Positions 1 to 64,000 of a stretch of DNA of 64,000 nt are shown in pieces. The DNA comes from Rhodanobacter sp. Lineage in GTDB: Bacteria > Pseudomonadota > Gammaproteobacteria > Xanthomonadales > Rhodanobacteraceae. A program made the translations under genes and the position numbers. Where the stretch lies: NCBI GenBank assembly GCA_024711345.1, contig JANJTA010000005.1, positions 1-64,000 on the forward strand, written 5' to 3'. Numbering within the stretch: position 1 is the first letter of the stretch; the number at the start of each line of letters is the position of its first letter. The notes beneath the pieces are model-generated. The model did not search any database and was not told the origin of the DNA. It saw only the letters and a list, made by a program, of their open reading frames with translations.

Positions 1-129
1 GATCTCTCGAACGTGTCGCAAGCCAAACTCGATGCTGTGGCTCGACAGTTGAATGAACGCCCAAGGAAAACACTAAGCTACGAAACACCCGCCGAACGTT
101 ATCGGCAATGTGTTGCATCCACCGGTTGA
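1..129 (+). CDS. IS30-family transposase, C-terminal fragment (cut by window edge)
   Basis: The open frame enters from the left edge and ends at the TGA at 127-129, giving 42 residues. They contain LNERPRKTLSYETPAE, the C-terminal signature of IS30-family DDE transposases, which cut and join element ends. The stop lies beside a sequence (about 100-135) that could be the right terminal inverted repeat of the element, but the other end is outside the window so this cannot be confirmed. The element abuts the downstream end of the polysaccharide locus, so insertion may mark a rearrangement boundary. Whether the full transposase is intact cannot be seen. Confidence 0.85.
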   Translation, partial: DLSNVSQAKLDAVARQLNERPRKTLSYETPAERYRQCVASTG

Positions 130-219
130 ACCCACCGCCGACAGCTGACACTCAACCCCGGTAATCGACTGACAGCACGCCAATAGTGGCTTCCCGATCC
201 CACCACCCCGCGGCGCCTT

Positions 220-1326
220 TCACTCCCCCGCCGCCACCAACCGCAGATACAACGTCTCGAACGCGCGCGCGGTGTGATCCGCGTCTTCGCGCACCGCCCG
301 GCACTGCGCGGCGGCGGCCAGTTGCAGACGCAGCGCCTCGTCCGTGAGCACCCTGCTGATCGCGCCGGCCAGCGCAGCCCAGTCGCCGACCGGCACGGCC
401 AGTGCGGCCGCTGGCGTCCATTCGGCGAGGTGACCGACGGCGGTGCCGACCGTGGGCACGCCGGCGACGGCTGCTTCGAGCAGCACCAGCGGGCCGGCTT
501 CGTGCAGCGAGGACAGCACCAGCAGGTCGGCCGCGGCCATCAGCGGGCGCAGCTCGCGCTGGGTCTTGAAGCCGTGGAAGCGCACCTGCTCCTGCAGCCC
601 GAGCCGGCAGGCGAGGCGTTCCATTTCGCCGTGCAGCGTGTCGACGCCGACGATGTCCATGCGGAAGGCCAGCCCCGCCCTGGCCAGCGCGGCCAGCGCG
701 CGCAGCAGGGTCGGCTGGTCCTTGACCCGGTTGAGGCTGGCGACGTGGATCAGTCGCGCCGGCCCCGCGCCGCGCCCGTGCGGCGCCAGCGGCGGCCAGT
801 CGCGCAGGTCGACGCCGAGCGGCACGCGCCGCGCCTTGAGGCCGAGCGCGCCCAGTGCGTCGATGATCGGCGTGCTGGCTGCGGTGATCGCGTCGGCGCC
901 GCGCAGCACCACCGCCTCGCGCAGCCGCCCTTTCCACTTGAGCCGGCCGCCGTAGCCGATCGCGCGCAGCGCCACCAGCTCGCCGCCGGCGACGTGCACC
1001 AGGCTCGGCCGCCGCAGCGATTTCGCCGCGGCCACCGCGACCAGGCTGCACGAGCCGGAGAAGATCGCCTGCACCAGGTCGAACGGCGCGCGGCGGTGTT
1101 CGGCGCGGATCGCCGCGATCGCGCGCAGCCGCGTCCAGCCCTCGCCGATGTTGTGCACGGTGGCGCCGGCCAGTTCCCAGCAACCCGCGGCGGCCTCCTG
1201 CTGCAGCGCGAACACGTGCACCTCATGCATGCGCGTCAGCCGCCCGATCAGCGTCAGCAGCACCGGGATCACGCGGAACTCGCCGCTGCGGTCGACGCCG
1301 CCCGGCACCACCAGCGCGAGTTTCAT
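220..1326 (-). CDS. Glycosyltransferase family 4 (GT-B), polysaccharide locus
   Basis: A 368-residue cytoplasmic GT-B glycosyltransferase that would transfer a sugar from a nucleotide donor to the growing lipid-linked repeat unit. The C-terminal half has the GT4 signature with the EX7E pair at about E276 and E284 (HEAGPLVLLEAAVAGVPT), followed by VGHLAEW. The N-terminal half has the acceptor-domain start MKLALVVPGG. The ATG at 1326 overlaps the stop of the upstream GT gene by 4 bases (ATGA), which fixes the start despite a longer open frame. It is the last gene of the minus-strand glycan locus and ends about 90 bases from the IS30 fragment. Donor and acceptor cannot be read from sequence. Confidence 0.88.
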   Translation of the reverse strand: MKLALVVPGGVDRSGEFRVIPVLLTLIGRLTRMHEVHVFALQQEAAAGCWELAGATVHNIGEGWTRLRAIAAIRAEHRRAPFDLVQAIFSGSCSLVAVAAAKSLRRPSLVHVAGGELVALRAIGYGGRLKWKGRLREAVVLRGADAITAASTPIIDALGALGLKARRVPLGVDLRDWPPLAPHGRGAGPARLIHVASLNRVKDQPTLLRALAALARAGLAFRMDIVGVDTLHGEMERLACRLGLQEQVRFHGFKTQRELRPLMAAADLLVLSSLHEAGPLVLLEAAVAGVPTVGTAVGHLAEWTPAAALAVPVGDWAALAGAISRVLTDEALRLQLAAAAQCRAVREDADHTARAFETLYLRLVAAGE

Positions 1327-2438
1327 CCCGGTCCCCACACCCGGTCGACGCGCAGCTGCGCATAGGCATCGGCCCAGCGCCGGCCCAGCGCGGCGAACGA
1401 CAGCGTGGCCTCGAAATGCGCGCGCACCTGCGCCGGCGACGGCCGCTGCGCCGCGCTCGCCACCAGCGCCTCGGCCAGCGCCGCGGCGTCGCCGCAGGGC
1501 CACAGGCGGCCGAGGCGGCCATCATCGGTCAGCGCGCGGAACGCGGGGATGTCGGTGACCACCGGCGCCACGCCGCAGGCCAGCGCCTCCAGCAGCGCGT
1601 AGCCGCAGCCTTCGGCATGGCTGCCGGCGACGAACAGGTCCGCGGCGCGCATCAGCGTTTCGACCCGCGCGTGCGCCACCTTGCCGAGCAGGTGCACGCG
1701 CCCGGCCAGCCGCGGATCGCCCGCGATGCGCTGCTGCACCGCGTCGAGCAGCGGCGCCTTGCCGAACACGCACCACAGCTGCAGGCCGGGCAGCCGCTGC
1801 ACGGCCTGGGCCACGCCGTCGAGCACCGCCAGCGGATCCTTGTTGGCGTTCAGGTGGCCGACCCACAGCACGCACGGCTCGCCGTGCAAGCCGGTTTCGG
1901 CGCGCGCGCGGGCACGGTCGCCCGGCGTGAAGCGGCTGCTGGACTCGGGGATCGCGAACAGCCGCGTGCGCGGCGCGAACAGGCCGGCGCGGGTGAACGG
2001 CTGCGCCATCTCGGTGGCGGTGAAGGCGATGCCGGCGGCGGCGGCGTACCAGCGTCGCCACCACGGCCGCCGCCAGCGACGCGGCGGGCGGTCGGCATGG
2101 TCCTGGATCACAATCGGCAGATGCGGCAGCCGGCGCGCCAGCGCGAACGCGTCCGCCGCGAAGCCCAGGCTGTGCACGTGCAGCACGTCGGGGCGCAGCT
2201 CGCCCAGCACGTCGGCGAGATGCCGCGTGCGTCGCACGCCGGGCAGCGCGACGAAGCGATAGTCGATGCCGTTGCGCAGCACCCGCTCGGGCCGTGCCGC
2301 CAGCTGGATCACCGACACGCGGGTGCCGGCGCTGGCCGTCGCCTCGGCCACGTCGGCCAGCGTGGGCCACTGCTCGAACACGTCGGCCGCGGCGAAGTTC
2401 GCCGGCATGGGCAGGAAGTTGATCTGCGCCACGTGCAT
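1323..2438 (-). CDS. Glycosyltransferase family 4 (GT-B)
   Basis: A 371-residue GT-B glycosyltransferase. The C-terminal nucleotide-sugar domain shows AEGCGYALLEALACGVAP, with the EX7E glutamates at about 276 and 284, and the linker region has LWVGHLNANKDPLAVLDG, typical of GT4 enzymes. The N-terminal acceptor domain begins MHVAQINFLP. Translation is coupled to the following GT gene through a 4-base ATGA overlap, and it starts 15 bases after the radical SAM gene ends. It probably adds a second sugar of the repeat unit. Sugar specificity is unknown. The two GT4 genes share the EX7E position but differ clearly in the rest of their sequence. Confidence 0.88.
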   Translation of the reverse strand: MHVAQINFLPMPANFAAADVFEQWPTLADVAEATASAGTRVSVIQLAARPERVLRNGIDYRFVALPGVRRTRHLADVLGELRPDVLHVHSLGFAADAFALARRLPHLPIVIQDHADRPPRRWRRPWWRRWYAAAAGIAFTATEMAQPFTRAGLFAPRTRLFAIPESSSRFTPGDRARARAETGLHGEPCVLWVGHLNANKDPLAVLDGVAQAVQRLPGLQLWCVFGKAPLLDAVQQRIAGDPRLAGRVHLLGKVAHARVETLMRAADLFVAGSHAEGCGYALLEALACGVAPVVTDIPAFRALTDDGRLGRLWPCGDAAALAEALVASAAQRPSPAQVRAHFEATLSFAALGRRWADAYAQLRVDRVWGPG

Positions 2439-2453
2439 GGCCGGCCTCCGCGC

Positions 2454-3965
2454 CTACAGGCCCGACACCTGCGGCATGCGCAGGCGCACCAGCCGGTTCG
2501 CCAGCTGCAGTTCCCACGGCCGGTCGTAGCGGCGGAAGCGGTAACGCCAGCCGGCCAGCGCGCTCAGGTTGCGCTTGGCCCACGGCGGCGCGCGCAGGTC
2601 CTGCACGGTGGGGTAGCGGCAGCGCAGCACGGTGACGAAGTCGTTGATGCGCTGGCGCAGCTTGTCGCTGAGCCACGGCGCGTCGACGTGGCAGGCGTAG
2701 TGCACCCAGCGCGGCTCGGTCCATTCGTCCGGCGTGCGCGGGAACACCACCGGCGCGCCGTCGAGGTCGCGCAGCGGCGCGCCCGGTCGCTTGCGGCGGT
2801 CCTGCTCGTGGCGGCTGTGCTCCGGCAGCGGCGTGTAGACGTAGATGACGATCTCGGTCTGCGGGTTGATCCGCTTCAGCTCGCGGATGAACTCGAAGGT
2901 GCGCTCGGTTTCTTCCTCGGTGTGCTCCGGCGGCGCGACCATGAACGACAGCTCGGGGATCACCCCGTAGCGGCGGCACTGCTCGACCACCGCCAGGGTC
3001 TGGTCCGGCCGCGTGCCCTTGCGGATGTCGTGCAGCATCTGGTCGCTGGGCGACTCGGCGCCGATGTAGGCCATGCGCAGCCGGCTCTTGCGCACCAGCT
3101 CCCACGAGCGCTCGGACAGGTTCAGCAGCGCGTCGGCGCGGGCGAAGCACCACCATGGCAGTTCGAAGCGGGCCATCACCTCGAGCAGCGGCACCATGTC
3201 CGCCTCGCGGTCGAAGAAGTTGTGGTCGAAGTACTGCACCGAGTCGGCGCCCAACGTATGCTTGAGGTAGCCGAGCTCGCGTTCGAGCCGCGCGGCGGCC
3301 GGCAGGAAGGTGGCGCCGCCGAACATCGCGGCCACGCCGCAGAAGGTGCAGTGGTAGCGGCAGCCGATCGCCGCCTGGTGCGCCACCGTGCGCTGGCCGA
3401 GGTAGGTGCGCGCCAGGTAGCGGCGCGGATCGCCGAGCTTGTCGTACGGCAGCAGCCCCGCGGGATCGTGGCGCACGATGCGGCGGGCCGGGTTGTGCAC
3501 CACCGTGCCGGCGTTCTTCCAGGACAGCCCGGCGATCTGCTCCAGCGCCGGGCCGCCGTGGCCGCTCAGCGTGGCGACCAGTTCCGACAAGGTGTCCTCG
3601 CCCTGCGCGCGGACCGCGTAGTCGACGTAGGGTGCGGCCAGCGTGGCGTCGGTGTGCAGGGTCGGGAAGTAGCCGCCCCAGACGATCGGCAGCGTCGGCT
3701 GGCGTGCGCGGATCGCCTTGGACACGGCGATCGCCGGCGCCACCTGCGGCCCGCCCATCACGCCGATGCCGACCACGTCGTAGCGCTCGCGTTCGAGCGC
3801 GCGCAGGGTGTCGGCGACGAAGTCGCGGTCCACGTTGCCGTCGATGATGCGGCTCTCGCCGTGGCGGTCCAGCGCCGCGGCCAGGTGCAGCAGCGCCAGC
3901 GGGAAGCGCGCGCTGTGGCGCGAGGTGATGGTGGGGTTGATCAGCAAGGTGCGCGGAGCGGTCAT
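2454..3965 (-). CDS. B12-binding-domain radical SAM protein
   Basis: A 503-residue enzyme. The N-terminal region (about 1-140) looks like a Rossmann-type cobalamin-binding domain (LLINPTITSRHSARFPLALL, then VVGIGVMGGPQ and VWGGYFPTLH). The radical SAM core has CRYHCTFC, the CX3CX2C cluster ligands at about C202, C206 and C209. Proteins of this layout do SAM radical chemistry such as methylation of unactivated carbons or ring rearrangements. ATG at 3965 is chosen over an upstream TTG because the B12-domain start MTAPRTLLINP aligns there. It lies between two glycosyltransferases and a methyltransferase, so a role in modifying a sugar or lipid carrier is likely. The substrate is unknown, and no clear DxHxxG cobalamin-ligand motif is visible. 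Confidence 0.86.
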   Translation of the reverse strand: MTAPRTLLINPTITSRHSARFPLALLHLAAALDRHGESRIIDGNVDRDFVADTLRALERERYDVVGIGVMGGPQVAPAIAVSKAIRARQPTLPIVWGGYFPTLHTDATLAAPYVDYAVRAQGEDTLSELVATLSGHGGPALEQIAGLSWKNAGTVVHNPARRIVRHDPAGLLPYDKLGDPRRYLARTYLGQRTVAHQAAIGCRYHCTFCGVAAMFGGATFLPAAARLERELGYLKHTLGADSVQYFDHNFFDREADMVPLLEVMARFELPWWCFARADALLNLSERSWELVRKSRLRMAYIGAESPSDQMLHDIRKGTRPDQTLAVVEQCRRYGVIPELSFMVAPPEHTEEETERTFEFIRELKRINPQTEIVIYVYTPLPEHSRHEQDRRKRPGAPLRDLDGAPVVFPRTPDEWTEPRWVHYACHVDAPWLSDKLRQRINDFVTVLRCRYPTVQDLRAPPWAKRNLSALAGWRYRFRRYDRPWELQLANRLVRLRMPQVSGL

Positions 3966-3989
3966 GGCAGGGCCTGCAGGCAAGTGGCG

Positions 3990-4688
3990 TCAGGGCACCC
4001 GGCGCAGCTGGAACACCAGCGCGACGGGCACCTCCAGCGCCATGCGGTCGAAATGCGCGCCGGCCGGGATGTCGGCGGGGTCGAGCATGGGTTCCAGCAC
4101 GCGCTCGATGTGCAGCCCGAGCGCGGCGCAGGCGGCGTGCCAGTGGCTGTACAGGTGCGGCGTGTGGCGCACGGCGTAGCGCTGGCCGCCGGCCTTGAAG
4201 TCGCGCCGCCAGCCGAGCGCGTGGCCGATCGGGTGCACGTCGCTCAACAGCAGCGTGCCGCCGGGGCGGGTCACCCGGCGCAGCTCGGCCAGCGCAGGTT
4301 CGAGGTTCTCGAGGTGCCCGACGACCAGCCCGCACACGCTCAGGTCCGCCTGCGCATCCGGCAGCGGCAATGCCGCCAGGTTGCCCTGCACCAGCGCGGC
4401 CGGCGCGTCGGCATGCAGCGCGGTCAGTTCCGCCTCGGCGCGCTTGAGCATGGGCGACGACAGATCCACCCCGGTCACCCGCGCCGCGCCGCGGCGCAGC
4501 GCATGCAGCATGTAGCGCCCGCTGCCGCAGCCGGCGTCGAGCACCGTCTGGCCGCGCAGGCTGGCGGGCATCAGCGCGAGCAGCGCGCGCTGCTCGGCCT
4601 GCATCAACGGATTGTGCGCGCGCGCCGGATAGCCGGGTGCCCACAGCGCATAGGCCGCGCGCGGCTCGAGCACGGGCTGGCCGGTCAT
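3990..4688 (-). CDS. Class I SAM-dependent methyltransferase
   Basis: A 232-residue soluble methyltransferase. Motif I is VLDAGCGSG at about residues 49-57. It is followed by an acidic motif II (VTGVDLSSPML) and motif post-I PDAQADLSVCGLVVGHLEN, then the LRRVTRPGGTLLLSD loop of the Methyltransf_11 type. The ATG overlaps the stop of the amidohydrolase gene by 4 bases, so the two are translationally coupled. It could O- or N-methylate the product of the radical SAM or amidohydrolase enzymes next to it. The acceptor cannot be deduced. Confidence 0.87.
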   Translation of the reverse strand: MTGQPVLEPRAAYALWAPGYPARAHNPLMQAEQRALLALMPASLRGQTVLDAGCGSGRYMLHALRRGAARVTGVDLSSPMLKRAEAELTALHADAPAALVQGNLAALPLPDAQADLSVCGLVVGHLENLEPALAELRRVTRPGGTLLLSDVHPIGHALGWRRDFKAGGQRYAVRHTPHLYSHWHAACAALGLHIERVLEPMLDPADIPAGAHFDRMALEVPVALVFQLRRVP

Positions 4689-5920
4689 GGGCCGCACCTG
4701 GCTTCGGCAGCGGCGTCGCGCACGCGCTCGGAACGCGCGGCGACGCGTTCGAGTCCGGGCTCGAGCGCGAGCAGCGCCGGCTCGGCCAGCGCCGCGGCCA
4801 GCAGCTTCGGCTTGCCGTCCAGCGTCACCGGCACCGCGTCGACGCCGGCGGCGGCGAACCAGTCGGCGAAATCCGGATCGGCGATGCGCGGCACGCCGTC
4901 GCGCACCACCGCGCGCAGGTCGCCGCGGCGGATGCCGGCCAGGCTGGCGGCGGCCTCGCCGCCGCGGTCCGCGACGATCACCAGGTCCGCCCGCGCGCCG
5001 GGCGCGAGGCTGCCGCGCGCGGGCAGGCGCAGGATGCGCGCGGCCGCGCTGGTGGCCAGCTCCAGCACCTGCACGGGGCCGAGTTCGCCGCACTCGACCA
5101 CCCCATGCATCTCGTCGAGCAGGTCGCGTGCGCCGCTGAGCCGCGAGTCGCTGCCCAGCGCCAGCCGCCCCGCCGCATGCAGCCGGCGCGGATCGAGCGT
5201 GCGCCCGAGCAGGGCGTGGTTGCTGGTCGGGCACCACACCACCGCTGCGCCAGCGGCGATCACCCGCTCGACGTCGCGTTCGCGCAGGCCCACGCCGTGC
5301 ACCAGCACGCTGTTCGCCGCGAGACAGCCCAGTTGATCCAGCTGCGCGAGTTCCGCCTGCGCGGTGGCGTCGGTGCCCTCGGCCAGGTGGATCAGCCACG
5401 GGCGATCGGCCGGCGTGGCCGCAAAGCTTTCCTGCAGCGGCGGCCCGTAGCCGGGCCAGCCCGGTGCGTAGCTCCAGCCGTAGTCGCGCAGCAGCGCCAC
5501 CGGAAAATCCAGCGCGTCCAGCGCCGCATGCCAGGGGTCGTGGTGCGCCACGCAGGTGACCCCGGCGAGCAGGTTCTTCAGCGCGCCGTGGCGCAGCCGC
5601 AGCGCCTTCGGCAGCTGCAGCGCGGCGGCTACCGCCGGCTCGGCGAAGTGCGCCTGGAACGCCTCGATCCAGGCGTAGCTGTTGGGGAACGGTGCGCCGT
5701 GGCGCAGCGGCGGCACGGCGTTGACGTGCAGGTGCTCGTGCGCGTTGAGCAGGCCGGGGAAGATCAGGTGGTCGCGCAGGTCGATGCGCCAGGCGCGCGC
5801 GGCCAGCGAGGCACCGATGCGCCCGGCGCGGATCGGCAGCGGCACGCGCGAGGTGCCGGCCGGCGTGACCGTCGCCGCGCGGCACAGGCTGACATCCAGC
5901 GCGGCCTGCAGCACGTCCAT
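4685..5920 (-). CDS. Amidohydrolase-superfamily (chlorohydrolase/deaminase-type) enzyme
   Basis: A 411-residue metal-dependent hydrolase of the amidohydrolase superfamily. FPGLLNAHEHLH carries the first HxH metal ligands (about H61 and H63). Later segments CVAHHDPWH, LIHLAEGTD and ALGSDSRLSG correspond to the remaining histidines and the terminal aspartate. An N-terminal composite domain (IRAGRIGASLAA) and a C-terminal return (GARADLVIVADRGG) are as expected. Relatives deaminate purines or hydrolyse cyclic amides in the cytoplasm. Finding one inside a glycan operon, coupled by 4-base overlap to a methyltransferase, is unusual. It may act on a carrier-bound amine or amide decoration, which is inference only. 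Confidence 0.82.
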   Translation of the reverse strand: MDVLQAALDVSLCRAATVTPAGTSRVPLPIRAGRIGASLAARAWRIDLRDHLIFPGLLNAHEHLHVNAVPPLRHGAPFPNSYAWIEAFQAHFAEPAVAAALQLPKALRLRHGALKNLLAGVTCVAHHDPWHAALDALDFPVALLRDYGWSYAPGWPGYGPPLQESFAATPADRPWLIHLAEGTDATAQAELAQLDQLGCLAANSVLVHGVGLRERDVERVIAAGAAVVWCPTSNHALLGRTLDPRRLHAAGRLALGSDSRLSGARDLLDEMHGVVECGELGPVQVLELATSAAARILRLPARGSLAPGARADLVIVADRGGEAAASLAGIRRGDLRAVVRDGVPRIADPDFADWFAAAGVDAVPVTLDGKPKLLAAALAEPALLALEPGLERVAARSERVRDAAAEARCGP

Positions 5921-5921
5921 G

Positions 5922-6770
5922 TCAGCGCCGCCGCATCACGATCAGGAAGTGGTCGCCCATGTCGCGCAGCAACGGCAGCGCGCCGAAGCGGTCGTCGAGC
6001 CAGGCCAGGCGTTCGCACCCGCGGCGATGGCGGCGGCAGAAATCCACCAGGTAGGGCGGCGGCAGGAACAGGCCCAGCGCACGGTAGCCGGCCAGCGTGA
6101 AGTGCGCGGCGAACGCACGGTAGAACTCGCGCGGCAGGTAGTAGCGGGTCCAGATCGTGTGGCGATTCATGCCCACCGGCGTGGCGCCGCGCGCGGCGCG
6201 CACGCCGGCGCGGCGGAAGCGGCCGCGCAGCGCGTAGTGGCCCAGCTCCCACGGGCAGATCCGGCCCATCACCGAGAACACCAGCCGGCCGCCGGGCCGC
6301 AGCAGGCGCGCGCACTCGGCCGCCACGCCGGCGAGGTCCGACACGCAGTTCAGCGGGCCGAAGTTGGAGTAGATGCCGTCGAACGCGTCGTCGAGCCGGT
6401 CCAGCTGCTGGATGCCGAGGTGGATGGCGCGCACCTGCGGCGACAGGTTCGCCGCCGCCGCGCGCGCCCGCGTGCGCTCGACCATCCGCGGCGACCAGTC
6501 GCTGGCGACGAGCTGGTGGCCGCGACGGGCGAACTCGACCGCGTCGATGCCGGTGCCGCAGCCGAGGTCGAGCAGGCGCGCGGGCGCCGGAAACTCGTCG
6601 CGCACGGTGTCCCACAAGGTGAGGCGCATGCGCTGGATCAGCTCGTTGTTGCCGCGCGGGCCGTCGTAGTCCGCGGCGACGCTGTCGAAGGCGTGCTGCG
6701 TGTCGAGCAGTTGCGCGTCGTCCGGCATCATGCCGGCGTCTTCGAGTTCGTGCTGCCCGTTCATGCCCAT
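5922..6770 (-). CDS. Class I SAM-dependent methyltransferase
   Basis: A 282-residue methyltransferase with motif I LLDLGCGTG at about residues 66-74, VASDWSPRMV as the ribose-binding acidic loop, and LLRPGGRLVFSVMG as motif III. The C-terminal third (YYLPREFYRAFAAHF, then LWHRRR-like basic ends) is substrate-specific and not recognisable. The start is placed at ATG 6770. An ATG two codons downstream (6764) is equally possible. Its stop lies 1 base before the amidohydrolase ATG. It is the second methyltransferase of the block and presumably modifies the same glycan or a small molecule coupled to it. Confidence 0.84.
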   Translation of the reverse strand: MGMNGQHELEDAGMMPDDAQLLDTQHAFDSVAADYDGPRGNNELIQRMRLTLWDTVRDEFPAPARLLDLGCGTGIDAVEFARRGHQLVASDWSPRMVERTRARAAAANLSPQVRAIHLGIQQLDRLDDAFDGIYSNFGPLNCVSDLAGVAAECARLLRPGGRLVFSVMGRICPWELGHYALRGRFRRAGVRAARGATPVGMNRHTIWTRYYLPREFYRAFAAHFTLAGYRALGLFLPPPYLVDFCRRHRRGCERLAWLDDRFGALPLLRDMGDHFLIVMRRR

Positions 6771-6840
6771 CCGCGTCCCGCCGCCCCGCTGGCCCTGGCG
6801 GTGAGTGCCGGCCGCAGCCGCTTTGGTTGAAGGCCTCCGC

Positions 6841-7680
6841 TCACGCCCGCGAACGCCGCGCCACGTCCCGCGCCAGCGCCGCGGAGGCGCCCAGGAACAG
6901 CGCCAGCAGCAGGCCGAGGCCATAGGTCAGCTCGGGGTTCGGAAAGGCCTGCTTCTCCGGCACGTAGGCCGGCCACACCATCGAGGTGTCGTAGGTATAG
7001 GCCGGTCCGAGGCGCTCGAGCAGATCGTTGCGCTGCTGGGTCAGGCTGCGCACCTCCTCGTTCTTGTTGGCCAGCAGCAGGCTGGCCAGCACCGGGTTCG
7101 CCAGGTCCCTGGCGCCGGCCGCGCGCGCGTTGCCCGGCTCGGCCGCCTGCTGGTAGCGGGCGCGGTCGGCCTCGGTGGCGCGCAGGTCGGCTTCCAGCCG
7201 CGCCAGCCGTGCGTGCGCCGCCTGCAACGGCGCCTCCTCCAGTTCGCGGTGGACCGCGCGCAGCTGCGCCACCGTGGCCGCGGCGAGCGCGCCGGCCTGC
7301 TCGCGCGAGTAGGCGCGCACGGTCAGCTTGACCAGCGAGCCGGCGTAGAGCATCGGCTCCAGCTTCAGGCTGCGGCGGTACAGCCGCGCCACCGGCGAGG
7401 TTTTCGCATAACCGGCGCTGGCCAGCACCTGGTTCTGGAACGGCACCAGCTGCAGCCGCTCGGTGACCCGCTGCAGCGGCTCCACCTTCGGGTCCTGCCC
7501 GGTCGGCACCGAGCCGACCTGCGCGATCTGGATCCACGCGGTCGCTTCCCACTGGCGCTTCGCCAGGTGCGCGAAGGCATACGTGCAGGCCAGGGTCAGC
7601 GCCAGCACCAGCACGAACCACAGCCACTGGCGGGTGAAGATGCGCCACAGGTCGATCAGGTAGATTTCATCGCGTTCCAT
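6841..7680 (-). CDS. Wzz-like chain-length determinant protein
   Basis: A 279-residue inner-membrane protein with the Wzz/PCP layout. It has a membrane segment near residues 17-37 (FVLVLALTLACTYAFAHL), a large periplasmic part rich in heptad-like Ala/Leu/Glu stretches at about 120-215, and a second membrane segment near 250-270 (YGLGLLLALFLGASAAL) before a basic tail. Such proteins set the chain length of polymerised O-antigen or exopolysaccharide. The proline-rich motif before TM2 is modest (NPELTYG). There is no kinase domain, so it is not a full Wzc. It overlaps the polymerase-like gene by 14 bases, matching a joint role. Confidence 0.82.
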   Translation of the reverse strand: MERDEIYLIDLWRIFTRQWLWFVLVLALTLACTYAFAHLAKRQWEATAWIQIAQVGSVPTGQDPKVEPLQRVTERLQLVPFQNQVLASAGYAKTSPVARLYRRSLKLEPMLYAGSLVKLTVRAYSREQAGALAAATVAQLRAVHRELEEAPLQAAHARLARLEADLRATEADRARYQQAAEPGNARAAGARDLANPVLASLLLANKNEEVRSLTQQRNDLLERLGPAYTYDTSMVWPAYVPEKQAFPNPELTYGLGLLLALFLGASAALARDVARRSRA

Positions 7681-8830
7681 GGTTTGCCACTCGCTGCGTG
7701 GAAGGTGGGAAGGCCGGCGCGCGCCGGTTCGGCAGCCAGCTGGCGATGACCGGCAGCAGCAGGCAGATGCCGATGAAGCCGGCGTTGGTCCAGGTGAACG
7801 CCTGCGGCGCGAACGGCGACATCACGCCGACGTAGGCCATGCGCAGGAACATCAGCAGGGAGAACAGCGGCACCGCCGGACGCAGCCGCTGCACGCTCCA
7901 CAGCAACAGCGCGTACAGCGCGAACACCGACAGCGCGGCGCCGACCGGGCCGAACGCCATCAGGAACGGGAAGAACTCGGTGCCCACGTTGATGTTCGAC
8001 GCATCCAGCGGGATGCCGGTGCCGGCGGTCGCCACCGAGCCGTGCAGCGGCACCAGCTGGTTGATCAGGAAATCGGGGTTGCGGTAGCCCTTGGCCAGGA
8101 TCGCGCTGAAGTTGTAGGGCCCCGCGGTGGCATACAGCAGCAGCCATTTGAGGCCTTGCGGCGCGGCGTGGTAGGCCGCGCTGAACGGCAGCGTGACGCC
8201 CTCCAGCGGCCCCGAGCGCAGCATGCCGAGCATCGAGAAGATGCTGCCGCCGACGAACGCCAGCAGCAGCAGGGTCTTCCACGGCAGCGGCCGCGCCTCG
8301 TCGCGGCGCAGCACCAGCACCAGCGCGAACGAGAAGAAGGTGGCGAACAACCGGTTGCGGTCGATCACCAGCACCGGAAACACGAAGCCGATCGCGATCA
8401 GCGCGAGGCGCAGCCGCCGGCTGCGCGTGCACAGCAGGCCGATCGGCGGCAGCACCCAGCACATGTCCGACACGTGCCGCACGTGCGCGCGGCCGCCGTC
8501 CATCACCGCATAGGCCGAGGGCTTGTCGAGCAGCGGGATCGGGAACAGCGTGAGGTCGAGCACGCAGGCCAGCACGATCAGCGCGGCCAGGACCAGCGCG
8601 AGGAAGGCCTCGCGGGTACCGGCGTAGTGACGCGCACGGAACCGCGCAAACGCCGGCAGCCGCACGCCCGCCTGCACGTCGAACAGGAGGATCACCGCCG
8701 CGAGCAGGGCCAGCAGCAGCAGGCCCTGCAGGTAGTCGACGGAAAGGTCGTAGGTGAACCAGGTCAGCGCGCAGGCGAACAGCAGCGGCAGGCTGAGCCA
8801 GCTGGAGGGAAGCCGCAGCAGCCGCTTCAT
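7667..8830 (-). CDS. O-antigen/oligosaccharide repeat polymerase-like membrane protein (Wzy-like)
   Basis: A 387-residue polytopic membrane protein with roughly ten hydrophobic segments. Examples are LPLLFACALTWFTY near the N-terminus, FLALVLAALIVLACVLDLTL, and LLMFLRMAYVGVM near the C-terminus. The topology, and its position between Wzx-like, GT2 and Wzz-like genes, fit an O-antigen polymerase joining repeat units on the periplasmic face. Wzy proteins have little sequence conservation, so the call rests on topology and context. The ATG at 8830 overlaps the GT2 stop by 4 bases. A role as ligase or another acyl/glycosyl membrane protein is possible. Confidence 0.7.
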   Translation of the reverse strand: MKRLLRLPSSWLSLPLLFACALTWFTYDLSVDYLQGLLLLALLAAVILLFDVQAGVRLPAFARFRARHYAGTREAFLALVLAALIVLACVLDLTLFPIPLLDKPSAYAVMDGGRAHVRHVSDMCWVLPPIGLLCTRSRRLRLALIAIGFVFPVLVIDRNRLFATFFSFALVLVLRRDEARPLPWKTLLLLAFVGGSIFSMLGMLRSGPLEGVTLPFSAAYHAAPQGLKWLLLYATAGPYNFSAILAKGYRNPDFLINQLVPLHGSVATAGTGIPLDASNINVGTEFFPFLMAFGPVGAALSVFALYALLLWSVQRLRPAVPLFSLLMFLRMAYVGVMSPFAPQAFTWTNAGFIGICLLLPVIASWLPNRRAPAFPPSTQRVANHGTR

Positions 8831-9768
8831 GGCAGCCCCGCGTGGGGCGCCGGCGATGGCCGGGTGCGCGCCGCCAGCACCAGCGACAGGTAGGCCGCCA
8901 CGTGCGCGAGCAGCGGGCCCGGGCGGCGCTGCAGGTAGGCGATCTTGGCGTCGATGTAATGCGACTGCGCGCGCAGCAGGGTGCGGTACGGCTCGTCGAA
9001 CAGGCCGGCGCGGCGCAGTGCGATGTGGCGCGATTCGGCGAGGTTGCCCAGCCGCGTCTCCAGGTGCCGGGTGCGGCTCAGGTTCGCGCCGTGCATGCGG
9101 TAGGCACACACGCTGACGTCGATGAAGCCGAGCGCGTCGCGCGCGGCCAGGCGCAGGAACAGGTCCCAGTCCTCGATGCGCAGCCCCTCGCTCCAGCGGT
9201 CGACGGTATCCAGCGCGCTCTTGCGGATCAACGCCACCGGCCCGCCCACCGCCCACTGCCGGATCACCGCGCGGCGGATGCCGTCGTCGGAGCGGTACAG
9301 GCTCTTGTCGGCGCCGTGCAGGTCGCACATGCCGCTGTCGTGCAGCTTGCGGTCGTGCTGGTCGACCACGATCGAATCGCCGATCACCGCGCCCTTGCCC
9401 GAGTGCTCCTGCAGGTAGCGCACCTGGGCGGCGAGCCCGCCGGGCAGCAGGTAGTCGTCGCTGGCGCCAGGGCGCAGGAATTCGCCATTGGCGCGCGCCG
9501 CCAGCTCGTTGAGCGTCGCGGCGATGCCGCGGTTCTCGCGCTGCACGTACTCGATCGGGATGTCCATGCAGTGCGTCGCCACCCAGTCGGCGATGAGCGC
9601 GCCGGTGCGGTCGGTCGAGCCGTCGTCGATGACGATCAGCTCCTTGGCCGGGTACGGGTCTTCCAGCACGCTGTCCAGGCTGCGCCGCACGAAGCGCTCG
9701 TGGTTGAACGCCGGAATCAGCACCGAGACCAGCGGCGGCGCGGCGCTTGCAGCTATGTCGGACGCCAT
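8827..9768 (-). CDS. Glycosyltransferase family 2 (GT-A)
   Basis: A 313-residue GT-A glycosyltransferase. VSVLIPAFNHERFVRRSL and LIVIDDGSTDRTG form the N-terminal nucleotide-binding part, and LRPGASDDYLLP supplies the metal-binding acidic residues in place of a plain DXD. IEDWDLFLRLA is the ED-type catalytic-loop motif common in GT2 enzymes. It acts on the cytoplasmic side. ATG at 9768 lies 2 bases after the flippase stop. With the two GT4 genes it makes three visible transferases, so the repeat unit may be a tri- or tetrasaccharide if the initiating enzyme is encoded elsewhere. Confidence 0.88.
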   Translation of the reverse strand: MASDIAASAAPPLVSVLIPAFNHERFVRRSLDSVLEDPYPAKELIVIDDGSTDRTGALIADWVATHCMDIPIEYVQRENRGIAATLNELAARANGEFLRPGASDDYLLPGGLAAQVRYLQEHSGKGAVIGDSIVVDQHDRKLHDSGMCDLHGADKSLYRSDDGIRRAVIRQWAVGGPVALIRKSALDTVDRWSEGLRIEDWDLFLRLAARDALGFIDVSVCAYRMHGANLSRTRHLETRLGNLAESRHIALRRAGLFDEPYRTLLRAQSHYIDAKIAYLQRRPGPLLAHVAAYLSLVLAARTRPSPAPHAGLP

Positions 9769-9770
9769 CG

Positions 9771-11021
9771 TCACAGCCCTCCCAGGTAGCGCCGCACGAC
9801 CAGCAGGTTGAAGGCGAGGTAGGCGAGGTAGTTGGCGGCGAAGGCGTACATCGCGCCGACCAGGCCGAAGTGCGCGGTGAACACGTAGACCAGCGCCAGG
9901 TAGCTGGCCGCGAACACGCACTCGGAGATCACGAACAGCCGCGTCATGGCCTTGGCCAGCATCACGTACGAAACGATGAAGGCGGCGATCTTGATGACGT
10001 CGCCGACCAGCTGCGGCGCGTACAGCGCATTGGCCGGCGCAAAGTCGGCGCTGAACAGCCAGCGCGTCAGCGGCTCGCGCAGCAGGTACACCGAGGCGGC
10101 CAGCACCGTCACCACCGGCAGCACGCAGCGGTACGCGCGGCGCAGCTCGGCCTTCAGCGCGTCGCGCCCCTGCAGCGAGGACAGCCGGGGCAGGTAGTAG
10201 ATGTTGATGGCCGCGGTGAGGAACAGCAGGTAGGCATCCGAGACCTTGCCCACCGCCTGCCAGTAGCCGACCTGCTGCCAGCCCAGCTCCAGCGCGAGGT
10301 GGTCGCGCACCGCGATGTTCACCAGCGGCGAGACCAGCGCGGCGGTGAGCGTCATCAGCGAGAACGCGGCGAGCCGCCAGCTCATCTCGCGGTCGAAGCG
10401 CAGCCGCAGCATGCTGCGCCGGAAGTACGGGCTGCGCCACCACGCCGGCAGCCCGACCAGCAGCCACAGCAGCTGGCCCAGCACCAGCGCCAGCAGCGCG
10501 CCGTACAGGTGCAGCCAGCGCGCCAGCGCGATCACCGTGACGATGCTGAGCAGCGAGCCCAGCACCTGGATCAGCGCCAGCCGGCGCACGTCCATGAAGC
10601 CGTTGACCACGGCCAGGATGTAGTTGACCAGCGCAATGCCGAGCTGGGCCACGGCCAGCACGCGGATCAGCCCGGCGTAGGCGACGTCGTCCAGCAGCCA
10701 CGCCGCCAGCGGCCGGCTGAACGCCAGCGCCAGGGCACCCATCAGCAGCGAGGCGCACAGCGCGTACCACAGCGCGGCGGCCAGCAGGCGCGCGAGGCGC
10801 TGCGGATCCTCGCGGTACTCGGCCACGTACTTCACGATGCCGGCGCTGATGCCGCCGCCGGCCAGCACCGCCAGCAGCGACATCAGGCTCATGAACTGGC
10901 CCAGCTTGCCCACGCCCTCCGGCCCGGCGAACCACGCGACCAGCTTGACCACCACCAGCGCCGCGAGCAGCCGCGCCGCGGTGGCGAGGCCGGAGTAGAA
11001 GCCGGCGCGCGCGATGTTCAT
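9771..11021 (-). CDS. Wzx-type O-antigen translocase (lipid-linked repeat-unit flippase)
   Basis: A 416-residue MATE/MOP-superfamily membrane protein with about twelve hydrophobic segments, resembling WzxE/O-antigen translocases. The N-terminus reads [19 protein letters not shown], then [20 protein letters not shown], a region well conserved in WzxE-like proteins. It would move undecaprenyl-linked oligosaccharide across the inner membrane before polymerisation. ATG 11021 overlaps the upstream aminotransferase stop (ATGA); an in-frame GTG nine bases upstream is less likely. With the Wzy-like and Wzz-like genes it indicates a Wzx/Wzy-dependent pathway. Confidence 0.87.
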
Positions 11022-12160
11022 GGCGGGCACCGGAACGCCTGGCAGGCGTCGATCACCCGCTGCACCGCCGCGTCACTGAGCGTGGGGTCCATCGGCAGGC
11101 TCAGCACTTCCTCGTGCAGGCGTTCGGTCAGCGGCAGCCGCAGGTGGTGCAGTTCCGGGTAGGCCGGCTGCCGGTGCGGCGGCACCGGGTAGTGCACCTG
11201 GCTGTGGATGCCGTGCGCCAGCAGGTGCCGCTGCAGCGCGTCGCGGCGGGCGCAGCGCAGCACGAACAGGTGCCAGGCGTGGCCCTCCTCGTGCGCCACC
11301 TGCGGCAGGCGCAGCTGCGCATGGCGGATGCCGTCGCGGTAGCGGCGCGCCACCGCGCGGCGGCGCGCGACGTCCTCGTCGAGATGGCGCAGCTTGACCC
11401 GCAGCAGCGCCGCCTGGATCTCGTCCAGCCGCGAGTTGACGCCCTGCATCAGGTGGCGGTACTTCACCTCGGCGCCGTAGTTGCGCAGCGCCGCGACCTG
11501 CCGCGCCAGCGGCGCGTCGGCGGTCACCACCGCGCCGCCGTCGCCCAGCGCGCCGAGGTTCTTGGCCGGGAAGAAGCTGAAGGCCGCCGCGTCGCCGAAC
11601 GCACCCGCGCGGCGGCCGTCGCGCGCGGCGCCGTGCGCCTGCGCGGCGTCCTCGATCAGCAGCAGCCGGTGCCGCTTCGCCAGCGCCGCCAGCGCCGGCA
11701 TGTCGGCCAGCTGGCCGTACAGGTGCACCGCCATGATCGCGCGCGTGCGCGGCCCGATCGCCGCTTCCACGGCGGCCGGATCGAGATTGAAGCTCGCCGG
11801 ATCGGGCTCCAGCGGCACCGGCCGCAGCCGGTTCGCGCTGACCGCGAGGAAGCTGGCGATGAAGGTGTTGCCCGGCACGATCACCTCGTCGCCCTCGCGC
11901 AGTGCACCGAGCTGGCAATAGCCGCGCAGGATCAGCGCCAGCGCATCCAGCCCGTTGCCCACGCCCAGCGCGTACGGCACGCCGCACCAGGCGGCGAACT
12001 CGCGCTCGAACGCGGCCAGTTCTTCGCCCATCACGTACCAGCCCGAATCGATCACCCGCGCCGCCGCCGCCTTCAGCTCGTCGGCGTAACGCGCGTTGAT
12101 CGCGCCGACGTCGAGGAACGGCACCTCGGCCAGGGCCGCTTCGCTCGCCGCGCCGGCCAT
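11018..12160 (-). CDS. fdtB: DegT/DnrJ/EryC1-type sugar aminotransferase (FdtB/QdtB-like)
   Basis: A 380-residue PLP enzyme of the sugar aminotransferase family. The Schiff-base lysine is in [14 protein letters not shown] at about K200, and [11 protein letters not shown] gives the PLP-ring aspartate at about D171. Together with the FdtA-like ketoisomerase and an acetyltransferase in the same operon, it most likely transaminates a dTDP-3-keto-6-deoxyhexose at C3, leading to Fuc3NAc or Qui3NAc. The stop/start overlap with the upstream acyltransferase is TGATG. The galacto versus gluco outcome depends on the ketoisomerase and cannot be decided by eye. No rmlA or rmlB is present here. Confidence 0.85.
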
Positions 12161-13092
12161 CACAGCGGCCACTCGTAGAAGTCGTGCACCACCGCGCGCG
12201 CGCCAAAGTATTCCTTCTGCGTGACCAGGCCGCCGTTGAGCACGCGTCCTTCCTGTTCGGTGGAAATGCCGAAGCTGAAGTAGGCGCGGTCGGCGTAGAC
12301 GCCGCCGATCAGTTCGGCCAGCAGGTAGCTGAGCGCGCCGGCACTCCGGCCCTGCTCCGACACGGCCATGTACTGCGTATGCGCGACCTTGCCGAGGTCG
12401 TAGACCAGCACGCCGGCCAGCAGCTCGCCCTCGCGGCGCGCCTCGTGCAGCACCAGCTGCTGCGGGAAGCGCCCCAGCAGCAGGCGCAGTTCCGCCAGGC
12501 TGTGCGTGGGCTGCGTGTCGTGCTTGCGCAGTACCTCGCTCAGCAGCGCGTGGAACTCGGCCGGGTCGGCGGCCGGCTGCAGCTCGATGCCGGCCTTGCG
12601 CGCCTTGTTGACCGCGCGCTGGCGGCCTTGCGAGAAATGGAACGTCTCGCGCAGCGGGATCGCCGAGGAGAGGTCGCGCCGCGCCAGTCGCGCGCCGAGG
12701 CGGTGCAGCGCGTACAGGTCCTCCTCGGCCGGGTAGGCGTGGAAGATGTGCGGCACCGCCTTGTAGATCACCCGCTCCACGCCCAGCGCGCGGTAGTGGC
12801 GGGCGATCTGCCCGAACACGCCCAGTGTCGACTCGGCGCGCAGCCCCTGCGTGGTGACCAGCCCGGCATAGGTGAGCCCGGCGTGGCTGGTCACCACGTT
12901 GCCTTGCCCGCTGGCCGGGAACACCGCCACCACCTCGCCGTGCCGCTCGACCAACAGCGACTGGTCGACGAAGCGATCGGCGTGGTAGTCCATGTAGCCG
13001 CGCCGGTGCAGCAGGTTGCCGTTGCGCGAACGCCCGACCAGCGCGTCCCAGGCGTGCACGTCGGCGGCGGTGTAGGGCCTAACGCTGCACAT
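12160..13092 (-). CDS. GNAT/FemAB-like acyltransferase
   Basis: A 310-residue protein resembling the FemAB/GNAT fold proteins (acetyltransferase domain type 6) found in polysaccharide loci. The N-terminal half has [18 protein letters not shown], and the C-terminal half has [21 protein letters not shown] and a conserved YFSFGIS segment. These enzymes transfer acyl or aminoacyl groups to sugars or amines. Two in-frame ATGs exist, at 13110 and 13092. The second is chosen because AGGGAG lies six bases before it. It overlaps the upstream propeller gene by 14 bases. It may acylate the amino sugar or another residue of the repeat; the donor is unknown. Confidence 0.72.
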
Positions 13093-14026
13093 CGGCGGCT
13101 CCCTGCGCATAGTCGGCGGTGGCCAGGCCGAAGCCGTCCACGCCCATGTCGTTGCCGTTGTAGAACATCAGCAGCCGGTCGCGCTGGCGCAGCAGCGCGG
13201 GGTAGCACAGCGTGCGCGAGTCCCAGCCGCGGGCGGACAGCGCGATGCCCAGCATCGCGTCGCGGCGCTCCCACGCGACGCCGTCGTCGCTGGCGGCGAC
13301 GCCGGGAAAGTAGCCGCCGTGGACGTCGCCGCGGGTGAAGTACATCAGGTAGCGGCTGCCGAAGCGGTACACGCGCGGCCGGCCGATGCGGTATTCGCTG
13401 CCGCGCGGGCGCAGGCAGGGCTGGTCGGCGCGCGGGATCGCGGCCAGGTCATCCGTCGCCACGTGGCGGATGTGGTAGCGCGGGAACGGCTGGCCGCCGA
13501 TGCTTTCCCAGTCGTCGCCCGCCGCGTACCACAGGCGCCAGCGGCCGTGCTCGTACATCGCCGTATGCACCGCGGCGATGGTGCTGCGGCCGGGCGCGCG
13601 ATCCAGGAGCGGGGTGTCCTGCACGCGCTGGAAGCTGTCGCCGCCGTCGCGCGAGATGGCCAGGCCGGTGAAGGCCAGGAACTTGGCCCGGGCCACGCGC
13701 TGGAAGCCGACGTAGAACAGGTGCAGGCCACCCGGCGCGTCGACCAGGTCGCCCAGGATCATGCCGTTGTCGTCGAAGCAGCCGCCGCGGCCGAGCTCGA
13801 GCACCGGCTCGGCGCTGACCCGCACGATCGTCGCCGGATCGTCCGCGCGCACGTCGACGTAGCCGATCCGGCTGACTCCGTCGGCGTCGCGAAAGCCTGC
13901 GTAGACGCGGATGCGGTCGTCGTCGAGGCGGTACGGCGTGGGAGTGAGCGCCGAGTGGCGCATCCAGCCGCCCACCCCTTGCCGCGCGGTGTCGAAGATC
14001 AGCCCTTGCTTGGTCCAGGCGAACAT
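13079..14026 (-). CDS. Five-bladed-propeller glycosidase-like protein (GH43/GH32-like)
   Basis: A 315-residue soluble protein with no signal peptide. Repeated segments such as IRVYAGFRDADG, HLFYVGFQRV, WRLWYAAGDDW and LLMFYNGNDMG look like blades of a GH43/GH32-like beta-propeller. Such cytoplasmic proteins occur in polysaccharide loci, but their reaction is usually unproven. The active-site carboxylates cannot be assigned confidently. Its stop overlaps the downstream acyltransferase start, and its ATG follows the acetyltransferase gene by 7 bases, so it is expressed with the amino-sugar genes. It may process or sense a sugar rather than hydrolyse polymer. Confidence 0.66.
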   Translation of the reverse strand: MFAWTKQGLIFDTARQGVGGWMRHSALTPTPYRLDDDRIRVYAGFRDADGVSRIGYVDVRADDPATIVRVSAEPVLELGRGGCFDDNGMILGDLVDAPGGLHLFYVGFQRVARAKFLAFTGLAISRDGGDSFQRVQDTPLLDRAPGRSTIAAVHTAMYEHGRWRLWYAAGDDWESIGGQPFPRYHIRHVATDDLAAIPRADQPCLRPRGSEYRIGRPRVYRFGSRYLMYFTRGDVHGGYFPGVAASDDGVAWERRDAMLGIALSARGWDSRTLCYPALLRQRDRLLMFYNGNDMGVDGFGLATADYAQGAADVQR

Positions 14027-14033
14027 GCGCGCG

Positions 14034-14699
14034 TCACAGCCTCACGTCGAGGCTGGACTTGCCGGGCAGCGCGCGCGCCGGCGAGCCGACGTAGACGCGG
14101 CCCGGCTCGGTGTCGCGGGTGACCAGCGCGCCGGCGCCGATCACGTTGTCGGCGGCGACTTTCACGTGGTCGTTGAAGGTGCTGTTCACCCCCACGAAGC
14201 TGCTCTGGCCGATCTCGCAGTAGCCGGAAATGACCGCGTGCGAGGCGACGAACACGTGGTCGTGCACCGCCGTGCGGTGGCCCACGTGGTTGCCGCTCCA
14301 CAGGATGCAGTTGTTGCCGATGCGCACGAACGGCTGCACCACGTTGCCTTCGAAGATGAAGCTGTTCTCGCCCAGCTCGGCGTTGCGCCACACGAAGGCG
14401 CGCGAGCTGACGTAGCTGGCGAGCCGGTAGCCGCGGCGCTTCGCGTCGAGGTAGAAGCGCGTGCGCAGGCGGTTGAGCTGGCTGGCCGGGATGGCGACGA
14501 ACGCGTCGAACGCATCCGGCGGGTAGCGTTCTTCCAGCGTCTCGTAGGCCACCACCGGCCGGCCGGCCAGCTGCGGCTGCGCGAGATACTCGCGCTCGAC
14601 GCTGAAGGCAGCCACGTCGCGGTCGCCGTCGTGCTCGAAGTACTCGCAGGCGATCTGCGCGAACTCGCCCGCGCCGATGAGGACTAGAGGCTTTGGCAT
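14034..14699 (-). CDS. Hexapeptide-repeat sugar N-acetyltransferase (PglD/NeuD/FdtC-like)
   Basis: A 221-residue acyltransferase with an N-terminal Rossmann-like domain (PLVLIGAGEFAQIACEYF) and a C-terminal left-handed beta-helix built of hexapeptide repeats from about residue 100, ending GAGALVTRDTEPG and VYVGSPARALPGK. This is the NeuD/PglD architecture. Beside FdtA- and FdtB-like genes it probably N-acetylates the 3-amino group using acetyl-CoA. It overlaps the ketoisomerase gene by 16 bases. A role as O-acetyltransferase cannot be excluded. Confidence 0.83.
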   Translation of the reverse strand: MPKPLVLIGAGEFAQIACEYFEHDGDRDVAAFSVEREYLAQPQLAGRPVVAYETLEERYPPDAFDAFVAIPASQLNRLRTRFYLDAKRRGYRLASYVSSRAFVWRNAELGENSFIFEGNVVQPFVRIGNNCILWSGNHVGHRTAVHDHVFVASHAVISGYCEIGQSSFVGVNSTFNDHVKVAADNVIGAGALVTRDTEPGRVYVGSPARALPGKSSLDVRL

Positions 14700-15121
14700 G
14701 CGGCCAGGCCCTCCGCGTAGACCGGTCCGCGGACCTCGCGCAGGAAGGCGGCGTAGTCGGTGATGTAGTCGGCCGGGTCGTACAGGTGGTCGGCCAGCAC
14801 CATCAGCACGCAGTCTTCACTGAAGTCGTACAGCTCGCGCCACACCATGCTGCCCAGGTGCAGGCCGTAGGACGGGTCGTCGAGCACCACCTGCACCGGA
14901 CCGGTGCCGTCGTCCAGCAGGAAGGTGACCGAGCCGCGCACCGCCACCGCCAGCTGGTTGAGATGGCGGTGCGCGTGCCGGCCACGGCGCACGCCGTCGC
15001 AAGTGGCGAACAGGTAGTACACGCGCCGGATCACGAACGGCACGTTGCGGTCCTGTTCCAGCGCGATCAGCATGCCGCGGCTATCGCCGTGCTTCTGCAA
15101 CGGGATGCGTTCGATTTCCAT
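14684..15121 (-). CDS. fdtA: dTDP-6-deoxy-3,4-keto-hexulose isomerase-like (FdtA/QdtA, WxcM family)
   Basis: A 145-residue cupin-fold sugar 3,4-ketoisomerase. DSRGMLIALEQ and the RRGRHAHRHLNQLAV block carry the histidine pair (about H49 and H51) that matches the catalytic pair of FdtA. It would convert dTDP-4-keto-6-deoxyglucose to the 3-keto isomer for the FdtB-like transaminase. The length fits the family (about 135-145). It is the first gene of the minus-strand polysaccharide operon, so the promoter should lie in 15122-15497. FdtA and QdtA differ in C4 stereochemistry and cannot be told apart here. Confidence 0.85.
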   Translation of the reverse strand: MEIERIPLQKHGDSRGMLIALEQDRNVPFVIRRVYYLFATCDGVRRGRHAHRHLNQLAVAVRGSVTFLLDDGTGPVQVVLDDPSYGLHLGSMVWRELYDFSEDCVLMVLADHLYDPADYITDYAAFLREVRGPVYAEGLAACQSL

Positions 15122-15497
15122 GTTCCGGGCCCGGCAGTGATGTCGAGGGAGGACCGACCTGTCTGGGTGCCGCCCGGCGCGCGAAAGGTTGCGGCGGGAA
15201 CCTCGCCGGGCGGCAGCGACTCCGATGCCATGCGGACGGCACCGGTGGCGGCCGCGCCGGACTCGCGGCGGCTACCTTGCGACCCTGCATCCATGACATG
15301 CTCTGGCCAACGCAGCACGACACACATTTCCCGCGCCTTCCCGCCCGGGTTGGCGCGAACGCCGCCGGCATCCACCCTGGCCGTTTCATCACGCACCGAT
15401 GGGCTCGAGCTCACTCTGGCAGGCAGCACGGGACCCCGCCGCACCCCCGCTTCCGGTGCGCCGCGGCAGGTACCGCACGCCTGCGGCCGAGGCGCCG
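15122..15497. other. Divergent intergenic region, promoter of the polysaccharide locus
   Basis: These 376 bases separate the first minus-strand glycan gene from the plus-strand outer-membrane protein gene. No convincing gene is seen; the short open frames here lack coding character or a ribosome site. It must hold the promoter for a roughly 15 kb operon and one for the plus-strand gene, but no clear -35/-10 or sigma-54 element was recognisable in this GC-rich stretch. Confidence 0.5.
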
Positions 15498-16289
15498 ATG
15501 ACGCGGCCGCCGGCGCGTCCCGCGCGCGGCAGCTGGACCCGGCGCGGCGCGTTCGCGCTGCTGCTCGCCGCGGCCGGCCCGGCGCTGCACGCGCAGGTGG
15601 CCTTCAACGGTGCGGCCGCGCTCAGCTCGCAACTGGTGGACCGCGGTCAGGCGATGACCCCGGCCACGCCGATCCTGCAAGGCGCCGCCTCCTGGACTTT
15701 CCCGGCCGGCTGGTCGCTGGGCCTGTCCGGCAGCACGCGGCTGCGTTCGCCGGGCCGGCTGGTGGCGGCGCTGGCGCAGGCCTCGCGGCACTGGGCGCTG
15801 GCCGGCGACTGGCAGATGCAGGCGAACCTGCTTTATTACCGCTACGAAGGCAGCGCGCGCTCGCGCGCCTTCGACCGCGCCGAAACCGGGCTGAGCTGGA
15901 GCTGGCGCGACGTGCTCACCGTCGGCGTGTCGGCGATCCACGTGATCGGCGGGCGGAACCGCCTGCGCGGCGCCGCGGACGCCAGCGTGCAGTGGCCGCT
16001 GACGCGCGGGTTTTCGCTGTCCGCCGGCGCGGGCATCGCGCAGGCGCCGATCGCGGCCTACGCCAGCTACGGCTATGACCGCCCGGGCCGCTCCGAGTAC
16101 CCCCGCACCGGCAGCTACCGCCACCGCCCGCCGGCGGACTTCCAGCGCTACGGCCACCTCGGCCTGCTGTGGAGCCACGGCCCCTGGCGGGTGGAAGGCC
16201 AGCGCATCCTGGCCGACCCGCACACGCGCCCGTCATGGGGCGGCATCCACGCTTCGCCGTGGGTGCTCACCGTCTCGCGCTCGTTCTGA
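15498..16289 (+). CDS. Exported outer-membrane-type protein (TIGR02001/TorF-like)
   Basis: A 263-residue protein. The N-terminus has an arginine-rich start and hydrophobic signal sequence ending in an AXA-type site (LHA before QVAFNG). The mature part alternates short amphipathic strands, for example GAAALSSQLVDRGQAM, AASWTFPAGWSLGLSG and RAETGLSWSWRDVLTVGV, and ends in an aromatic residue (SRSF), as outer-membrane barrels do. It resembles the TIGR02001 family by the early strand pattern. ATG 15498 is preferred over an upstream start because only this gives a signal peptide at the N-terminus. It is followed by the ECF sigma operon after 78 bases. Substrate and role are unknown. Confidence 0.68.
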   Translation: MTRPPARPARGSWTRRGAFALLLAAAGPALHAQVAFNGAAALSSQLVDRGQAMTPATPILQGAASWTFPAGWSLGLSGSTRLRSPGRLVAALAQASRHWALAGDWQMQANLLYYRYEGSARSRAFDRAETGLSWSWRDVLTVGVSAIHVIGGRNRLRGAADASVQWPLTRGFSLSAGAGIAQAPIAAYASYGYDRPGRSEYPRTGSYRHRPPADFQRYGHLGLLWSHGPWRVEGQRILADPHTRPSWGGIHASPWVLTVSRSF

Positions 16290-16367
16290 CCCGGAGGCAA
16301 CCTTTCCGCACCGACGCGGCACCCATCCGGCAACCCGGCACCGTCCCTCGACCCAGGCGAGGATCCC

Positions 16368-16952
16368 ATGCACGACGACGATCTCGACTCCGACGTCACC
16401 GACCGCCTGCTGCTGCAGCGCATGGCGAACGGTGATCGTGCCGCCCTGGGCATCCTGTATCGCAGCTACCACGGCCGGCTGTGCCGCTTCCTGGGCCGCC
16501 TGACCCGCCGCCCCGAGGTCATCGAGGAAGTCATCAACGACTGCTTCTGGATCGCCTGGCAGAAGGCCGGCAGCTTCCACGGCGACTCGCGCGTCTCCAC
16601 CTGGCTGATGGGCATCGCCTACCGCAGCGGGCTGAAGACCCTGCGCCAGCATGGCGACGCCCCGGTCGAGGACGATCCCCGGCGCGAGGAGCGCAGCGCC
16701 GCCCACGACCTGGACGAGGACCGCGAACTGCGCGACTGGCTGAGCAAGGGGCTCGACCGCCTGTCGGCGGACCAGCGCGTGGTGATCGAACTGGTCTACG
16801 GCGTGGGGCACAGCCTGGACGAGGTGGCCGTGATCATGCAGTGTCCGGTGGGCACGGTGAAGGCGCGCCTGTTCCATGCGCGGGTCAAGCTACGCAACGT
16901 GTTGCCGGGTCTGGCCGGCGAGCCGCCCCAACGCACCGAGGCCATGCCATGA
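16368..16952 (+). CDS. ECF-type RNA polymerase sigma factor
   Basis: A 194-residue sigma-70-family protein of ECF type. Region 2 (about 25-95) has LGILYRSYHGRLCRFLGRLT, VINDCFWIAWQKAGSF and VSTWLMGIAYRSGL. Region 4 (about 135-180) has LSADQRVVIELVYGVGHSL and the helix-turn-helix end VGTVKARLFHARVKLR. The stop overlaps the anti-sigma ATG by 4 bases, so the two are translationally coupled. It would direct transcription of its own operon and other targets when released from the anti-sigma. The inducing signal is unknown; the subtilase downstream suggests an envelope signal. Confidence 0.93.
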   Translation: MHDDDLDSDVTDRLLLQRMANGDRAALGILYRSYHGRLCRFLGRLTRRPEVIEEVINDCFWIAWQKAGSFHGDSRVSTWLMGIAYRSGLKTLRQHGDAPVEDDPRREERSAAHDLDEDRELRDWLSKGLDRLSADQRVVIELVYGVGHSLDEVAVIMQCPVGTVKARLFHARVKLRNVLPGLAGEPPQRTEAMP

Positions 16953-17581
16953 CGTTTCCGATGGATTCCGGCAAGGACTGCGTCCGCGCCTGGGAAATGA
17001 TGCCGTGGGTGCTGCAGGACAGCGCCACGGCGGAACAGGGCGCGTGGCTGGAAGGCCACCTGGCGCAATGCGCGGCCTGCCGGGCGGAGTTCGCCCAGCA
17101 GAGCCGCCTGCGGCTGGCGCTGTCGCTGCCGGCGCAGCCGGCGCCGGACGTCGAGGCCGGGCTGGGCCGCCTGCTGCAGCGCCTCGACGCACCCGCGGCG
17201 ACGCCGGCTCCGGCGCGTGCGCGCGCAGCCGGCTGGCTCAACCGCGCGCTGGTCGCCGCGGTGCTGGTGCAGGCGCTCGGCATCGGCATCCTCGGCGTGA
17301 AGCTGTGGTCGGCGGGCAGCGCACCCGCCTATCGCACGCTGAGCGAACCCAGCCAGGGCGCGCCGGCGGGGACGATCCGGGTGGTGCCCGACGCCGGCAT
17401 GACGCTGGCCGACTGGAACGCGCTGCTGCATGCGCTGCGGCTGCAGGTGGTGGCCGGCCCCAACGACGTCGGCGCCTACACGGTGGCGCCGGCGAGTTCC
17501 GCCTCGACCGCGCAGCAGGCGCTGCAGCAGCTGCGCAGCACGCGCGGCATCGTGCTGGCGGAGCCCGTCGCCACGCCATGA
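16949..17581 (+). CDS. Membrane anti-sigma factor, zinc-finger N-domain and I9-like periplasmic domain
   Basis: A 210-residue single-pass protein. The cytoplasmic part (1-95) has the zf-HC2/ZAS-type HX3CX2C (about H37, C41, C44) plus C11, which would clamp the ECF sigma factor. One membrane helix lies at about 99-119 (ALVAAVLVQALGIGILGVKL). The periplasmic domain (141-210) reads GTIRVVPDAGMTLADWNALL, later LQQLRSTRGIVLAEPV, a beta-alpha-beta pattern like the I9-type propeptide of subtilases. The next gene is a lipoprotein subtilase with a similar prodomain, so the periplasmic domain may be its partner or substrate. Start and stop overlap both neighbours by 4 bases. Confidence 0.85.
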   Translation: MTFPMDSGKDCVRAWEMMPWVLQDSATAEQGAWLEGHLAQCAACRAEFAQQSRLRLALSLPAQPAPDVEAGLGRLLQRLDAPAATPAPARARAAGWLNRALVAAVLVQALGIGILGVKLWSAGSAPAYRTLSEPSQGAPAGTIRVVPDAGMTLADWNALLHALRLQVVAGPNDVGAYTVAPASSASTAQQALQQLRSTRGIVLAEPVATP

Positions 17582-18867
17582 AGCGCGGCCTGCCCGTGGT
17601 TCTCATGGCGCTCGCGCTGGCCGCGTGCGCGTCCACCCCGCCGCGAGCCGGCGCCGGCCCGGGCAGTACGACGGCCGGCGGCGTGACCGCGATGGACAGC
17701 CAGCGCGACATCATCCTGGCGGTCGCCAACCCGCTGCAGCCGCCGCCGATCCACGCCGGCTCCAGCGTGCTCGGCTACGCCCCGTCGCGCTACTACGGCG
17801 CCGGCCAGCAGGCGGCCTCGACCCTGGCCGCGCTGCGCCAGCGCTACGCCTTCCGCGAGCTCGCCGGCTGGCCGATCAAGGCGCTCAAGCTGTACTGCAT
17901 CGTGCTGCAGCCGCCGCCGGGCACCAGCCGCGACAGCCTGTTGCAGGCGCTCGCCGCGGACCGCCGCGTGCAGCTGGCGCAGCCGCTGCACGACTACGCC
18001 GTGTACGCGCAAGCCAGCCCCGGCGAGCACCGGTACAACGACCCCTACGTCGGCCTGCAGCGCGGCTTCGTCGAGACCGAGGCGGCGCGCGCGCATCGCT
18101 ACAGCGAGGGCCGCGGAGTGCGCGTGGCGGTGGTCGACACCGGCGTCGACCTGACCCACCCCGACCTCGCCGGGCGCATCCACGACGCGCACAACCTGGT
18201 CGACGACGACGCCGCGGCGTTCGACCGCGACAGCCACGGCACCGAGGTCGCCGGCGTCATCGCCGCGGTCGGCGACAACCACCTGGGCATCGTCGGCATC
18301 GCCCCCCAGGCCGAGCTCAGCGTGTACAAGGCCTGCTGGTACCCGCCTGCGCCGAACGCCGGCGCGCGCTGCAACTCCTTCACCCTGGCCAAGGCGCTGG
18401 CCGCGGTCATCGACACCGACGACCGCATCATCAACCTGAGCCTCGGCGGCCCCGCCGACCCGCTGCTCGACCTGCTGCTGGTGCAGATCCTGCAGCAGGG
18501 CCGCATCGTGGTCGCCGCGATCCCGCCGGAGGGCGGCATGGCGGGTTTCCCCGACAGCACGCCCGGCGTGCTGCTGGTCAGGGAGAGCGGCCCGTCGGCG
18601 GCGCCGCCCGGCGTGCTCAGCGCGCCCGGCCGCGACATCCTGACCACCCAGCCCGGCGGCGGCTACGACTTCACCTCCGGGCCGTCGATGGCCGCGCCGC
18701 ACGTGAGCGGCATGGCCGCCTTGCTGCTGTCGCTGGCGCCGGGGCTGGATGCGCAGGCGATCCGCAACCTGCTGCTGCGCGGCAGCCGGCGCCACGGCGA
18801 CGTGCTGCAGGTGGACGCCGCCGCCGCGGTGAATGCGCTGCGCCAGGCGCGAGGCACCGCCCGCTGA
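17578..18867 (+). CDS. Lipoprotein subtilisin-like serine protease (S8)
   Basis: A 429-residue S8 peptidase with a lipobox (LALAACAS, Cys at about 18), so it is probably anchored in the outer or inner membrane facing the periplasm. A prodomain-like region spans about 95-145 (LKLYCIVLQPPPGTSRD, then DRRVQLAQPLHDYAVYA). The catalytic triad is visible: D187 (VVDTGVDLTHPD), H220 (DSHGTEVAGVIA) and S370 (TSGPSMAAPHVSG). The usual AAGN oxyanion-hole motif is replaced by VVAAIPPEGG, so activity may be altered. Its ATG overlaps the anti-sigma stop (ATGA). It may process the anti-sigma factor or sense misfolded envelope proteins. Confidence 0.87.
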   Translation: MKRGLPVVLMALALAACASTPPRAGAGPGSTTAGGVTAMDSQRDIILAVANPLQPPPIHAGSSVLGYAPSRYYGAGQQAASTLAALRQRYAFRELAGWPIKALKLYCIVLQPPPGTSRDSLLQALAADRRVQLAQPLHDYAVYAQASPGEHRYNDPYVGLQRGFVETEAARAHRYSEGRGVRVAVVDTGVDLTHPDLAGRIHDAHNLVDDDAAAFDRDSHGTEVAGVIAAVGDNHLGIVGIAPQAELSVYKACWYPPAPNAGARCNSFTLAKALAAVIDTDDRIINLSLGGPADPLLDLLLVQILQQGRIVVAAIPPEGGMAGFPDSTPGVLLVRESGPSAAPPGVLSAPGRDILTTQPGGGYDFTSGPSMAAPHVSGMAALLLSLAPGLDAQAIRNLLLRGSRRHGDVLQVDAAAAVNALRQARGTAR

Positions 18868-18870
18868 AGT

Positions 18871-18899
18871 GGCGGCGCCGGCGCCGCCGGTCGACTTTT
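18871..18899 (+). terminator. Candidate rho-independent terminator after the sigma/protease operon
   Basis: Three bases after the subtilase stop lies the perfect palindrome GGCGGCG-CCGG-CGCCGCC, followed seven bases later by CTTTT. The stem is strong and the T-run weak. Position at the operon end supports a terminator. Confidence 0.5.
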
Positions 18900-18970
18900 A
18901 CAGCACATTCACTCGGCCGCTTCCACTGTGTACGGACGCACGCGCATCGAGCGCGCGGCGGGAGCATCCC

Positions 18971-19354
18971 ATGTCGCCGGAACCGCCAGGCGCCCTGAGC
19001 CGGGCCTTCATCGAGCAGCAGCGCCTGCGCCTGCTGGCGTTGCGCCGCCAGCTGCTGGGCACCGAGCAGGCGGCGATGGAACAGCAGCGCGGGTTCCAGC
19101 TGGAGCACGGCGACGAGGCCGCGGAAGAAGAAGAGCACGCGCAGGACCTGTCGCAGCGCGAGATCGCGCAGGCGCTGCACGACGTGGACAACCGCCGCCT
19201 GGCCAACGTCGAGCGCGCGCTGCAGAAGATCGACGAAGGCAGCTACGGCCGTTCCGACCTCAGCGGCGAGCCGATCCCGCTGGCCCGGCTGCAGACCACG
19301 CCCGAGGCGGTGCTCACCGTGCGGGAAGAACGCGCCCGCGAGGCGCGCGGATAA
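18971..19354 (+). CDS. DksA/TraR-family protein lacking zinc-finger cysteines
   Basis: A 127-residue protein with the DksA/TraR layout: a helical coiled-coil N-terminal part (FIEQQRLRLLALRRQLLGTE, acidic stretch near 47-57) and a C-terminal globular motif GSYGRSDLSGEPIPLARL. In classic DksA the latter contains two CX2C pairs; here the expected first pair is S95 and S98 and the second pair is also absent. The fold may be zinc-independent, as in redox-resistant paralogues, and the protein could bind the RNA polymerase secondary channel. It precedes a peroxiredoxin by 26 bases, consistent with a redox-stress operon. Confidence 0.8.
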   Translation: MSPEPPGALSRAFIEQQRLRLLALRRQLLGTEQAAMEQQRGFQLEHGDEAAEEEEHAQDLSQREIAQALHDVDNRRLANVERALQKIDEGSYGRSDLSGEPIPLARLQTTPEAVLTVREERAREARG

Positions 19355-19380
19355 CCCATCCACCCAGCATCGAGCCCGCC

Positions 19381-19893
19381 ATGAACCTGCTTGCCGCCGG
19401 CGTCGCCGCGCCGGAATTCACCCTGCACTCCACCCCCGACCAGAGCGTGGCGCTGAAGGAGTTCCGCGGCCGCAACGTGATCCTGGCGTTCTACCCCGCC
19501 GACTGGAGCCCGGTGTGCAGCGACCAGCTGGCGCTGTACAACGAACTGCTGGACGAATTCGCCCGGCTCAACGCGCAGCTGCTGGCGATTTCGGTCGACG
19601 GCGTATGGAGCCACGCCGCGCTGGCGCGCGAGCGCAAGTACCACTTCCCGCTGCTGTCCGACTTCGAGCCGAAGGGCGCGGTGGCGCGTGCGTACGGCGC
19701 GTACGACGCGCAGCTCGGCCTGGCGCAGCGCGCACTGTACGTGATCGACGGCGAGGGCGTGATCCGCTGGAGTTACCTGTCGCCGATGGGCGTGAACCCG
19801 GGCGCCGCCGGCATCGTCAAGGCGCTGGAAGCGCTGCCGTCGAACAACCTGCAGAAGGCGCTGCCCGCCGATGTCGCGCTGGAGGCCTCGTGA
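19381..19893 (+). CDS. Peroxiredoxin (AhpC/TSA family)
   Basis: A 170-residue thioredoxin-fold peroxidase. The peroxidatic cysteine is in DWSPVCSDQ (about C46), with FYPADWSPVC replacing the common FYPLDFTFVC. LLAISVDGVWSHAALARE and FPLLSDFEPKGAVARAYGAY are typical AhpC/TSA segments. No obvious resolving cysteine is seen in the C-terminal half, so it may be a 1-Cys enzyme using an external thiol. No signal peptide: it is cytoplasmic. The stop overlaps the ATG of the DsbA-fold gene (TGATG), which might supply the reductant. Confidence 0.87.
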   Translation: MNLLAAGVAAPEFTLHSTPDQSVALKEFRGRNVILAFYPADWSPVCSDQLALYNELLDEFARLNAQLLAISVDGVWSHAALARERKYHFPLLSDFEPKGAVARAYGAYDAQLGLAQRALYVIDGEGVIRWSYLSPMGVNPGAAGIVKALEALPSNNLQKALPADVALEAS

Positions 19894-20441
19894 TGCTGCG
19901 CGAGGATGCCATCCTGAGTGTGCCGGTGTCCGCGCACGACCACGTGCAGGGCAACGCCCACGCCGTGGTGACCCTGCTGGAGTACGGCGACCTCCAATGC
20001 CCGGCGTGCGGCAGTGCGTATCCGCTGGTGAAGCAGCTGCAGCGCCGCTATGCCGGCAACTTGCGCTTCGTGTTCCGCCATTTCCCGCTGGCCCAGGCGC
20101 ACCCGTTTGCCACGCTCGCCGCCGAGCTGGCCGAAGCGGCGGCGGTGGAAGGGCAGTTCTGGGCGATGCACGACTGGCTCTACGAGAACCAGGCGGACTG
20201 GGTGCCCTTCGGCGCGGCCGGGCTGGAAGCCGGCGTGCGCGCACTCGGCCTGGACGAGGCGGCCATCGCCGCCACGCTGCGCAACCCCGCGATCGACGCG
20301 CACATCCGCAGCGACTTCATGGGCGGCGTGCGCAGCGGCGTCAACGGCACGCCCAGCTTCTACCTCGACGGCTACCTGTACCAGGGCGATTTCGACACGT
20401 TGGCGCACCGCATCGGCCACGCCATCGCGCTGCAGGCCTGA
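19893..20441 (+). CDS. DsbA-fold thioredoxin-like oxidoreductase
   Basis: A 182-residue thioredoxin-fold protein of the DsbA/Thioredoxin_4 type. LLEYGDLQCPACGSAYPL carries the CPAC active site (about C36 and C39), and VNGTPSFYLDGYLY contains the cis-proline loop. RFVFRHFPLAQAHPFA is the family signature after the first strand. There is no signal peptide, so unlike periplasmic DsbA it should be cytoplasmic. Coupling to the peroxiredoxin by a one-base overlap suggests a shared thiol cycle. It is 182 residues, near the family norm. Confidence 0.86.
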   Translation: MLREDAILSVPVSAHDHVQGNAHAVVTLLEYGDLQCPACGSAYPLVKQLQRRYAGNLRFVFRHFPLAQAHPFATLAAELAEAAAVEGQFWAMHDWLYENQADWVPFGAAGLEAGVRALGLDEAAIAATLRNPAIDAHIRSDFMGGVRSGVNGTPSFYLDGYLYQGDFDTLAHRIGHAIALQA

Positions 20442-20454
20442 GCCGACCGCCCGC

Positions 20455-21232
20455 TCAGCCGAACTGCACGGCAAGCATCGAGATCGAGCCGCCGTCCATG
20501 CCCTCGACCGGAAACGTCACCGCCTCGCCCGCGCCGCTGGCGCCGAGCACGTACAGCAGCGGCAGGTAGTGGTCCGGCGCGGGTACCGACAGCTCCGCGT
20601 CGGCGCCCAGCGACTGGTAGTCCATCAGCGGCTGGTGATCACCGCGCAGGATCAGCTCGCGCACCTTGGCCTCGAAGCGCAGCGCCCAGTCGAACGGCTC
20701 GACCGGATGCCGGCCCCAGGCGTAACTGTGCAGGTTGTGCACCACGTCGCCGCTGCCGAGCACCAGCACGCCTTCGTCGCGCAGCGGCCGCAGCCGCCGC
20801 CCCAGCTCGTGGTGGTACGCCGGCGGCTGGGTCTCGTCGATGGACAGCTGCACCACCGGCACGTCGGCGGCGGGAAACACGTGGCGCAGCACCGACCAGC
20901 TGCCGTGGTCCAGCCCCCACGAAAGATCCGCGCGCACCTCCAGCGGCTGCAGCAGCTCGCGCACGCGGCGCGCCAGGCCGAGGTCGCCCGGCGCGGGGTA
21001 CTGCAGCTCGAACAGCGCGCGGGAAGCCGCCGAAATCGTGGATGGTGCGCGGCGCCGCCATCGCGGCGACCGCGGTGCCGGGCAGGTACCAGTGCGCCGA
21101 CACCGACAGCACCGCGCGCGGCCGCGGCAGGCGCCGGCCGAGCGCGGCCCAGGCGCGGCTCCAGTCGTTGTCGAACAGGGTGTTCATCGGGTTGCCGTGC
21201 CCGAGAAAGATCGTCGGCAGCGGTGCGTTCAT
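20455..21232 (-). pseudogene. DODA-type extradiol dioxygenase (YgiD-like), split by a frameshift
   Basis: The N-terminal part (MNAPLPTIFLGHGNPMNTLF, SVSAHWYLPG, IHDFGGFPRA) and the C-terminal part (RADLSWGLDHGSWSVLRHVF, then VLVLGSGDVVHNLHSYAWG) are both clear pieces of a 4,5-DOPA/extradiol ring-opening dioxygenase with its zinc histidines. They lie in different frames. Adding one base near 21015-21025, in a GCGCGC run after FPRA, would give the expected joined sequence of about 258 residues. Either the gene is a recent pseudogene or the sequence has an error in the GC run. It is convergent with the DsbA-fold gene. Confidence 0.85.
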
Positions 21233-21323
21233 GGCGGGTCCGGTGGCGGCCGGCGCGTCGTCGCCGCGCCTCTATACGCTGTGATTACATTGGCGGCGTT
21301 AACGTGGCGTGAGTGATGGCGAC

Positions 21324-21339
21324 GGACGTATGGACGTCC
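21324..21339 (+). promoter_or_regulatory. Tandem 8-mer GGACGTAT-GGACGTCC, met-box-like
   Basis: Two adjacent eight-base units lie 32 bases before the SDR start. They resemble AGACGTCT, the MetJ-type operator unit, and the same type of tandem occurs at 32257-32272. The binding protein is unknown. Confidence 0.35.
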
Positions 21340-21370
21340 ATTCGCCGGACTGCTCCATCGGGAGACAAGC

Positions 21371-21982
21371 ATGAAGGTCGCCTTGATCGGCGTCAGCGGA
21401 CAGGTCGGCACGCGTCTGCTGGCGGAACTGCTGCGGCGCGGGCACGAGGTCACCGGCATCGCCCGCGACGTGCGCGGCATCGCCGCCCGGCCGGGCCTGC
21501 TGCTGAAGAGCGGCGACGCCACCCGCGCCGCCGAGCTGGCGCCGTTGCTGGCCGGCCACGACGCGGTGATCAGCGCCACCCGCTTCGTCAGCGCCGACGC
21601 GCCGGCGCTGATCGCCGCGCTGAAGCAGGCCGGCGTGCCGCGGCTGCTGGTGGTCGGCGGCGCCGGCAGCCTCGAAATCGCGCCGGGCCAGGCCCTGATC
21701 GACGCCCCTGGCTTCCCCGCGGCCTACAAGCCGGAGGCGGAAGCGGGACGCCGCTTTCTCGAAACGCTGCGCAAGGAGACCCGGCTCGACTGGAGCTTCC
21801 TGTCGCCCTCGGCCGAGTTCGTGCCGGGCGAGCGCAGCGGCCGCTTCCGCCTCGGCGGCGACCAGCTGCTCGCCGACGCGGGCGGCCGCAGCTGGATCTC
21901 GATAGAGGACTTCGCCATCGCCATGGTCGACGAACTGGAGACGCCGAAGCACTCGCGGCAACGCTTCACCATCGGTTACTGA
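21371..21982 (+). CDS. NAD(P)-binding atypical short-chain dehydrogenase (NmrA/SDR_a5-like)
   Basis: A 203-residue Rossmann protein beginning MKVALIGVSGQVGTRLL with the GXXGXXG dinucleotide motif. Relatives are the YwnB/BVR-B-like atypical SDRs that bind NADPH and reduce quinone or flavin-like compounds, or serve as sensors. LLVVGGAGSLEIAPG and the DWSFLSPSAEF segment are conserved in this group. A ribosome site (GGGAGACAAGC) precedes the ATG. It is followed 48 bases later by an FMN reductase, so the pair may be an oxidative or electrophile response unit. Substrate unknown. Confidence 0.86.
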   Translation: MKVALIGVSGQVGTRLLAELLRRGHEVTGIARDVRGIAARPGLLLKSGDATRAAELAPLLAGHDAVISATRFVSADAPALIAALKQAGVPRLLVVGGAGSLEIAPGQALIDAPGFPAAYKPEAEAGRRFLETLRKETRLDWSFLSPSAEFVPGERSGRFRLGGDQLLADAGGRSWISIEDFAIAMVDELETPKHSRQRFTIGY

Positions 21983-22030
21983 CCGCGGCCGGGCGGCCGC
22001 CATGCCTTCCCCCAGCAGGACGACACGCAC

Positions 22031-22603
22031 ATGAAGACCTACAAAGTCGGCTATCTCATCGGCAGCCTCGCCAAGGGCTCGATCAACCGCCTGCTGGCCA
22101 AGGCCTTGGTGCGGCTCGCGCCGCCGGGGCTGCAGCTGGTGGAGATCCCGATCCGCGAGCTGCCGCTGTACAGCTACGACTACGACGCCGACTATCCGCC
22201 GGTGGCGCGCGCGTTCAAGCAGGCGATCGCCGAGGTCGACGCGGTGCTGTTCGTCACCCCGGAGTACAACCGCTCGATCCCCGGCGGGCTGAAGAACGCG
22301 ATCGACTGGGCCAGCCGCCCGTGGGGCAAGAACTCGTTCGCGCGCAAGCCATCCGGCGTGATCGGCACCTCGCCGGGCGCGATCGGCACCGCGGTCGCCC
22401 AGCAGCAGCTGCGCGGCGTGCTGTGCTTCTGCAACTCGCCGCTGATGAACACCATGGAGGCGTACATCCAGTTCAAGCCGGGGCTGATCGCCGAGGACGG
22501 CGCGGTCAGCGACGAGTCGACCACCGAGTTCCTCAGCAATTACATGAAGGAGCTGCACCTGTTCATCGAGCGCGTGCTGATCGCGCTGCCGCGCGACGCC
22601 TGA
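22031..22603 (+). CDS. NADPH-dependent FMN reductase (ChrR-like)
   Basis: A 190-residue flavodoxin-fold flavoprotein. YLIGSLAKGSINRLLAKAL is the phosphate-binding loop, FVTPEYNRSIPGGLKNAIDW is the strongly conserved flavin-contact motif, and IGTSPGAIGTAVAQQQLR is the second family block. Such enzymes reduce quinones, chromate or azo compounds with NAD(P)H in two-electron steps, usually as tetramers in the cytoplasm. It likely shares a transcript with the SDR 48 bases upstream. A palindrome follows the stop directly. Confidence 0.9.
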   Translation: MKTYKVGYLIGSLAKGSINRLLAKALVRLAPPGLQLVEIPIRELPLYSYDYDADYPPVARAFKQAIAEVDAVLFVTPEYNRSIPGGLKNAIDWASRPWGKNSFARKPSGVIGTSPGAIGTAVAQQQLRGVLCFCNSPLMNTMEAYIQFKPGLIAEDGAVSDESTTEFLSNYMKELHLFIERVLIALPRDA

Positions 22604-22624
22604 GCCCGCGCCGCCGGCGCGGGC
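22604..22624 (+). terminator. Hairpin directly after the FMN reductase stop
   Basis: Perfect nine-base arms GCCCGCGCC and GGCGCGGGC with a three-base loop start immediately after TGA. No T-run follows, so it may terminate or simply protect the transcript end. Confidence 0.4.
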
Positions 22625-22822
22625 GATCCGCTCGCCGTCCGGCGCGATGGAGGCGTCCGCGCCGCCGATCCCGGCCCGTTATTTCTTGCGGCAGAAGCGC
22701 CTGCGCCGACCGCTTCGGTTGTTCACGTTCCCTTGCCGCACGAGCGGCGTAGTGTCGCCCCGCCTGACGGTCAATCGGTGGTCCGACAGATCGTGGGGAG
22801 ATCGAGGGAAAGGGGAAAGACG

Positions 22823-23356
22823 ATGGCACTGGACGAATCCGACAGCGTCGCTGCGGATCGCACCGACGACCCCGCCGATGCCTCGCGGCGCCGCCTGCTG
22901 GCGGGCCTGCTGACGGCCTACACCGCCTCGCTGATTCCCTGGGCACTGGCGCAGCCGGCGCCGCACGCCGAACGCGGCGCGTTCACCGCTCTCTCGGCGA
23001 TCCTGGTCGGGCGGCAGGCGCTGGATGGCGCGCAGGCGACCCGCCTCTACGACGCCCTCGCCGCCGGCAACGCCCGCTTCCCGGCCGAGGTGCAGGCGCT
23101 GCTGAGCCTGATCGGCGAACGCCACATCGACCCGCGGCAACTGCAAGGCGTGCTGGACGGCGAGCATTCGCCGCTGGCGCCGCTGCCGCGGCAGATCATG
23201 AGCGCCTGGTTCCTCGGCGTGGTGGGCGGTGGCGGTGACGCGCGCTGCGTCGCCTACGAAACCGCGCTCAACGCGGTGGTCGTGGCCGACGTGCTGAAGC
23301 CGCCCACCTACGCCTACGGCGCGTACGGCAGCTGGTCCGCCAAACCCAACGCCTGA
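22823..23356 (+). CDS. Sugar dehydrogenase complex small (gamma) subunit, Tat signal
   Basis: A 177-residue protein with a twin-arginine-type signal (ASRRRLLAGLLTAYTASLIP), matching the small subunits of membrane-bound sorbitol, fructose and gluconate dehydrogenases. The mature part has FTALSAILVGRQALDG and ends TYAYGAYGSWSAKPNA, characteristic of these subunits. It is thought to escort the folded FAD subunit, which lacks its own signal, through the Tat system. ATG 22823 has a strong AGGGGAAAG ribosome site. The large subunit starts 13 bases after its stop. Confidence 0.85.
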   Translation: MALDESDSVAADRTDDPADASRRRLLAGLLTAYTASLIPWALAQPAPHAERGAFTALSAILVGRQALDGAQATRLYDALAAGNARFPAEVQALLSLIGERHIDPRQLQGVLDGEHSPLAPLPRQIMSAWFLGVVGGGGDARCVAYETALNAVVVADVLKPPTYAYGAYGSWSAKPNA

Positions 23357-23369
23357 GGAGTGCCGTCCG

Positions 23370-25004
23370 ATGCCCGCACAACAGTCGGCCGACATAGTGG
23401 TGATCGGCGCAGGCATCGTTGGCGCGCTGGCCGCGCGCCGGCTGGCGCAGCAGGGCGCTTCGGTGCTGATGCTGGAAGCGGGGCCGCGGCTGGAAAGCGC
23501 GCGCATCGTCGCCGCGTTCCGCAACTCGCCGCTGAAAGGCAACTGGATGGCGCCGTACCCGCCCTCGCCGTGGGCCCCGCACCCGATCTACGTGCCCAGG
23601 GACAACGGCTACCTGAAACAGGCCGGGCCGTATCCCTACCCGGCCGAGTACATCCGCGCGGTCGGCGGCACCACCTGGCACTGGGCCGCGCAGGCATGGC
23701 GGCTGGTGCCCAACGACGTGCGCATCAAGAGCCTGTACGGCGTCGGCGTGGACTGGCCGCTCAGCTACGAGGAGCTCGATCCGTGGTACCAGGAAGCGGA
23801 GGAGATCCTCGGCGTGGCCGGCGCGGACAACACCGGCTCGCCGCGCCAGCATCCGTTCCCGATGGCGCCGGTGGCCGAGCCATGGTCGATGCGCCGCGTG
23901 CGCGAACGGCTGGCGCCCACCTACGCCGTGGTCGCCAACACAGTGGCGCGCAACAGCCGCAGTTACGGCGGCCGGCCCGCCTGCGTGGGCAACAACAGCT
24001 GCCAGCCGATCTGCCCGGTCAACGCGCAGTACCTGGGCATCAATGCGGTGGAAGCGGCCGAGGCGGCCGGCGCGAAGGTGGTGCCCAACGCGGTGGTCTA
24101 CCGCATCGAGCACGACGCGAAAGGCCGCATCGCCGCGGTGCGCTACTACGCGCCGGACAAGAGCGAGCACCGCGTCACCGGCACCACCTTCATCCTCGCC
24201 GCGAACGGCATCGAGAGCCCGAAGCTGCTGCTGCTGTCGGCCAGCAGCAAGTACCCCAATGGGCTGGCCAACAGTTCCGGCGCGGTCGGCCGCCACCTGA
24301 TGGACCACCCCAGCACCTCGCTCACCTTCTACGCCGACGAGGAGCTGTGGCTGGGCCGCGGTCCGCAGAGCCCCAGCTCGATCAACACCCTGCGCGACGG
24401 CGCGTTCCGCGCGCAGCACGCGCCATACCGGCTGGACTTCACCAACATCTCGCAGGTGCTCAACGTCACCAACGACCTGATCAAGGAGGGCGTGTACGGC
24501 GCGGAGTTCGAGAAGCAGCTGCGCTGGCGCGCCGCGCGCCAGATCAACGTGAAGAACGTGCTGGAGGTGCTGCCCAACCCCGACAACCGCATCACGCTCA
24601 GCACGGAGAAGGACGCCATGGGCATCCCGAAACCGGAGGCGCACTACGCGATCGACGACTACACGCGCCGCGCCGCGGAGGTGTCCAAGGCCGACTTCGC
24701 GCGCATCGCCGCACTGATGGGCGGCACTGGTCTGCGCTACAGCGCGGAAGGGCAGTTCGCCAACAACCAGCACATCACCGGCACGCTGAGCATGGGCAGC
24801 GATCCGGCCAGCTCGGTGGTCGACGCGTTCGGCCGCACGCATGACCACGAGAACCTGTTCGTCTGCGGCACCGGCGTGATGCCCACCGCGGCCACCATGA
24901 ACTCCACGCTCACCGCGGTGGCGCTGGCGCTGCGCACCGCCGAGCACATCCTGCCGGCGAAGCAGGCCGCGGCGGCCGATGGCCGCGAGGCGGGCCGCGC
25001 ATGA
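23370..25004 (+). CDS. GMC-family FAD sugar dehydrogenase large subunit with [3Fe-4S] motif
   Basis: A 544-residue GMC oxidoreductase. The FAD-binding GXGXXG is in DIVVIGAGIVGALAARRLA near residue 10, and AVGGTTWHWAAQAWR is the second FAD contact. CVGNNSCQPIC gives cysteines at about 205, 211 and 215, the pattern that binds a [3Fe-4S] cluster in fructose and FAD-glucose dehydrogenases. The C-terminal half has NNQHITGTLSMG with the catalytic histidine. It oxidises a sugar or polyol in the periplasm and passes electrons through the cluster to the cytochrome subunit. Glucose, fructose, sorbitol and gluconate are all possible substrates. ATGA overlaps the cytochrome gene. Confidence 0.9.
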   Translation: MPAQQSADIVVIGAGIVGALAARRLAQQGASVLMLEAGPRLESARIVAAFRNSPLKGNWMAPYPPSPWAPHPIYVPRDNGYLKQAGPYPYPAEYIRAVGGTTWHWAAQAWRLVPNDVRIKSLYGVGVDWPLSYEELDPWYQEAEEILGVAGADNTGSPRQHPFPMAPVAEPWSMRRVRERLAPTYAVVANTVARNSRSYGGRPACVGNNSCQPICPVNAQYLGINAVEAAEAAGAKVVPNAVVYRIEHDAKGRIAAVRYYAPDKSEHRVTGTTFILAANGIESPKLLLLSASSKYPNGLANSSGAVGRHLMDHPSTSLTFYADEELWLGRGPQSPSSINTLRDGAFRAQHAPYRLDFTNISQVLNVTNDLIKEGVYGAEFEKQLRWRAARQINVKNVLEVLPNPDNRITLSTEKDAMGIPKPEAHYAIDDYTRRAAEVSKADFARIAALMGGTGLRYSAEGQFANNQHITGTLSMGSDPASSVVDAFGRTHDHENLFVCGTGVMPTAATMNSTLTAVALALRTAEHILPAKQAAAADGREAGRA

Positions 25005-26389
25005 GCGCGCCGATCCGCTGCCTGGCCCTGCTCGGCCTGCTCCTCGCCGCATCGGCGCAGGCCGCCGACGCTGCCGACGCCGCGCTGGTGCAGCGCGGCC
25101 AGTACCTCGCCACCGCGGGCGACTGCGTGGCCTGCCATACCGCGCCCGGCGGCCAGCCGTACGCCGGCGGGCTGACCGTGCCCACGCCGGTCGGCGCCAT
25201 CGTCAGCACCAACATCACGCCGTCGACCAGCGCCGGCATCGGCCGCTACACGCAGCAGCAGTTCAGCGATGCCGTGCGCAAGGGCATCCGCGCCGATGGC
25301 GCCCACCTGTATCCGGCAATGCCGTACACGTCGTATGCGCAGGTCACCGACGACGACGTGCGCGCGCTGTACGCGTACTTCATGCATGGCGTGGCGCCGG
25401 TGGACCGCAAACCGGCGCCGACCCGGCTGCCGTTCCCGTTCAACCTGCGCTGGTCGATGGCGGCGTGGAACGCGCTGTTCCTCGACGACAAGCCGTTCAC
25501 GCCCGAGCCGGGCAAGGGCGCCGCCTGGAACCGCGGCGCCTACCTGGTGCGCGGGCTGGCCCACTGCGGCACCTGCCACACGCCGCGCAACCTGCTGATG
25601 GCCGAACGGCCCTCGCGCGAACTGGCCGGCGGCATGGTCGGCAGCTGGCTGGCGCCGAACATCACCGCCGACGCGCACAGCGGCATTGGCGGCTGGAGCG
25701 AACAGGCGCTGGTCGACTACCTGCGCCTCGGCCACGCCCGCGGCAAGGCGCAGGCCGCCGGGCCGATGGCCGAGGCGGTCGAGCACAGCCTGCAGCAGCT
25801 CGAACCGGCCGACCTGCAGGCGATCGCCACCTACCTGAAGACGGTGCCGGCCCAACGCCACCCGGCCGACACCCGGGCCGTCGACAGCTGGGGTGCGGCG
25901 TTCGACGGGATCGCCGACCAGCGCGGCACCGCGCTGGCCGATGACGCAGGGTTGTGGAGCGGCGCGCAGCTCTACGACGCGCACTGCGCCAGCTGCCACC
26001 AGGCCAGCGGCGAAGGCAGCTTCGATGGTGGCCTGCCGTCGCTGTTCCACAACACCGCCACCGGCCGCGCCGACACCAGCAATCTGGTGCTGGTGATCCT
26101 CGACGGCATTCGCTGGACCGACGCGTCCGGCGTGCGCATGCCGGGGTTCGCGCAGGCGCTGTCCGACCATCAGGTCGCCACCCTGGCCAACTACCTGACG
26201 CTGCGCTACGGCAACCCCACCGCACGGGTCACCGCGACGCAGGCCGCCAACCTGCGCGCCGGCGGCGCGCCATCGCACCTGGTCGCGCTGGCGCGGCTGG
26301 CGATGGTCGTGGTGGCGGTGCTGATCCTCGCCATCCTCGTCCTGTGGCACCGGCGCCGGCGGCGCCGGGCCTCTTCCGGCCAGGCCTGA
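25001..26389 (+). CDS. Tri-heme cytochrome c subunit of the sugar dehydrogenase
   Basis: A 462-residue protein with a cleavable signal (LALLGLLLAASAQAAD) and three CXXCH heme sites: CVACH near 42, CGTCH near 189 and CASCH near 329. A hydrophobic C-terminal anchor (ARLAMVVVAVLILAILVLW) ends in a basic tail, tethering it to the inner membrane. It would carry electrons from the FAD/[3Fe-4S] subunit to ubiquinone or an oxidase. The order small subunit, GMC subunit, cytochrome is the standard dehydrogenase operon. Confidence 0.92.
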   Translation: MSAPIRCLALLGLLLAASAQAADAADAALVQRGQYLATAGDCVACHTAPGGQPYAGGLTVPTPVGAIVSTNITPSTSAGIGRYTQQQFSDAVRKGIRADGAHLYPAMPYTSYAQVTDDDVRALYAYFMHGVAPVDRKPAPTRLPFPFNLRWSMAAWNALFLDDKPFTPEPGKGAAWNRGAYLVRGLAHCGTCHTPRNLLMAERPSRELAGGMVGSWLAPNITADAHSGIGGWSEQALVDYLRLGHARGKAQAAGPMAEAVEHSLQQLEPADLQAIATYLKTVPAQRHPADTRAVDSWGAAFDGIADQRGTALADDAGLWSGAQLYDAHCASCHQASGEGSFDGGLPSLFHNTATGRADTSNLVLVILDGIRWTDASGVRMPGFAQALSDHQVATLANYLTLRYGNPTARVTATQAANLRAGGAPSHLVALARLAMVVVAVLILAILVLWHRRRRRRASSGQA

Positions 26390-26394
26390 CCCTC

Positions 26395-27714
26395 ATGCGC
26401 AAGTCCTCCTGCACGATCCCCGGCCTGGCGCTCTGCGGCGTGTTGTGGCTGTGCATGCCGCCGGTCATGGCCCAACAGGCCAGCGACGGCGGCTGGCTTA
26501 CCCGGTCCACGCTGACCGGCGACTGGGGCGGCACGCGCACGCGGCTGCAGGACGACGGCGTCACCCTGCGCGCGCACTGGACCACCGAAAGCGCGGGCAA
26601 CCTCTCCGGCGGCCGGCGGCAGACCGCGCGCTATACCCAGCAACTCGATGCCGGCGCCGACTTCGACCTCGACAAGCTGTGGGGCGTGCCGGACGCGAAG
26701 ATCCAGTTCACCGTCACCGACCGCCGCGGCCGCAGCCTCAGCAACGACGCGCTGGGCAACCAGTTCTCGGTGCAGGAGCTCTACGGCGCCGGGCAGAACT
26801 TCCGCCTGGCCGAGCTGAACTGGCAGCAGGATTTCCTCGACCACCGGGTCTTCCTGCAGCTGGGCTGGTCGCCGGTGGGCGACGACTTCGCGCGGCTGCC
26901 GGCGTTCTGCAATTTCCAGAACGGCATCATCTGCGGCCACGCCAACGCGATGACCACCAACAGCGGCGCGCACAACTTCCCCACCGCGCAATGGGGCGGC
27001 CACCTCAAGTGGCACGTCACACCGGGTTTCTACGCCAACGTCGGTGCCTATCTGAACAACCCCAACGCCGGCAACAGGGACCAGGGCTGGAACCTCAGCC
27101 TCAAGCATCACGGCGTGTTCGTGCCGGTCGAACTGGGTTGGTCCAGCGGCTACGGCGCCGGCCAGCTGCCCGCCGACCTCAAGCTCGGCGCGTACTACAA
27201 CACCGCCGGCACGCCCGACGTCCATACCGACGCCAACGGCCAGAGCGCCGGGCTTACCGGCGCCGCCTTCCTGCAGCACAACGGCCGCTCCGGCGGGTAC
27301 GTCATCGCCGATCGCATGGTCTACCGCGAAGGCCCCGCCACCAACCGCGGCCTGACCTTGGGGCTCATGGCCGGCGTGGGCGACAAGGCGACCGCACGCT
27401 TCCGCGACTTCTGGGTCATCGGCGGCCACTACCAGGGCACCTTCGCCGGCCGCGACCACGACGTGATCTCGTTCATGGTCGCCAGCGGCCGCACCAATCC
27501 GCGCCTGACCCGCTACCAGCGCGACCGCAATCGGGCGGCGCCCGGCAGCGTCGGCATCCAGCGCTACGAAAGCGTCGCCGAGATCGACTACGGCGCCAGG
27601 ATCACCCCCTGGCTGACCTTGCGTCCCAACCTGCAATACGTGATCCACCCCGGCGGCACCGGCGACATCCCCGATGCCTTCGTGATCGGCTTGTACACGC
27701 AGGTGACGTTCTGA
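26395..27714 (+). CDS. Carbohydrate-selective porin, OprB family
   Basis: A 439-residue outer-membrane porin with a signal peptide ending VMAQQ. The mature start LTGDWGGTRTRLQDDGVTL is the OprB signature, and the C-terminus ends in phenylalanine (YTQVTF) as expected for a Bam substrate. OprB porins admit glucose and other sugars. It starts 5 bases after the cytochrome stop, so uptake through the outer membrane and periplasmic oxidation by the adjacent dehydrogenase are coexpressed. This co-location is common in direct-oxidation pathways. Confidence 0.92.
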   Translation: MRKSSCTIPGLALCGVLWLCMPPVMAQQASDGGWLTRSTLTGDWGGTRTRLQDDGVTLRAHWTTESAGNLSGGRRQTARYTQQLDAGADFDLDKLWGVPDAKIQFTVTDRRGRSLSNDALGNQFSVQELYGAGQNFRLAELNWQQDFLDHRVFLQLGWSPVGDDFARLPAFCNFQNGIICGHANAMTTNSGAHNFPTAQWGGHLKWHVTPGFYANVGAYLNNPNAGNRDQGWNLSLKHHGVFVPVELGWSSGYGAGQLPADLKLGAYYNTAGTPDVHTDANGQSAGLTGAAFLQHNGRSGGYVIADRMVYREGPATNRGLTLGLMAGVGDKATARFRDFWVIGGHYQGTFAGRDHDVISFMVASGRTNPRLTRYQRDRNRAAPGSVGIQRYESVAEIDYGARITPWLTLRPNLQYVIHPGGTGDIPDAFVIGLYTQVTF

Positions 27715-27728
27715 GGCAGCGTCCGCAT

Positions 27729-27749
27729 GCCCGGCGTCACGCGCCGGGC
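27729..27749. terminator. Hairpin between convergent oprB-like and urea transporter genes
   Basis: Arms GCCCGGCG and CGCCGGGC (8 bp, loop TCACG) lie between the two convergent genes and overlap the urea transporter stop. No T-run is present; a bidirectional terminator is possible. Confidence 0.35.
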
Positions 27750-28729
27750 GCGGGACGCAAGCCCGGAAAGGCCGGCCCCGCCAACACGAACAGCCACACC
27801 ACCAGCACGAACGGCAACGTGAGCGCCGGCATGCCCAGCGGCTCCAGTGCCGCGGAAACGGCAGCGAACACCACCGCCGTGACGATGGCCGCCAGCAAGG
27901 TGTAGGCAGCCGACGCCCTGTCCCACGCGAAGAACACACTGCCCAGGGCGACCGCCGTCAGCACGCTGTTGAAGCCGAACGCGCCGGCGCGGATGGCCGG
28001 CTCCGCCGCGCCCAGGCCCCACGCCACCAGCAGACCGGTCAGCGACCCCAGCAAAGCCATGGCGAAGGCCCGGCGCGAGCTGACCAGCAGGCCGACGGCA
28101 AACAGCACGCCGGTGATCACGCTGCCCTGGAAGAACACCTGCGCCACGCCATTGAACAAACCCTCCACCACCGTCGCGGCGGTCACGGTGCCCTCGACGA
28201 TCGCTGGCGCCCTTGGCAGGCCCGCGGTCGGCAGCACGTGCGTGGAATGCAGCCGCCCAAACCGCGCACAGGCCAGCAGGAAGCACAACGCGGTAAACAC
28301 GAACGGCGCGGTGAGTACCGGCATCCCCCACGCCTCGAACAGACGCAGCATCGCCGCCATCAGTACCGTGGTGCAGGCGGCGGCCAGGATCACGTAAGCC
28401 CAGGTCAGCGCGTCCGGCTGCAGGAAGTAGATCACCGCGATCGCCACCAGCGCGCCGTTGAATCCGAACAGGCCATCCCGCACCAGGACGGGTTTCGCGC
28501 CGAGCGCGATGGCCACGAGCGTGCTGACAAGCGTGCCGACCAGCACCGCGCAGCCGAACAGGACGGAGTTGCAGAAGATGCCGAGCAGGAACAGCGCGCC
28601 CGCATAGCTGTTGTTCTGCAGCATGACCTGGCCGATGCCGCGCATGACCGTATCCAGCAATCGCAGCAGATTCGACACCGGTGCCTGGCCGTCGGGCACC
28701 AGGCCGGTCGAGGAGAACCGCACGGACAT
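27737..28729 (-). CDS. Urea transporter (UT/Yut family)
   Basis: A 330-residue inner-membrane channel protein with about ten hydrophobic segments in two related halves. The repeated signatures LVRDGLFGFNGALVAIA and IRAGAFGFNSVLTAVALG are the paired selectivity-filter loops of UT proteins, and the helix after each half has MPVLTAPFVFTAL or MPALTLPFVLVVW. ATG 28729 starts MSVRFSSTG. No urease genes are in the window. Next to glnA, amtB and glnK it fits a nitrogen-scavenging cluster. It is convergent with the OprB gene and has its own upstream region. Confidence 0.88.
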   Translation of the reverse strand: MSVRFSSTGLVPDGQAPVSNLLRLLDTVMRGIGQVMLQNNSYAGALFLLGIFCNSVLFGCAVLVGTLVSTLVAIALGAKPVLVRDGLFGFNGALVAIAVIYFLQPDALTWAYVILAAACTTVLMAAMLRLFEAWGMPVLTAPFVFTALCFLLACARFGRLHSTHVLPTAGLPRAPAIVEGTVTAATVVEGLFNGVAQVFFQGSVITGVLFAVGLLVSSRRAFAMALLGSLTGLLVAWGLGAAEPAIRAGAFGFNSVLTAVALGSVFFAWDRASAAYTLLAAIVTAVVFAAVSAALEPLGMPALTLPFVLVVWLFVLAGPAFPGLRPAPGA

Positions 28730-28854
28730 GGATGAAACTCCGCAGGTGGAAACGCATCCTAGCGGGACTCTCCGGGAACTGCCTTCGTGCGCGTCCCTCC
28801 CGCGATGGCTTTCGGGCTTCCCCAACTCCCGCTTGGCGACTGGACGCACCAACG

Positions 28855-28880
28855 ACAACGGGCGCCAAGGCGCCCGTTGT
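28855..28880 (-). terminator. Terminator hairpin downstream of glnA
   Basis: Twelve-base perfect arms ACAACGGGCGCC and GGCGCCCGTTGT with a two-base centre lie 21 bases after the glnA stop on its transcript. The T-run is poor, but stem strength and position suit transcription end. Confidence 0.65.
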
Positions 28881-28901
28881 CTGCATCACATGACGGCCCG
28901 C

Positions 28902-30311
28902 TCAGAGCGAGTAGTACATCTGGAATTCCAGCGGATGCGTGCTGGCGCGATACCTGGTGACTTCCTTCATCTTCACCTCGATGTAGGCATCGATGAAGTC
29001 GTCGGTGAACACGCCGCCGGCCTTGAGGAACTCGCGGTCCTTGTCCAGCGCCTCCAGCGCGGCGTCCAGGCTGGAGCACACCTGCGGGATGTTCTTCTCT
29101 TCTTCCGGCGGCAGGTCGTACAGGTCCTTGTCGGCCGGCGCGCCCGGGTCGATCTTGTTGAGGATGCCGTCCAGGCCGGCCATCATCAGCGCGGTGAACA
29201 CCAGGTAGCCGGAGTTCATCGGGTCGGGGAAGCGCACCTCGATGCGGCGGCCCTTGGGGCTGGCCACGTACGGGATGCGGCAGCTCGCCGAGCGGTTGCG
29301 CGCGGAGTACGCCAGCATCACCGGCGCCTCGAAGCCCGGCACCAGGCGCTTGTAGCTGTTGGTGGTGGAGTTGGCGAACGCGTTGATCGCGCGCGCGTGC
29401 TTGAAGATGCCGCCGATGTACCACAGCGCGGTCTGGCTCAGGCCACCGTAGAGGTCGCCGGCGAACAGGTTCTCGCCGTTCTTGGCCAGCGACTGGTGCA
29501 CGTGCATGCCCGAGCCGTTGTCGCCGACCAGCGGCTTGGGCATGAAGGTGACGGTCTTGCCGTTCTGGTGCGCCACGTTCTTGATGACGTACTTCATCGT
29601 CATCAGTTCGTCGGCCTTCTTCACCAGCGTGTTGAACTTCACGCCGATCTCGCACTGGCCGGCGTTGGCCACCTCGTGGTGGTGCACCTCGACCTTCTGG
29701 CCCAGCGATTCGAGCACCTTGCACATGTCCGCGCGCAGGTCGCCGAGCGAATCGACCGGGCTGACCGGGAAGTAGCCGCCCTTCACGCCGGGGCGGTGGC
29801 CGCTGTTGTTGCCGTCGTACTTGTAGCGCGACGACCACGCCGCTTCCTCGGAGCCGATCTCGTAGAACACGCGGCCCGGATCGTTCTGCCAGCGCACCGA
29901 GTCGAAGATGAAGAACTCCGGCTCGGGGCCGAAGAACGCGGTGTCGGCGATGCCGGTGGACTTCAGGTACGCCTCGCCGCGCTTGGCGATCGAACGCGGG
30001 TCGCGGCCGTAGGCCTGCATGGTCGACGGCTCCAGCACGTCGCAATGCAGGATCAGCTGGGTGTGCGAGCTGAACGGGTCGAGGTGGGCGGTGTCCGGGT
30101 CGGGCAGCAGGATCATGTCCGACTCGTTGATGCCCTTCCAGCCGGTGATCGAGGAGCCGTCGAACATCTTGCCGTCCTCGAAGGTCGACTCGTCGATCGC
30201 GTGGGCCGGGAAGGTGACGTGGTGGTGCACGCCGAGCATGTCGGCGAAACGGAAGTCGACGAACTCGACCTCGTGTTCCTGGATCAGGTCGAGCACTTTG
30301 TTGGCGGACAT
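28902..30311 (-). CDS. glnA: Glutamine synthetase type I
   Basis: A 469-residue GSI-type enzyme that condenses ammonia and glutamate with ATP. Signatures include [29 protein letters not shown] and [19 protein letters not shown], plus the [14 protein letters not shown]/ammonia site. [16 protein letters not shown] contains the adenylylation tyrosine at about Y398, so activity is probably controlled by GlnE. The sigma-54 promoter at 30346-30362 lies just upstream, consistent with NtrC control. The ATG starts [17 protein letters not shown]. The short gap to the hairpin at 28855 ends the transcript. Confidence 0.97.
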
Positions 30312-30345
30312 GGAACAACCTCGGCGATGATGGTGAGCTGGCTTC

Positions 30346-30362
30346 AGCAAGGCCCGTGCCAA
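30346..30362 (-). promoter_or_regulatory. Sigma-54 promoter of glnA
   Basis: On the minus strand the sequence reads TTGGCACGGGCCTTGCT, matching the -24/-12 consensus TGGCACG-N4-TTGCW exactly. The -12 element is about 35 bases from the glnA ATG, giving a leader of roughly 24 bases. A possible weak NtrC-type site GCGC-N7-GTGC sits at 30366-30380. Confidence 0.85.
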
Positions 30363-30430
30363 TGGGCGCAGCCATGGTGCGGCAAGGGCCGGCGGACATT
30401 CCGGTTGCCCCGGGGGCGGTCAGGAAGAAA

Positions 30431-30469
30431 CATGCTGGTGCAACGTGGATTTCACGTTGCACCAGCATG
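30431..30469 (-). terminator. Perfect 17-bp hairpin ending the glnK-amtB transcript
   Basis: Arms CATGCTGGTGCAACGTG and CACGTTGCACCAGCATG surround a five-base loop; on the minus strand the stem is followed by TTTCTTCC. It lies 32 bases beyond the amtB stop and 70-107 bases upstream of the glnA sigma-54 element. The arms also contain GCACCAGCATG, like half an NtrC site, so a double role as terminator and enhancer is conceivable. Confidence 0.75.
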
Positions 30470-30500
30470 AGTCATTCAATCAGGCCGCGCGAAGCCCCGC

Positions 30501-31820
30501 TCAGCCATCGTAAGCGCTTTCGCCGTGGGAGGTAATGTCCAGCCCCTCGCGCTCGGCCTCGTAGGGGACGCGCAGCCCGAACACCGCCTTCACCAGCAGG
30601 TAGCCCAGCACCGACACCACCCCGCTCCACAGCACGGTCACGCCCACGCCCAGCGCCTGCACGCCCAGCTGGCGGAGCACCGCATAGTCCGCTCCGCCGG
30701 TGCCGCCCAGCCCGGGCGCGGTGAACACGCCGGTCAGCAGCGCGCCGACGATGCCGCCGACGCCATGCACGCCGAACACGTCCAGCGCGTCGTCCGCATG
30801 CAGCCGCTTCTTCAGTCCGCTCACGCCCCACACGCAGCACACGCTGACCAACGCGCCGATCACCACCGCGCCGAGCGGCCCCACCGTGCCGCAGGCCGGG
30901 GTGATGCCGACCAGTCCGGCCACCGCACCGGAGGCGCCGCCTACCATCGACGCGTGCCCGCGCCGCGCCGCCTCCACCGCCAGCCAGGCCAGCACCGCCG
31001 CCGCGGTGGCCAGCAAGGTATTGAGGAAGGCCAGCGCCGCGCCCGCGTTCGCCTCCAGGTTGGAACCGGCGTTGAAGCCGAACCAGCCCACCCACAGCAG
31101 CGCCGCGCCGACCATGGTGAAGGTCACGTTGTGCGGCTTCATCGGCTCGCGGCCGAAGCCCAGCCGGGGCCCGACCAGCCAGGCGCCGACCAGGCCGGCC
31201 ACGCCGGCGTTGATGTGCACCACCGTGCCGCCGGCAAAATCCAGCGCGCCCAGCGCAAACAGGAAGCCGTGCGGCCCGGCCCACACCATGTGCGCGATCG
31301 GCAGGTAGGCGAAGCTGAACCAGAGCGCGGCGAACAGCAGCACCGCGCGAAAGCGCATGCGCTCGGCCAGCGCGCCCACGATCAGCGCCCCGGTGATGCC
31401 GGCGAAGGTGGCCTGGAACGCCACGAACACGTATTCCGGCAGCGCCACGCCGGCAGTAAACGTCGCCGCCAGCGTGTCCTTCGCCACGCCATGCAGGAAC
31501 AGCTTGTGGAAGTTGCCGATCACCGCGCCATCGCCGCCGAACGCCAGGCTGTAGCCGTACGCCACCCACAGCAGCAGCAGCAGCGAGAACACCGTCAGCA
31601 CCTGCAGCAGCACCGACAGCACGTTCTTCGAGCGCACCAGGCCGCCGTAGAACAGCGCCAGCCCCGGTACCGTCATCAGCAGCACCAGCAAGGTGGAGGT
31701 GAGCATCCACGCCACGTCGCCCTTGTCGACTACGGGCACGGGCGCGGCCGCGTGCAGCAGCGGCGTGGCCAGCAGCAGCAGACCCGCGGCGATGGCGCGG
31801 GGAAGGCCGGACTTTTTCAT
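30501..31820 (-). CDS. amtB: Ammonium transporter AmtB
   Basis: A 439-residue Amt/Rh-family channel with a cleavable signal (AIAAGLLLLATPLLHAA) and eleven expected membrane segments. FYGGLVRSKNVLSVLLQ, FAGGTVVHINAGVAGLVGA (first pore histidine) and DVFGVHGVGGIVGALLTG (second pore histidine) are the family signatures. It conducts ammonia or ammonium into the cytoplasm and is blocked by GlnK. It begins 21 bases after glnK in the same operon, under the sigma-54 promoter at 32320-32335. The C-terminal tail (YEAEREGLDITSHGESAY) is the conserved GlnK-interaction tail. Confidence 0.96.
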   Translation of the reverse strand: MKKSGLPRAIAAGLLLLATPLLHAAAPVPVVDKGDVAWMLTSTLLVLLMTVPGLALFYGGLVRSKNVLSVLLQVLTVFSLLLLLWVAYGYSLAFGGDGAVIGNFHKLFLHGVAKDTLAATFTAGVALPEYVFVAFQATFAGITGALIVGALAERMRFRAVLLFAALWFSFAYLPIAHMVWAGPHGFLFALGALDFAGGTVVHINAGVAGLVGAWLVGPRLGFGREPMKPHNVTFTMVGAALLWVGWFGFNAGSNLEANAGAALAFLNTLLATAAAVLAWLAVEAARRGHASMVGGASGAVAGLVGITPACGTVGPLGAVVIGALVSVCCVWGVSGLKKRLHADDALDVFGVHGVGGIVGALLTGVFTAPGLGGTGGADYAVLRQLGVQALGVGVTVLWSGVVSVLGYLLVKAVFGLRVPYEAEREGLDITSHGESAYDG

Positions 31821-31841
31821 GTGAGACCTCACGGGCGGCGA

Positions 31842-32396
<555 letters not shown>

Positions 32397-32431
32397 TTAG
32401 CACCATCCGCACCCGTTGGCGCGGCCGGTTT

Positions 32432-32446
32432 GCACTGTTGCAGTGC
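32432..32446. promoter_or_regulatory. Predicted NtrC-binding palindrome
   Basis: GCACTGTTGCAGTGC fits the NtrC pattern GCAC-N7-GTGC. It lies about 100-125 bases upstream of the glnK sigma-54 element, the usual enhancer distance. It also lies 126 bases before uppP. Confidence 0.65.
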
Positions 32447-32571
32447 GCGCGCCGCGGCGGCCCGCTCAGCTTGCAGCCATCTGGCGCGGGGGCAAAACCC
32501 GTAAGCTATGGCGTTTCACGCCGGCGATCCGCTTGACGGCGTCCCACTCCGCCCGCCAACGGACCCGCCCC

Positions 32572-33369
32572 GTGACCGACCTGCTCCGCGTCATCCTGCT
32601 CGGCATCATCGAAGGCATCACCGAATTCCTGCCGATCTCCTCCACCGGCCACCTGCTGATCGCCGAGCAGTTCGGCCTGGGCGCACGCTCGGACCTGTTC
32701 AACATCGGCATCCAGGCCGGCGCGATCCTGGCGGTCACGCTGATCTACTGGCGACGCATCTGGCAGCTACTGACCCAGTGGCGCGACGCGGCCAACCGCG
32801 ACTACCTGCTGAAACTGACGGTGGCGTTCCTGATCACCTCGGTGCTCGGCTTCGTCGCGGTGAAGCTGGGCTTCAAGCTGCCGGAAACAGTGGCCCCGGT
32901 GGCCTGGGCGCTGGTGATCGGCGGCCTGTGGATGATCGCCGCCGAGCGGCTGGCCGCGCGCCAGCCGGAGCGCAGCGCGGTGACCTGGAAGGTGGCGATC
33001 CTGGTCGGCATCGCGCAGATGGTCGCCGGCATCTTCCCCGGCACCTCGCGTTCGGCCGCGACGATCTTCGCGGCGCTGCTGTTCGGCACCAACAATCGCG
33101 CGGCGGCCACCGAGTTCGCCTTCCTGGTCGGCATCCCCACGATGTACGCGGCGACCGGCTACGAGTTGCTGAAGGTGGTGAAGGGCGGCGGTGCCGCGCA
33201 CGAGGACTGGACCGCGCTGGTGGTGGGCTTCGCGGTTTCGGCGGTGGTCGCCTTCATTGCGGTGAAGTGGCTGCTCGGCTACATCCGCAGCCACACCTTC
33301 ACCCCCTTCGCGCTCTACCGCATCGCGCTCGGCGTGGGCCTGCTGTGGCTGGTGCCGGTGGGCGCCTGA
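32572..33369 (+). CDS. uppP: Undecaprenyl-diphosphatase (BacA family)
   Basis: A 265-residue inner-membrane enzyme that converts undecaprenyl pyrophosphate to the monophosphate, recycling the lipid carrier for peptidoglycan and the polysaccharide made by the locus at the left. EGITEFLPISSTGHLLIAE and IFPGTSRSAATIFAALLFG are the two conserved catalytic loops. GTG 32572 is chosen because the family begins near MTDLLRVILLGIIEG, and it gives the usual length. The upstream 391 bases are shared with the divergent glnK promoter. Confidence 0.95.
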   Translation: MTDLLRVILLGIIEGITEFLPISSTGHLLIAEQFGLGARSDLFNIGIQAGAILAVTLIYWRRIWQLLTQWRDAANRDYLLKLTVAFLITSVLGFVAVKLGFKLPETVAPVAWALVIGGLWMIAAERLAARQPERSAVTWKVAILVGIAQMVAGIFPGTSRSAATIFAALLFGTNNRAAATEFAFLVGIPTMYAATGYELLKVVKGGGAAHEDWTALVVGFAVSAVVAFIAVKWLLGYIRSHTFTPFALYRIALGVGLLWLVPVGA

Positions 33370-33411
33370 GCCCGCCGGAGCCGGACACGCAGCCACCGGC
33401 AGGCACGGTGT

Positions 33412-34374
33412 CTATGCCGCTTCGACCAGCGCTTCCTGGCGCAGCGGTTTCGGCACGGCTTTCGACGTGGCGACCGTGCACTGGTTGGTGCGCTCGAACA
33501 GCTCGCGCACCCACTCGATGAAGGCCTGCACGCGGGCCGACAGGTGGCGCTTCTGCGGGTAGACGATCCACACCGGCTTGCCGGTCGAGCGGGTGTCGGT
33601 CATCACCAGTTCGAGCATGCCCTTGTCGAGCAGGCAGGCGGCCATCATGCGCGGCATCTGGGTCAGCCCCAGGCCGGCGGCCACGGCCTGCAGCACCGAT
33701 TCGCCATCGTTGATCAGCATGTGCGCGTCGATGTCCACGCTCACCTGCCCGCCCGGCGTGTCGAACTGCCACTGGCGCGGACGGCCGTTCGGGTAGACGT
33801 AGTTGATGCAGCGGTGGTCCTTCAGGTCCTCGATGCTGCGCGGCGCGCCGTGCTTGCGCAGGTACTCGGGCGAGGCGCACACCACGTTGCTGAGGTAGCC
33901 GATCTTGCGCGCGATCAGGCTGGAATCCTCCAGCTGGCCGACGCGGATCGCACAGTCCAGGCCTTCGCCGTTGAGATCCGCCGGCGAGTCGCTCATCGAC
34001 AGTTCCAGCCGGATGTCCGGGTAGCGCTGCTCGAACTCGCTCAGCCGCGGGATCACCGCGGCGCGGCCCACCGACAGCGAGATGCCCACGCGCAGCTTGC
34101 CGGTCGGCTTGCTGTTGGCGAAGTTCAGCGCCTCGGTGGCCTCGGCCAGGTCGGCGAGGATCTCCTTGCAGCGCGCGTGGAACGAGGCGCCGTCGTCGGT
34201 CAGCCGCAGCGAGCGGGTGGAACGGAACAGCAGCCGCGCGCCGAGCTGGGCTTCCAGCCGCGACACGGCCCGGCTGACCCCGGACGGGGTCATGCCCAGC
34301 TTGTTGGCGGCGGCGGCGAAGCTCTTGGCCTCGACCACGCGGACGAAGGTCGAAATGGCGGAAAAGTCTTCCAT
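33412..34374 (-). CDS. LysR-family transcriptional regulator (CrgA-like), next to an RND operon
   Basis: A 320-residue LysR protein. The N-terminal helix-turn-helix is in ISTFVRVVEAKSFAAAANKL and MTPSGVSRAVSRLEAQLG. The effector domain begins near residue 90 (GKLRVGISLSVGRAAVIPRL). ATG 34374 is selected by family alignment. It is divergent from a MexE/MexF-type operon with 143 bases between, so it probably regulates that pump and itself in response to a small ligand, as MexT or related regulators do. The ligand is unknown. Confidence 0.9.
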   Translation of the reverse strand: MEDFSAISTFVRVVEAKSFAAAANKLGMTPSGVSRAVSRLEAQLGARLLFRSTRSLRLTDDGASFHARCKEILADLAEATEALNFANSKPTGKLRVGISLSVGRAAVIPRLSEFEQRYPDIRLELSMSDSPADLNGEGLDCAIRVGQLEDSSLIARKIGYLSNVVCASPEYLRKHGAPRSIEDLKDHRCINYVYPNGRPRQWQFDTPGGQVSVDIDAHMLINDGESVLQAVAAGLGLTQMPRMMAACLLDKGMLELVMTDTRSTGKPVWIVYPQKRHLSARVQAFIEWVRELFERTNQCTVATSKAVPKPLRQEALVEAA

Positions 34375-34517
34375 TGTTTCAATTCCTCGTCGATTCGTGA
34401 CTGCGGCGCACGAGTGTAGTGCGCGGGAAACGGATTTTCTATACCGGAAAGTACACCTATTCTCTCGACCCTCGCCGGGTTCCCCCTCCCCGGCCCACAA
34501 GGTGTTGGGAGCGCACG
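34375..34517. promoter_or_regulatory. Divergent promoter region of LysR gene and RND operon
   Basis: This 143-base gap contains an AT-richer stretch (about 34430-34465), unlike its GC-rich surroundings, where promoters and a LysR T-N11-A site would be expected. No palindrome is convincing enough to name as the operator. Confidence 0.5.
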
Positions 34518-35765
34518 ATGAAAAAACAATGGATGCTGATTCCCCTGGTCGCCGCTGGTGCCTTCGGCAGCTGGCTGCTGCTGCACGGCAATGACAGCCG
34601 TGCGCAGGACCCCGCCGCCGCGGCCGGCCCGCCGGAGGTGACGGTGGCGCAGGCGCTGACCCGCCAGGTCAGCGACAGCGCCGACTTCACTGGCCGGCTG
34701 GAAGCGGTCAACACGGTGCAGGTGCAGCCGCGCGTGGGCGGTTTCGTCGAATCGGTGCAGTTCCAGGAAGGCGCGCTGGTGCGCAAGGGCGACGTACTGT
34801 TCCGGCTCGACGCGCGCCCGTACCAGGCCGAGGTCGACCGCCTCGCTGCCGAGCAGGCGCAGGCGCGCGCCGAGCTGGGCCTGGCCGAGACCAACCAGCG
34901 CCGCGGACAGATGCTGCTGGCCCAGCACGCGATCGCGCAGCAGGAAGCCGACCGCCTCGACACCACCGCGCAGAGCGCCCGCGCGCAGCTGGGCGCGGCC
35001 ACCGCCGCGCTGGCCGCGGCACGGCTGAACCTGGACTTCACCCAGGTGCGCGCACCGATCGACGGCCGCGTCAGCAACGCCCGCGTCACCCCCGGCAACC
35101 TGGTCAGCAGCAACGACGTGCTGACCAGCGTGGTGTCGGTGAACCCGGTCTACGTCTACTTCGACGTGGACGAGCAGACCTGGCTCAAGCTCGACCACCT
35201 GCGCGCCCGCGCGAAGCAGGTCGGCCGCGACGCGCGGATCGAGGCGGCGATGGGCCTGGCCGACGAAGCGGGCTACCCGCACGCGGGCCGCCTCGACTTC
35301 GTCGACAACCAGCTGCACAGCGGTTCGGGCACCATGCGCCTGCGCGCGGTGTTCGACAACGCCGACGGCCTGTACACGCCCGGCCTGTACGCCCGCGTGC
35401 AGCTGCAAAGCGGCCAGGCCCGGCCGCGCGTGCTGGTCGACGACCGCGCGATCGGCACCGACCTCGGCAACCAGTTCGTCTACGTGGTCGACCAGGCGCA
35501 CAAGGTGCAATACCGCAAGGTCTATACCGGCGCGCTGTTCCACGGCCTGCGGGTGATCGACAGCGGCCTCGCGCCGACCGACGTGGTGGTGGTGAACGGC
35601 CTGCAGCGCGTGCGCCCCGGCGTGCAGGTCAACCCGCAGAAAGTGGCGATGAGCTACCGCCTCGACGCCGCCGACAAGGCGCTGGTCGAGCGCGGCGACG
35701 CGCCGGCTGTCGATGCGCGCACCGCGCAGGCCGATGCGGCGGCAACCAAGGCTCCGCAAGGCTGA
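34518..35765 (+). CDS. RND efflux periplasmic adaptor (MexE/AcrA-type)
   Basis: A 415-residue membrane-fusion protein with an N-terminal signal anchor (QWMLIPLVAAGAFGSWLLL). The lipoyl half-motifs VNTVQVQPRVGGFVESVQF and LNLDFTQVRAPIDGRVSNAR flank a helical hairpin of about 100 residues rich in Ala/Gln. The beta-barrel and membrane-proximal domains follow. It bridges the inner-membrane pump and the outer-membrane channel. It is separated from the pump by 120 bases holding two hairpins. MexE/OqxA-like assignment rests mainly on the partner pump. Confidence 0.92.
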   Translation: MKKQWMLIPLVAAGAFGSWLLLHGNDSRAQDPAAAAGPPEVTVAQALTRQVSDSADFTGRLEAVNTVQVQPRVGGFVESVQFQEGALVRKGDVLFRLDARPYQAEVDRLAAEQAQARAELGLAETNQRRGQMLLAQHAIAQQEADRLDTTAQSARAQLGAATAALAAARLNLDFTQVRAPIDGRVSNARVTPGNLVSSNDVLTSVVSVNPVYVYFDVDEQTWLKLDHLRARAKQVGRDARIEAAMGLADEAGYPHAGRLDFVDNQLHSGSGTMRLRAVFDNADGLYTPGLYARVQLQSGQARPRVLVDDRAIGTDLGNQFVYVVDQAHKVQYRKVYTGALFHGLRVIDSGLAPTDVVVVNGLQRVRPGVQVNPQKVAMSYRLDAADKALVERGDAPAVDARTAQADAAATKAPQG

Positions 35766-35813
35766 GCCATCCAGCTCACCGCCAGGCAAGAGCGAGAGCG
35801 TTACCCCTCCCCA

Positions 35814-35869
35814 CCTCCCCCTGCGACGCAAGGGGAGGAGCAAGAAGACCGAAGCCGCAAACCGGCTTC
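35814..35869 (+). other. Two tandem intercistronic hairpins between adaptor and pump genes
   Basis: The first stem pairs CCTCCCCCTGC (35814-35824) with GCAAGGGGAGG (35828-35838), one mismatch. The second pairs GAAGCCG (35851-35857) with CGGCTTC (35863-35869). They sit just before the pump ribosome site and could set the adaptor/pump mRNA ratio by stability or attenuation. Confidence 0.5.
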
Positions 35870-35885
35870 GTCGAGGACTCTTTGC

Positions 35886-38800
35886 ATGAAAAACATCGCC
35901 CAATTCTTCGTCGACCGGCCGATCATGGCCGCCGTGCTGTCGCTGCTGTTCGTGATCACCGGCGCCATCTCGGTGTTCCAGCTGCCGATCAGCGAATACC
36001 CCGAGGTGGTGCCGCCCACCGTGGTGGTGCGCGCCGCCTACCCCGGCGCCAACCCCAAGGTGATCGCCGAGACCGTCGCCACGCCGCTGGAGGAACAGAT
36101 CAACGGCGTGCAGGGCATGCTGTACACCTCCTCGCAGGCCACCAGCGACGGCGCGATGACGCTGACCGTGACCTTCGCGCTGGGCACCAACCTGGACACC
36201 GCCCAGGTCGACGTGCAGAACCGCGTGGCGCAGGCGCTGCCGAAACTGCCCGAGGAAGTGCAGCGGCTCGGCGTGACCACGCAGAAGAGCTCGCCCGACC
36301 TGACCATGGTGGTGCATCTCACCTCGCCCGACCAGCGCTACGACATGCTGTATCTGTCGAACTACGCGCGGCTGCACGTGAAGGACGTACTGGGCCGGCT
36401 CGACGGCGTGGGCGACGTGCAGATCTTCGGCGCCGGCGAATACTCGATGCGCGTGTGGCTGGACCCGCAGAAGCTGGCCCAGCGCTCGCTCACCACCGGC
36501 GACGTGATCGCCGCGATCCGCGAGCAGAACGTGCAGGTCGCCGCCGGCGCGCTGAATGCGCCGCCGGGCCCGGGCAACGCCGCGTTCCAGCTCAACATCA
36601 ACACGCGCGGGCGGCTGGTCAGCGAGGACGACTTCCGCCGCATCATCGTGCGTACCGACGCGAACGGCGGCGTGACGCACCTGGGCGACGTGGCCAAGGT
36701 CGACCTCGGCTCGAACAACTACGCGCTGCGCAGCCTGCTCGACAACCAGCCGGCGGTAGCGCTGCCGATCTTCGCGCGGCCCGGCTCCAACGCGATCCAG
36801 ATCTCCGACGAGGTGCGCGCCACCATGGCGCAGCTGAAGCAGGATTTCCCGCAGGGCGTGGACTACTCCATCGTCTACGACCCGACCGTGTTCGTGCGCG
36901 GCTCGATCGAGGCGGTGGCGCACACGCTGCTGGAAGCGATCCTGCTGGTGGTGCTGGTGGTGATCCTGTTCCTGCAGACCTGGCGCGCCTCGATCATCCC
37001 GCTGGTGGCGGTGCCGGTGTCGCTGATCGGCACCTTCGCGGTGATGCACCTGGCCGGCTTCTCGCTCAACGCGCTGTCGCTGTTCGGCCTGGTGCTGGCG
37101 ATCGGCATCGTGGTCGATGACGCGATCGTGGTGGTGGAGAACGTGGAGCGCCACATCGAACTGGGCCAGTCGCCGAAGGAGGCCACCCGCCAGGCGATGC
37201 GCGAAGTGACCGGCCCGATCGTGGCCACCGCGCTGGTGCTGTGCGCGGTGTTCATCCCGACCGCGTTCGTCAGCGGCCTCACCGGCCAGTTCTACCGTCA
37301 GTTTGCGCTGACCATCGCGATCTCCACGGTGATCTCCGCGTTCAACTCGCTGACCCTGAGCCCGGCGCTGGCCGCGGTGCTGCTGAAGCCGCACGACGCG
37401 CCGAAGGACCGCCTCACGCGCGGGATCGACCGCGCCTTCGGCTGGCTGTTCCGCCCGTTCAACAAGGTGTTCCAGCGGGGCGCGGAGCGCTACGTGGGCG
37501 GCGTCCGGCGCGTCGTCGGCAAGGGCAAGCTGGCGCTGGTGGTCTACGCCGGCCTGATCGCGCTGACCTGGTTCGGCTTCTCGCACGTGCCGACCGGTTT
37601 CGTGCCGGGCCAGGACAAGCAGTACCTGGTGGCGTTCGCGCAGCTGCCCGACGCGGCCTCGCTCGATCGTTCCGAGCAGGTGATCCAGCGCATGGGCGCG
37701 ATCGCACTGAAGCAGCCGGGCGTGGAACACGCGGTGGCCTTCCCCGGCCTGTCGATCAACGGCTTCACCAACTCGACCAACGCCGGCATCGTGTTCGTCA
37801 CGCTGAAGCCGTTCGAGGAACGCCGTGACGCATCGTTGTCGGCCGGCGCGATCGCCGGTGCGCTGAACCAGAAGTTCGCCGCGATCCAGGACGCCTACAT
37901 CGCCGTGTTCCCGCCACCGCCGGTGATGGGCCTGGGCACCATCGGCGGCTTCCGCCTGCAGGTCGAGGACCGCGCCGACCGCGGCTTCGCCGAGCTGTAC
38001 CAGCAGACCCAGAACCTGATCGCCGCCAGCCGCAAGGACCCGGCACTGGCCGGGCTGTTCTCCAGCTTCCAGATCAGCGTGCCGCAGGTGGACGCCGACG
38101 TGGACCGCGAGAAGGCCAAGACCGTCGGCGTGAACCTGGGCGACGTGTACCAGACCATGCAGGCGTATCTCGGCTCGCTCTACGTGAACGACTTCAACCG
38201 CTTCGGCCGCACCTACCAGGTGAACGTGTCGGCCGACCCGGCGTTCCGCCACACGCCCGAGGACATCCTGCAGCTGAAGACGCGCAACGCGCAGGGCCGG
38301 ATGGTGCCGCTGGGCTCGTTCGTCACCGTGAAACAGGGCGCCGGCCCGGACCGCGTGCAGCACTACAACGGCTATGCCACCGCCGAAATCAACGGCGGCC
38401 CCGCACCGGGCTTCAGCTCGGGCCAGGCGCAGGCGGCGATGGAAAAGCTGGCGAAGGACAACCTGCCCAACGGCATCAGCTTCGAGTGGACCGAACTGAC
38501 CTACCAGCAGATCCTCGCCGGCAACACCGCGGTGCTGGTGTTCCCGCTGTGCGTGCTGCTGGTGTTCCTGGTGCTGTCCTCGCTGTACGAGAGCTGGTCG
38601 CTGCCGCTGGCGGTGATCCTGATCGTGCCGATGGTGCTGCTCTCGGCGATCGCCGGCGTGTGGCTCTCGGGCGGCGACAACAACATCTTCACCCAGATCG
38701 GATTGATCGTGCTGGTCGGCCTGGCCTGCAAGAACGCGATCCTGATCGTGGAGTTCGCCCGCGAGATGCAGCTCGACGGCATGAGCCGCCACGAGGCGGT

Positions 38801-39077
38801 GCTGGAAGCGGCAAGGCTGCGCCTGCGCCCGATCCTGATGACCTCGATCGCCTTCATCATGGGCGTGGTGCCGCTGGTCACCTCGCACGGCGCCGGCGCC
38901 GAGATGCGCCACGCGATGGGCGTGGCGGTGTTCGCCGGCATGCTCGGCGTGACCATCTTCGGGCTGATCTACACGCCGCTGTTCTACGTCGTCATTCGCG
39001 CCCTGGTCGAGCGCCGCGAGGCGCGCGCGGCCGAACGCGCCGCCGCGCACGCCCAGCCGGCGCTGGAGAACCACTGA
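35886..39077 (+). CDS. RND multidrug efflux pump, MexF/OqxB-type HAE1 permease
   Basis: A 1063-residue inner-membrane proton-driven transporter with twelve membrane segments and two large periplasmic loops. The start KNIAQFFVDRPIMAAVLSLL is the HAE1 signature. GIVVDDAIVVVENVERH in TM4 holds the proton-relay aspartates. FPGLSINGFTNSTNAGIVF is typical of the MexF/OqxB/BpeF branch. Substrates of that branch include chloramphenicol, quinolones and trimethoprim. The stop overlaps an ATG of the outer-membrane factor frame (TGATG). Likely regulated by the divergent LysR gene. Confidence 0.95.
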   Translation: MKNIAQFFVDRPIMAAVLSLLFVITGAISVFQLPISEYPEVVPPTVVVRAAYPGANPKVIAETVATPLEEQINGVQGMLYTSSQATSDGAMTLTVTFALGTNLDTAQVDVQNRVAQALPKLPEEVQRLGVTTQKSSPDLTMVVHLTSPDQRYDMLYLSNYARLHVKDVLGRLDGVGDVQIFGAGEYSMRVWLDPQKLAQRSLTTGDVIAAIREQNVQVAAGALNAPPGPGNAAFQLNINTRGRLVSEDDFRRIIVRTDANGGVTHLGDVAKVDLGSNNYALRSLLDNQPAVALPIFARPGSNAIQISDEVRATMAQLKQDFPQGVDYSIVYDPTVFVRGSIEAVAHTLLEAILLVVLVVILFLQTWRASIIPLVAVPVSLIGTFAVMHLAGFSLNALSLFGLVLAIGIVVDDAIVVVENVERHIELGQSPKEATRQAMREVTGPIVATALVLCAVFIPTAFVSGLTGQFYRQFALTIAISTVISAFNSLTLSPALAAVLLKPHDAPKDRLTRGIDRAFGWLFRPFNKVFQRGAERYVGGVRRVVGKGKLALVVYAGLIALTWFGFSHVPTGFVPGQDKQYLVAFAQLPDAASLDRSEQVIQRMGAIALKQPGVEHAVAFPGLSINGFTNSTNAGIVFVTLKPFEERRDASLSAGAIAGALNQKFAAIQDAYIAVFPPPPVMGLGTIGGFRLQVEDRADRGFAELYQQTQNLIAASRKDPALAGLFSSFQISVPQVDADVDREKAKTVGVNLGDVYQTMQAYLGSLYVNDFNRFGRTYQVNVSADPAFRHTPEDILQLKTRNAQGRMVPLGSFVTVKQGAGPDRVQHYNGYATAEINGGPAPGFSSGQAQAAMEKLAKDNLPNGISFEWTELTYQQILAGNTAVLVFPLCVLLVFLVLSSLYESWSLPLAVILIVPMVLLSAIAGVWLSGGDNNIFTQIGLIVLVGLACKNAILIVEFAREMQLDGMSRHEAVLEAARLRLRPILMTSIAFIMGVVPLVTSHGAGAEMRHAMGVAVFAGMLGVTIFGLIYTPLFYVVIRALVERREARAAERAAAHAQPALENH

Positions 39078-39133
39078 TGAAAACCTTCATGCGCAACAGG
39101 TCGTCGGATCGGTCCATGCAGTCGCCTTTTGCT

Positions 39134-39217
39134 CGTCATTCCTGCGAAGGCAGGAATCGCACTGTCACGAGCACCAGTAAAGGAGCAAGTGCGATCCCGG
39201 CCTTCGCCGGGATGACG
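39134..39217. repeat. Inverted REP pair (REPIN/BIME-like), family A
   Basis: Unit 39134-39161 (CGTCATTCCTGCG, ending GGAATCGCA) is inverted against unit 39190-39217 (TGCGATCCCGG, ending GGGATGACG), spaced by 28 bases. The two match at about 22 of 28 positions. Related pairs occur at 45689-45762 and 46161-46233. This pair lies within the 5' leader of the outer-membrane factor gene. Confidence 0.85.
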
Positions 39218-39232
39218 ATCAGGAGCAGCGGG

Positions 39233-40678
39233 ATGATGGCGGGGGTTCTTCGAGCATCGTTGCTGGCCGCCGCCCTGGCCCTCGCCGGCTGTGCCAGCGT
39301 GGGCCCGAACTACCACGAAGAAAAACCCGCCACCCCGCAACTGCAGGGCCTCGACGCCGCACAGGAAAACAGCGCGCAATTCCAGGCCGCGTGGTGGAAG
39401 CAGTTCAACGACCCCACGCTCGATGCGCTGATCCAGCGCGCCGCGGCCAACAACCTCGACCTGCGCATCGCGGTGGCGCGGCTGCAGGAATCGCGGGCGT
39501 TGCTCAGCGGCGCGAAGTCGGACCAGCTGCCGACCATCGACACCGGCGTCAACTACACCCGCAGCCGCGGCCAGCAACCGGGCTTCGGCGAGCAGCGCCG
39601 CACCACCACGACCTACCAGGCCGGCTTCGACGCGTCGTGGGAGCTGGACCTGTTCGGCGGCGTGCGCCGCTCGGTGGAAGCGGCTGGCGCCGACCTCGGC
39701 GCCAGCGAGGCGGCCTTGCACGACGCGCAGGTCAGCCTGCTGGCCGAGGTCGCGCGCAACTATTTCGAGCTGCGCGGCAGCCAGCTGCGGCTGGACATTG
39801 CCAGACGCGACATCGACAACCAGGGCCAGACCGTGCACCTCACCGAAGTGCGCCAGCAGGTCGGCACCGGCTCGGAGCAGGACGTGGCCAGCGCGAAAGC
39901 CCGCCTCGCCGCGGTGCAGGCGCAACTGCCGCTGCTGCAGACTCAGGCCAGCGCCAGCGCATACCGTCTCGCCGTGCTGCTCGGCGCGCGCCCGGGCGAA
40001 CTCGACATCGACCTGTCGCCGAAGAGCTTCACCCCGATCGCGGCGAGCCTGCCGATCGGCGACGCCGGCGACGTGCTGGCGCGCCGGCCCGACGTGCGCA
40101 TCGCCGAACGCGAATACGCCGCCGCCACCGCGCGCATCGGCGTGGCCAAGGCGGATTTCTTCCCACGCCTCACCTTGGGCGGCTTCCTCGGCTTCCTGTC
40201 GGGGCGCAGCAACGACTTCGGCAGCCCGGCGACGCGCGCCTGGTCGCTGGCGCCCGGCATCCACTGGGCCGGCCTCAACGTGCAACGCGTGCGCGCCAAC
40301 CTGCACGCCAGCGAGGCGCGTGCCGAGGCGGCGCAGGCGAATTACCAGCGCAGCGTGCTGGAAGCGATCGAGGACATCGACAACGCCGTCACCGGCTTCA
40401 ACCAGCAGCGCGTGCGCGTCGACCGCCTGATCGAGCAGGCCATGCAGAGCAAGCGCGCCGCCGACCTCGCGCGCGTGCGCTACCAGGAAGGCGCCACCGG
40501 CTTCCTCGAACTGCTCGACGCCGAACGCACCCAGCTCGCCGCCGAGGACGACCTGGCGCAGGCCGAAGCGGCGATCAACACCCGCGCCGTCGCGCTGTAC
40601 AAGTCGCTCGGCGGCGGCTGGCAGGCCTGCGGCGACGAGCGCTGCAGCGCGCTGGCGCAGAGCGGCGCCGCCCCATGA
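39233..40678 (+). CDS. RND outer-membrane factor lipoprotein (OprN/OprM, NodT family)
   Basis: A 481-residue TolC-like channel with a lipobox (ALALAGCAS). The NodT-family start SVGPNYHEEKPATPQLQG and two related repeats (YFELRGSQLRLDIARRDI and later ALYKSLGGGWQ end) are typical. The frame stays open back to ATG 39077, which abuts the pump stop. That extra 52 residues crosses a REP pair and is unlike any signal sequence. ATG 39233, or the next codon, has AGGAGC eight bases upstream and a good signal peptide, so it is chosen. It completes the tripartite pump. Confidence 0.9.
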   Translation: MMAGVLRASLLAAALALAGCASVGPNYHEEKPATPQLQGLDAAQENSAQFQAAWWKQFNDPTLDALIQRAAANNLDLRIAVARLQESRALLSGAKSDQLPTIDTGVNYTRSRGQQPGFGEQRRTTTTYQAGFDASWELDLFGGVRRSVEAAGADLGASEAALHDAQVSLLAEVARNYFELRGSQLRLDIARRDIDNQGQTVHLTEVRQQVGTGSEQDVASAKARLAAVQAQLPLLQTQASASAYRLAVLLGARPGELDIDLSPKSFTPIAASLPIGDAGDVLARRPDVRIAEREYAAATARIGVAKADFFPRLTLGGFLGFLSGRSNDFGSPATRAWSLAPGIHWAGLNVQRVRANLHASEARAEAAQANYQRSVLEAIEDIDNAVTGFNQQRVRVDRLIEQAMQSKRAADLARVRYQEGATGFLELLDAERTQLAAEDDLAQAEAAINTRAVALYKSLGGGWQACGDERCSALAQSGAAP

Positions 40679-41409
40679 GCCGGCCGGCCCGCCGCGAGCC
40701 GCCGGTCACGCCGGTCTATCGCGTGGCGCTGGTCAGCGGCGCCAACCGCGGCCTCGGCTTCGAGGTCGCGCGCCAGCTCAGCGAGTACGGCATGACCGTG
40801 CTGCTGGGCGCGCGCGACCTGGACAAGGGTCTGCACGCCGCGCGCCAGCTGCACGGCGCTGCCGGCGAGGTCATCGCGGTGCAACTCGACGTCACGCAAC
40901 AGGAACAGGTCGACACGCTCGCGCGCTGGATCGAGGTCACCTACGGCCGGCTCGACGTGCTGGTCAACAATGCCGGCGGCTATTACGACCACGACGCGCG
41001 CGCCAGCGACGGCGATCTCGCGCCGGCACTGGAGGCGATGCAGACCCACCTGTTCGGCAGCTGGCGGCTGTGCAGCGCGCTGCTGCCGCTGATGCGCCGG
41101 CACGGTTACGGCCGCATCGTCAACGTCTCCAGCGGCTGCGCCGCCAGCGCGTCGAGCGGCAGCGCCTGCGTGGCCTATCGCACCTCCAAGTCCGCGCTCA
41201 ACGCCTACACCCGCACGCTGGCGGCGGAACTGGAAGGCAGCGGCATCGCGGTCAACGCCGTGTGCCCCGGCTGGACCGCCACCGACCTCGGCGGCCCCGG
41301 TGGTCGACCGGTAAGCATCGGCGCCGCCGGCGTGGTGTGGGCCGCCAGCCTGCCGACCCCGGCGCCGACCGGCTGCTTCTTCCGCGATGGCGAATCGATC
41401 GCCTGGTGA
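40675..41409 (+). CDS. Short-chain dehydrogenase/reductase (classical SDR)
   Basis: A 244-residue NAD(P)-dependent SDR. YRVALVSGANRGLGFEVAR carries TGXXXGXG (as SGANRGLG), LDVLVNNAGG the NNAG motif, and NVSSGCAAS with YRTSKSALNAY the Ser-Tyr-Lys catalytic triad. Carbonyl-reductase-like members act on aromatic ketones. The ATG overlaps the outer-membrane factor stop (ATGA), so it is translated with the pump. Several MexEF-like operons carry an oxidoreductase, which may process an electrophilic substrate. The substrate is unknown. Confidence 0.9.
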   Translation: MSRPARREPPVTPVYRVALVSGANRGLGFEVARQLSEYGMTVLLGARDLDKGLHAARQLHGAAGEVIAVQLDVTQQEQVDTLARWIEVTYGRLDVLVNNAGGYYDHDARASDGDLAPALEAMQTHLFGSWRLCSALLPLMRRHGYGRIVNVSSGCAASASSGSACVAYRTSKSALNAYTRTLAAELEGSGIAVNAVCPGWTATDLGGPGGRPVSIGAAGVVWAASLPTPAPTGCFFRDGESIAW

Positions 41410-41509
41410 TCCGCGGAAACCGGGATTCGGGATTCGCGAGAACAAAAGCATCGCCGCGAGCGGGCTATGGCTCTGAAAGCTCAACACCGCGTACTGGAAT
41501 GCGCTAGAG

Positions 41510-41534
41510 CATCACGGGCAAGCGCACTCCTACA
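41510..41534 (-). repeat. Degenerate single REP unit, family B
   Basis: On the minus strand the sequence starts TGTAGGAGTGCGCTTGCCCG, like the GTAGGAGC-type REP found at 50711-50804. The inverted partner is missing, so it looks like a decayed remnant between the SDR and cupin genes. Confidence 0.55.
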
Positions 41535-41595
41535 AAGGGGCTCGGCATATATCGCGCCGGGCACACCGGTCGACCGCGCGATGCGCTCCGCCGCG

Positions 41596-41961
41596 CTACA
41601 CCCAAACGTCGTTCGGTGCGGTATAGGCCCCGCCGGCATCGCCCGTGTTCACCACGCCGCGCGGCTCGACCAGCATTACGCAGCATTCCTGCGCGGCCAC
41701 CGGGCGATGCTCCACACCTTTCGGCACCACGTACATCTCGCCGGCGGCCAGCGGCACGGTCTTGTCGCGGAACTCCAGCGTCATGGCACCATCGAGCACG
41801 ATGAACACCTCGTCCGTGTCCGCGTGCGCGTGCCAGACGAACTCGCCCTGCAGCTTGACCAGCTTGAACTGGTAGTCGTTCATCTCGGCGATGACCCGGG
41901 GCGACCAGTGTTCCGAGAACCGGGCGAGCTTGTCGCGCAGGTTGATCGCGTGATCGCTCAT
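41596..41961 (-). CDS. Cupin-domain protein
   Basis: A 121-residue single-domain cupin. [17 protein letters not shown] is motif 1 (metal histidines and Glu) and [16 protein letters not shown] is motif 2. It starts [18 protein letters not shown]. Such small cupins bind a metal and may isomerise or bind small ligands. The function cannot be specified. It overlaps the ABM-domain gene by 4 bases, so the two form a translational pair. Confidence 0.88.
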
Positions 41962-42272
41962 GGCGCACCCGGCCCGGCGTTCTTCATGTACTGCGGCGTC
42001 GCGCGGCGGATCTCGCCGGGCTCGGCCAGCAGGGCGTGGGTGTCGCGCTGGTAGTCGACGAACCAGGGCTGCTGCGCGAACGCCTGCAGGCTGGCCGGGT
42101 CGCCCAGCCCGAACACCAGGATACGGTCGGGGTCGGCCTCGTCGTAGCAGTAGTAGAAGCCGAGCGTGCTGGCGGTGATGTAGTCGCGGGCATATTTTTC
42201 CCAGACGCGGCGGACCTCGTCGCGCTGGCCGGGCTTGGCCTGGAGGGCCAGGAAACTCGCATTCTTGTCCAT
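41958..42272 (-). CDS. Antibiotic-biosynthesis-monooxygenase (ABM) domain protein
   Basis: A 104-residue ferredoxin-like fold protein. [20 protein letters not shown] and [17 protein letters not shown] match the ABM-type single domain, usually forming dimers that act as heme-independent monooxygenases or quinone-binding proteins. It is coupled by 4-base overlap to the cupin gene. Substrate unknown. An upstream in-frame extension has no family similarity, so ATG 42272 is chosen. Confidence 0.82.
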
Positions 42273-42368
42273 CGCTTTTCCTCGGGTGGTGGGCTTCGCG
42301 GCCGCCGTTTGCGGGGGCCGAACACCAGGACGGGGCAGCAATGGCGAACGTGACACGCCGGGCCCGGC

Positions 42369-43526
42369 TCAGCGCTGCACGATGTGCGCGAACCACTCCC
42401 AGCCGCGCACGCGTTCGCAGATCAGCTTGGTGCAGGTCAGCATCGGCACCGCCAGCAGGGCGCCGGGAATGCCCCACAGCCAGCCCCAGACCAGCAGCCA
42501 CAGCAGGATCGCGATCGGGCTCAGGCGCATGCTGGCGCCCTGGATGAACGGCGTGATCAGGTTGCCTTCCACCGCGGTGATGCCGGCGAAGGTCAGCACC
42601 GGCAGGAACACTTCGAGGCTGGCGTCGTTCGCGTAGAGCATGCACACCACCGCCAGCACGGTGGTGGTGACGATCGCGCCGACGTAGGGAATGAAGTTGG
42701 CGAACATCGCCACCGCGCCCCACAGCAGCGGGTCGGGCACCTTGTACAGCCACAGCATGCCGGCGGTCACCGCGCCGAGACCGGTGTTGATCAGCAGCGC
42801 GGTGAGCAGGTAGCGCGACACCTCGCTCTGGATGCCGCGCACGATGCTCACCGCATGCCGCTTGTAGGTGAAGCCGGGGGTGATCTCCACCAGCCGTCGC
42901 AGCATCGAGTCGCCGTAGATCAGGAAGAAGAACACCAGCAGCAGCACGCCGAGCACCGCGGCGAGCACCTTCGGCGCGGTGGAGACCACGTCCCAGGCGC
43001 TGATCGAGATCGGCGTGGCTTGCGGCGCGGGCGCGCGCGAGGTGCCGCTGACCAGGGTCTGGGTGGCGCGGTTGGCCGCTTCCAGCGGCCGGGTGAAGCT
43101 GCGCAGTTTCGGCACGAAGCTCTTGATCGCCGCCGGCGCGCCGTGGAACCAGCCGATCGCCGGCTGCGCCAGCAGGCCCGCGCCGCTGCCGATGCCGACG
43201 ATCAGGCCGAGCATCAGTACGCTGGCGGTGAGCCAGCGCGGCAGGCGCAGGCGCGTGCCGAAGGCAACGATGGGGTTCAGCGCCAGCCCGATGAACGCAG
43301 CCAGCACCAGCGGGATCAGCAGCGCCTTGCTCAGCGTGATGGTGTACAGCAGCGCCAGCAGCAGCAGCGCGTTCAGCACCATGCGCAGCGCACGCAGGTG
43401 GCGCCGCGTGGCGCGCGCGGCGGTCAGCCGTTGCGTGGGCAACGACGGGCCGCTCGCCGCCGGCGCCGGCGGCATGGTGACGACGTCGCCGGACGCGGGC
43501 GGCAGTGCCGGTGCGGATTCGCTCAT
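42369..43526 (-). CDS. AI-2E-type permease (PerM/YdiK family)
   Basis: A 385-residue membrane protein with about eight hydrophobic segments: [19 protein letters not shown], a pair near 85-130, then the conserved C-terminal set ([20 protein letters not shown] and [20 protein letters not shown]). The [14 protein letters not shown] motif is the family signature. The family name comes from TqsA-type autoinducer-2 exporters; others are sodium/proton exchangers. The ATG overlaps the 107-residue neighbour stop by 4 bases. Substrate not deducible. Confidence 0.9.
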
Positions 43527-43846
43527 GCCGGCTCGTCGTCCGCGGTCCGCGTCGCCGCCGCGGCGACGGGCGCCACCGCCGCCAGCTCGGCGACCAGCCG
43601 CACCGCATGGGCGGCTACTTCGGCCAGGCGGTCGCCGAGCAGCGAGCCCAGCCCCGGCACCCGCAGCGCGGGCACATCAAGGCTGCCCAGCACGAAGCCG
43701 GCGCCGGCCGCCGTGCCGACCATGGTCAGCGGATGCTCGCGACCACGGCCCAGCAGCGCCGCCGCCGGCGGGGCCAGCGTGTGGCGCGCCGCCTGCACGC
43801 GCTGCCGCGCCGCCTGCACCCTGGCCATCTGCTTGAACAGGCTCAT
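43523..43846 (-). CDS. Small alanine-rich protein of unknown function (YqjK-position)
   Basis: A 107-residue protein that I do not recognise by sequence. It starts [20 protein letters not shown], has a weakly hydrophobic central part ([18 protein letters not shown]) and an alanine-rich C-terminus. It overlaps both neighbours by 4 bases and follows YqjE-like and YqjD-like genes, so by position it corresponds to the third gene of such clusters. It may be a small inner-membrane-associated protein. Confidence 0.72.
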
Positions 43847-44301
43847 GCCCGATCCTCCCCGCGGCGATCCTGCGCGGCGGTGGTCTCCGCCGGCTGCAGG
43901 CCCGCGCGCATCATCGCACTCCACTCGCTGCGTGTGGCGGGCAGACTCATCCAGTGCATGCAGCGGCGGAACAGCGCGATCGCGCCCAGCAGGAACAATA
44001 CCTGCAGCAGCGCCAGCAGCAGCAGCGCCCAGATCCACGAACCGAGCCATGTCGCCAGCAGCACGCCGGCCAGGCCGAGCAGGGTCAGGCCGAGCCCGAC
44101 GCCGGCGACGGTGGCGGCCAGCGCGGCCAGCAGCAGCCACGACACCGCGCTGCGCGCCAGCCCCAGTTCCGCCGCCAGCAGTTGCGCCTGCGCGCCGAAC
44201 AGCTGCCGCGCCGCGCGGCCGAAGCGGCTGACCTCGTCGAGCAGCCCGGAGGGTGGCGGCGACGGTGCAGCTCGGGACGACTCGCCTTCCTCGTCGTGCA
44301 T
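43843..44301 (-). CDS. Phage-holin-family membrane protein (YqjE-like)
   Basis: A 152-residue protein with a helical start (LLDEVSRFGRAARQLFGAQA) and two long hydrophobic segments (SWLLLAALAATVAGVGLGLT and [20 protein letters not shown]), the layout of YqjE/holin superfamily III. It has no lytic role in these clusters; it is thought to work with YqjD-type ribosome-associated membrane proteins. ATG 44301 follows the DUF883-like gene by 23 bases and overlaps the next gene by 4. Confidence 0.83.
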   Translation of the reverse strand: MHDEEGESSRAAPSPPPSGLLDEVSRFGRAARQLFGAQAQLLAAELGLARSAVSWLLLAALAATVAGVGLGLTLLGLAGVLLATWLGSWIWALLLLALLQVLFLLGAIALFRRCMHWMSLPATRSEWSAMMRAGLQPAETTAAQDRRGEDRA

Positions 44302-44324
44302 CCCCGGCCCCCGTGCCGCGTGGG

Positions 44325-44687
44325 TCAACGCCGCAGGATGCGGCCGAGCAGCCAGCCGGCGCCCAGCGCGATGGCGACCGATTGCACCGGCTTCTCGCGC
44401 ACGTAGTCGCGCACCTGCTCCAGCCAGGCGTCGGCGCGCTCCCTCGTCTCGTCGTAGACCTCACGACCGCGCTCGCCGACCCGGGCCGCCTTGTCGCTGG
44501 CCTTGTGGGCGGCACCGGCGGCCTTGTCGGTGGCGTGGTGCAGACCTTCCTCGACGCGGTCGGCGGCGCGCTCGACCTTGTCCTTGGTGGCCGCCACCGC
44601 TTCGGACGTGGCCTGCTTGATGCGTTCGGCGCGCTGGTCGATGCGGTCGCCGACGGCCGGCGCGGGGGGCTGGACTTGCTCGTTCAT
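44325..44687 (-). CDS. DUF883/YqjD-ElaB-like C-tail-anchored protein
   Basis: A 120-residue hydrophilic helical protein with a C-terminal anchor. The middle is Ala/Lys/Asp-rich (VAATKDKVERAADRVEEGLH), and the end REKPVQSVAIALGAGWLLGRILRR matches the tail of YqjD, ElaB and YgaM. Those proteins bind 100S/70S ribosomes at the inner membrane in stationary phase. It lies upstream of YqjE-like and small genes, as in other gammaproteobacteria, supporting an envelope-stress or stationary-phase role. Confidence 0.86.
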   Translation of the reverse strand: MNEQVQPPAPAVGDRIDQRAERIKQATSEAVAATKDKVERAADRVEEGLHHATDKAAGAAHKASDKAARVGERGREVYDETRERADAWLEQVRDYVREKPVQSVAIALGAGWLLGRILRR

Positions 44688-44740
44688 GGCATGCTCCGGA
44701 GAAGACTCATGGTGGCACAGTCGCGGCGCGATGGTCGCAC

Positions 44741-44896
44741 TCAACCGGTGCGGCGAAAGAACGCGATGATCGCCAGGATGAGAAAGATGATGAACAGGAT
44801 TTTCGCGATCCCGGCCGCGGCACCGGCAATGCCGCCAAAGCCGAGCACGGCAGCGATGATCGCGATGACCAGGAAAACCAGGGCGTAGTGCAGCAT
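44741..44896 (-). CDS. DUF1328 small membrane protein (YtjA-like)
   Basis: A 51-residue two-helix membrane protein. [20 protein letters not shown] and [19 protein letters not shown] are the family pattern, ending in a basic FFRRTG. DUF1328 proteins are often induced by osmotic or envelope stress; function is otherwise unknown. It precedes the YqjD-like gene by 53 bases and may lead that operon. Confidence 0.9.
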
Positions 44897-45027
44897 GGGG
44901 GGCGTCCTCGGCAGGGAATGGCGGCGGGGAACCGCTGTGCAGCCATTCACCCACAGCCGGCGCCATGCGGGTGTGAAGGGTGTCGGCAGCGCCGTGCACG
45001 CGCTGCCGACGTTTGCGCCATGCGGGC

Positions 45028-45651
45028 TCAGCCGCCCAGCGCGGGGTTCAGGCTGTAGGTGCCGATCAGCTCCGCCTCGGCCAGCACGCGGCCGGCCATC
45101 GCCGCGCGCAACTCGGCCAGGGTGAAGCCGTGGCGCAGCGGCAGCGCCGCCACGTCGAGCGCATGGAGCTTGAAGTGGTAATGGTGCAGCCGCGCATCGT
45201 TCCAGGGCGGGCACGGGCCGTCGTAGCCGAGATAGTCGCCGCCCATGTCGGCGTCGCCGGCGAACCAGCCGGTGTAGTCGTTGACGCCCTGCACGCTGCC
45301 CGGCGGCCCGAACGGCGCGCGCTTGCCGTGCGCGGTGATGCCGTCGCTGCAGCTGCCCGCGGCCAGCTCGCCGCACTCGGCGGGGATGTTCGCCATCAGC
45401 CAGTGCACGAACTCCACCCGCGGCAGGTTGGCCGGCACCGTGCGGCCGGGCTGGTTCACGTCGTCGCCGCGGCTCGGCACGTCGGGGTCGATGCAGGTGA
45501 GCACGAACGAACGGGTACCGGCCGGCGCACCGCTCCACGCCAGCTGCGGGTTGCGGTTGTCGGACAGCGCGACCGGCTCGCCACGCCTGCCGAAGGCGAA
45601 TTCGGCGGGAATCGGTTGGCCGTTGGCGAAGTTGTCGCTGCGCAGGTGCAT
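45028..45651 (-). CDS. YbhB/YbcL family PEBP protein
   Basis: A 207-residue phosphatidylethanolamine-binding-like protein without a signal peptide. [20 protein letters not shown] and [10 protein letters not shown] are the anion-pocket segments, and [19 protein letters not shown] carries the conserved GP.PP..... HHY. Relatives in E. coli are YbhB and YbcL, of uncertain ligand. The upstream ATG 45651 is in [11 protein letters not shown]. It stands alone, with a REP pair 37 bases upstream of its start. Confidence 0.88.
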
Positions 45652-45688
45652 GGGGTGTCTCCGCTCGGGTGGCATGTGTTGCGTGAAG

Positions 45689-45762
45689 TGCGATTCCTGC
45701 CTGCGCAGGAATGACGATGGTGGGGCTTTTCATCCGTCATCCCTGCGCAGGCAGGGATCGCA
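45689..45762. repeat. Inverted REP pair, family A
   Basis: Unit 45689-45716 (TGCGATTCCTGCC, ending GAATGACG) is inverted against 45735-45762 (CGTCATCCCTGCG, ending GGATCGCA), spaced by 18 bases. Each unit is itself palindromic (CCTGC...GCAGG). It ends 10 bases from the GIY-YIG stop. Confidence 0.88.
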
Positions 45763-45771
45763 TTTCAACCA

Positions 45772-46065
45772 CTACAGAATAGTCGGATACAAGTCGCGCC
45801 ACTCGGCGTTGCCTTCATTGATCAACCGCATCTTCCAGTCGCGCTTCCAGGCCTTGAGCGTCTTCTCGCGCAGGATCGCCGACTCCATGGTGGGATGAAG
45901 TTCGTACCACACCAGCGTATGCACGCCGTAGCGGTGGGTATAACCCATTACCACGTCGTTCCGGTGCTGCCAGATGCGTTTGACCAGATCGCTGGTGACG
46001 CCGACGTAGAGAACGCCGTTGTTCTTGCTCGCCAGCATGTAGACGCAGGGTTGTCGCCGGTCCAT
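45772..46065 (-). CDS. GIY-YIG nuclease-domain protein (UPF0213-like)
   Basis: A 97-residue single GIY-YIG domain. CVYMLASKNNGVLYVGVTSD corresponds to GIY...YIG (VYM...YVG), followed by the RIWQHRND arginine/histidine motif and the catalytic Glu in ESAILREKTLKAW. Small proteins of this kind are widespread and uncharacterised; some resemble structure-specific nucleases. It is flanked closely on both sides by family A REP pairs, and its start is at ATG 46065, after which no family similarity continues upstream. A role in REP processing is possible but unproven. Confidence 0.88.
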   Translation of the reverse strand: MDRRQPCVYMLASKNNGVLYVGVTSDLVKRIWQHRNDVVMGYTHRYGVHTLVWYELHPTMESAILREKTLKAWKRDWKMRLINEGNAEWRDLYPTIL

Positions 46066-46160
46066 GGCTTTCTCGCTTGCTTGAGGAAGTGCGATGACTC
46101 GCTGCGCTCGCCCCTTCGGGGCCAGCCTTCGGCTGTTCAACGCTCGCAAAGCTCGCTTTT

Positions 46161-46233
46161 GTCCTGCCTGCGCAGGGATGACGGCATAAAGGAAACGACT
46201 TGCTCCGTCATACCTGCGCAGGCAGGGATCGCA
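46161..46233. repeat. Inverted REP pair, family A
   Basis: Truncated unit 46161-46183 (GTCCTGCCTGCGCAGGGATG) is inverted against 46206-46233 (CGTCATACCTGCG, ending GGATCGCA). It lies between the GIY-YIG start and the next gene's stop, 24 bases before it. Confidence 0.85.
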
Positions 46234-46257
46234 CCTGGCATCGGCCTGGCGCGAAGC

Positions 46258-47349
<1,092 letters not shown>

Positions 47350-47452
47350 GGCGGTGGCTCCGCGATCGAGGGGGAAGGCGCAGCGTATACCGGAGTGCAT
47401 GGCGCCAGAAACCCGGCCGCCGGCTAAACTGCGCCCTTTCGGGGGGGAGCGC

Positions 47453-48925
47453 ATGAGCGAGCTGGACGACCTCACCACCCTGGTCCGCGCAGCCACGCCG
47501 CTGCTGGTGATCGAGACGGTGGACGAGCAACGGGTGATCGAGTGTTTCCGCCACGTGATCGCGCAGGCGCTGCGCCCGCTGTGGCGCTGGACCCTGACCG
47601 ACGGCCTGCAGCGGCTGGACTTCGCCGCCGCCGGCAGCGTGGCGCCCGACGCCACCGCCACGCTGGAGGCGATCCGCGCGCAGGACGAGCGCGGCATCTA
47701 CCTGATGTTCGACTTCCACGGCCTGCTCGGCTACGCGATGAGCCTGCGCCAGCTGCGCGAGATCGTGCAGCGCCAGCGCTCGGCCGCGCACACCATCGTG
47801 CTGGTCGGCGCCAAGGTCGAACTGCCCGAGGAGCTGGAGGCGCTGTCGCTGCGCGTGCCGCTGGCGCTGCCCGACCTGAAGGAACTGGCCGGCATCCTGC
47901 GCGGCGAGGCCGCCGCCTGGCAGCGCGAGCAGAACCGCCGCATCGAGGTGGACAACGACGCCGCGCGCACCATCGTGCGCAACCTGCTCGGCCTGTCCGC
48001 GCCGGACGCGCGGCGCATCGTGCGCAAGCTGATCTACGCCGACGGCGCGCTCGGTCCGAACGACCTGCCGGTGCTGATGCAGTCCAAGTTCGAGCTGCTC
48101 AACCGCTCCGGCCTGCTGCACTACGAGTACGCCACCGCCAGCTTCGCCGACATCGCCGGCGTGAGTCGCGTGCGCGAGTGGGTGGCGCGCCGCCGCGCGG
48201 TGTTCCTCGCCGCCACGCCCGACCCCGTGCTCGACCCGCCCAAGGGCGTGCTGCTGCTCGGCGTGCAGGGCTGCGGCAAGAGCCTGGCGGCGAAGGCGAT
48301 CGCCGGCGGCTTCGGCGTGCCGCTGGTGCGGCTGGATTTCGGCACGCTGTACGACAAGTACCAGGGCGAGACCGAGAAGAACCTGCGCGAGGCGCTGGCC
48401 AGCACCGAGCTGCTGGCGCCGTGCGTGCTGTGGATCGACGAGATCGAGAAGGGCCTGGCCGGCGGCGGCGAGGACGGCGGCGTGTCGCGCCGCGTGCTCG
48501 GCTACCTGCTGACCTGGATGGCCGAACGCAAGGCCAAGGTGTTCGTGGTCGCCACCGCCAACGCCGTGCAGGAGCTCCCTGCCGAGCTGCTGCGCAAGGG
48601 CCGCTTCGACGAAATATTCTTCGTCGACCTGCCGGCCGAACCGGTGCGCGCGGAGATCTTCGCCATGCACCTCCAGCGCCGCAAGCTCGACCCCGCCGGT
48701 TTCGACCTGCCCGCCCTCGCCGCCGCCAGCGCCGGCTTCTCCGGCGCGGAGATCGAGCAGACCATCGTCAGCGCGCTGTACGACGCCGCCGGCAACGGCA
48801 CCCCGCCGGACCAGCCGACCCTGCTCCACGCGCTGCAGCAGACCCGCCCGCTGTCGGTGCTGATGCGCGAGCAGGTGGAGGCGTTGCGCGCGTGGGCACA
48901 GGGGCGCTGCGTGGCGGCGGATTGA
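47453..48925 (+). CDS. AAA ATPase (Ycf46-like)
   Basis: A 490-residue AAA protein. The N-terminal domain (1-200) is non-catalytic (LVRAATPLLVIETVDEQRVI) and typical of the Ycf46 family. The AAA module follows with Walker A GVQGCGKS at about 270-277, Walker B VLWIDEIEKGL, and FVVATANAVQELPAELLRKG with RFDEIFFVDLP as sensor and arginine-finger regions. There is no protease domain or membrane segment, unlike FtsH. Relatives in cyanobacteria affect carbon metabolism. It stands alone on the plus strand; the partner is unknown. Confidence 0.87.
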   Translation: MSELDDLTTLVRAATPLLVIETVDEQRVIECFRHVIAQALRPLWRWTLTDGLQRLDFAAAGSVAPDATATLEAIRAQDERGIYLMFDFHGLLGYAMSLRQLREIVQRQRSAAHTIVLVGAKVELPEELEALSLRVPLALPDLKELAGILRGEAAAWQREQNRRIEVDNDAARTIVRNLLGLSAPDARRIVRKLIYADGALGPNDLPVLMQSKFELLNRSGLLHYEYATASFADIAGVSRVREWVARRRAVFLAATPDPVLDPPKGVLLLGVQGCGKSLAAKAIAGGFGVPLVRLDFGTLYDKYQGETEKNLREALASTELLAPCVLWIDEIEKGLAGGGEDGGVSRRVLGYLLTWMAERKAKVFVVATANAVQELPAELLRKGRFDEIFFVDLPAEPVRAEIFAMHLQRRKLDPAGFDLPALAAASAGFSGAEIEQTIVSALYDAAGNGTPPDQPTLLHALQQTRPLSVLMREQVEALRAWAQGRCVAAD

Positions 48926-49020
48926 ACGACTCCGACTTGCACCTCGCCACGCCGGCGCGGTTCGACCCCGCGCCCGGTTTCGGCGTAGTCTGGAACGCTC
49001 ATCGCCAGGAGGGTCGAACC

Positions 49021-49833
49021 ATGTTTCGTCGCACCTGCAAGCTGCTCGTCCCGCTGCTCGCGGCCTTGCTGCTCCCTGTCGCCGCCAGCGCCGCTCCTGC
49101 CACCACGCCGGACCGCACCACCGCCGCGCTGCAGCAGGCGGTGAACGGCCACTGGCGCTCCGACGCGAACCGGGCCCGCGACAAATATCGCCACCCGCTC
49201 GAGACCCTGCAGTTTTTCGGCATCAAGCCGGACATGACGGTGATCGAGCTGGCGCCCGGCGGCGGCTGGTACACCGAAATCCTCGCGCCGTTCCTCCACG
49301 CGCACGGCCACCTGATCGAAGCGGCGCCACCATCGGCCGCGAAGTTCGCCGCCAAGCTCAAGTCCGACCCGGCGGTGTACGGACACATCGCGAAAGTCAT
49401 CCCGTTCGCCCCGCCGGAGCAAGTGAAGCTGGGCGCTGACCACTCCGCCGACATGGTGCTCACCTTCCGCAACACGCACGATTGGCTCAACCACAGTCCG
49501 GCCACGCTCGAGGCGGTGTTCAAGGCGGCGTTCAACGTGCTCAAGCACGGCGGTGTATTCGGCGTCACCGAACACCGCGCCAAACCGTTCGCCGATGGCG
49601 TGGAAAGCGCCGGGGCGCTGCACCGTATCCCCGAGGATTACCTGATCGCGCTGGCCCTCAAGAGCGGCTTTCGCCTGGCTGGCGTCTCGCAGATCAATGC
49701 CAATCCGAACGACCCGGAAGACATCAACGTGCACCGCCTGCCGCCGGATCTGTCCGGACCCGACAGCGAGCATGCGCAGATGAAGGCGATCGGCGAGTCG
49801 GATCGCATGACGCTGAAGTTCGTGAAGCCTTGA
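49021..49833 (+). CDS. Exported class I methyltransferase-like protein (COG4798-like)
   Basis: A 270-residue protein with a clear signal peptide (MFRRTCKLLVPLLAALLLPV, AXA site near SAAP) followed by a methyltransferase-like domain: MTVIELAPGGGWYTEILAPF is motif I and GGVFGVTEHRAKPF a later motif. SAM is not known in the periplasm, so the enzyme may act before or during export, bind another ligand, or be a cytoplasmic membrane-tethered form. It sits between the AAA gene and a DUF3820 gene on the same strand. Function unknown. Confidence 0.82.
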   Translation: MFRRTCKLLVPLLAALLLPVAASAAPATTPDRTTAALQQAVNGHWRSDANRARDKYRHPLETLQFFGIKPDMTVIELAPGGGWYTEILAPFLHAHGHLIEAAPPSAAKFAAKLKSDPAVYGHIAKVIPFAPPEQVKLGADHSADMVLTFRNTHDWLNHSPATLEAVFKAAFNVLKHGGVFGVTEHRAKPFADGVESAGALHRIPEDYLIALALKSGFRLAGVSQINANPNDPEDINVHRLPPDLSGPDSEHAQMKAIGESDRMTLKFVKP

Positions 49834-49859
49834 GGCCGCCGTTCGCGAAGTAGGCATCC

Positions 49860-50078
49860 ATGGAAGCGCAGGACCTGCAGAAGCTGGTGACGGTGCGCAT
49901 GCCTTATGGCAAGTACCAGGGCCGGCTGCTGGCCGACCTGCCCGGCGCCTACCTGGCCTGGTTCGCCCGCAAGGGTTTCCCTTCCGGCGAGCTGGGCCGG
50001 TTGCTGGCGCTGATGCTGGAGATCGACCACAACGGGCTGTCCCGGCTGCTGCAACCGCTGCGCCGGCGCTCGCCCTGA
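49860..50078 (+). CDS. DUF3820 small protein
   Basis: A 72-residue protein with MPYGKYQGRLLADLPGAYLA and WFARKGFPSGELGRLLALM, the DUF3820 pattern (often called a putative quorum-sensing-regulated virulence factor). No signal or membrane segment. The GKYQGR motif suggests a small exonuclease-associated fold, but no activity is established. It starts 26 bases after the methyltransferase-like gene. Confidence 0.85.
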   Translation: MEAQDLQKLVTVRMPYGKYQGRLLADLPGAYLAWFARKGFPSGELGRLLALMLEIDHNGLSRLLQPLRRRSP

Positions 50079-50101
50079 GCCGCGCTGGTTACACTGCGCA
50101 C

Positions 50102-50713
50102 ATGGATGACGCCCGCCTGTTCCGCACTGCCGCCGACGCCCTGGCCGGCGAGGGCTGGTGCGTGCTGGGCGGGCTGCTGACGCCGGCGCAGACCCGGGCG
50201 CTGGCCGACGAGTGCGTTGCGCTGCAGGCGGCGCAGCGGCTGGCGCCGGCGCGGGTCGGCGCGGCGCACACCGCCACGGCGTTGCGCGGCGACCGCACGC
50301 AGTGGTTCGATCCCGCCGCGGCGAGCGGGCCGCAGCGGGCGTTCCTCGCGCGCATCGACGCGTTGCGCCGCACGCTCAACCGCGAGCTGATGCTGGGCCT
50401 GGTGGAGAGCGAGGCGCACTACGCGGTGTATGCGCCCGGCGCGCGCTACGCGCGGCACCTGGACCGCCTGCGCGACAGCGACGCACGGGTACTCTCGGCC
50501 GTGTTCTACCTCAACGAGGGCTGGCGCGAAGCCGACGGCGGCGCGCTGCGGCTGTACCTGGGCGACGGTACGCAGCGCGACATCCTCCCGCGCGCCGGCA
50601 CGCTGGCGCTGTTCCTCTCCGCGCGGTTCGAACACGAGGTGCTGCCGGCCACACGCGAGCGCCTGAGCATCGCCTGCTGGCTGCGCCAGCGCAGCCCTGA
50701 CCGGACCATGTAG
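50102..50713 (+). CDS. 2-oxoglutarate/Fe(II)-dependent oxygenase
   Basis: A 203-residue prolyl-hydroxylase-like oxygenase with a double-stranded beta-helix. The iron ligands appear as H119 and D121 (YARHLDRLR) and H178 (RFEHEVLP), with R187 (ATRERLSI) for 2-oxoglutarate. AVFYLNEGWREADGGALRLY is the family core. It could hydroxylate a ribosomal protein or other substrate, as related YbiX/PKHD-type enzymes do. The stop codon TAG at 50711-50713 is the first three bases of a REP arm, so the end may have been reset by the repeat. Confidence 0.86.
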   Translation: MDDARLFRTAADALAGEGWCVLGGLLTPAQTRALADECVALQAAQRLAPARVGAAHTATALRGDRTQWFDPAAASGPQRAFLARIDALRRTLNRELMLGLVESEAHYAVYAPGARYARHLDRLRDSDARVLSAVFYLNEGWREADGGALRLYLGDGTQRDILPRAGTLALFLSARFEHEVLPATRERLSIACWLRQRSPDRTM

Positions 50714-50804
50714 GAGCCCGCTGGCGGGCGATGGCTTCTGGTGCCGGGATATCCGGGATTCGGATTCGCAAGATCAGGAGCAATCGCCCGCCAGCGGGCT
50801 CCTA
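50711..50804. repeat. Inverted REP pair with perfect 22-bp arms, family B
   Basis: Arm 50711-50732 (starting TAGGAGCCCGCTGG) is the exact complement of 50783-50804, with 50 bases between. This GTAGGAGC-type REP is common in Xanthomonadales and Pseudomonas genomes. The first and last TAG triplets are the stop codons of the two convergent genes. Confidence 0.9.
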
Positions 50805-53800
50805 CGGGTTGGCTGCGGCGCCGAGCAGTTCGATTTCGGCGAGGGCTTGCCTGGTGCCGTCCGTGGATGGAGCAAGGCGCAGCCGGTAGTACGCGTACTC
50901 GCCCGCTTCGCGCACGGCGAAGGCGCGGGTCTGCTGTGGCCAGGCGAAGCGCTCGTCGCGGCGCGTATCGAGGGTGGACCAGTGCTGGCCGTCGGTGGAG
51001 CCCTGCAGCTGCCAGGCCGACGGCGGTGCGGTCGTGCTGCCGGCGGTCAGCGTGAGCACGCTCGCCCGCAGCGGCTGCGCGAAGCGCCAGTCGATCGTGG
51101 TCGATGCGGCGGGCAGCGCCACCTCGGTGCCGGAGTCGTGGTTGAACAGCAGCGGCAGGCCGGCGATGGCGGGCATGGCGCGGGCGCGGCCCAGCCGCTG
51201 GTCGAGCAGATTGCGCCACGGCTGCGGCAGGCCCGCGGCGGTGAGCGACGGCGGTGCGGCCGCTTCGCCGCTGGCCCAGCGCGAAGGCTGCGGCCCCATC
51301 GCGAACTCGAGCGTGGCGCCCTGCGCCAGCAGCGCGTGCGGCAGGGTCAGCTTGTTCCACGGCCGCCCGTTGACTCGCAGGCTCTGGATGTAACGGTTGG
51401 CATCGCTCACCGCCGGCGCGTCGATCACCAGGTGCCTGCCGTTCTCCAGCGCGATGTCCAGGTGCGGAAAATACGGTGCGCCGATCACGTACTCCGGCGT
51501 GCCCATGCGCAGCGGGTAGAAGCCGGCGGCGCTGAACAGGTACCAGGCGGACATCTCGCCGTTGTCCTCGTCGCCCGGATAGCCCTGGCCGATCTCGCTG
51601 CCCACGTAGAGGCGGCTCAGCACGTCGCGTACCTTGTCCTGCGTCTTCCACGGCTGCCCGGCGAAGTCGTACATGTAGATGATGTGGTGCGAGGGCTGGT
51701 TGCTGTGGCCGTACTGGCCCATGCGCACGTCGCGCGCTTCGAGCATCTCGTGGATCGGCTCGCCGTAGCTGCCGACGTGGAACTCGCCCGGCGTCGCGAA
51801 GAACGCGTCGAGCTTCGCCGCCAGCGCGGCGCGGCCGCCGTACAGCGCGGCCAGGCCGGCGCCGTCCTGCGGCACGTGGAAGGCCATGTTCCAGGCGTTG
51901 GTCTCGGTGTAGTCGCCGCCCCAGCGCAGCGGGTCGAAATCCTCGGCGCCGTAATGCCAGTCACCGGCGACATCGCGGCCGACGAAGAAGCCGACGGCGG
52001 GATCGAACAGGTTGGCGTAGCCCAGCGCGCGCCGGTGGAAGTACACCGCGTCGTCGGCATAGTGCGCGGCGTAGGGATCGTCCGCAGCCGGTTGCCGCGC
52101 CAGCGCGGCGGCAAGGTTGCCGATCGCGAAATCGTTGATGTAGCCGTCCATCGACCACGACAGGCCCTCGCTCACCCCGGTGTCGGTGTAGCCGTTGAAG
52201 ATGGCGCGCTGCAGCCCCTTGCGGCCGGTGCCGGCGAGCGGGCTGACCACGGTGGCGTCCTTCAGCGCGGACTGGTAGAACGCGCGCACGTCGAAGCCGC
52301 GCACGCCCTTCAGCCACGCGTCGGCGAAGGCCACGTCGGCGCTGGTGCCGACCATCAGGTCGGCGTAGCCGGGCGAGGACCAGCGCGCGATCCAGCCGCC
52401 GTCGCGGTATTGCTGCACGAAGCCGTCGATCATCTCGCCGGCTTTCGATGGCGTGAGCAGCACGTAGGCCGGCCACGCGGTGCGGTAGGTGTCCCAGAAG
52501 CCGTTGTTGACGTACGGCTTGCCGTCGACGACGCGCGCGCCGGTCTGCGTGGACGTGTCCGGACCGACCGGCGCGGAAAACGGGCTGGCATAACGGTAGT
52601 GCGGCTGCGCCGCGGTGCCGGTGTTCTCGTAGGCGGCGTTGGGATAGAGGAACAGCCGGTACAGGTTGGAGTACAGCGTGGTCAGCTCGTCGGCGCTGGC
52701 GCCACGCACCCGGACGATGCCGAGCTGCTTGTCCCACTGCCGCTGCGCGCGTTCGCGCACGTCGTCGAAGCTTTCGCCCGGTGCGATCTCCAGCGCCAGG
52801 TTGCGCTGCGCCTGGGCCAGGCTGATCAGCGAGGTGGCGATGCGCAGGTTCACCACTTTCGTCTTTGTGGTGTCGAAACCGAACCAGGCTGCCACGTGGT
52901 CGCGGCCTTCACCGCGCAGCCGGCCGCTCTCGCGCACCGGCTGGTCGAGCACGCCGTAGAAAAACAGCCGGGTGGCGCCGGCGGAAAGCCGGCTTTTCAC
53001 GTCGGACCAGCCGCTGAAGCTGCGCGTGGCCGGATCCAGCACGATGCCACCGCGGTCGTCGCGGTTGTCGAACACCAGCTGCGCGCGCTCGCCCGCGAAG
53101 GTGAAGCGGAACATCGCGGCGTGGTCGGTCGGCGCGATCTCGGTGACGATGCCGTTGTCGAACGCGGCGCGATAGGTGTGCGCGTGCGCGGTCTCGTTCG
53201 CATGGCTGAAACTCAGTGCGCGTGCCGCCCGATTCGCGCTGGGCGCACCGCGGGCGACCGCCGCCGGCATCAGCTGGAAAGTCTGCCGGTCGCCCATCCA
53301 CGGGCTCGGTTCGTGCGACAGCGCGAACGCTTCCAGCCGCGGGCGGTTGTCGACATCGTTGCGCTGCTGGTACTGATAGATCCAGTTCGAACCGGCGTCG
53401 GTCACCGGCGTCCAGAAGTTGAAGCCGTGCGGCACGGCCACCGCGGGGAAGTTGTTGCCGCGCGAGAAGCGGGCGTTGGAGTTGCTGCCGCGGCGGGTGT
53501 CGACGAAGTCGCTGGGACGACGACGGGCATCGACGGGCGTGGCACCGAGGCGCAGGTCGTCCAGGTAGCCCTCGAAGCCGGCGGCCGGGCCGTCGTGCAT
53601 CAGCACGATGCGCTTGATGGTGCGCCCGGCGGCGACCGCGCCGAGGTCGATCGCCAGGTAGTTCCACTGGTCCGGATACAGCGTGCGGCCCTCGCCCTGC
53701 GCGCGCGCCGCGACGCCGATGCGGTGCTGGTCGCGCGCGCCGCGGGTGGACAGTCGGCTGCCGTCGTCGAACAGCAGGTCCACCGCCACGTAGGTGGAAG

Positions 53801-54185
53801 GGTTGCGCAGGTCGCCCGCGTTCGACAGCGGGAAGATCAGGTATGACAGCTGCGTATCCGGCCGCACCGGCAGATCGACCGCGTACAGCTCCGCCTGCTG
53901 CTGCCCGCCGCTGCTGCCGCGGTAGCGCAGTGAACGCTGTCCGCTGAAACCGACGCCCGGCTTGGCCGTCAACGCCGCCGCCTGATCGGGGCCGCCGGCC
54001 ACCTCGACCGTGAACGCGGCGCCCGCCAGCGGCGGTGCCGGCGCCGGTTCGCCGCTTTCGAACGTACGCAGGAAGGCAGTGTCCGCGGCGCCGGCCGCAG
54101 GGCATGGCAGCAGGCAGGCCAGCCAGAGGCCCAGGCACAGCCCGCCGGATGCCACCTGCCACGCCTTCCGCCCCGATCCGACCAT
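50802..54185 (-). CDS. GH92-family exported glycosidase (alpha-1,2-mannosidase type)
   Basis: A 1127-residue protein with a signal (LCLGLWLACLLPCPAAGA). The N-terminal beta-domain (about 35-270) and the alpha/alpha-barrel follow GH92 architecture. SGYADLMVGTSADVAFADAW and GDEDNGEMSAWYLFSAAGFY are signatures, the latter holding catalytic carboxylates. The C-terminal part resembles an F5/8-type discoidin domain (WRFAQPLRASVLTLTAG). GH92 enzymes trim alpha-mannose from fungal or plant glycans using calcium. A second ATG 36 bases upstream is possible, but GGGGTGG precedes 54185 better. Its stop lies in the REP arm. Confidence 0.9.
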   Translation of the reverse strand: MVGSGRKAWQVASGGLCLGLWLACLLPCPAAGAADTAFLRTFESGEPAPAPPLAGAAFTVEVAGGPDQAAALTAKPGVGFSGQRSLRYRGSSGGQQQAELYAVDLPVRPDTQLSYLIFPLSNAGDLRNPSTYVAVDLLFDDGSRLSTRGARDQHRIGVAARAQGEGRTLYPDQWNYLAIDLGAVAAGRTIKRIVLMHDGPAAGFEGYLDDLRLGATPVDARRRPSDFVDTRRGSNSNARFSRGNNFPAVAVPHGFNFWTPVTDAGSNWIYQYQQRNDVDNRPRLEAFALSHEPSPWMGDRQTFQLMPAAVARGAPSANRAARALSFSHANETAHAHTYRAAFDNGIVTEIAPTDHAAMFRFTFAGERAQLVFDNRDDRGGIVLDPATRSFSGWSDVKSRLSAGATRLFFYGVLDQPVRESGRLRGEGRDHVAAWFGFDTTKTKVVNLRIATSLISLAQAQRNLALEIAPGESFDDVRERAQRQWDKQLGIVRVRGASADELTTLYSNLYRLFLYPNAAYENTGTAAQPHYRYASPFSAPVGPDTSTQTGARVVDGKPYVNNGFWDTYRTAWPAYVLLTPSKAGEMIDGFVQQYRDGGWIARWSSPGYADLMVGTSADVAFADAWLKGVRGFDVRAFYQSALKDATVVSPLAGTGRKGLQRAIFNGYTDTGVSEGLSWSMDGYINDFAIGNLAAALARQPAADDPYAAHYADDAVYFHRRALGYANLFDPAVGFFVGRDVAGDWHYGAEDFDPLRWGGDYTETNAWNMAFHVPQDGAGLAALYGGRAALAAKLDAFFATPGEFHVGSYGEPIHEMLEARDVRMGQYGHSNQPSHHIIYMYDFAGQPWKTQDKVRDVLSRLYVGSEIGQGYPGDEDNGEMSAWYLFSAAGFYPLRMGTPEYVIGAPYFPHLDIALENGRHLVIDAPAVSDANRYIQSLRVNGRPWNKLTLPHALLAQGATLEFAMGPQPSRWASGEAAAPPSLTAAGLPQPWRNLLDQRLGRARAMPAIAGLPLLFNHDSGTEVALPAASTTIDWRFAQPLRASVLTLTAGSTTAPPSAWQLQGSTDGQHWSTLDTRRDERFAWPQQTRAFAVREAGEYAYYRLRLAPSTDGTRQALAEIELLGAAANP

Positions 54186-54261
54186 GTCCACCCCTGCCGC
54201 GCCCGCGATGATGGTGCGCATTCCTCCGTGGCACCCGCTCTCCAGACGATCGTACCGGTAT

Positions 54262-55281
54262 TCAGCCCGCCGGCACCGCCGCGTCCGCCACCGCGTTGAA
54301 GCGCGCGGCGATGTAGTCGTCGGTGTAGCTGGTCATGTCCCAGCCGCGGATGAAGCCGCAGTGGCCGCCGAACGGCGCGATGTCCAGTTCGACATTGGCC
54401 GGCAGCTGCAGCTTCTCGAAGCCGGCGACCGGGATCACCGGATCGTCCCTGGCGGTGAGGATGGTGGCCGGGATCTGCATCGCCTGCATGATGTCGCCGG
54501 CCACCGAATAGCCGTCCAGATACTGCTGCAAGGTCTTGAAGTCGGTATGCCGCAGCACCAGCGACTCCGTCAGCCCGCGCAGGTGCTGCTTCAGTTCGGA
54601 CATCTCGAAGTACTGGTGCTCGGGGAACGCCTTCTGCTTGGCCAGCAGCGAGTGCCGCCACTTGCGCATGAAGTAGGCCTGGTAGAACCACGGCGCGGTT
54701 TCCTCCAGCGAGAACAGGCCCTCGCCGGGGTCGATGATCGGGCACACCGCCAGCACGTAGCTGAGCGGAATGCCCACGCGCGAGGTCTGCATCGCCGCAC
54801 GCAGCGCGAAGTTGCCGCCCAGCGAGAAGCCGGCCAGCGCCATCGGCCGCGCGCTCCAGCGCGCGGCGATGTCGCCCAGCGCGTGCACCACCTCGTCGAG
54901 GCGGCAGGAATGGAACAGCGCCTCGTTGAGCCCATGGCTGTCGCCGTGGTCGCGGAAATTCAGCCGGAAGATGTCCCAGCCGTCGGCGAGCAGGCGGCTG
55001 CCGGTCTGCAGCACGTAGGTGGAATCGACACTGCCCTCCCAGCCGTGGAACAGCACGGCCAGACCGCGCGACTGCGGCCGGGTCTTCTGCGCGGTATGCG
55101 CGCCGGTGAGGCGCACGCCGCCGCCGCCGTCGACCACCACCGCCTCGGCGTCCTGCAGCACGGTCTTCGCCGCGCGCGGCAGCAGCAGGCGGCGCACCCC
55201 GCTGGAGGACAGCATGGTCTGGATGTGGCCGCTGGTCAGCGGCCAGGGTGGCCGGAAATCCTTTCCGTGCAGCCGGCTCAT
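54262..55281 (-). CDS. Alpha/beta-hydrolase, YheT-like
   Basis: A 339-residue hydrolase of the YheT/ABHD1-3 group. LAVLFHGWEGSVDSTYVLQT is the oxyanion region, LAGFSLGGNFALRAAMQ holds the nucleophile serine, and APFGGHCGFIRGWD the catalytic histidine. The start HGKDFRPPWPLTSGHIQTM matches YheT proteins. It overlaps the acyltransferase gene by 4 bases, so the two may share a lipid or ester pathway. No signal peptide. Confidence 0.9.
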   Translation of the reverse strand: MSRLHGKDFRPPWPLTSGHIQTMLSSSGVRRLLLPRAAKTVLQDAEAVVVDGGGGVRLTGAHTAQKTRPQSRGLAVLFHGWEGSVDSTYVLQTGSRLLADGWDIFRLNFRDHGDSHGLNEALFHSCRLDEVVHALGDIAARWSARPMALAGFSLGGNFALRAAMQTSRVGIPLSYVLAVCPIIDPGEGLFSLEETAPWFYQAYFMRKWRHSLLAKQKAFPEHQYFEMSELKQHLRGLTESLVLRHTDFKTLQQYLDGYSVAGDIMQAMQIPATILTARDDPVIPVAGFEKLQLPANVELDIAPFGGHCGFIRGWDMTSYTDDYIAARFNAVADAAVPAG

Positions 55282-56087
55282 CCGGTGCGGTCTTCCAGCG
55301 CCGCGGCGATGCGCTCGCGCGACAGCTCGGCCATGCGCCGACGCGCGTCCGGGCTGGCCGGCACCGGCGCCAGGAAATGCACCTCGGCGTCCAGCGGCGC
55401 CTCGCCCAGCATGCGCACGATGTTGTGCACGAAACTTTCGTGCTCGCGGAAGCCGGCGTCGAGCACGCGCCGTCCGCCGCGGGCGAAGCGCAATGCCACC
55501 GGCTGCACCGGCACGTCGGCATCCAGCGCCGCCTGGAAGATGCGCGCGTGGAACACCTTCAGCACGCCGTGGTAGCCGGTGCCGCCTTCCGGGAACACGG
55601 CCACCGAACGACCTTTGCGCAGGCACCCGACCATCGCCTGCATCACCGTGGACAACGAATGGTTGTTGCCGCGGCGATGGAAGATGGTGCCGCCGTTCCT
55701 GGCCAGCCAGCCGACCAGCGGCCAGCCGGCGATCTCCGCCTTGGCCACGAAGCAGGCCGCGCGCTGGCTGTGCAGCATCACGATGTCGATCCACGAGGTG
55801 TGGTTGGCCACGAACAGCACCGGGTCGCGCTGCACCTCGCCGAAGCGCACCGCGCGCAGGCCGAAGATGCGCAGCAGACTGAGCGACCACCAACGGATCA
55901 TGCGGTGGGCGAACGGCTCGCGGCCATCCTTCATCACCGCGTGCTGGTTCCAGCTGAGGATCAGTGCACACAGCGCGATGCCCAGCACGAGGTGCAGCAG
56001 CACCAGCGGCACCCGCCACAGGTAGCGCAGCGCGCGCAGCAGGTCGCGCTCGGACCCATTGGTAATGGTGGTGGTGTCGATGCTCAT
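55278..56087 (-). CDS. Lysophospholipid/1-acylglycerol-3-phosphate-type acyltransferase
   Basis: A 269-residue PlsC-like membrane protein. LFVANHTSWIDIVML has HX4D (about H96, D101), and VFPEGGTGYHGVLKVFHARI is the FPEGTRS-like phosphate-binding motif. An N-terminal hydrophobic segment (VPLVLLHLVLGIALCALILS) anchors it. It transfers an acyl chain to lysophosphatidate or a related acceptor. The hydrolase coupled behind it by 4 bases suggests a lipid-remodelling pair. Lipid A or ornithine-lipid type acceptors cannot be excluded. Confidence 0.9.
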   Translation of the reverse strand: MSIDTTTITNGSERDLLRALRYLWRVPLVLLHLVLGIALCALILSWNQHAVMKDGREPFAHRMIRWWSLSLLRIFGLRAVRFGEVQRDPVLFVANHTSWIDIVMLHSQRAACFVAKAEIAGWPLVGWLARNGGTIFHRRGNNHSLSTVMQAMVGCLRKGRSVAVFPEGGTGYHGVLKVFHARIFQAALDADVPVQPVALRFARGGRRVLDAGFREHESFVHNIVRMLGEAPLDAEVHFLAPVPASPDARRRMAELSRERIAAALEDRTG

Positions 56088-56139
56088 CGGTCGGTTAGTT
56101 TAGCGTCAGTCGGCGGTACCCGCGGCGGCCCGGAACTTG

Positions 56140-56213
56140 GGAAGAAAATCACCTCCCGTGGTTTTCTTCCGTGCCTTCGCGCTGGCCGGTCCGAGAGGTT
56201 GAAACGACCTCTC
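56140..56213 (-). terminator. Two hairpins at and after the lrp-type gene end
   Basis: The first pairs GAGAGGT (56193-56199) with ACCTCTC (56207-56213) at the stop codon. The second pairs GGAAGAAAATCAC (56140-56152) with GTGGTTTTCTTCC (56158-56170), one mismatch. They separate the Lrp gene from the acyltransferase and probably end its transcript. Confidence 0.5.
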
Positions 56214-56688
56214 AACGCTCCAGCTGGGCCAGCGGCAGCGAGGGCGAGCGCTTCACCGTGCGCAGCACGAAACTGGAATTGACATCGGCCACCCCCGCCG
56301 CGTTCAACAGGTGGTCGAGCAGGAAGCGCGAGAAGTCCTTGAGATCGGCCACGTAGACGTGCAGCAGGTAATCCATGTCGCCGGTCAGCGCATGGCAGGC
56401 GACCACTTCGTCCCAGCCGTTGACGCAGGCCACGAAACCCTCGACCGCCGCGCTCTCGTGCTTGGTCAGCTGCACCCGCACGAACGCCTGCAGGCCCAGC
56501 CCCACCGCCTGCGGGTCGACCTGGGCGGCGTAGCCGGTGATCACCTGGTCCGCCTCCAGCCGCTGCAGCCGGCGCAGGCAGGCCGACGGCGACAGGCTGA
56601 CCCGCTCGGCCAGCTCGGCATTGGTGATGCGGCCCTCGCTCTGCAGCACGGCGAGGATGCGCAGGTCGGTACGGTCGAGTGTCGTCAT
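56212..56688 (-). CDS. Lrp/AsnC-family regulator
   Basis: A 158-residue feast/famine regulator. The N-terminal HTH is LQSEGRITNAELAERVSLSP with SACLRRLQRLEADQVI, and the RAM ligand domain follows (VVACHALTGDMDYLLHVYVA). It is divergent from phenylalanine 4-monooxygenase with 139 bases between, so it probably senses an aromatic amino acid and controls that gene. ATG 56688 is fixed by the HTH start (MTTLDRTDLRILAVL). Confidence 0.93.
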   Translation of the reverse strand: MTTLDRTDLRILAVLQSEGRITNAELAERVSLSPSACLRRLQRLEADQVITGYAAQVDPQAVGLGLQAFVRVQLTKHESAAVEGFVACVNGWDEVVACHALTGDMDYLLHVYVADLKDFSRFLLDHLLNAAGVADVNSSFVLRTVKRSPSLPLAQLER

Positions 56689-56827
56689 GTGCAACAAACC
56701 TCACTCAGGATGCAGACATGAACAATAATAGTGCGTTTTACTGGCCGATCAGTGCAATGAAACAACCCTGCTGCGGTGAAACCGCCGTATGCTGTGGCTT
56801 GCCCCGAAGCCGTCGCGGAGTGACGCC
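56689..56827. promoter_or_regulatory. Divergent promoter region lrp/phhA
   Basis: 139 bases with an AT-rich centre (about 56700-56760). No perfect Lrp box is identified; the divergent layout and an Lrp gene next to its likely target are the support. Confidence 0.5.
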
Positions 56828-57715
56828 ATGGAAACGCCACGCAAGATCGAACACCAGCAGACCGATCGCGGCTATGTGCCGGTGTACGCCACCGGCGTGG
56901 TCGAGCAGCCGTGGGCCAGCTACAGCAAGACCGACCACGTGGTATGGGACACCTTGTTCAAGCGCCAGCGCGAACTGCTGCCCAGGCGCGCCTGCACGGA
57001 GTTCCTCGCCGGCGTGGAACGCTTCGGCCTGGGCGACGGCGGCATCCCGAAGTTCGAGGACGTCACCCGCGTGTTGCGCAAGGCCACCGGCTGGGAGCTG
57101 GTGGCGGTGGAAGGCCTGCTGCCGGACGAGGTGTTCTTCGATCATCTGGCCCATCGCCGCTTTCCGGTGAGCTGGTGGATCAGGAAGCCCGAGCAGCTCG
57201 ACTACCTCTCCGAACCGGACCTGTTCCACGACCTGTTCGGCCACGTGCCGCTGCTGCTCAACCCGGTGTTCGCCGACTACATGCAGGCCTACGGCCGCGG
57301 CGGCATGAAGGCGTTCGGCATCGGTCCCGAGGCGCTGATGAACCTCACGCGGCTGTACTGGTACACGGTGGAGTTCGGCCTGATCAATACCAATGAAGGC
57401 ATGCGCATCTACGGCGCCGGCATCGTCAGCTCCAAGGGCGAGTCGATCTACTGCCTCGATTCGCCCTCGCCGAACCGGATCGGCTTCGGTCTGGAGCGCG
57501 TGATGAGCACGCGCTACCGCATCGACACCTACCAGCAGACCTACTTCGTGATCGACAGCTTCGAGCAGCTGTTCGAGGCGACCCGGCCGGACTTCTCGCC
57601 GATCTACGCGAAGCTCAAGGCCGAGCCCGCGCACGCCGCCGGCGACGTGCTGGACGGCGACCGCGTGTTCCACCGTGGCGATCGCGTGGGTTGGGCGACC
57701 AACGCGGATACCTGA
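56828..57715 (+). CDS. phhA: Phenylalanine 4-monooxygenase
   Basis: A 295-residue monomeric aromatic amino acid hydroxylase that makes tyrosine from phenylalanine with tetrahydropterin and Fe(II). The iron ligands are visible: H134 and H139 in DLFHDLFGHVPLL, and E182 in YWYTVEFGL. PDEVFFDHLAHRRFPVSWWI is the bacterial PAH signature. It lacks the N-terminal regulatory domain of animal enzymes, as expected. No pterin-4a-carbinolamine dehydratase gene follows. Its stop is 3 bases from the stop of a convergent LysR gene. Confidence 0.97.
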   Translation: METPRKIEHQQTDRGYVPVYATGVVEQPWASYSKTDHVVWDTLFKRQRELLPRRACTEFLAGVERFGLGDGGIPKFEDVTRVLRKATGWELVAVEGLLPDEVFFDHLAHRRFPVSWWIRKPEQLDYLSEPDLFHDLFGHVPLLLNPVFADYMQAYGRGGMKAFGIGPEALMNLTRLYWYTVEFGLINTNEGMRIYGAGIVSSKGESIYCLDSPSPNRIGFGLERVMSTRYRIDTYQQTYFVIDSFEQLFEATRPDFSPIYAKLKAEPAHAAGDVLDGDRVFHRGDRVGWATNADT

Positions 57716-57718
57716 TCC

Positions 57719-58594
57719 CTACAGCCCCAGCTGGCCGCTGGCGTGGTCGATCACCACGCGCTCGAGTTGGCTCGACGCCGGGTTCGACGCGTCCGGCGCC
57801 GCATGCAGGCACAGCTCCACCACGGGCAGCGCGGGTAAACCATGCCTCTCGTCGAGCCGCATCAGCGAGCGCGGGATGCCGGCCGTGGTGCGCAGCGTGA
57901 TGCCGAGGCCGGCCGCCACCCCCGCCCACAGGCTTTGCAGGCTCGCCGTGGCGTAGGCCAGCCGCCAGGGAATGGCGGCCTGGTCGAGCGCCTCGATGCC
58001 GGCGCGGCGGAAGAAGCAGGGCGCGTTGTAGAGCGCGAGGTCGAGCGGGGCATCGGCCTTCAGCACCGCTTCCGTGCCTGCCGGCCCGATCCAGGTCATG
58101 GGCAGCGTGGCCAGGCGCCTGGCGTCCGGGCGGTTGCCATGGCCCATGGCGAGGACCAGATCGAATTCGCCCCGGTCGAGGCGCTCCAGCAGGCGCCCGT
58201 TGCGCTCCACCTCGACATCCACCCGCACCGCCGGGTGCGCCCGCTTGAACTGGCCCAGCGCCGCAGGCAGCCAGGTCTCCGCGAAATCGCCCGGCAGGCC
58301 AAAGCGCACCGCGCCTTCTACCGAGCGGCCGGCCACGCTGCGGGCCGCTTCATCGTTGAGTTCGAGGATGCGGCGCGCATAGGAGTGCACCAGCTCCCCG
58401 CTTTCCGTCAGCACCATGTTGCGCCCCTGCTTGCGGAACAGCGGCTGGCCCAGCTGGCTTTCCAGCTTCCTGATCTGCTGGCTCGCCGCCGAGGGCGAGC
58501 GGCCGATCTTCTGCGCCGCACGCCCGAGGCTGCCCAGCTGCAGGATCGCCACCAGGGTCCGCATGGCGTCCATATCCAGGTTCGGCAGGGACAT
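57719..58594 (-). CDS. LysR-family regulator
   Basis: A 291-residue LysR protein. MDAMRTLVAILQLGSLGRAA starts the HTH domain and KIGRSPSAASQQIRKLESQL completes it; the effector domain starts with VRFGLPGDFAETWLPAALG. It is divergent from a lipocalin-like gene with 125 bases between. The regulated gene is therefore likely 58720-59238. The ligand is unknown. It is convergent with phhA, with stops 3 bases apart. Confidence 0.91.
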   Translation of the reverse strand: MSLPNLDMDAMRTLVAILQLGSLGRAAQKIGRSPSAASQQIRKLESQLGQPLFRKQGRNMVLTESGELVHSYARRILELNDEAARSVAGRSVEGAVRFGLPGDFAETWLPAALGQFKRAHPAVRVDVEVERNGRLLERLDRGEFDLVLAMGHGNRPDARRLATLPMTWIGPAGTEAVLKADAPLDLALYNAPCFFRRAGIEALDQAAIPWRLAYATASLQSLWAGVAAGLGITLRTTAGIPRSLMRLDERHGLPALPVVELCLHAAPDASNPASSQLERVVIDHASGQLGL

Positions 58595-58719
58595 TACTTT
58601 CGTTTTTCCGATGAGATGGTTTCGAATTATCGGATTTTCTTCAGCGTGCGCGGAGCCTAGCATCCGATGACTCCCGCAGGCGCATCCGCCTGCGCCACTC
58701 CAGCTTCGGGACTCACCGC

Positions 58720-59238
58720 ATGAACGCTCATCCCACCGCCACCCGCCATGCCCTGGCTGCACTCCTCTCGGCCTGTCTGTTCTGGACGTCCGCCGCCTCA
58801 GCCGGCTCGGCCCGCGACGCATCGTCGCTGGCCGGCACGTGGACCCTGGTCGCGGCCGACGTCCAGCACCCCGACGGCTCGCGTGCATCCGACTACGGCG
58901 CAAGCCCCAAGGGCCTGCTGCTGATCGATCGCCAAGGCCATTATTCGCTGCAGATCTTCAAGGCCGAGCGGCCGGCCTTCCACGCCGCCGACAAGGCGAA
59001 GGGCACGCCCGACGAGTACAAGGCTGCGGTGATGGGCTCCAGCACCCACTACGGCACGCTGGCCATCGAGCCGGATCACGATGTTCTTGTGTTCCACATC
59101 GAGGGCGCCTCCTTTCCCAACTGGGAGGGCCAGGAGCAGCGCCGGCAGTATGAGCTGAAGGATGGCGTGCTCCGCTACCGGGTGGCGGCACGCCCCAATG
59201 GCGACGTGCCGCTGTCGGTATGGCGGCGGATCGACTGA
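58720..59238 (+). CDS. Exported lipocalin-like-domain protein
   Basis: A 172-residue protein with a signal peptide (ALAALLSACLFWTSAASAGS) and a PF13924-type lipocalin-like domain: SLAGTWTLVAADVQHPDGSR at the start and KGLLLIDRQGHYSLQIFK, ending LSVWRRID. It should lie in the periplasm or be surface-bound and may bind a small hydrophobic molecule. Divergent from the LysR gene that probably regulates it. Similar proteins are often found with LysR regulators. Confidence 0.84.
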   Translation: MNAHPTATRHALAALLSACLFWTSAASAGSARDASSLAGTWTLVAADVQHPDGSRASDYGASPKGLLLIDRQGHYSLQIFKAERPAFHAADKAKGTPDEYKAAVMGSSTHYGTLAIEPDHDVLVFHIEGASFPNWEGQEQRRQYELKDGVLRYRVAARPNGDVPLSVWRRID

Positions 59239-59274
59239 CGGGGATGCACGTCCGATGAAGGAATGGCGGCGGCA

Positions 59275-59955
59275 TCACCGCCCGTGGGCATCCAGCCACG
59301 GCCGCACGACACCGATCCACAGCGCGTAGCCCGTGCGGTTCATGTGCAGCCCGTCCTGGATGAACCATCTGGCCTGCGGCTGGCCGTCGGCATCCAGCAT
59401 CGGGATGAGGATGTCGAGGTAGGCCACGCCTTTCTGCGTGGCCGCCCAGTCGCGCACCAGCGCGTTCGCCTCGCGGATCTTCGGCAGCAGGGCCTTGCGC
59501 GCCATGCTGGGCTTGATCGCGATGAAGGCGATCGGTACGCCGGGGGCGACCGCGCGCGCCGTGCGCACGAAGGCGGCGAAGTCGTCGCGCACCTGCGCGG
59601 GACGGTTGCCGGCCTCGAGGTCGTTGTCGCCGGCGTACAGCACGATCGCGCGCGGGTGGTACGGCGCCACGATGCGGTCGACGAAGAAGGTGCTGTCGGC
59701 GATCTCCGAACCGCCGAAGCCGCGGTTGAGCGTGCGCACCTCGGGGAAATCCGTCGCCAGCGAGGTCCACAGGCGGATCGACGAGCTGCCGATGAACAGC
59801 ACCGCGCCTGGCGCCGGCGGATGGGCCCGGTCCGCCGCCTGGAACGCGGCAATCTCGGCGTTCCACTGCACGTGGTCGTTCTCGCGGTGGTCGCGCGCCA
59901 CCGCCAGCTGCGGCAACAGCAGCAGGAACAGCAACAGCATGCGCAGGATCTTCAT
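59275..59955 (-). CDS. SGNH/GDSL-family hydrolase
   Basis: A 226-residue exported esterase-like protein. Signal ILRMLLLFLLLLPQLAVARD precedes AVLFIGSSSIRLW (block I GSSS instead of GDSL), FGGSEIADS (block II glycine), LYAGDNDLEAG (block III) and DGLHMNRTGYALW (block V Asp-His). Block order fits the SGNH fold. It could deacetylate polysaccharides or hydrolyse lysophospholipids. Convergent with the lipocalin-like gene. Confidence 0.88.
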   Translation of the reverse strand: MKILRMLLLFLLLLPQLAVARDHRENDHVQWNAEIAAFQAADRAHPPAPGAVLFIGSSSIRLWTSLATDFPEVRTLNRGFGGSEIADSTFFVDRIVAPYHPRAIVLYAGDNDLEAGNRPAQVRDDFAAFVRTARAVAPGVPIAFIAIKPSMARKALLPKIREANALVRDWAATQKGVAYLDILIPMLDADGQPQARWFIQDGLHMNRTGYALWIGVVRPWLDAHGR

Positions 59956-59988
59956 CGGCACACCTCGTCGACCGGGTCGGCGCCCAGA

Positions 59989-60678
59989 CTAACGCGGCCG
60001 CGCCAGCTCCGACACCGCCAGCACCTGCGCGATGCGCGTGCCGTCCCAGCGATAGACCAGGTGCTGCGCCTGCATGCACGGCGCCACCACGTCGGGGTGG
60101 AAGGCGGCCAGGCATTCGCCACCGCGATGCCGTGCGCTGTCGTAGACGAGGCCGTTGGAACCTTGTTCGCGCAGCTCGCGGGCCAGCTTGACGCTGGCCG
60201 TATAGACGTCCGGATCGTGCGCGGCCTTCCAGCCGCCGCGGATGTCGTGCAGGCGGCTGTCGACGCTGGTGCGGTAGCAGCGCATCTGGATCTCGCAGGC
60301 CGGCTCGGCGGTGGCGGCGAGGAAGCGCTCGCGGTGGTAAACGGTTTCCTCCACCGCGGTGGCGACGCTGTGCCCGGCGTAGAACACGCCCCAGCTGCCG
60401 TCGGAGAAGCGGCTGCCGTCCGGGTTGAGATGGGTGAACGCGGCCATCACCGGCGTCGTGCCCGGGCCGCTGATGCGGTGCTCCGTCGGCACCAGCGCCA
60501 GCGCACCGGCCTCCTCGCGCAGGCGCGGATTGGTCAGCGCCTCGACCGCGAACAACGCGTCGAGATCGGCCGGATCGGCGATGCGGTCGTACACGCCGAC
60601 CGGCGGGAAGCGGCTGGGCACGATGCGGTAGGCCTGATTCCAGCGAACGCGCCTGACGGGTGGAAGTTCGGTTGGCAT
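59989..60678 (-). CDS. RES-domain toxin (NAD+ phosphorylase family)
   Basis: A 229-residue RES-family protein, homologous to toxins that degrade NAD+. RWNQAYRIVPSRFPPVGVYD holds the N-terminal Arg/Tyr, YAGHSVATAVEETVYHRERF the conserved GLU region, and LVYDSARHRGGECLAAFHPD the C-terminal block of the active site. It is preceded by its DUF2384 antitoxin, 94 bases upstream, forming a type II toxin-antitoxin unit. No frameshift is seen, so it is probably active. Confidence 0.9.
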   Translation of the reverse strand: MPTELPPVRRVRWNQAYRIVPSRFPPVGVYDRIADPADLDALFAVEALTNPRLREEAGALALVPTEHRISGPGTTPVMAAFTHLNPDGSRFSDGSWGVFYAGHSVATAVEETVYHRERFLAATAEPACEIQMRCYRTSVDSRLHDIRGGWKAAHDPDVYTASVKLARELREQGSNGLVYDSARHRGGECLAAFHPDVVAPCMQAQHLVYRWDGTRIAQVLAVSELARPR

Positions 60679-60772
60679 CGCGGCTCCATCATGTGCGCTC
60701 TTCCCGCATGGCCGGGGAGCGCAGAGCGTGCGGCATTTCCGTCTCGCTCGTCGCGACCGTGCTCACGGCGCG

Positions 60773-61183
60773 TCAGCCGCGCTGCGCGTCCAGGTACTGG
60801 CGCACCACGTACAGGTCGGCGACGTTGCCGGACAGCATGCGCTCCAGCGCGGAATGGCCGCCGAACAGCGGCGCCGCGTTCGGCCTGTGCAGCCAGGCAT
60901 CGGCCTGGGCCGGGTCGGGGAACAGGATCTGCAGCGATTTCCAGATGCCGAGCAGGTAGCTGATGCGCTCCAGCGTGTCGCGCCCCAGGGCGCCGCCCTG
61001 CTGGCGCTTCCACTTGTAGAGGGTCGACTCTGGCGGATCGCCGAGCAGGCGGCGCTGCTCGGCGATGCGCAACTTCCAGTGCTCGGCCAGCCGGAAGAAC
61101 GCGCGCAGCGCCGGGTCGGCAAGCGTATCCGGCGGCGTGTAACGGGGTGCGGCTTCGGCGATGCGGGTCGAATGAGCGGTCAT
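60773..61183 (-). CDS. Xre/MbcA/ParS-type antitoxin (DUF2384)
   Basis: A 136-residue antitoxin. A helix-turn-helix part (LAEHWKLRIAEQRRLLGD, STLYKWKRQQGG) is followed by the DUF2384 toxin-binding domain (FPDPAQADAWLHRPNAAPLF, ending GNVADLYVVRQYLDAQRG). It lies directly upstream of the RES toxin. The gene probably represses its own promoter via the palindrome at 61200-61226. ATG 61183 has AGGGAG-like bases upstream. Confidence 0.9.
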   Translation of the reverse strand: MTAHSTRIAEAAPRYTPPDTLADPALRAFFRLAEHWKLRIAEQRRLLGDPPESTLYKWKRQQGGALGRDTLERISYLLGIWKSLQILFPDPAQADAWLHRPNAAPLFGGHSALERMLSGNVADLYVVRQYLDAQRG

Positions 61184-61199
61184 GGCGCCTACTCTCCCT

Positions 61200-61226
61200 G
61201 TGAAGTTGTTTCACATGTTACTTCAC
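61200..61226. promoter_or_regulatory. Palindromic operator candidate of the RES/Xre operon
   Basis: GTGAAGT (61200-61206) is inverted against ACTTCAC (61220-61226). Within it GTGAA-GTTGT-TTCAC adds a smaller nested palindrome. It sits 17 bases upstream of the antitoxin ATG. Confidence 0.6.
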
Positions 61227-61263
61227 GAATGCAGGAAAAAGCCAGCCCAGGCGCCAGCCACGC

Positions 61264-63078
61264 TCAATGCCCCGCAGCGCCCTTCGCCTTCGCGCAGTCG
61301 CACCCGTAATCCGGCTCCGGGCCGCCCTCGGCGATGAAGCGGTCGATGCGCTGCTGCAGTACCGGCAGCGGCACCGAGCCCAGCTGCAGCACGGTGTCGT
61401 GGAAGTGGCGCAGGTCGAACTTCGCGCCCAGCGCCTGCTCCGCCTTCGTGCGCCATTCGCGGATCTTCAGGTAACCCAGCTCGTACGACAGCGCCTGACC
61501 CGGCCAGCTGATGTAGCGGTCCACCTCGTTGGCGATCTCGCGTGCGGACAACGCGGTGTTGTCAGTCAGGTAGTCGATCGCCTGCTGGCGCGTCCAGCCG
61601 AGGTGGTGGATGCCGGTGTCGACCACCAGCCGGCAGGCGCGCCACATCTGGTAGGTGAGGTAGCCGAAGCGCTCGTACGGCGTGTGGTAGATGCCCATCT
61701 CGTTGCCGAGGTATTCCGAGTACAGCCCCCAGCCCTCGCCGTAGGCGGAGATGTAGCTGTTGCGGCGGAACGCCGGCTGGTCGTGCTGCTCCTCGGCCAG
61801 CTCCAGCTGCAGCGCGTGGCCGGGATAACTCTCGTGCAGGGTCAGCGCCGGCACGTTGAACAGCGGCCGCGACTTCAGATCGTAGGTGTTGACCAGGTAG
61901 GCGTCAGCGCCGCCGCGGCCGGAGGTGTAGTACGGCGCGATGTCGGCCGGCACCGGCTTGATGGTGAAGTGCGCGCGCGGCAGGTGGCCGAAGAAGCGCG
62001 GCATCTGGCCGTCCACCTGCTTGGCCACCCAGGCGCTGCGCATCAGCAATTCGTCCGCCGTCTTGGCATAGAACTGCGGGTCGGTGCGCAGGAACTTGAG
62101 GAAGTCGGCAAAGCTGCCGGTGAAGCCGGTTTCCTGCATCACCTCCAGCATCTGCGCGTGGATCTTCGCCACCTGGTCGAGGCCGATCTGATGGATCTCG
62201 TCAGGCCCCAGGTCGAGCGTGGTGTATTCGCGGATCTGCTGGCGATAAAACGCCTTGCCGTCCGGCAACGCCTCGGCCGCCAACGTGCGGCGCGCCCGCG
62301 GCACGTATTCGTCGCGGAAGAAGGCCAGCAGCTTCGCATAGGCGGGGATCACCCCGTCGCGGATCTGCCGCAGCGCCTGACCCTGCAGCGCCTGCGCGCG
62401 ATCGGCCGGGATCGACGCCGGCAGTTGCTTGAACGGCTCGTAGAAGCTGCTCTGGGTCGGGTCTTTCAGCTCGGCTACCGCGGCGATCGAGGCGTCGCGC
62501 CCGTCCAGCACCGCCCGCGGCACGCTGAAACCGCGCTTGAGGCCGGCGCGCATGTTGGCGATCTGCTGGTCGAAATAGGCCGGGACCTGGCCGAGCCGGT
62601 CGAGGTAGCGCTGGTAGTCGGCGGCCGTGCGCAGGCGGTCGCCGCCCAGCACGTAACCGAGATCGGACCAGAACGCGGAGTCGCTGTTGAACGGCATCTG
62701 CCAGGCCCGGAACTTCTGCCCGGCGACGAAGTTGCCGATCTGTTCGCGATAGATCGCGTAGTTGACCTGGTTGGCCGGCGACAATCGCGTCACGTCGACG
62801 CCGTCGAGCCGCTTCAGCACGCCCTGCCAATACGCCAGCCGCCGCTGCTGGCTGGCGGCATCGACCTGGTCGAGCCGGCCGCCGTTCGGCTGCGGCTCGC
62901 CGGCGGTGCTGATCCCCGCCTGGCCGGTGCGCCAGGCCCATTCGGCGTCGTAGATGGCCTTGAAGCGCGCATCGGCAGCGGCGTCGGCGTTGACGGGCGT
63001 GCCGGTCGCATGCAGCGGCATCACGCTGCACACCAGCGCGAGCGCGGCCAGCCGCGCCATCATCAGGGGCTTGTTCAC
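61264..63078 (-). CDS. DUF885 zinc-protease-like exported protein
   Basis: A 604-residue exported protein. The motif LTLHESYPGHALQLELAEEQ has HEXXPGH with zinc ligands, and SAYGEGWGLYSEYLGNEMGI carries the third ligand Glu, the DUF885 signature (M3-like peptidases). GTG 63078 (NKPLMMARLAALALVCSVMP) is chosen because AAGGAA precedes it and it gives a normal signal peptide; ATG 63063 is an alternative. It is likely an aminopeptidase or dipeptidyl-peptidase of the periplasm. It is followed by RES/Xre genes on the same strand. Confidence 0.86.
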   Translation of the reverse strand: MNKPLMMARLAALALVCSVMPLHATGTPVNADAAADARFKAIYDAEWAWRTGQAGISTAGEPQPNGGRLDQVDAASQQRRLAYWQGVLKRLDGVDVTRLSPANQVNYAIYREQIGNFVAGQKFRAWQMPFNSDSAFWSDLGYVLGGDRLRTAADYQRYLDRLGQVPAYFDQQIANMRAGLKRGFSVPRAVLDGRDASIAAVAELKDPTQSSFYEPFKQLPASIPADRAQALQGQALRQIRDGVIPAYAKLLAFFRDEYVPRARRTLAAEALPDGKAFYRQQIREYTTLDLGPDEIHQIGLDQVAKIHAQMLEVMQETGFTGSFADFLKFLRTDPQFYAKTADELLMRSAWVAKQVDGQMPRFFGHLPRAHFTIKPVPADIAPYYTSGRGGADAYLVNTYDLKSRPLFNVPALTLHESYPGHALQLELAEEQHDQPAFRRNSYISAYGEGWGLYSEYLGNEMGIYHTPYERFGYLTYQMWRACRLVVDTGIHHLGWTRQQAIDYLTDNTALSAREIANEVDRYISWPGQALSYELGYLKIREWRTKAEQALGAKFDLRHFHDTVLQLGSVPLPVLQQRIDRFIAEGGPEPDYGCDCAKAKGAAGH

Positions 63079-63176
63079 ACGGGTTCCTTGTAGCGGGACG
63101 ACGTCATCAACCATCACGCGGGGTGAGGCGAACGTCTATCCTCGCCGCCATTCCGCGGCATGGCAACAGGGCCCGC

Positions 63177-63881
63177 TCAGCCGAGATCGAGCTTGCCCAC
63201 GCCGACCGCGCGCAGATAGGCGGCCAGGTTGCGCTCCTCGGCGTCGACGAAGGTTTCGCCGCTGGGCTCGCAGGTGTCGATGCGGTCCGGACGGAAATTG
63301 CGGAAGTCATTGCGCAGCCGGCACCACGCGCCCAGCGTCCACTTGCCGCCCCAGAACGACAGGCACAGCGGCTCGACCTCGCGCGTGCTGGCGTTGCCGC
63401 CTTCGTCGCGGTACGCCAGCCGCAGCACCTGGCTGCCGACGATGGCCGCGTGCAGCCGGTCGATCAGGGCGGCGAAGTCCTCGCGGTACTGGTCGCGCCA
63501 GACCGGCGCAAAGATCCGCGTGCGCGTGGCGCGCTCGCGCAACTCCGGCGGCAGCACCGCCTCGATCTTCAGCAGAGCGGACTGCGCGCTTTCGGCCAGT
63601 TGGGTGCCGGCGAACGCGCGCACGAAACGCGAACCGACCACCAGCGCTTCGAGCTCATTCGCGGTGAACATCAGCGGCGGGATGTCCGAACCCTTGCGCA
63701 ACACGTAGCCGACGCCGGCCTCGCCCTCGATCGGCACGCCGGACAACTGCAGGTCGGCGACGTCGCGATACACCGTGCGCTGCGACACCCCCAGGGTCTG
63801 CGCCAGCGCGCGCGCCTGCAGCGCGGTACGCCGGCCGCGCAGGGCATGGATGATGAGGAACAGGCGATCGGCTCGACGCAT
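63177..63881 (-). CDS. YafY-type HTH/WYL regulator
   Basis: A 234-residue DeoR/WYL protein. DRLFLIIHALRGRRTALQAR and TLGVSQRTVYRDVADLQLSG form the winged HTH, and the WYL-type domain spans about 120-220 (VLRLAYRDEGGNASTREVEP, FWGGKWTLGAWCRLRNDFRN). Such regulators bind nucleic acid or small ligands and usually control a neighbouring gene. Divergent or upstream partner lies at the window's right edge and is not visible. Confidence 0.9.
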   Translation of the reverse strand: MRRADRLFLIIHALRGRRTALQARALAQTLGVSQRTVYRDVADLQLSGVPIEGEAGVGYVLRKGSDIPPLMFTANELEALVVGSRFVRAFAGTQLAESAQSALLKIEAVLPPELRERATRTRIFAPVWRDQYREDFAALIDRLHAAIVGSQVLRLAYRDEGGNASTREVEPLCLSFWGGKWTLGAWCRLRNDFRNFRPDRIDTCEPSGETFVDAEERNLAAYLRAVGVGKLDLG

Positions 63882-63941
63882 CCGCGCATCATCGCCGAGG
63901 CGGACGACGGCGAACAGCGCCGGAGGTCACGGCTCATCGCA

Positions 63942-64000
63942 TCACGCCGTCCGCGTGGCCAGCAGTTCGGCATCCTTCGCCGCGGCGCGCTGCATCGCCG
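63942..64000 (-). CDS. Possible 3' end of a gene cut by the window edge
   Basis: The minus strand reads through 18 codons from the window edge to a TGA at 63942-63944 (ending RTA). The peptide is too short to identify, and the frame could be chance; its gap of 60 bases from the WYL gene start suggests a preceding gene. Confidence 0.3.
   Translation of the reverse strand, partial: AMQRAAAKDAELLATRTA

Follow-up and report, generated by a model that had tools for sequence, protein, structure and literature searches.

An overlapping gene trio of Rhodanobacter joins an ECF sigma factor, an anti-sigma factor with a prodomain-like outer domain and a subtilase in a putative regulated-proteolysis switch

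Gene trio and its surroundings

The window is the whole stretch of Rhodanobacter sp. DNA analysed here (64,000 nucleotides; positions 1 to 64,000 of contig JANJTA010000005.1, assembly GCA_024711345.1), and three consecutive plus-strand genes in it encode a sigma factor, a membrane anti-sigma factor and a subtilase (Table 1). The gene order, coordinates, strand and overlaps in a preliminary description of this DNA are right, both junctions being 4-base ATGA overlaps; the 'fused' operon of that description holds for the overlapping genes but not for the products, as there is no fused protein. The first product carries regions 2 and 4 of sigma-70 and no others (Pfam), which identifies it as an ECF sigma factor. 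In the anti-sigma factor, which is 94% identical to that of R. thiooxydans, one of its close named relatives, zf-HC2 is the sole Pfam listing, at 20.3 bits, slightly below the cut-off of 22.2. The same family is found at E<=0.1 in 74/74 anti-sigma relatives, the corresponding part of the structural model has MucA and RsiW as fold matches, and an HxxxCxxC pattern within a helix bundle, with H37, C41 and C44 invariant, marks a zinc anti-sigma (ZAS) domain. The window genome encodes three S8 proteins in total and has one match to an M50 (RseP-type, site-2) protease (5.7e-70). The gene for a TorF-like putative porin sits between the two promoter-motif copies of the window, and at another locus (L032) a similar protein is encoded divergently beside the trio, as judged by eye; whether it is part of the system is uncertain.

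Table 1 Features of the gene trio and its surroundings, in window coordinates
Feature	Position	Strand	Basis
FdtA/WxcM-like gene, first of putative target cluster	14684..15121	-	PF05523 2e-45
Second promoter-motif copy, 46 bases before FdtA-like gene	15167..15192	-	exact match
TorF-like putative porin, 5' of trio, same strand	15498..16289	+	TIGR02001 3e-7, 30.2 bits, below cut-off 47.15
Putative ECF-type promoter of trio, GCAACCTTT-N12-CGGCAC	16297..16322	+	exact match
ECF sigma factor, 194 aa	16368..16952	+	sigma-70 regions 2 and 4: Sigma70_r4_2 5.6e-12, Sigma70_r2 1.1e-9 (Pfam)
Membrane anti-sigma factor, 210 aa	16949..17581	+	
Zinc anti-sigma (ZAS) domain, anti-sigma residues ~10-60, H37-x3-C41-x2-C44	16976..17128	+	zf-HC2, fold matches
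Transmembrane helix, anti-sigma residues 98-120	17240..17308	+	AlphaFold helix, hydrophobic stretch
Juxtamembrane motif Y128 R T L S132, candidate site-1 cut L131/S132	17330..17344	+	conservation, junction matrix
Prodomain-like domain, anti-sigma residues 143-207	17375..17569	+	
S8 family subtilase, 429 aa; Cys17 in a lipoprotein-type signal	17578..18867	+	Peptidase_S8 7.4e-32
Protease's own prodomain, residues ~43-137	17704..17988	+	strand/helix order as anti-sigma domain (AlphaFold)
Subtilase own prodomain/mature junction, Y140 A V Y143/A144	17995..18009	+	alignment; cleavage inferred from subtilisin pattern
Catalytic domain, residues ~151-423; D187, H220, S370 present	18028..18846	+	

The outer domain of the anti-sigma factor resembles subtilase prodomains

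The anti-sigma tail singled out in the preliminary description (17369-17581) corresponds to residues 141-210 plus the stop codon, and its AlphaFold model has the beta-alpha-beta-beta-alpha-beta fold of prodomains in the PF22148 / I9 superfamily. The pattern said to be shared with the protease is indeed present, as LQQLRSTRGIVLAEPV (residues 192-207, ending at 17569) in the anti-sigma factor and LQALAADRRVQLAQPL in the subtilase, each forming helix 2 and strand 4 of equivalent folds in the AlphaFold models, and the two domains align in hhalign with a score of 24.3 (probability 46.9), whereas the highest of 150 column-shuffled comparisons scored 16.3. Comparison of the tail with the subtilase prodomain by profile and AlphaFold monomer, which had been suggested as a check, thus found the structural similarity, although the prodomain lies at about residues 43-137 rather than 95-145. 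The proposed I9 propeptide fold was borne out as a prodomain fold and profile but not as a family, since neither window protein matched Pfam Inhibitor_I9 at E<=1 and PF22148 is nearer. Because of this, and because only 1/60 genomes yielded an I9 hit for comparison, Inhibitor_I9 was dropped and PF22148 (Fervidolysin N-terminal prodomain) was chosen as the comparison family.

Against PF22148 prodomains, the anti-sigma domain scored 52.0 in hhalign (probability 97.2; HMA control 5.7) over 64/70 columns, a result reached by 0/150 shuffles (maximum score 15.7), and the value of 97.2 was unchanged after removal of the window genus. PF22148 matches 11/74 relatives (E<=0.1) and 9/58 (best E 3.1e-5), and it and zf-HC2 are the only Pfam families that match more than three anti-sigma members; the window anti-sigma factor has no PF22148 match of its own. 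A Foldseek search of the domain against the PDB returned nothing at E<=0.001, with prosubtilisin at rank 5 (E 0.081, probability 1.00), which by itself would not settle homology. Profiles and predicted fold together support the view that the outer domain is propeptide-like and homologous to subtilase prodomains. That it has a generic ferredoxin-like fold, alike by chance, and that the subtilase gene is just one of the sigma factor's usual targets, is very improbable: the profile scores and shuffles reject a generic fold, and the linkage and site tests below also contradict this reading.

The anti-sigma domain is like canonical prodomains over its full length, whereas the prodomain of the protease itself aligns with PF22148 over no more than 29 columns (hhalign, 92.0). 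In subtilisin, a Glu in strand 4 of the prodomain caps surface helices of the enzyme; this Glu is found in 53/58 anti-sigma factors and 14/18 canonical prodomains, as against Gln in 71/76 of the subtilases' own prodomains, and the anti-sigma chain stops 4 to 13 residues past the E205 column, at about the position where a cleaved prodomain ends. The full-length likeness and the Glu would also suit an anti-sigma domain that acts in trans to inhibit the protease or to help it fold, for which stand-alone I9 inhibitors such as POIA1 (1itp, 1v5i) provide examples; the protease would then be the output, protease and sigma activity would be balanced, and the anti-sigma factor would not be cut by the subtilase. 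This explanation leaves the YRTLS likeness described below unaccounted for, and we consider it distinctly improbable.

Linkage of the domain to the subtilase across bacteria

Twenty-three of 60 related genomes match the anti-sigma factor at E<=0.001. All 20 strong matches (window included) carry sigma factor, anti-sigma factor and subtilase together. The distant match L021 has the complete set as well, which the four weakest matches (L022-L025) lack. Wider searches gave matches in 12/398, 29/289 and 52/369 genomes, which are a mixture of full-length and zinc-domain-only proteins. Among 40 larger loci with a full-length anti-sigma factor, the subtilase adjoins in 32, lying downstream on the same strand in 31 and on the opposite strand in L110; it is missing from five (L117, L118, L121, L129 and L132), and three end too early to be judged (L125, L128 and L131); at zinc-domain-only loci (L053, L055-L071), a subtilase lies within 1.5 kb in 0/18.

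For a reverse search, named genomes were scanned with the subtilase alone. Among the best 80 of 404 loci, an anti-sigma factor with the C-terminal domain lies upstream of the subtilase in 72, including one with a spacing of ~1.2 kb (L202) and one whose anti-sigma gene is a decayed copy (L224). The remaining eight comprise three at contig ends (L181, L206, L249), three with sigma and anti-sigma factors elsewhere in the locus (L192, L235 and L254, the domain model giving no match to the anti-sigma factor of the last) and two without any anti-sigma factor (L190, L226). The genera recovered were Tahibacter, Dokdonella, Dyella, Luteibacter, Xanthomonas, Paraburkholderia, Acidovorax, Duganella, Nitrosomonas and Methylobacter, together with some metagenome bins that carry the labels Acidobacteriota, Verrucomicrobia and Eremiobacteraeota. 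These counts support a tight linkage between anti-sigma factors with a prodomain-like domain and the subtilase across a wide bacterial range.

Several loci depart from this arrangement in their own ways. At L129 (G947), a caspase-like gene, named from its sequence, takes the place of the subtilase and overlaps the end of an anti-sigma gene that encodes a prodomain-like C-terminal domain. L117, L118, L121 and L132 retain the domain with no subtilase in at least 5.7 kb downstream; in the first three, carbamoyl-phosphate synthase genes, as judged by sequence, come next. L224, from Rhodanobacter sp. OK091, is a second, decayed copy of the trio, with the subtilase intact and in frame, a remnant of the anti-sigma factor and no sigma factor found.

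A linker motif resembles the protease's own maturation junction

Between the membrane helix and the outer domain, anti-sigma residues 121-142 are predicted by AlphaFold to be disordered, and within them Y128-S132 form an island of conservation (3.20 bits per column; 1.16 before and 1.30 after). Across 58 anti-sigma factors, position 128 is aromatic in 58/58, T130 is present in 51/58 and L131 in 53/58, and position 132 is S, T, G or A in 58/58. This island, YRTLS, resembles the subtilase's own prodomain/mature junction, which follows strand 4 and in 76 subtilases has F/Y at P4 (76/76), then any residue, V/T (63), Y/L/M/F at P1 (57) and A/S/G at P1' (70); the resemblance is newly recognised here. 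A matrix built leave-one-out from the protease junctions, with ~92 segments scored per anti-sigma factor, placed the motif first in 55/58, whereas 0/119 permuted (reordered) matrices reached 55 (best 43). When each of 391 protease segments was used as the matrix source, the junction was best (55), with a runner-up of 35. A juxtamembrane score of at least 3 was obtained for 52/58 protease-linked versus 2/28 zinc-only anti-sigma factors, a clear membrane helix being present in 15/28 of the latter. Among anti-sigma factors with no adjoining subtilase, those of L117 and L132 lack the motif, and those of L118 (YSVVA) and L121 (YSMLN) retain part of it.

The linked subtilases fall into two subfamilies, A (including that of the window) and B, which differ at the oxyanion asparagine, and in both the junction and the motif are more similar in cognate than in non-cognate pairs (A, 9.39 versus 7.57, n=49, p<5e-5; B, 8.19 versus 3.38, n=21, p 5e-5), as exemplified in B by FRPAG/YQPAG (L126), YRPMG/YQPLG (L120) and LEAAS/LVAAS (L103). 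Scanned against all protease segments, the junction ranks 1/376 (A) and 1/222 (B) for co-variation, by similarity and by z. The motif came first in 11/21 of subfamily B by matrix and in 11/21 by cognate similarity, the register in B being taken from automatic alignments, and in 25/49 of subfamily A by cognate similarity alone. We caution that the co-variation in A is carried by P2 and P1', that P1, the main subtilisin determinant, shows none (p 0.24 and 0.11), and that the window P1 residues differ (Tyr in the protease, Leu in the anti-sigma factor). The signal persists when the pairs are thinned to <60% identity (n=28, p 1.5e-4) and is lost at <50% (n=11, p 0.26; z rank 132/387), so that shared descent may account for part of it. 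Within the limits of these matrix, zinc-only and co-variation comparisons, the anti-sigma factor carries a site that fits the protease, as the substrate of a site-1 protease should.

The predicted cut site, YRTL/S, which resembles the protease's own maturation junction, lies in the linker and not in the domain. The idea of a propeptide-like domain that is bound or cut by the subtilase is partly sustained, for the domain, by profile and predicted fold, with the likely cut moved next to the membrane. The order of the parts differs, the site preceding the domain in the anti-sigma factor and following the prodomain in the protease; a loop of 7-17 residues must therefore reach the active site.

Loss of the oxyanion asparagine in one subtilase subfamily

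The AlphaFold model of the subtilase has a mean pLDDT of 86.3. Cys17 is at least 90% conserved among 66 close relatives, and the lipoprotein anchor is not general to the family, being absent, as judged by eye, in L031, L032, L035 and L037. The oxyanion asparagine is replaced by P317 in the window subtilase (18526-18528) and by P, A, D, K, R or E in 34/34 subfamily A proteins, a set that includes L036, a truncated copy of L139; it is retained in 23/23 subfamily B proteins and in 7/7 unrelated controls. In a larger set of 76 subfamily A proteins, the column holds Asn in 0/76 and gaps in 2, and Asn stands one column later in 10/76, so a shifted loop is possible. The loss therefore extends throughout this wide-ranging subfamily, with the Asp-His-Ser triad kept in 76/76. 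Subtilisin without the oxyanion asparagine is some hundredfold slower but still catalyses, and the subtilases of subfamily A may therefore be slow, weakly catalytic enzymes. A dead pseudoprotease is not favoured, given the complete triad and the conserved own junction.

The missing asparagine (76/76) also speaks for the main rival explanation, in which the subtilase is an RseB/MucB-like partner that binds the domain and shields the anti-sigma factor from a site-1 protease such as DegS until a signal displaces it, its catalysis serving only its own maturation. The rpoE-rseA-rseB operon has the same order of sigma factor, anti-sigma factor and periplasmic partner, and the end of the anti-sigma chain near the end of a cleaved prodomain resembles a bound product. 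However, the triad is retained in 76/76 proteins, the own junction is conserved, subfamily B keeps the asparagine in 23/23, and the copy of the protease's cutting site in the linker is left without a reason; we therefore regard this explanation as unlikely.

A promoter motif beside the trio

The motif upstream of the trio (the GGCAACCTTT promoter) has two exact full-length copies in the window against 0.01 expected. Its core, GCAACCTT, lies upstream of the sigma gene in 20/20 genus loci, with a GGYAC -10-like part in 17/20, and resembles the SigW -35 box ATTGAAACCTTT as given in the available part of the source (PMC8103513). The second copy precedes a minus-strand polysaccharide cluster in which the FdtA-like gene is followed by genes for a NeuD-like acetyltransferase, a DegT aminotransferase, a Wzx flippase and a Wzz protein; a Radical SAM protein with a B12-binding domain is also encoded within it (2454-3983). 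The exact motif precedes fdtA in five relatives (L290, L292, L293, L295, L298), and at four loci an ABC exporter has a near-motif site in front of it. Among the matches listed, same-genus relatives have exact sites in 7/7 with the trio and in 0/4 without it. With one mismatch allowed, the motif showed no overall excess over the reversed control in 37 genomes (window genome 12 versus 11); the promoter signal is present only in exact sites beside the trio. A motif common to the sigma gene and the polysaccharide cluster hints at a regulon. At L289, L291, L294 and L296, the motif heads a weakly HPr-kinase-like gene and an ABC exporter, at least ~20 kb from the trio, and in L290 and L298 divergent copies head a gene, which encodes a multihaem cytochrome c in one of these relatives and a cytochrome b561 in the other.

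A proposed proteolytic switch

On the sequence evidence, we consider it probable that the trio is a regulated-proteolysis switch in which a dedicated subtilase acts as site-1 protease on an anti-sigma factor that mimics its pro-region. We infer the following order of docking, cutting and sigma release. The membrane-bound zinc anti-sigma factor would hold the ECF sigma factor, exposing outside the cytoplasm a YRTLS linker that copies the protease site and then a copy of the subtilase prodomain. The subtilase, its own prodomain removed, would dock on the prodomain-like domain as on a prodomain and cut the linker at YRTL/S next to the membrane (site 1); RseP would complete proteolysis and the sigma factor would be freed. 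Several observations weigh against this scheme: the loss of co-variation below 50% identity, its absence at P1, the first rank of the site in no more than 11/21 of subfamily B, the loop needed to bring the site to the active centre, the missing oxyanion asparagine of subfamily A, the five domain-bearing anti-sigma factors with no subtilase nearby, one of them beside a caspase-like gene, and the two protease loci without an anti-sigma factor (L190, L226).

A more detailed version is tentative, and we would rather bet against it than for it. In it, the outer part of the anti-sigma factor is a rearranged mimic of the subtilase pro-region, site first and prodomain second; the anti-sigma factor competes for one surface with the prodomain of the protease itself, making a prodomain-swap switch; in subfamily A, the oxyanion asparagine was given up and the protease became a slow cutter for signalling, with few turnovers; and the whole is a bacterial counterpart of S1P-S2P.

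Few systems are understood in which a signal from outside the inner membrane selects one anti-sigma factor for cutting. In the trio, the sequence alone reveals the protease, the putative docking domain and the candidate cutting site, and does so in genera as far apart as Rhodanobacter and Duganella, which makes the mechanism testable by point mutations; if it is true, it would provide a bacterial parallel of the S1P-S2P pathway of mammals and an orthogonal switch that is ready for use.

Comparison with known systems

The preliminary description knew of no account of such an anti-sigma/subtilase pair, and we likewise found none in the open-access literature, subscription papers being mostly outside the scope of the search. 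The bacterial site-1 proteases identified in the available part of one review are DegS, DegP, SipS, SipT and Prc, with no subtilase among them (PMC7593790). ECF54 sigma factors, as far as the accessible text describes them, have genes for a subtilase, a CHAT protein and a carboxypeptidase nearby and no anti-sigma factor; the neighbouring subtilase is a likeness, but the anti-sigma factor present here places the trio outside ECF54 (PMC8999054). CspB, CspBA and CspC of clostridial spores are likewise S8 proteins in signalling, some without full catalysis, but involve no anti-sigma factor and no membrane substrate. PF22148 / Inhibitor_I9 prodomains, including the stand-alone POIA1, share fold, profile and a chain end right after strand 4 with the outer domain, which differs in standing on an anti-sigma factor and in having a membrane helix attached to its N-terminal end.

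The RseA-RseB-DegS-RseP / sigma-E and AlgU-MucA-MucB-AlgW systems are alike in combining an ECF sigma factor, a membrane anti-sigma factor and a periplasmic partner in one operon, and in the site-1 then site-2 cleavage that is proposed here; MucA is also a fold match to the zinc-domain part of the window anti-sigma model. They differ in that the partner is RseB, which is LolA-like, or a protease of the HtrA type, whereas here it is a subtilase, with a prodomain-like domain on the anti-sigma factor. The mammalian subtilase SKI-1/S1P has own processing sites that resemble its substrates, and we know of no prodomain-like domain in SREBP. According to the available part of the source, SREBP is cut by S1P and then by S2P (PMC8019017), the first cut being made by a subtilase and the second by an M50 protease, as proposed for the trio; that pathway differs in being eukaryotic and in having the transcription factor itself as the substrate.
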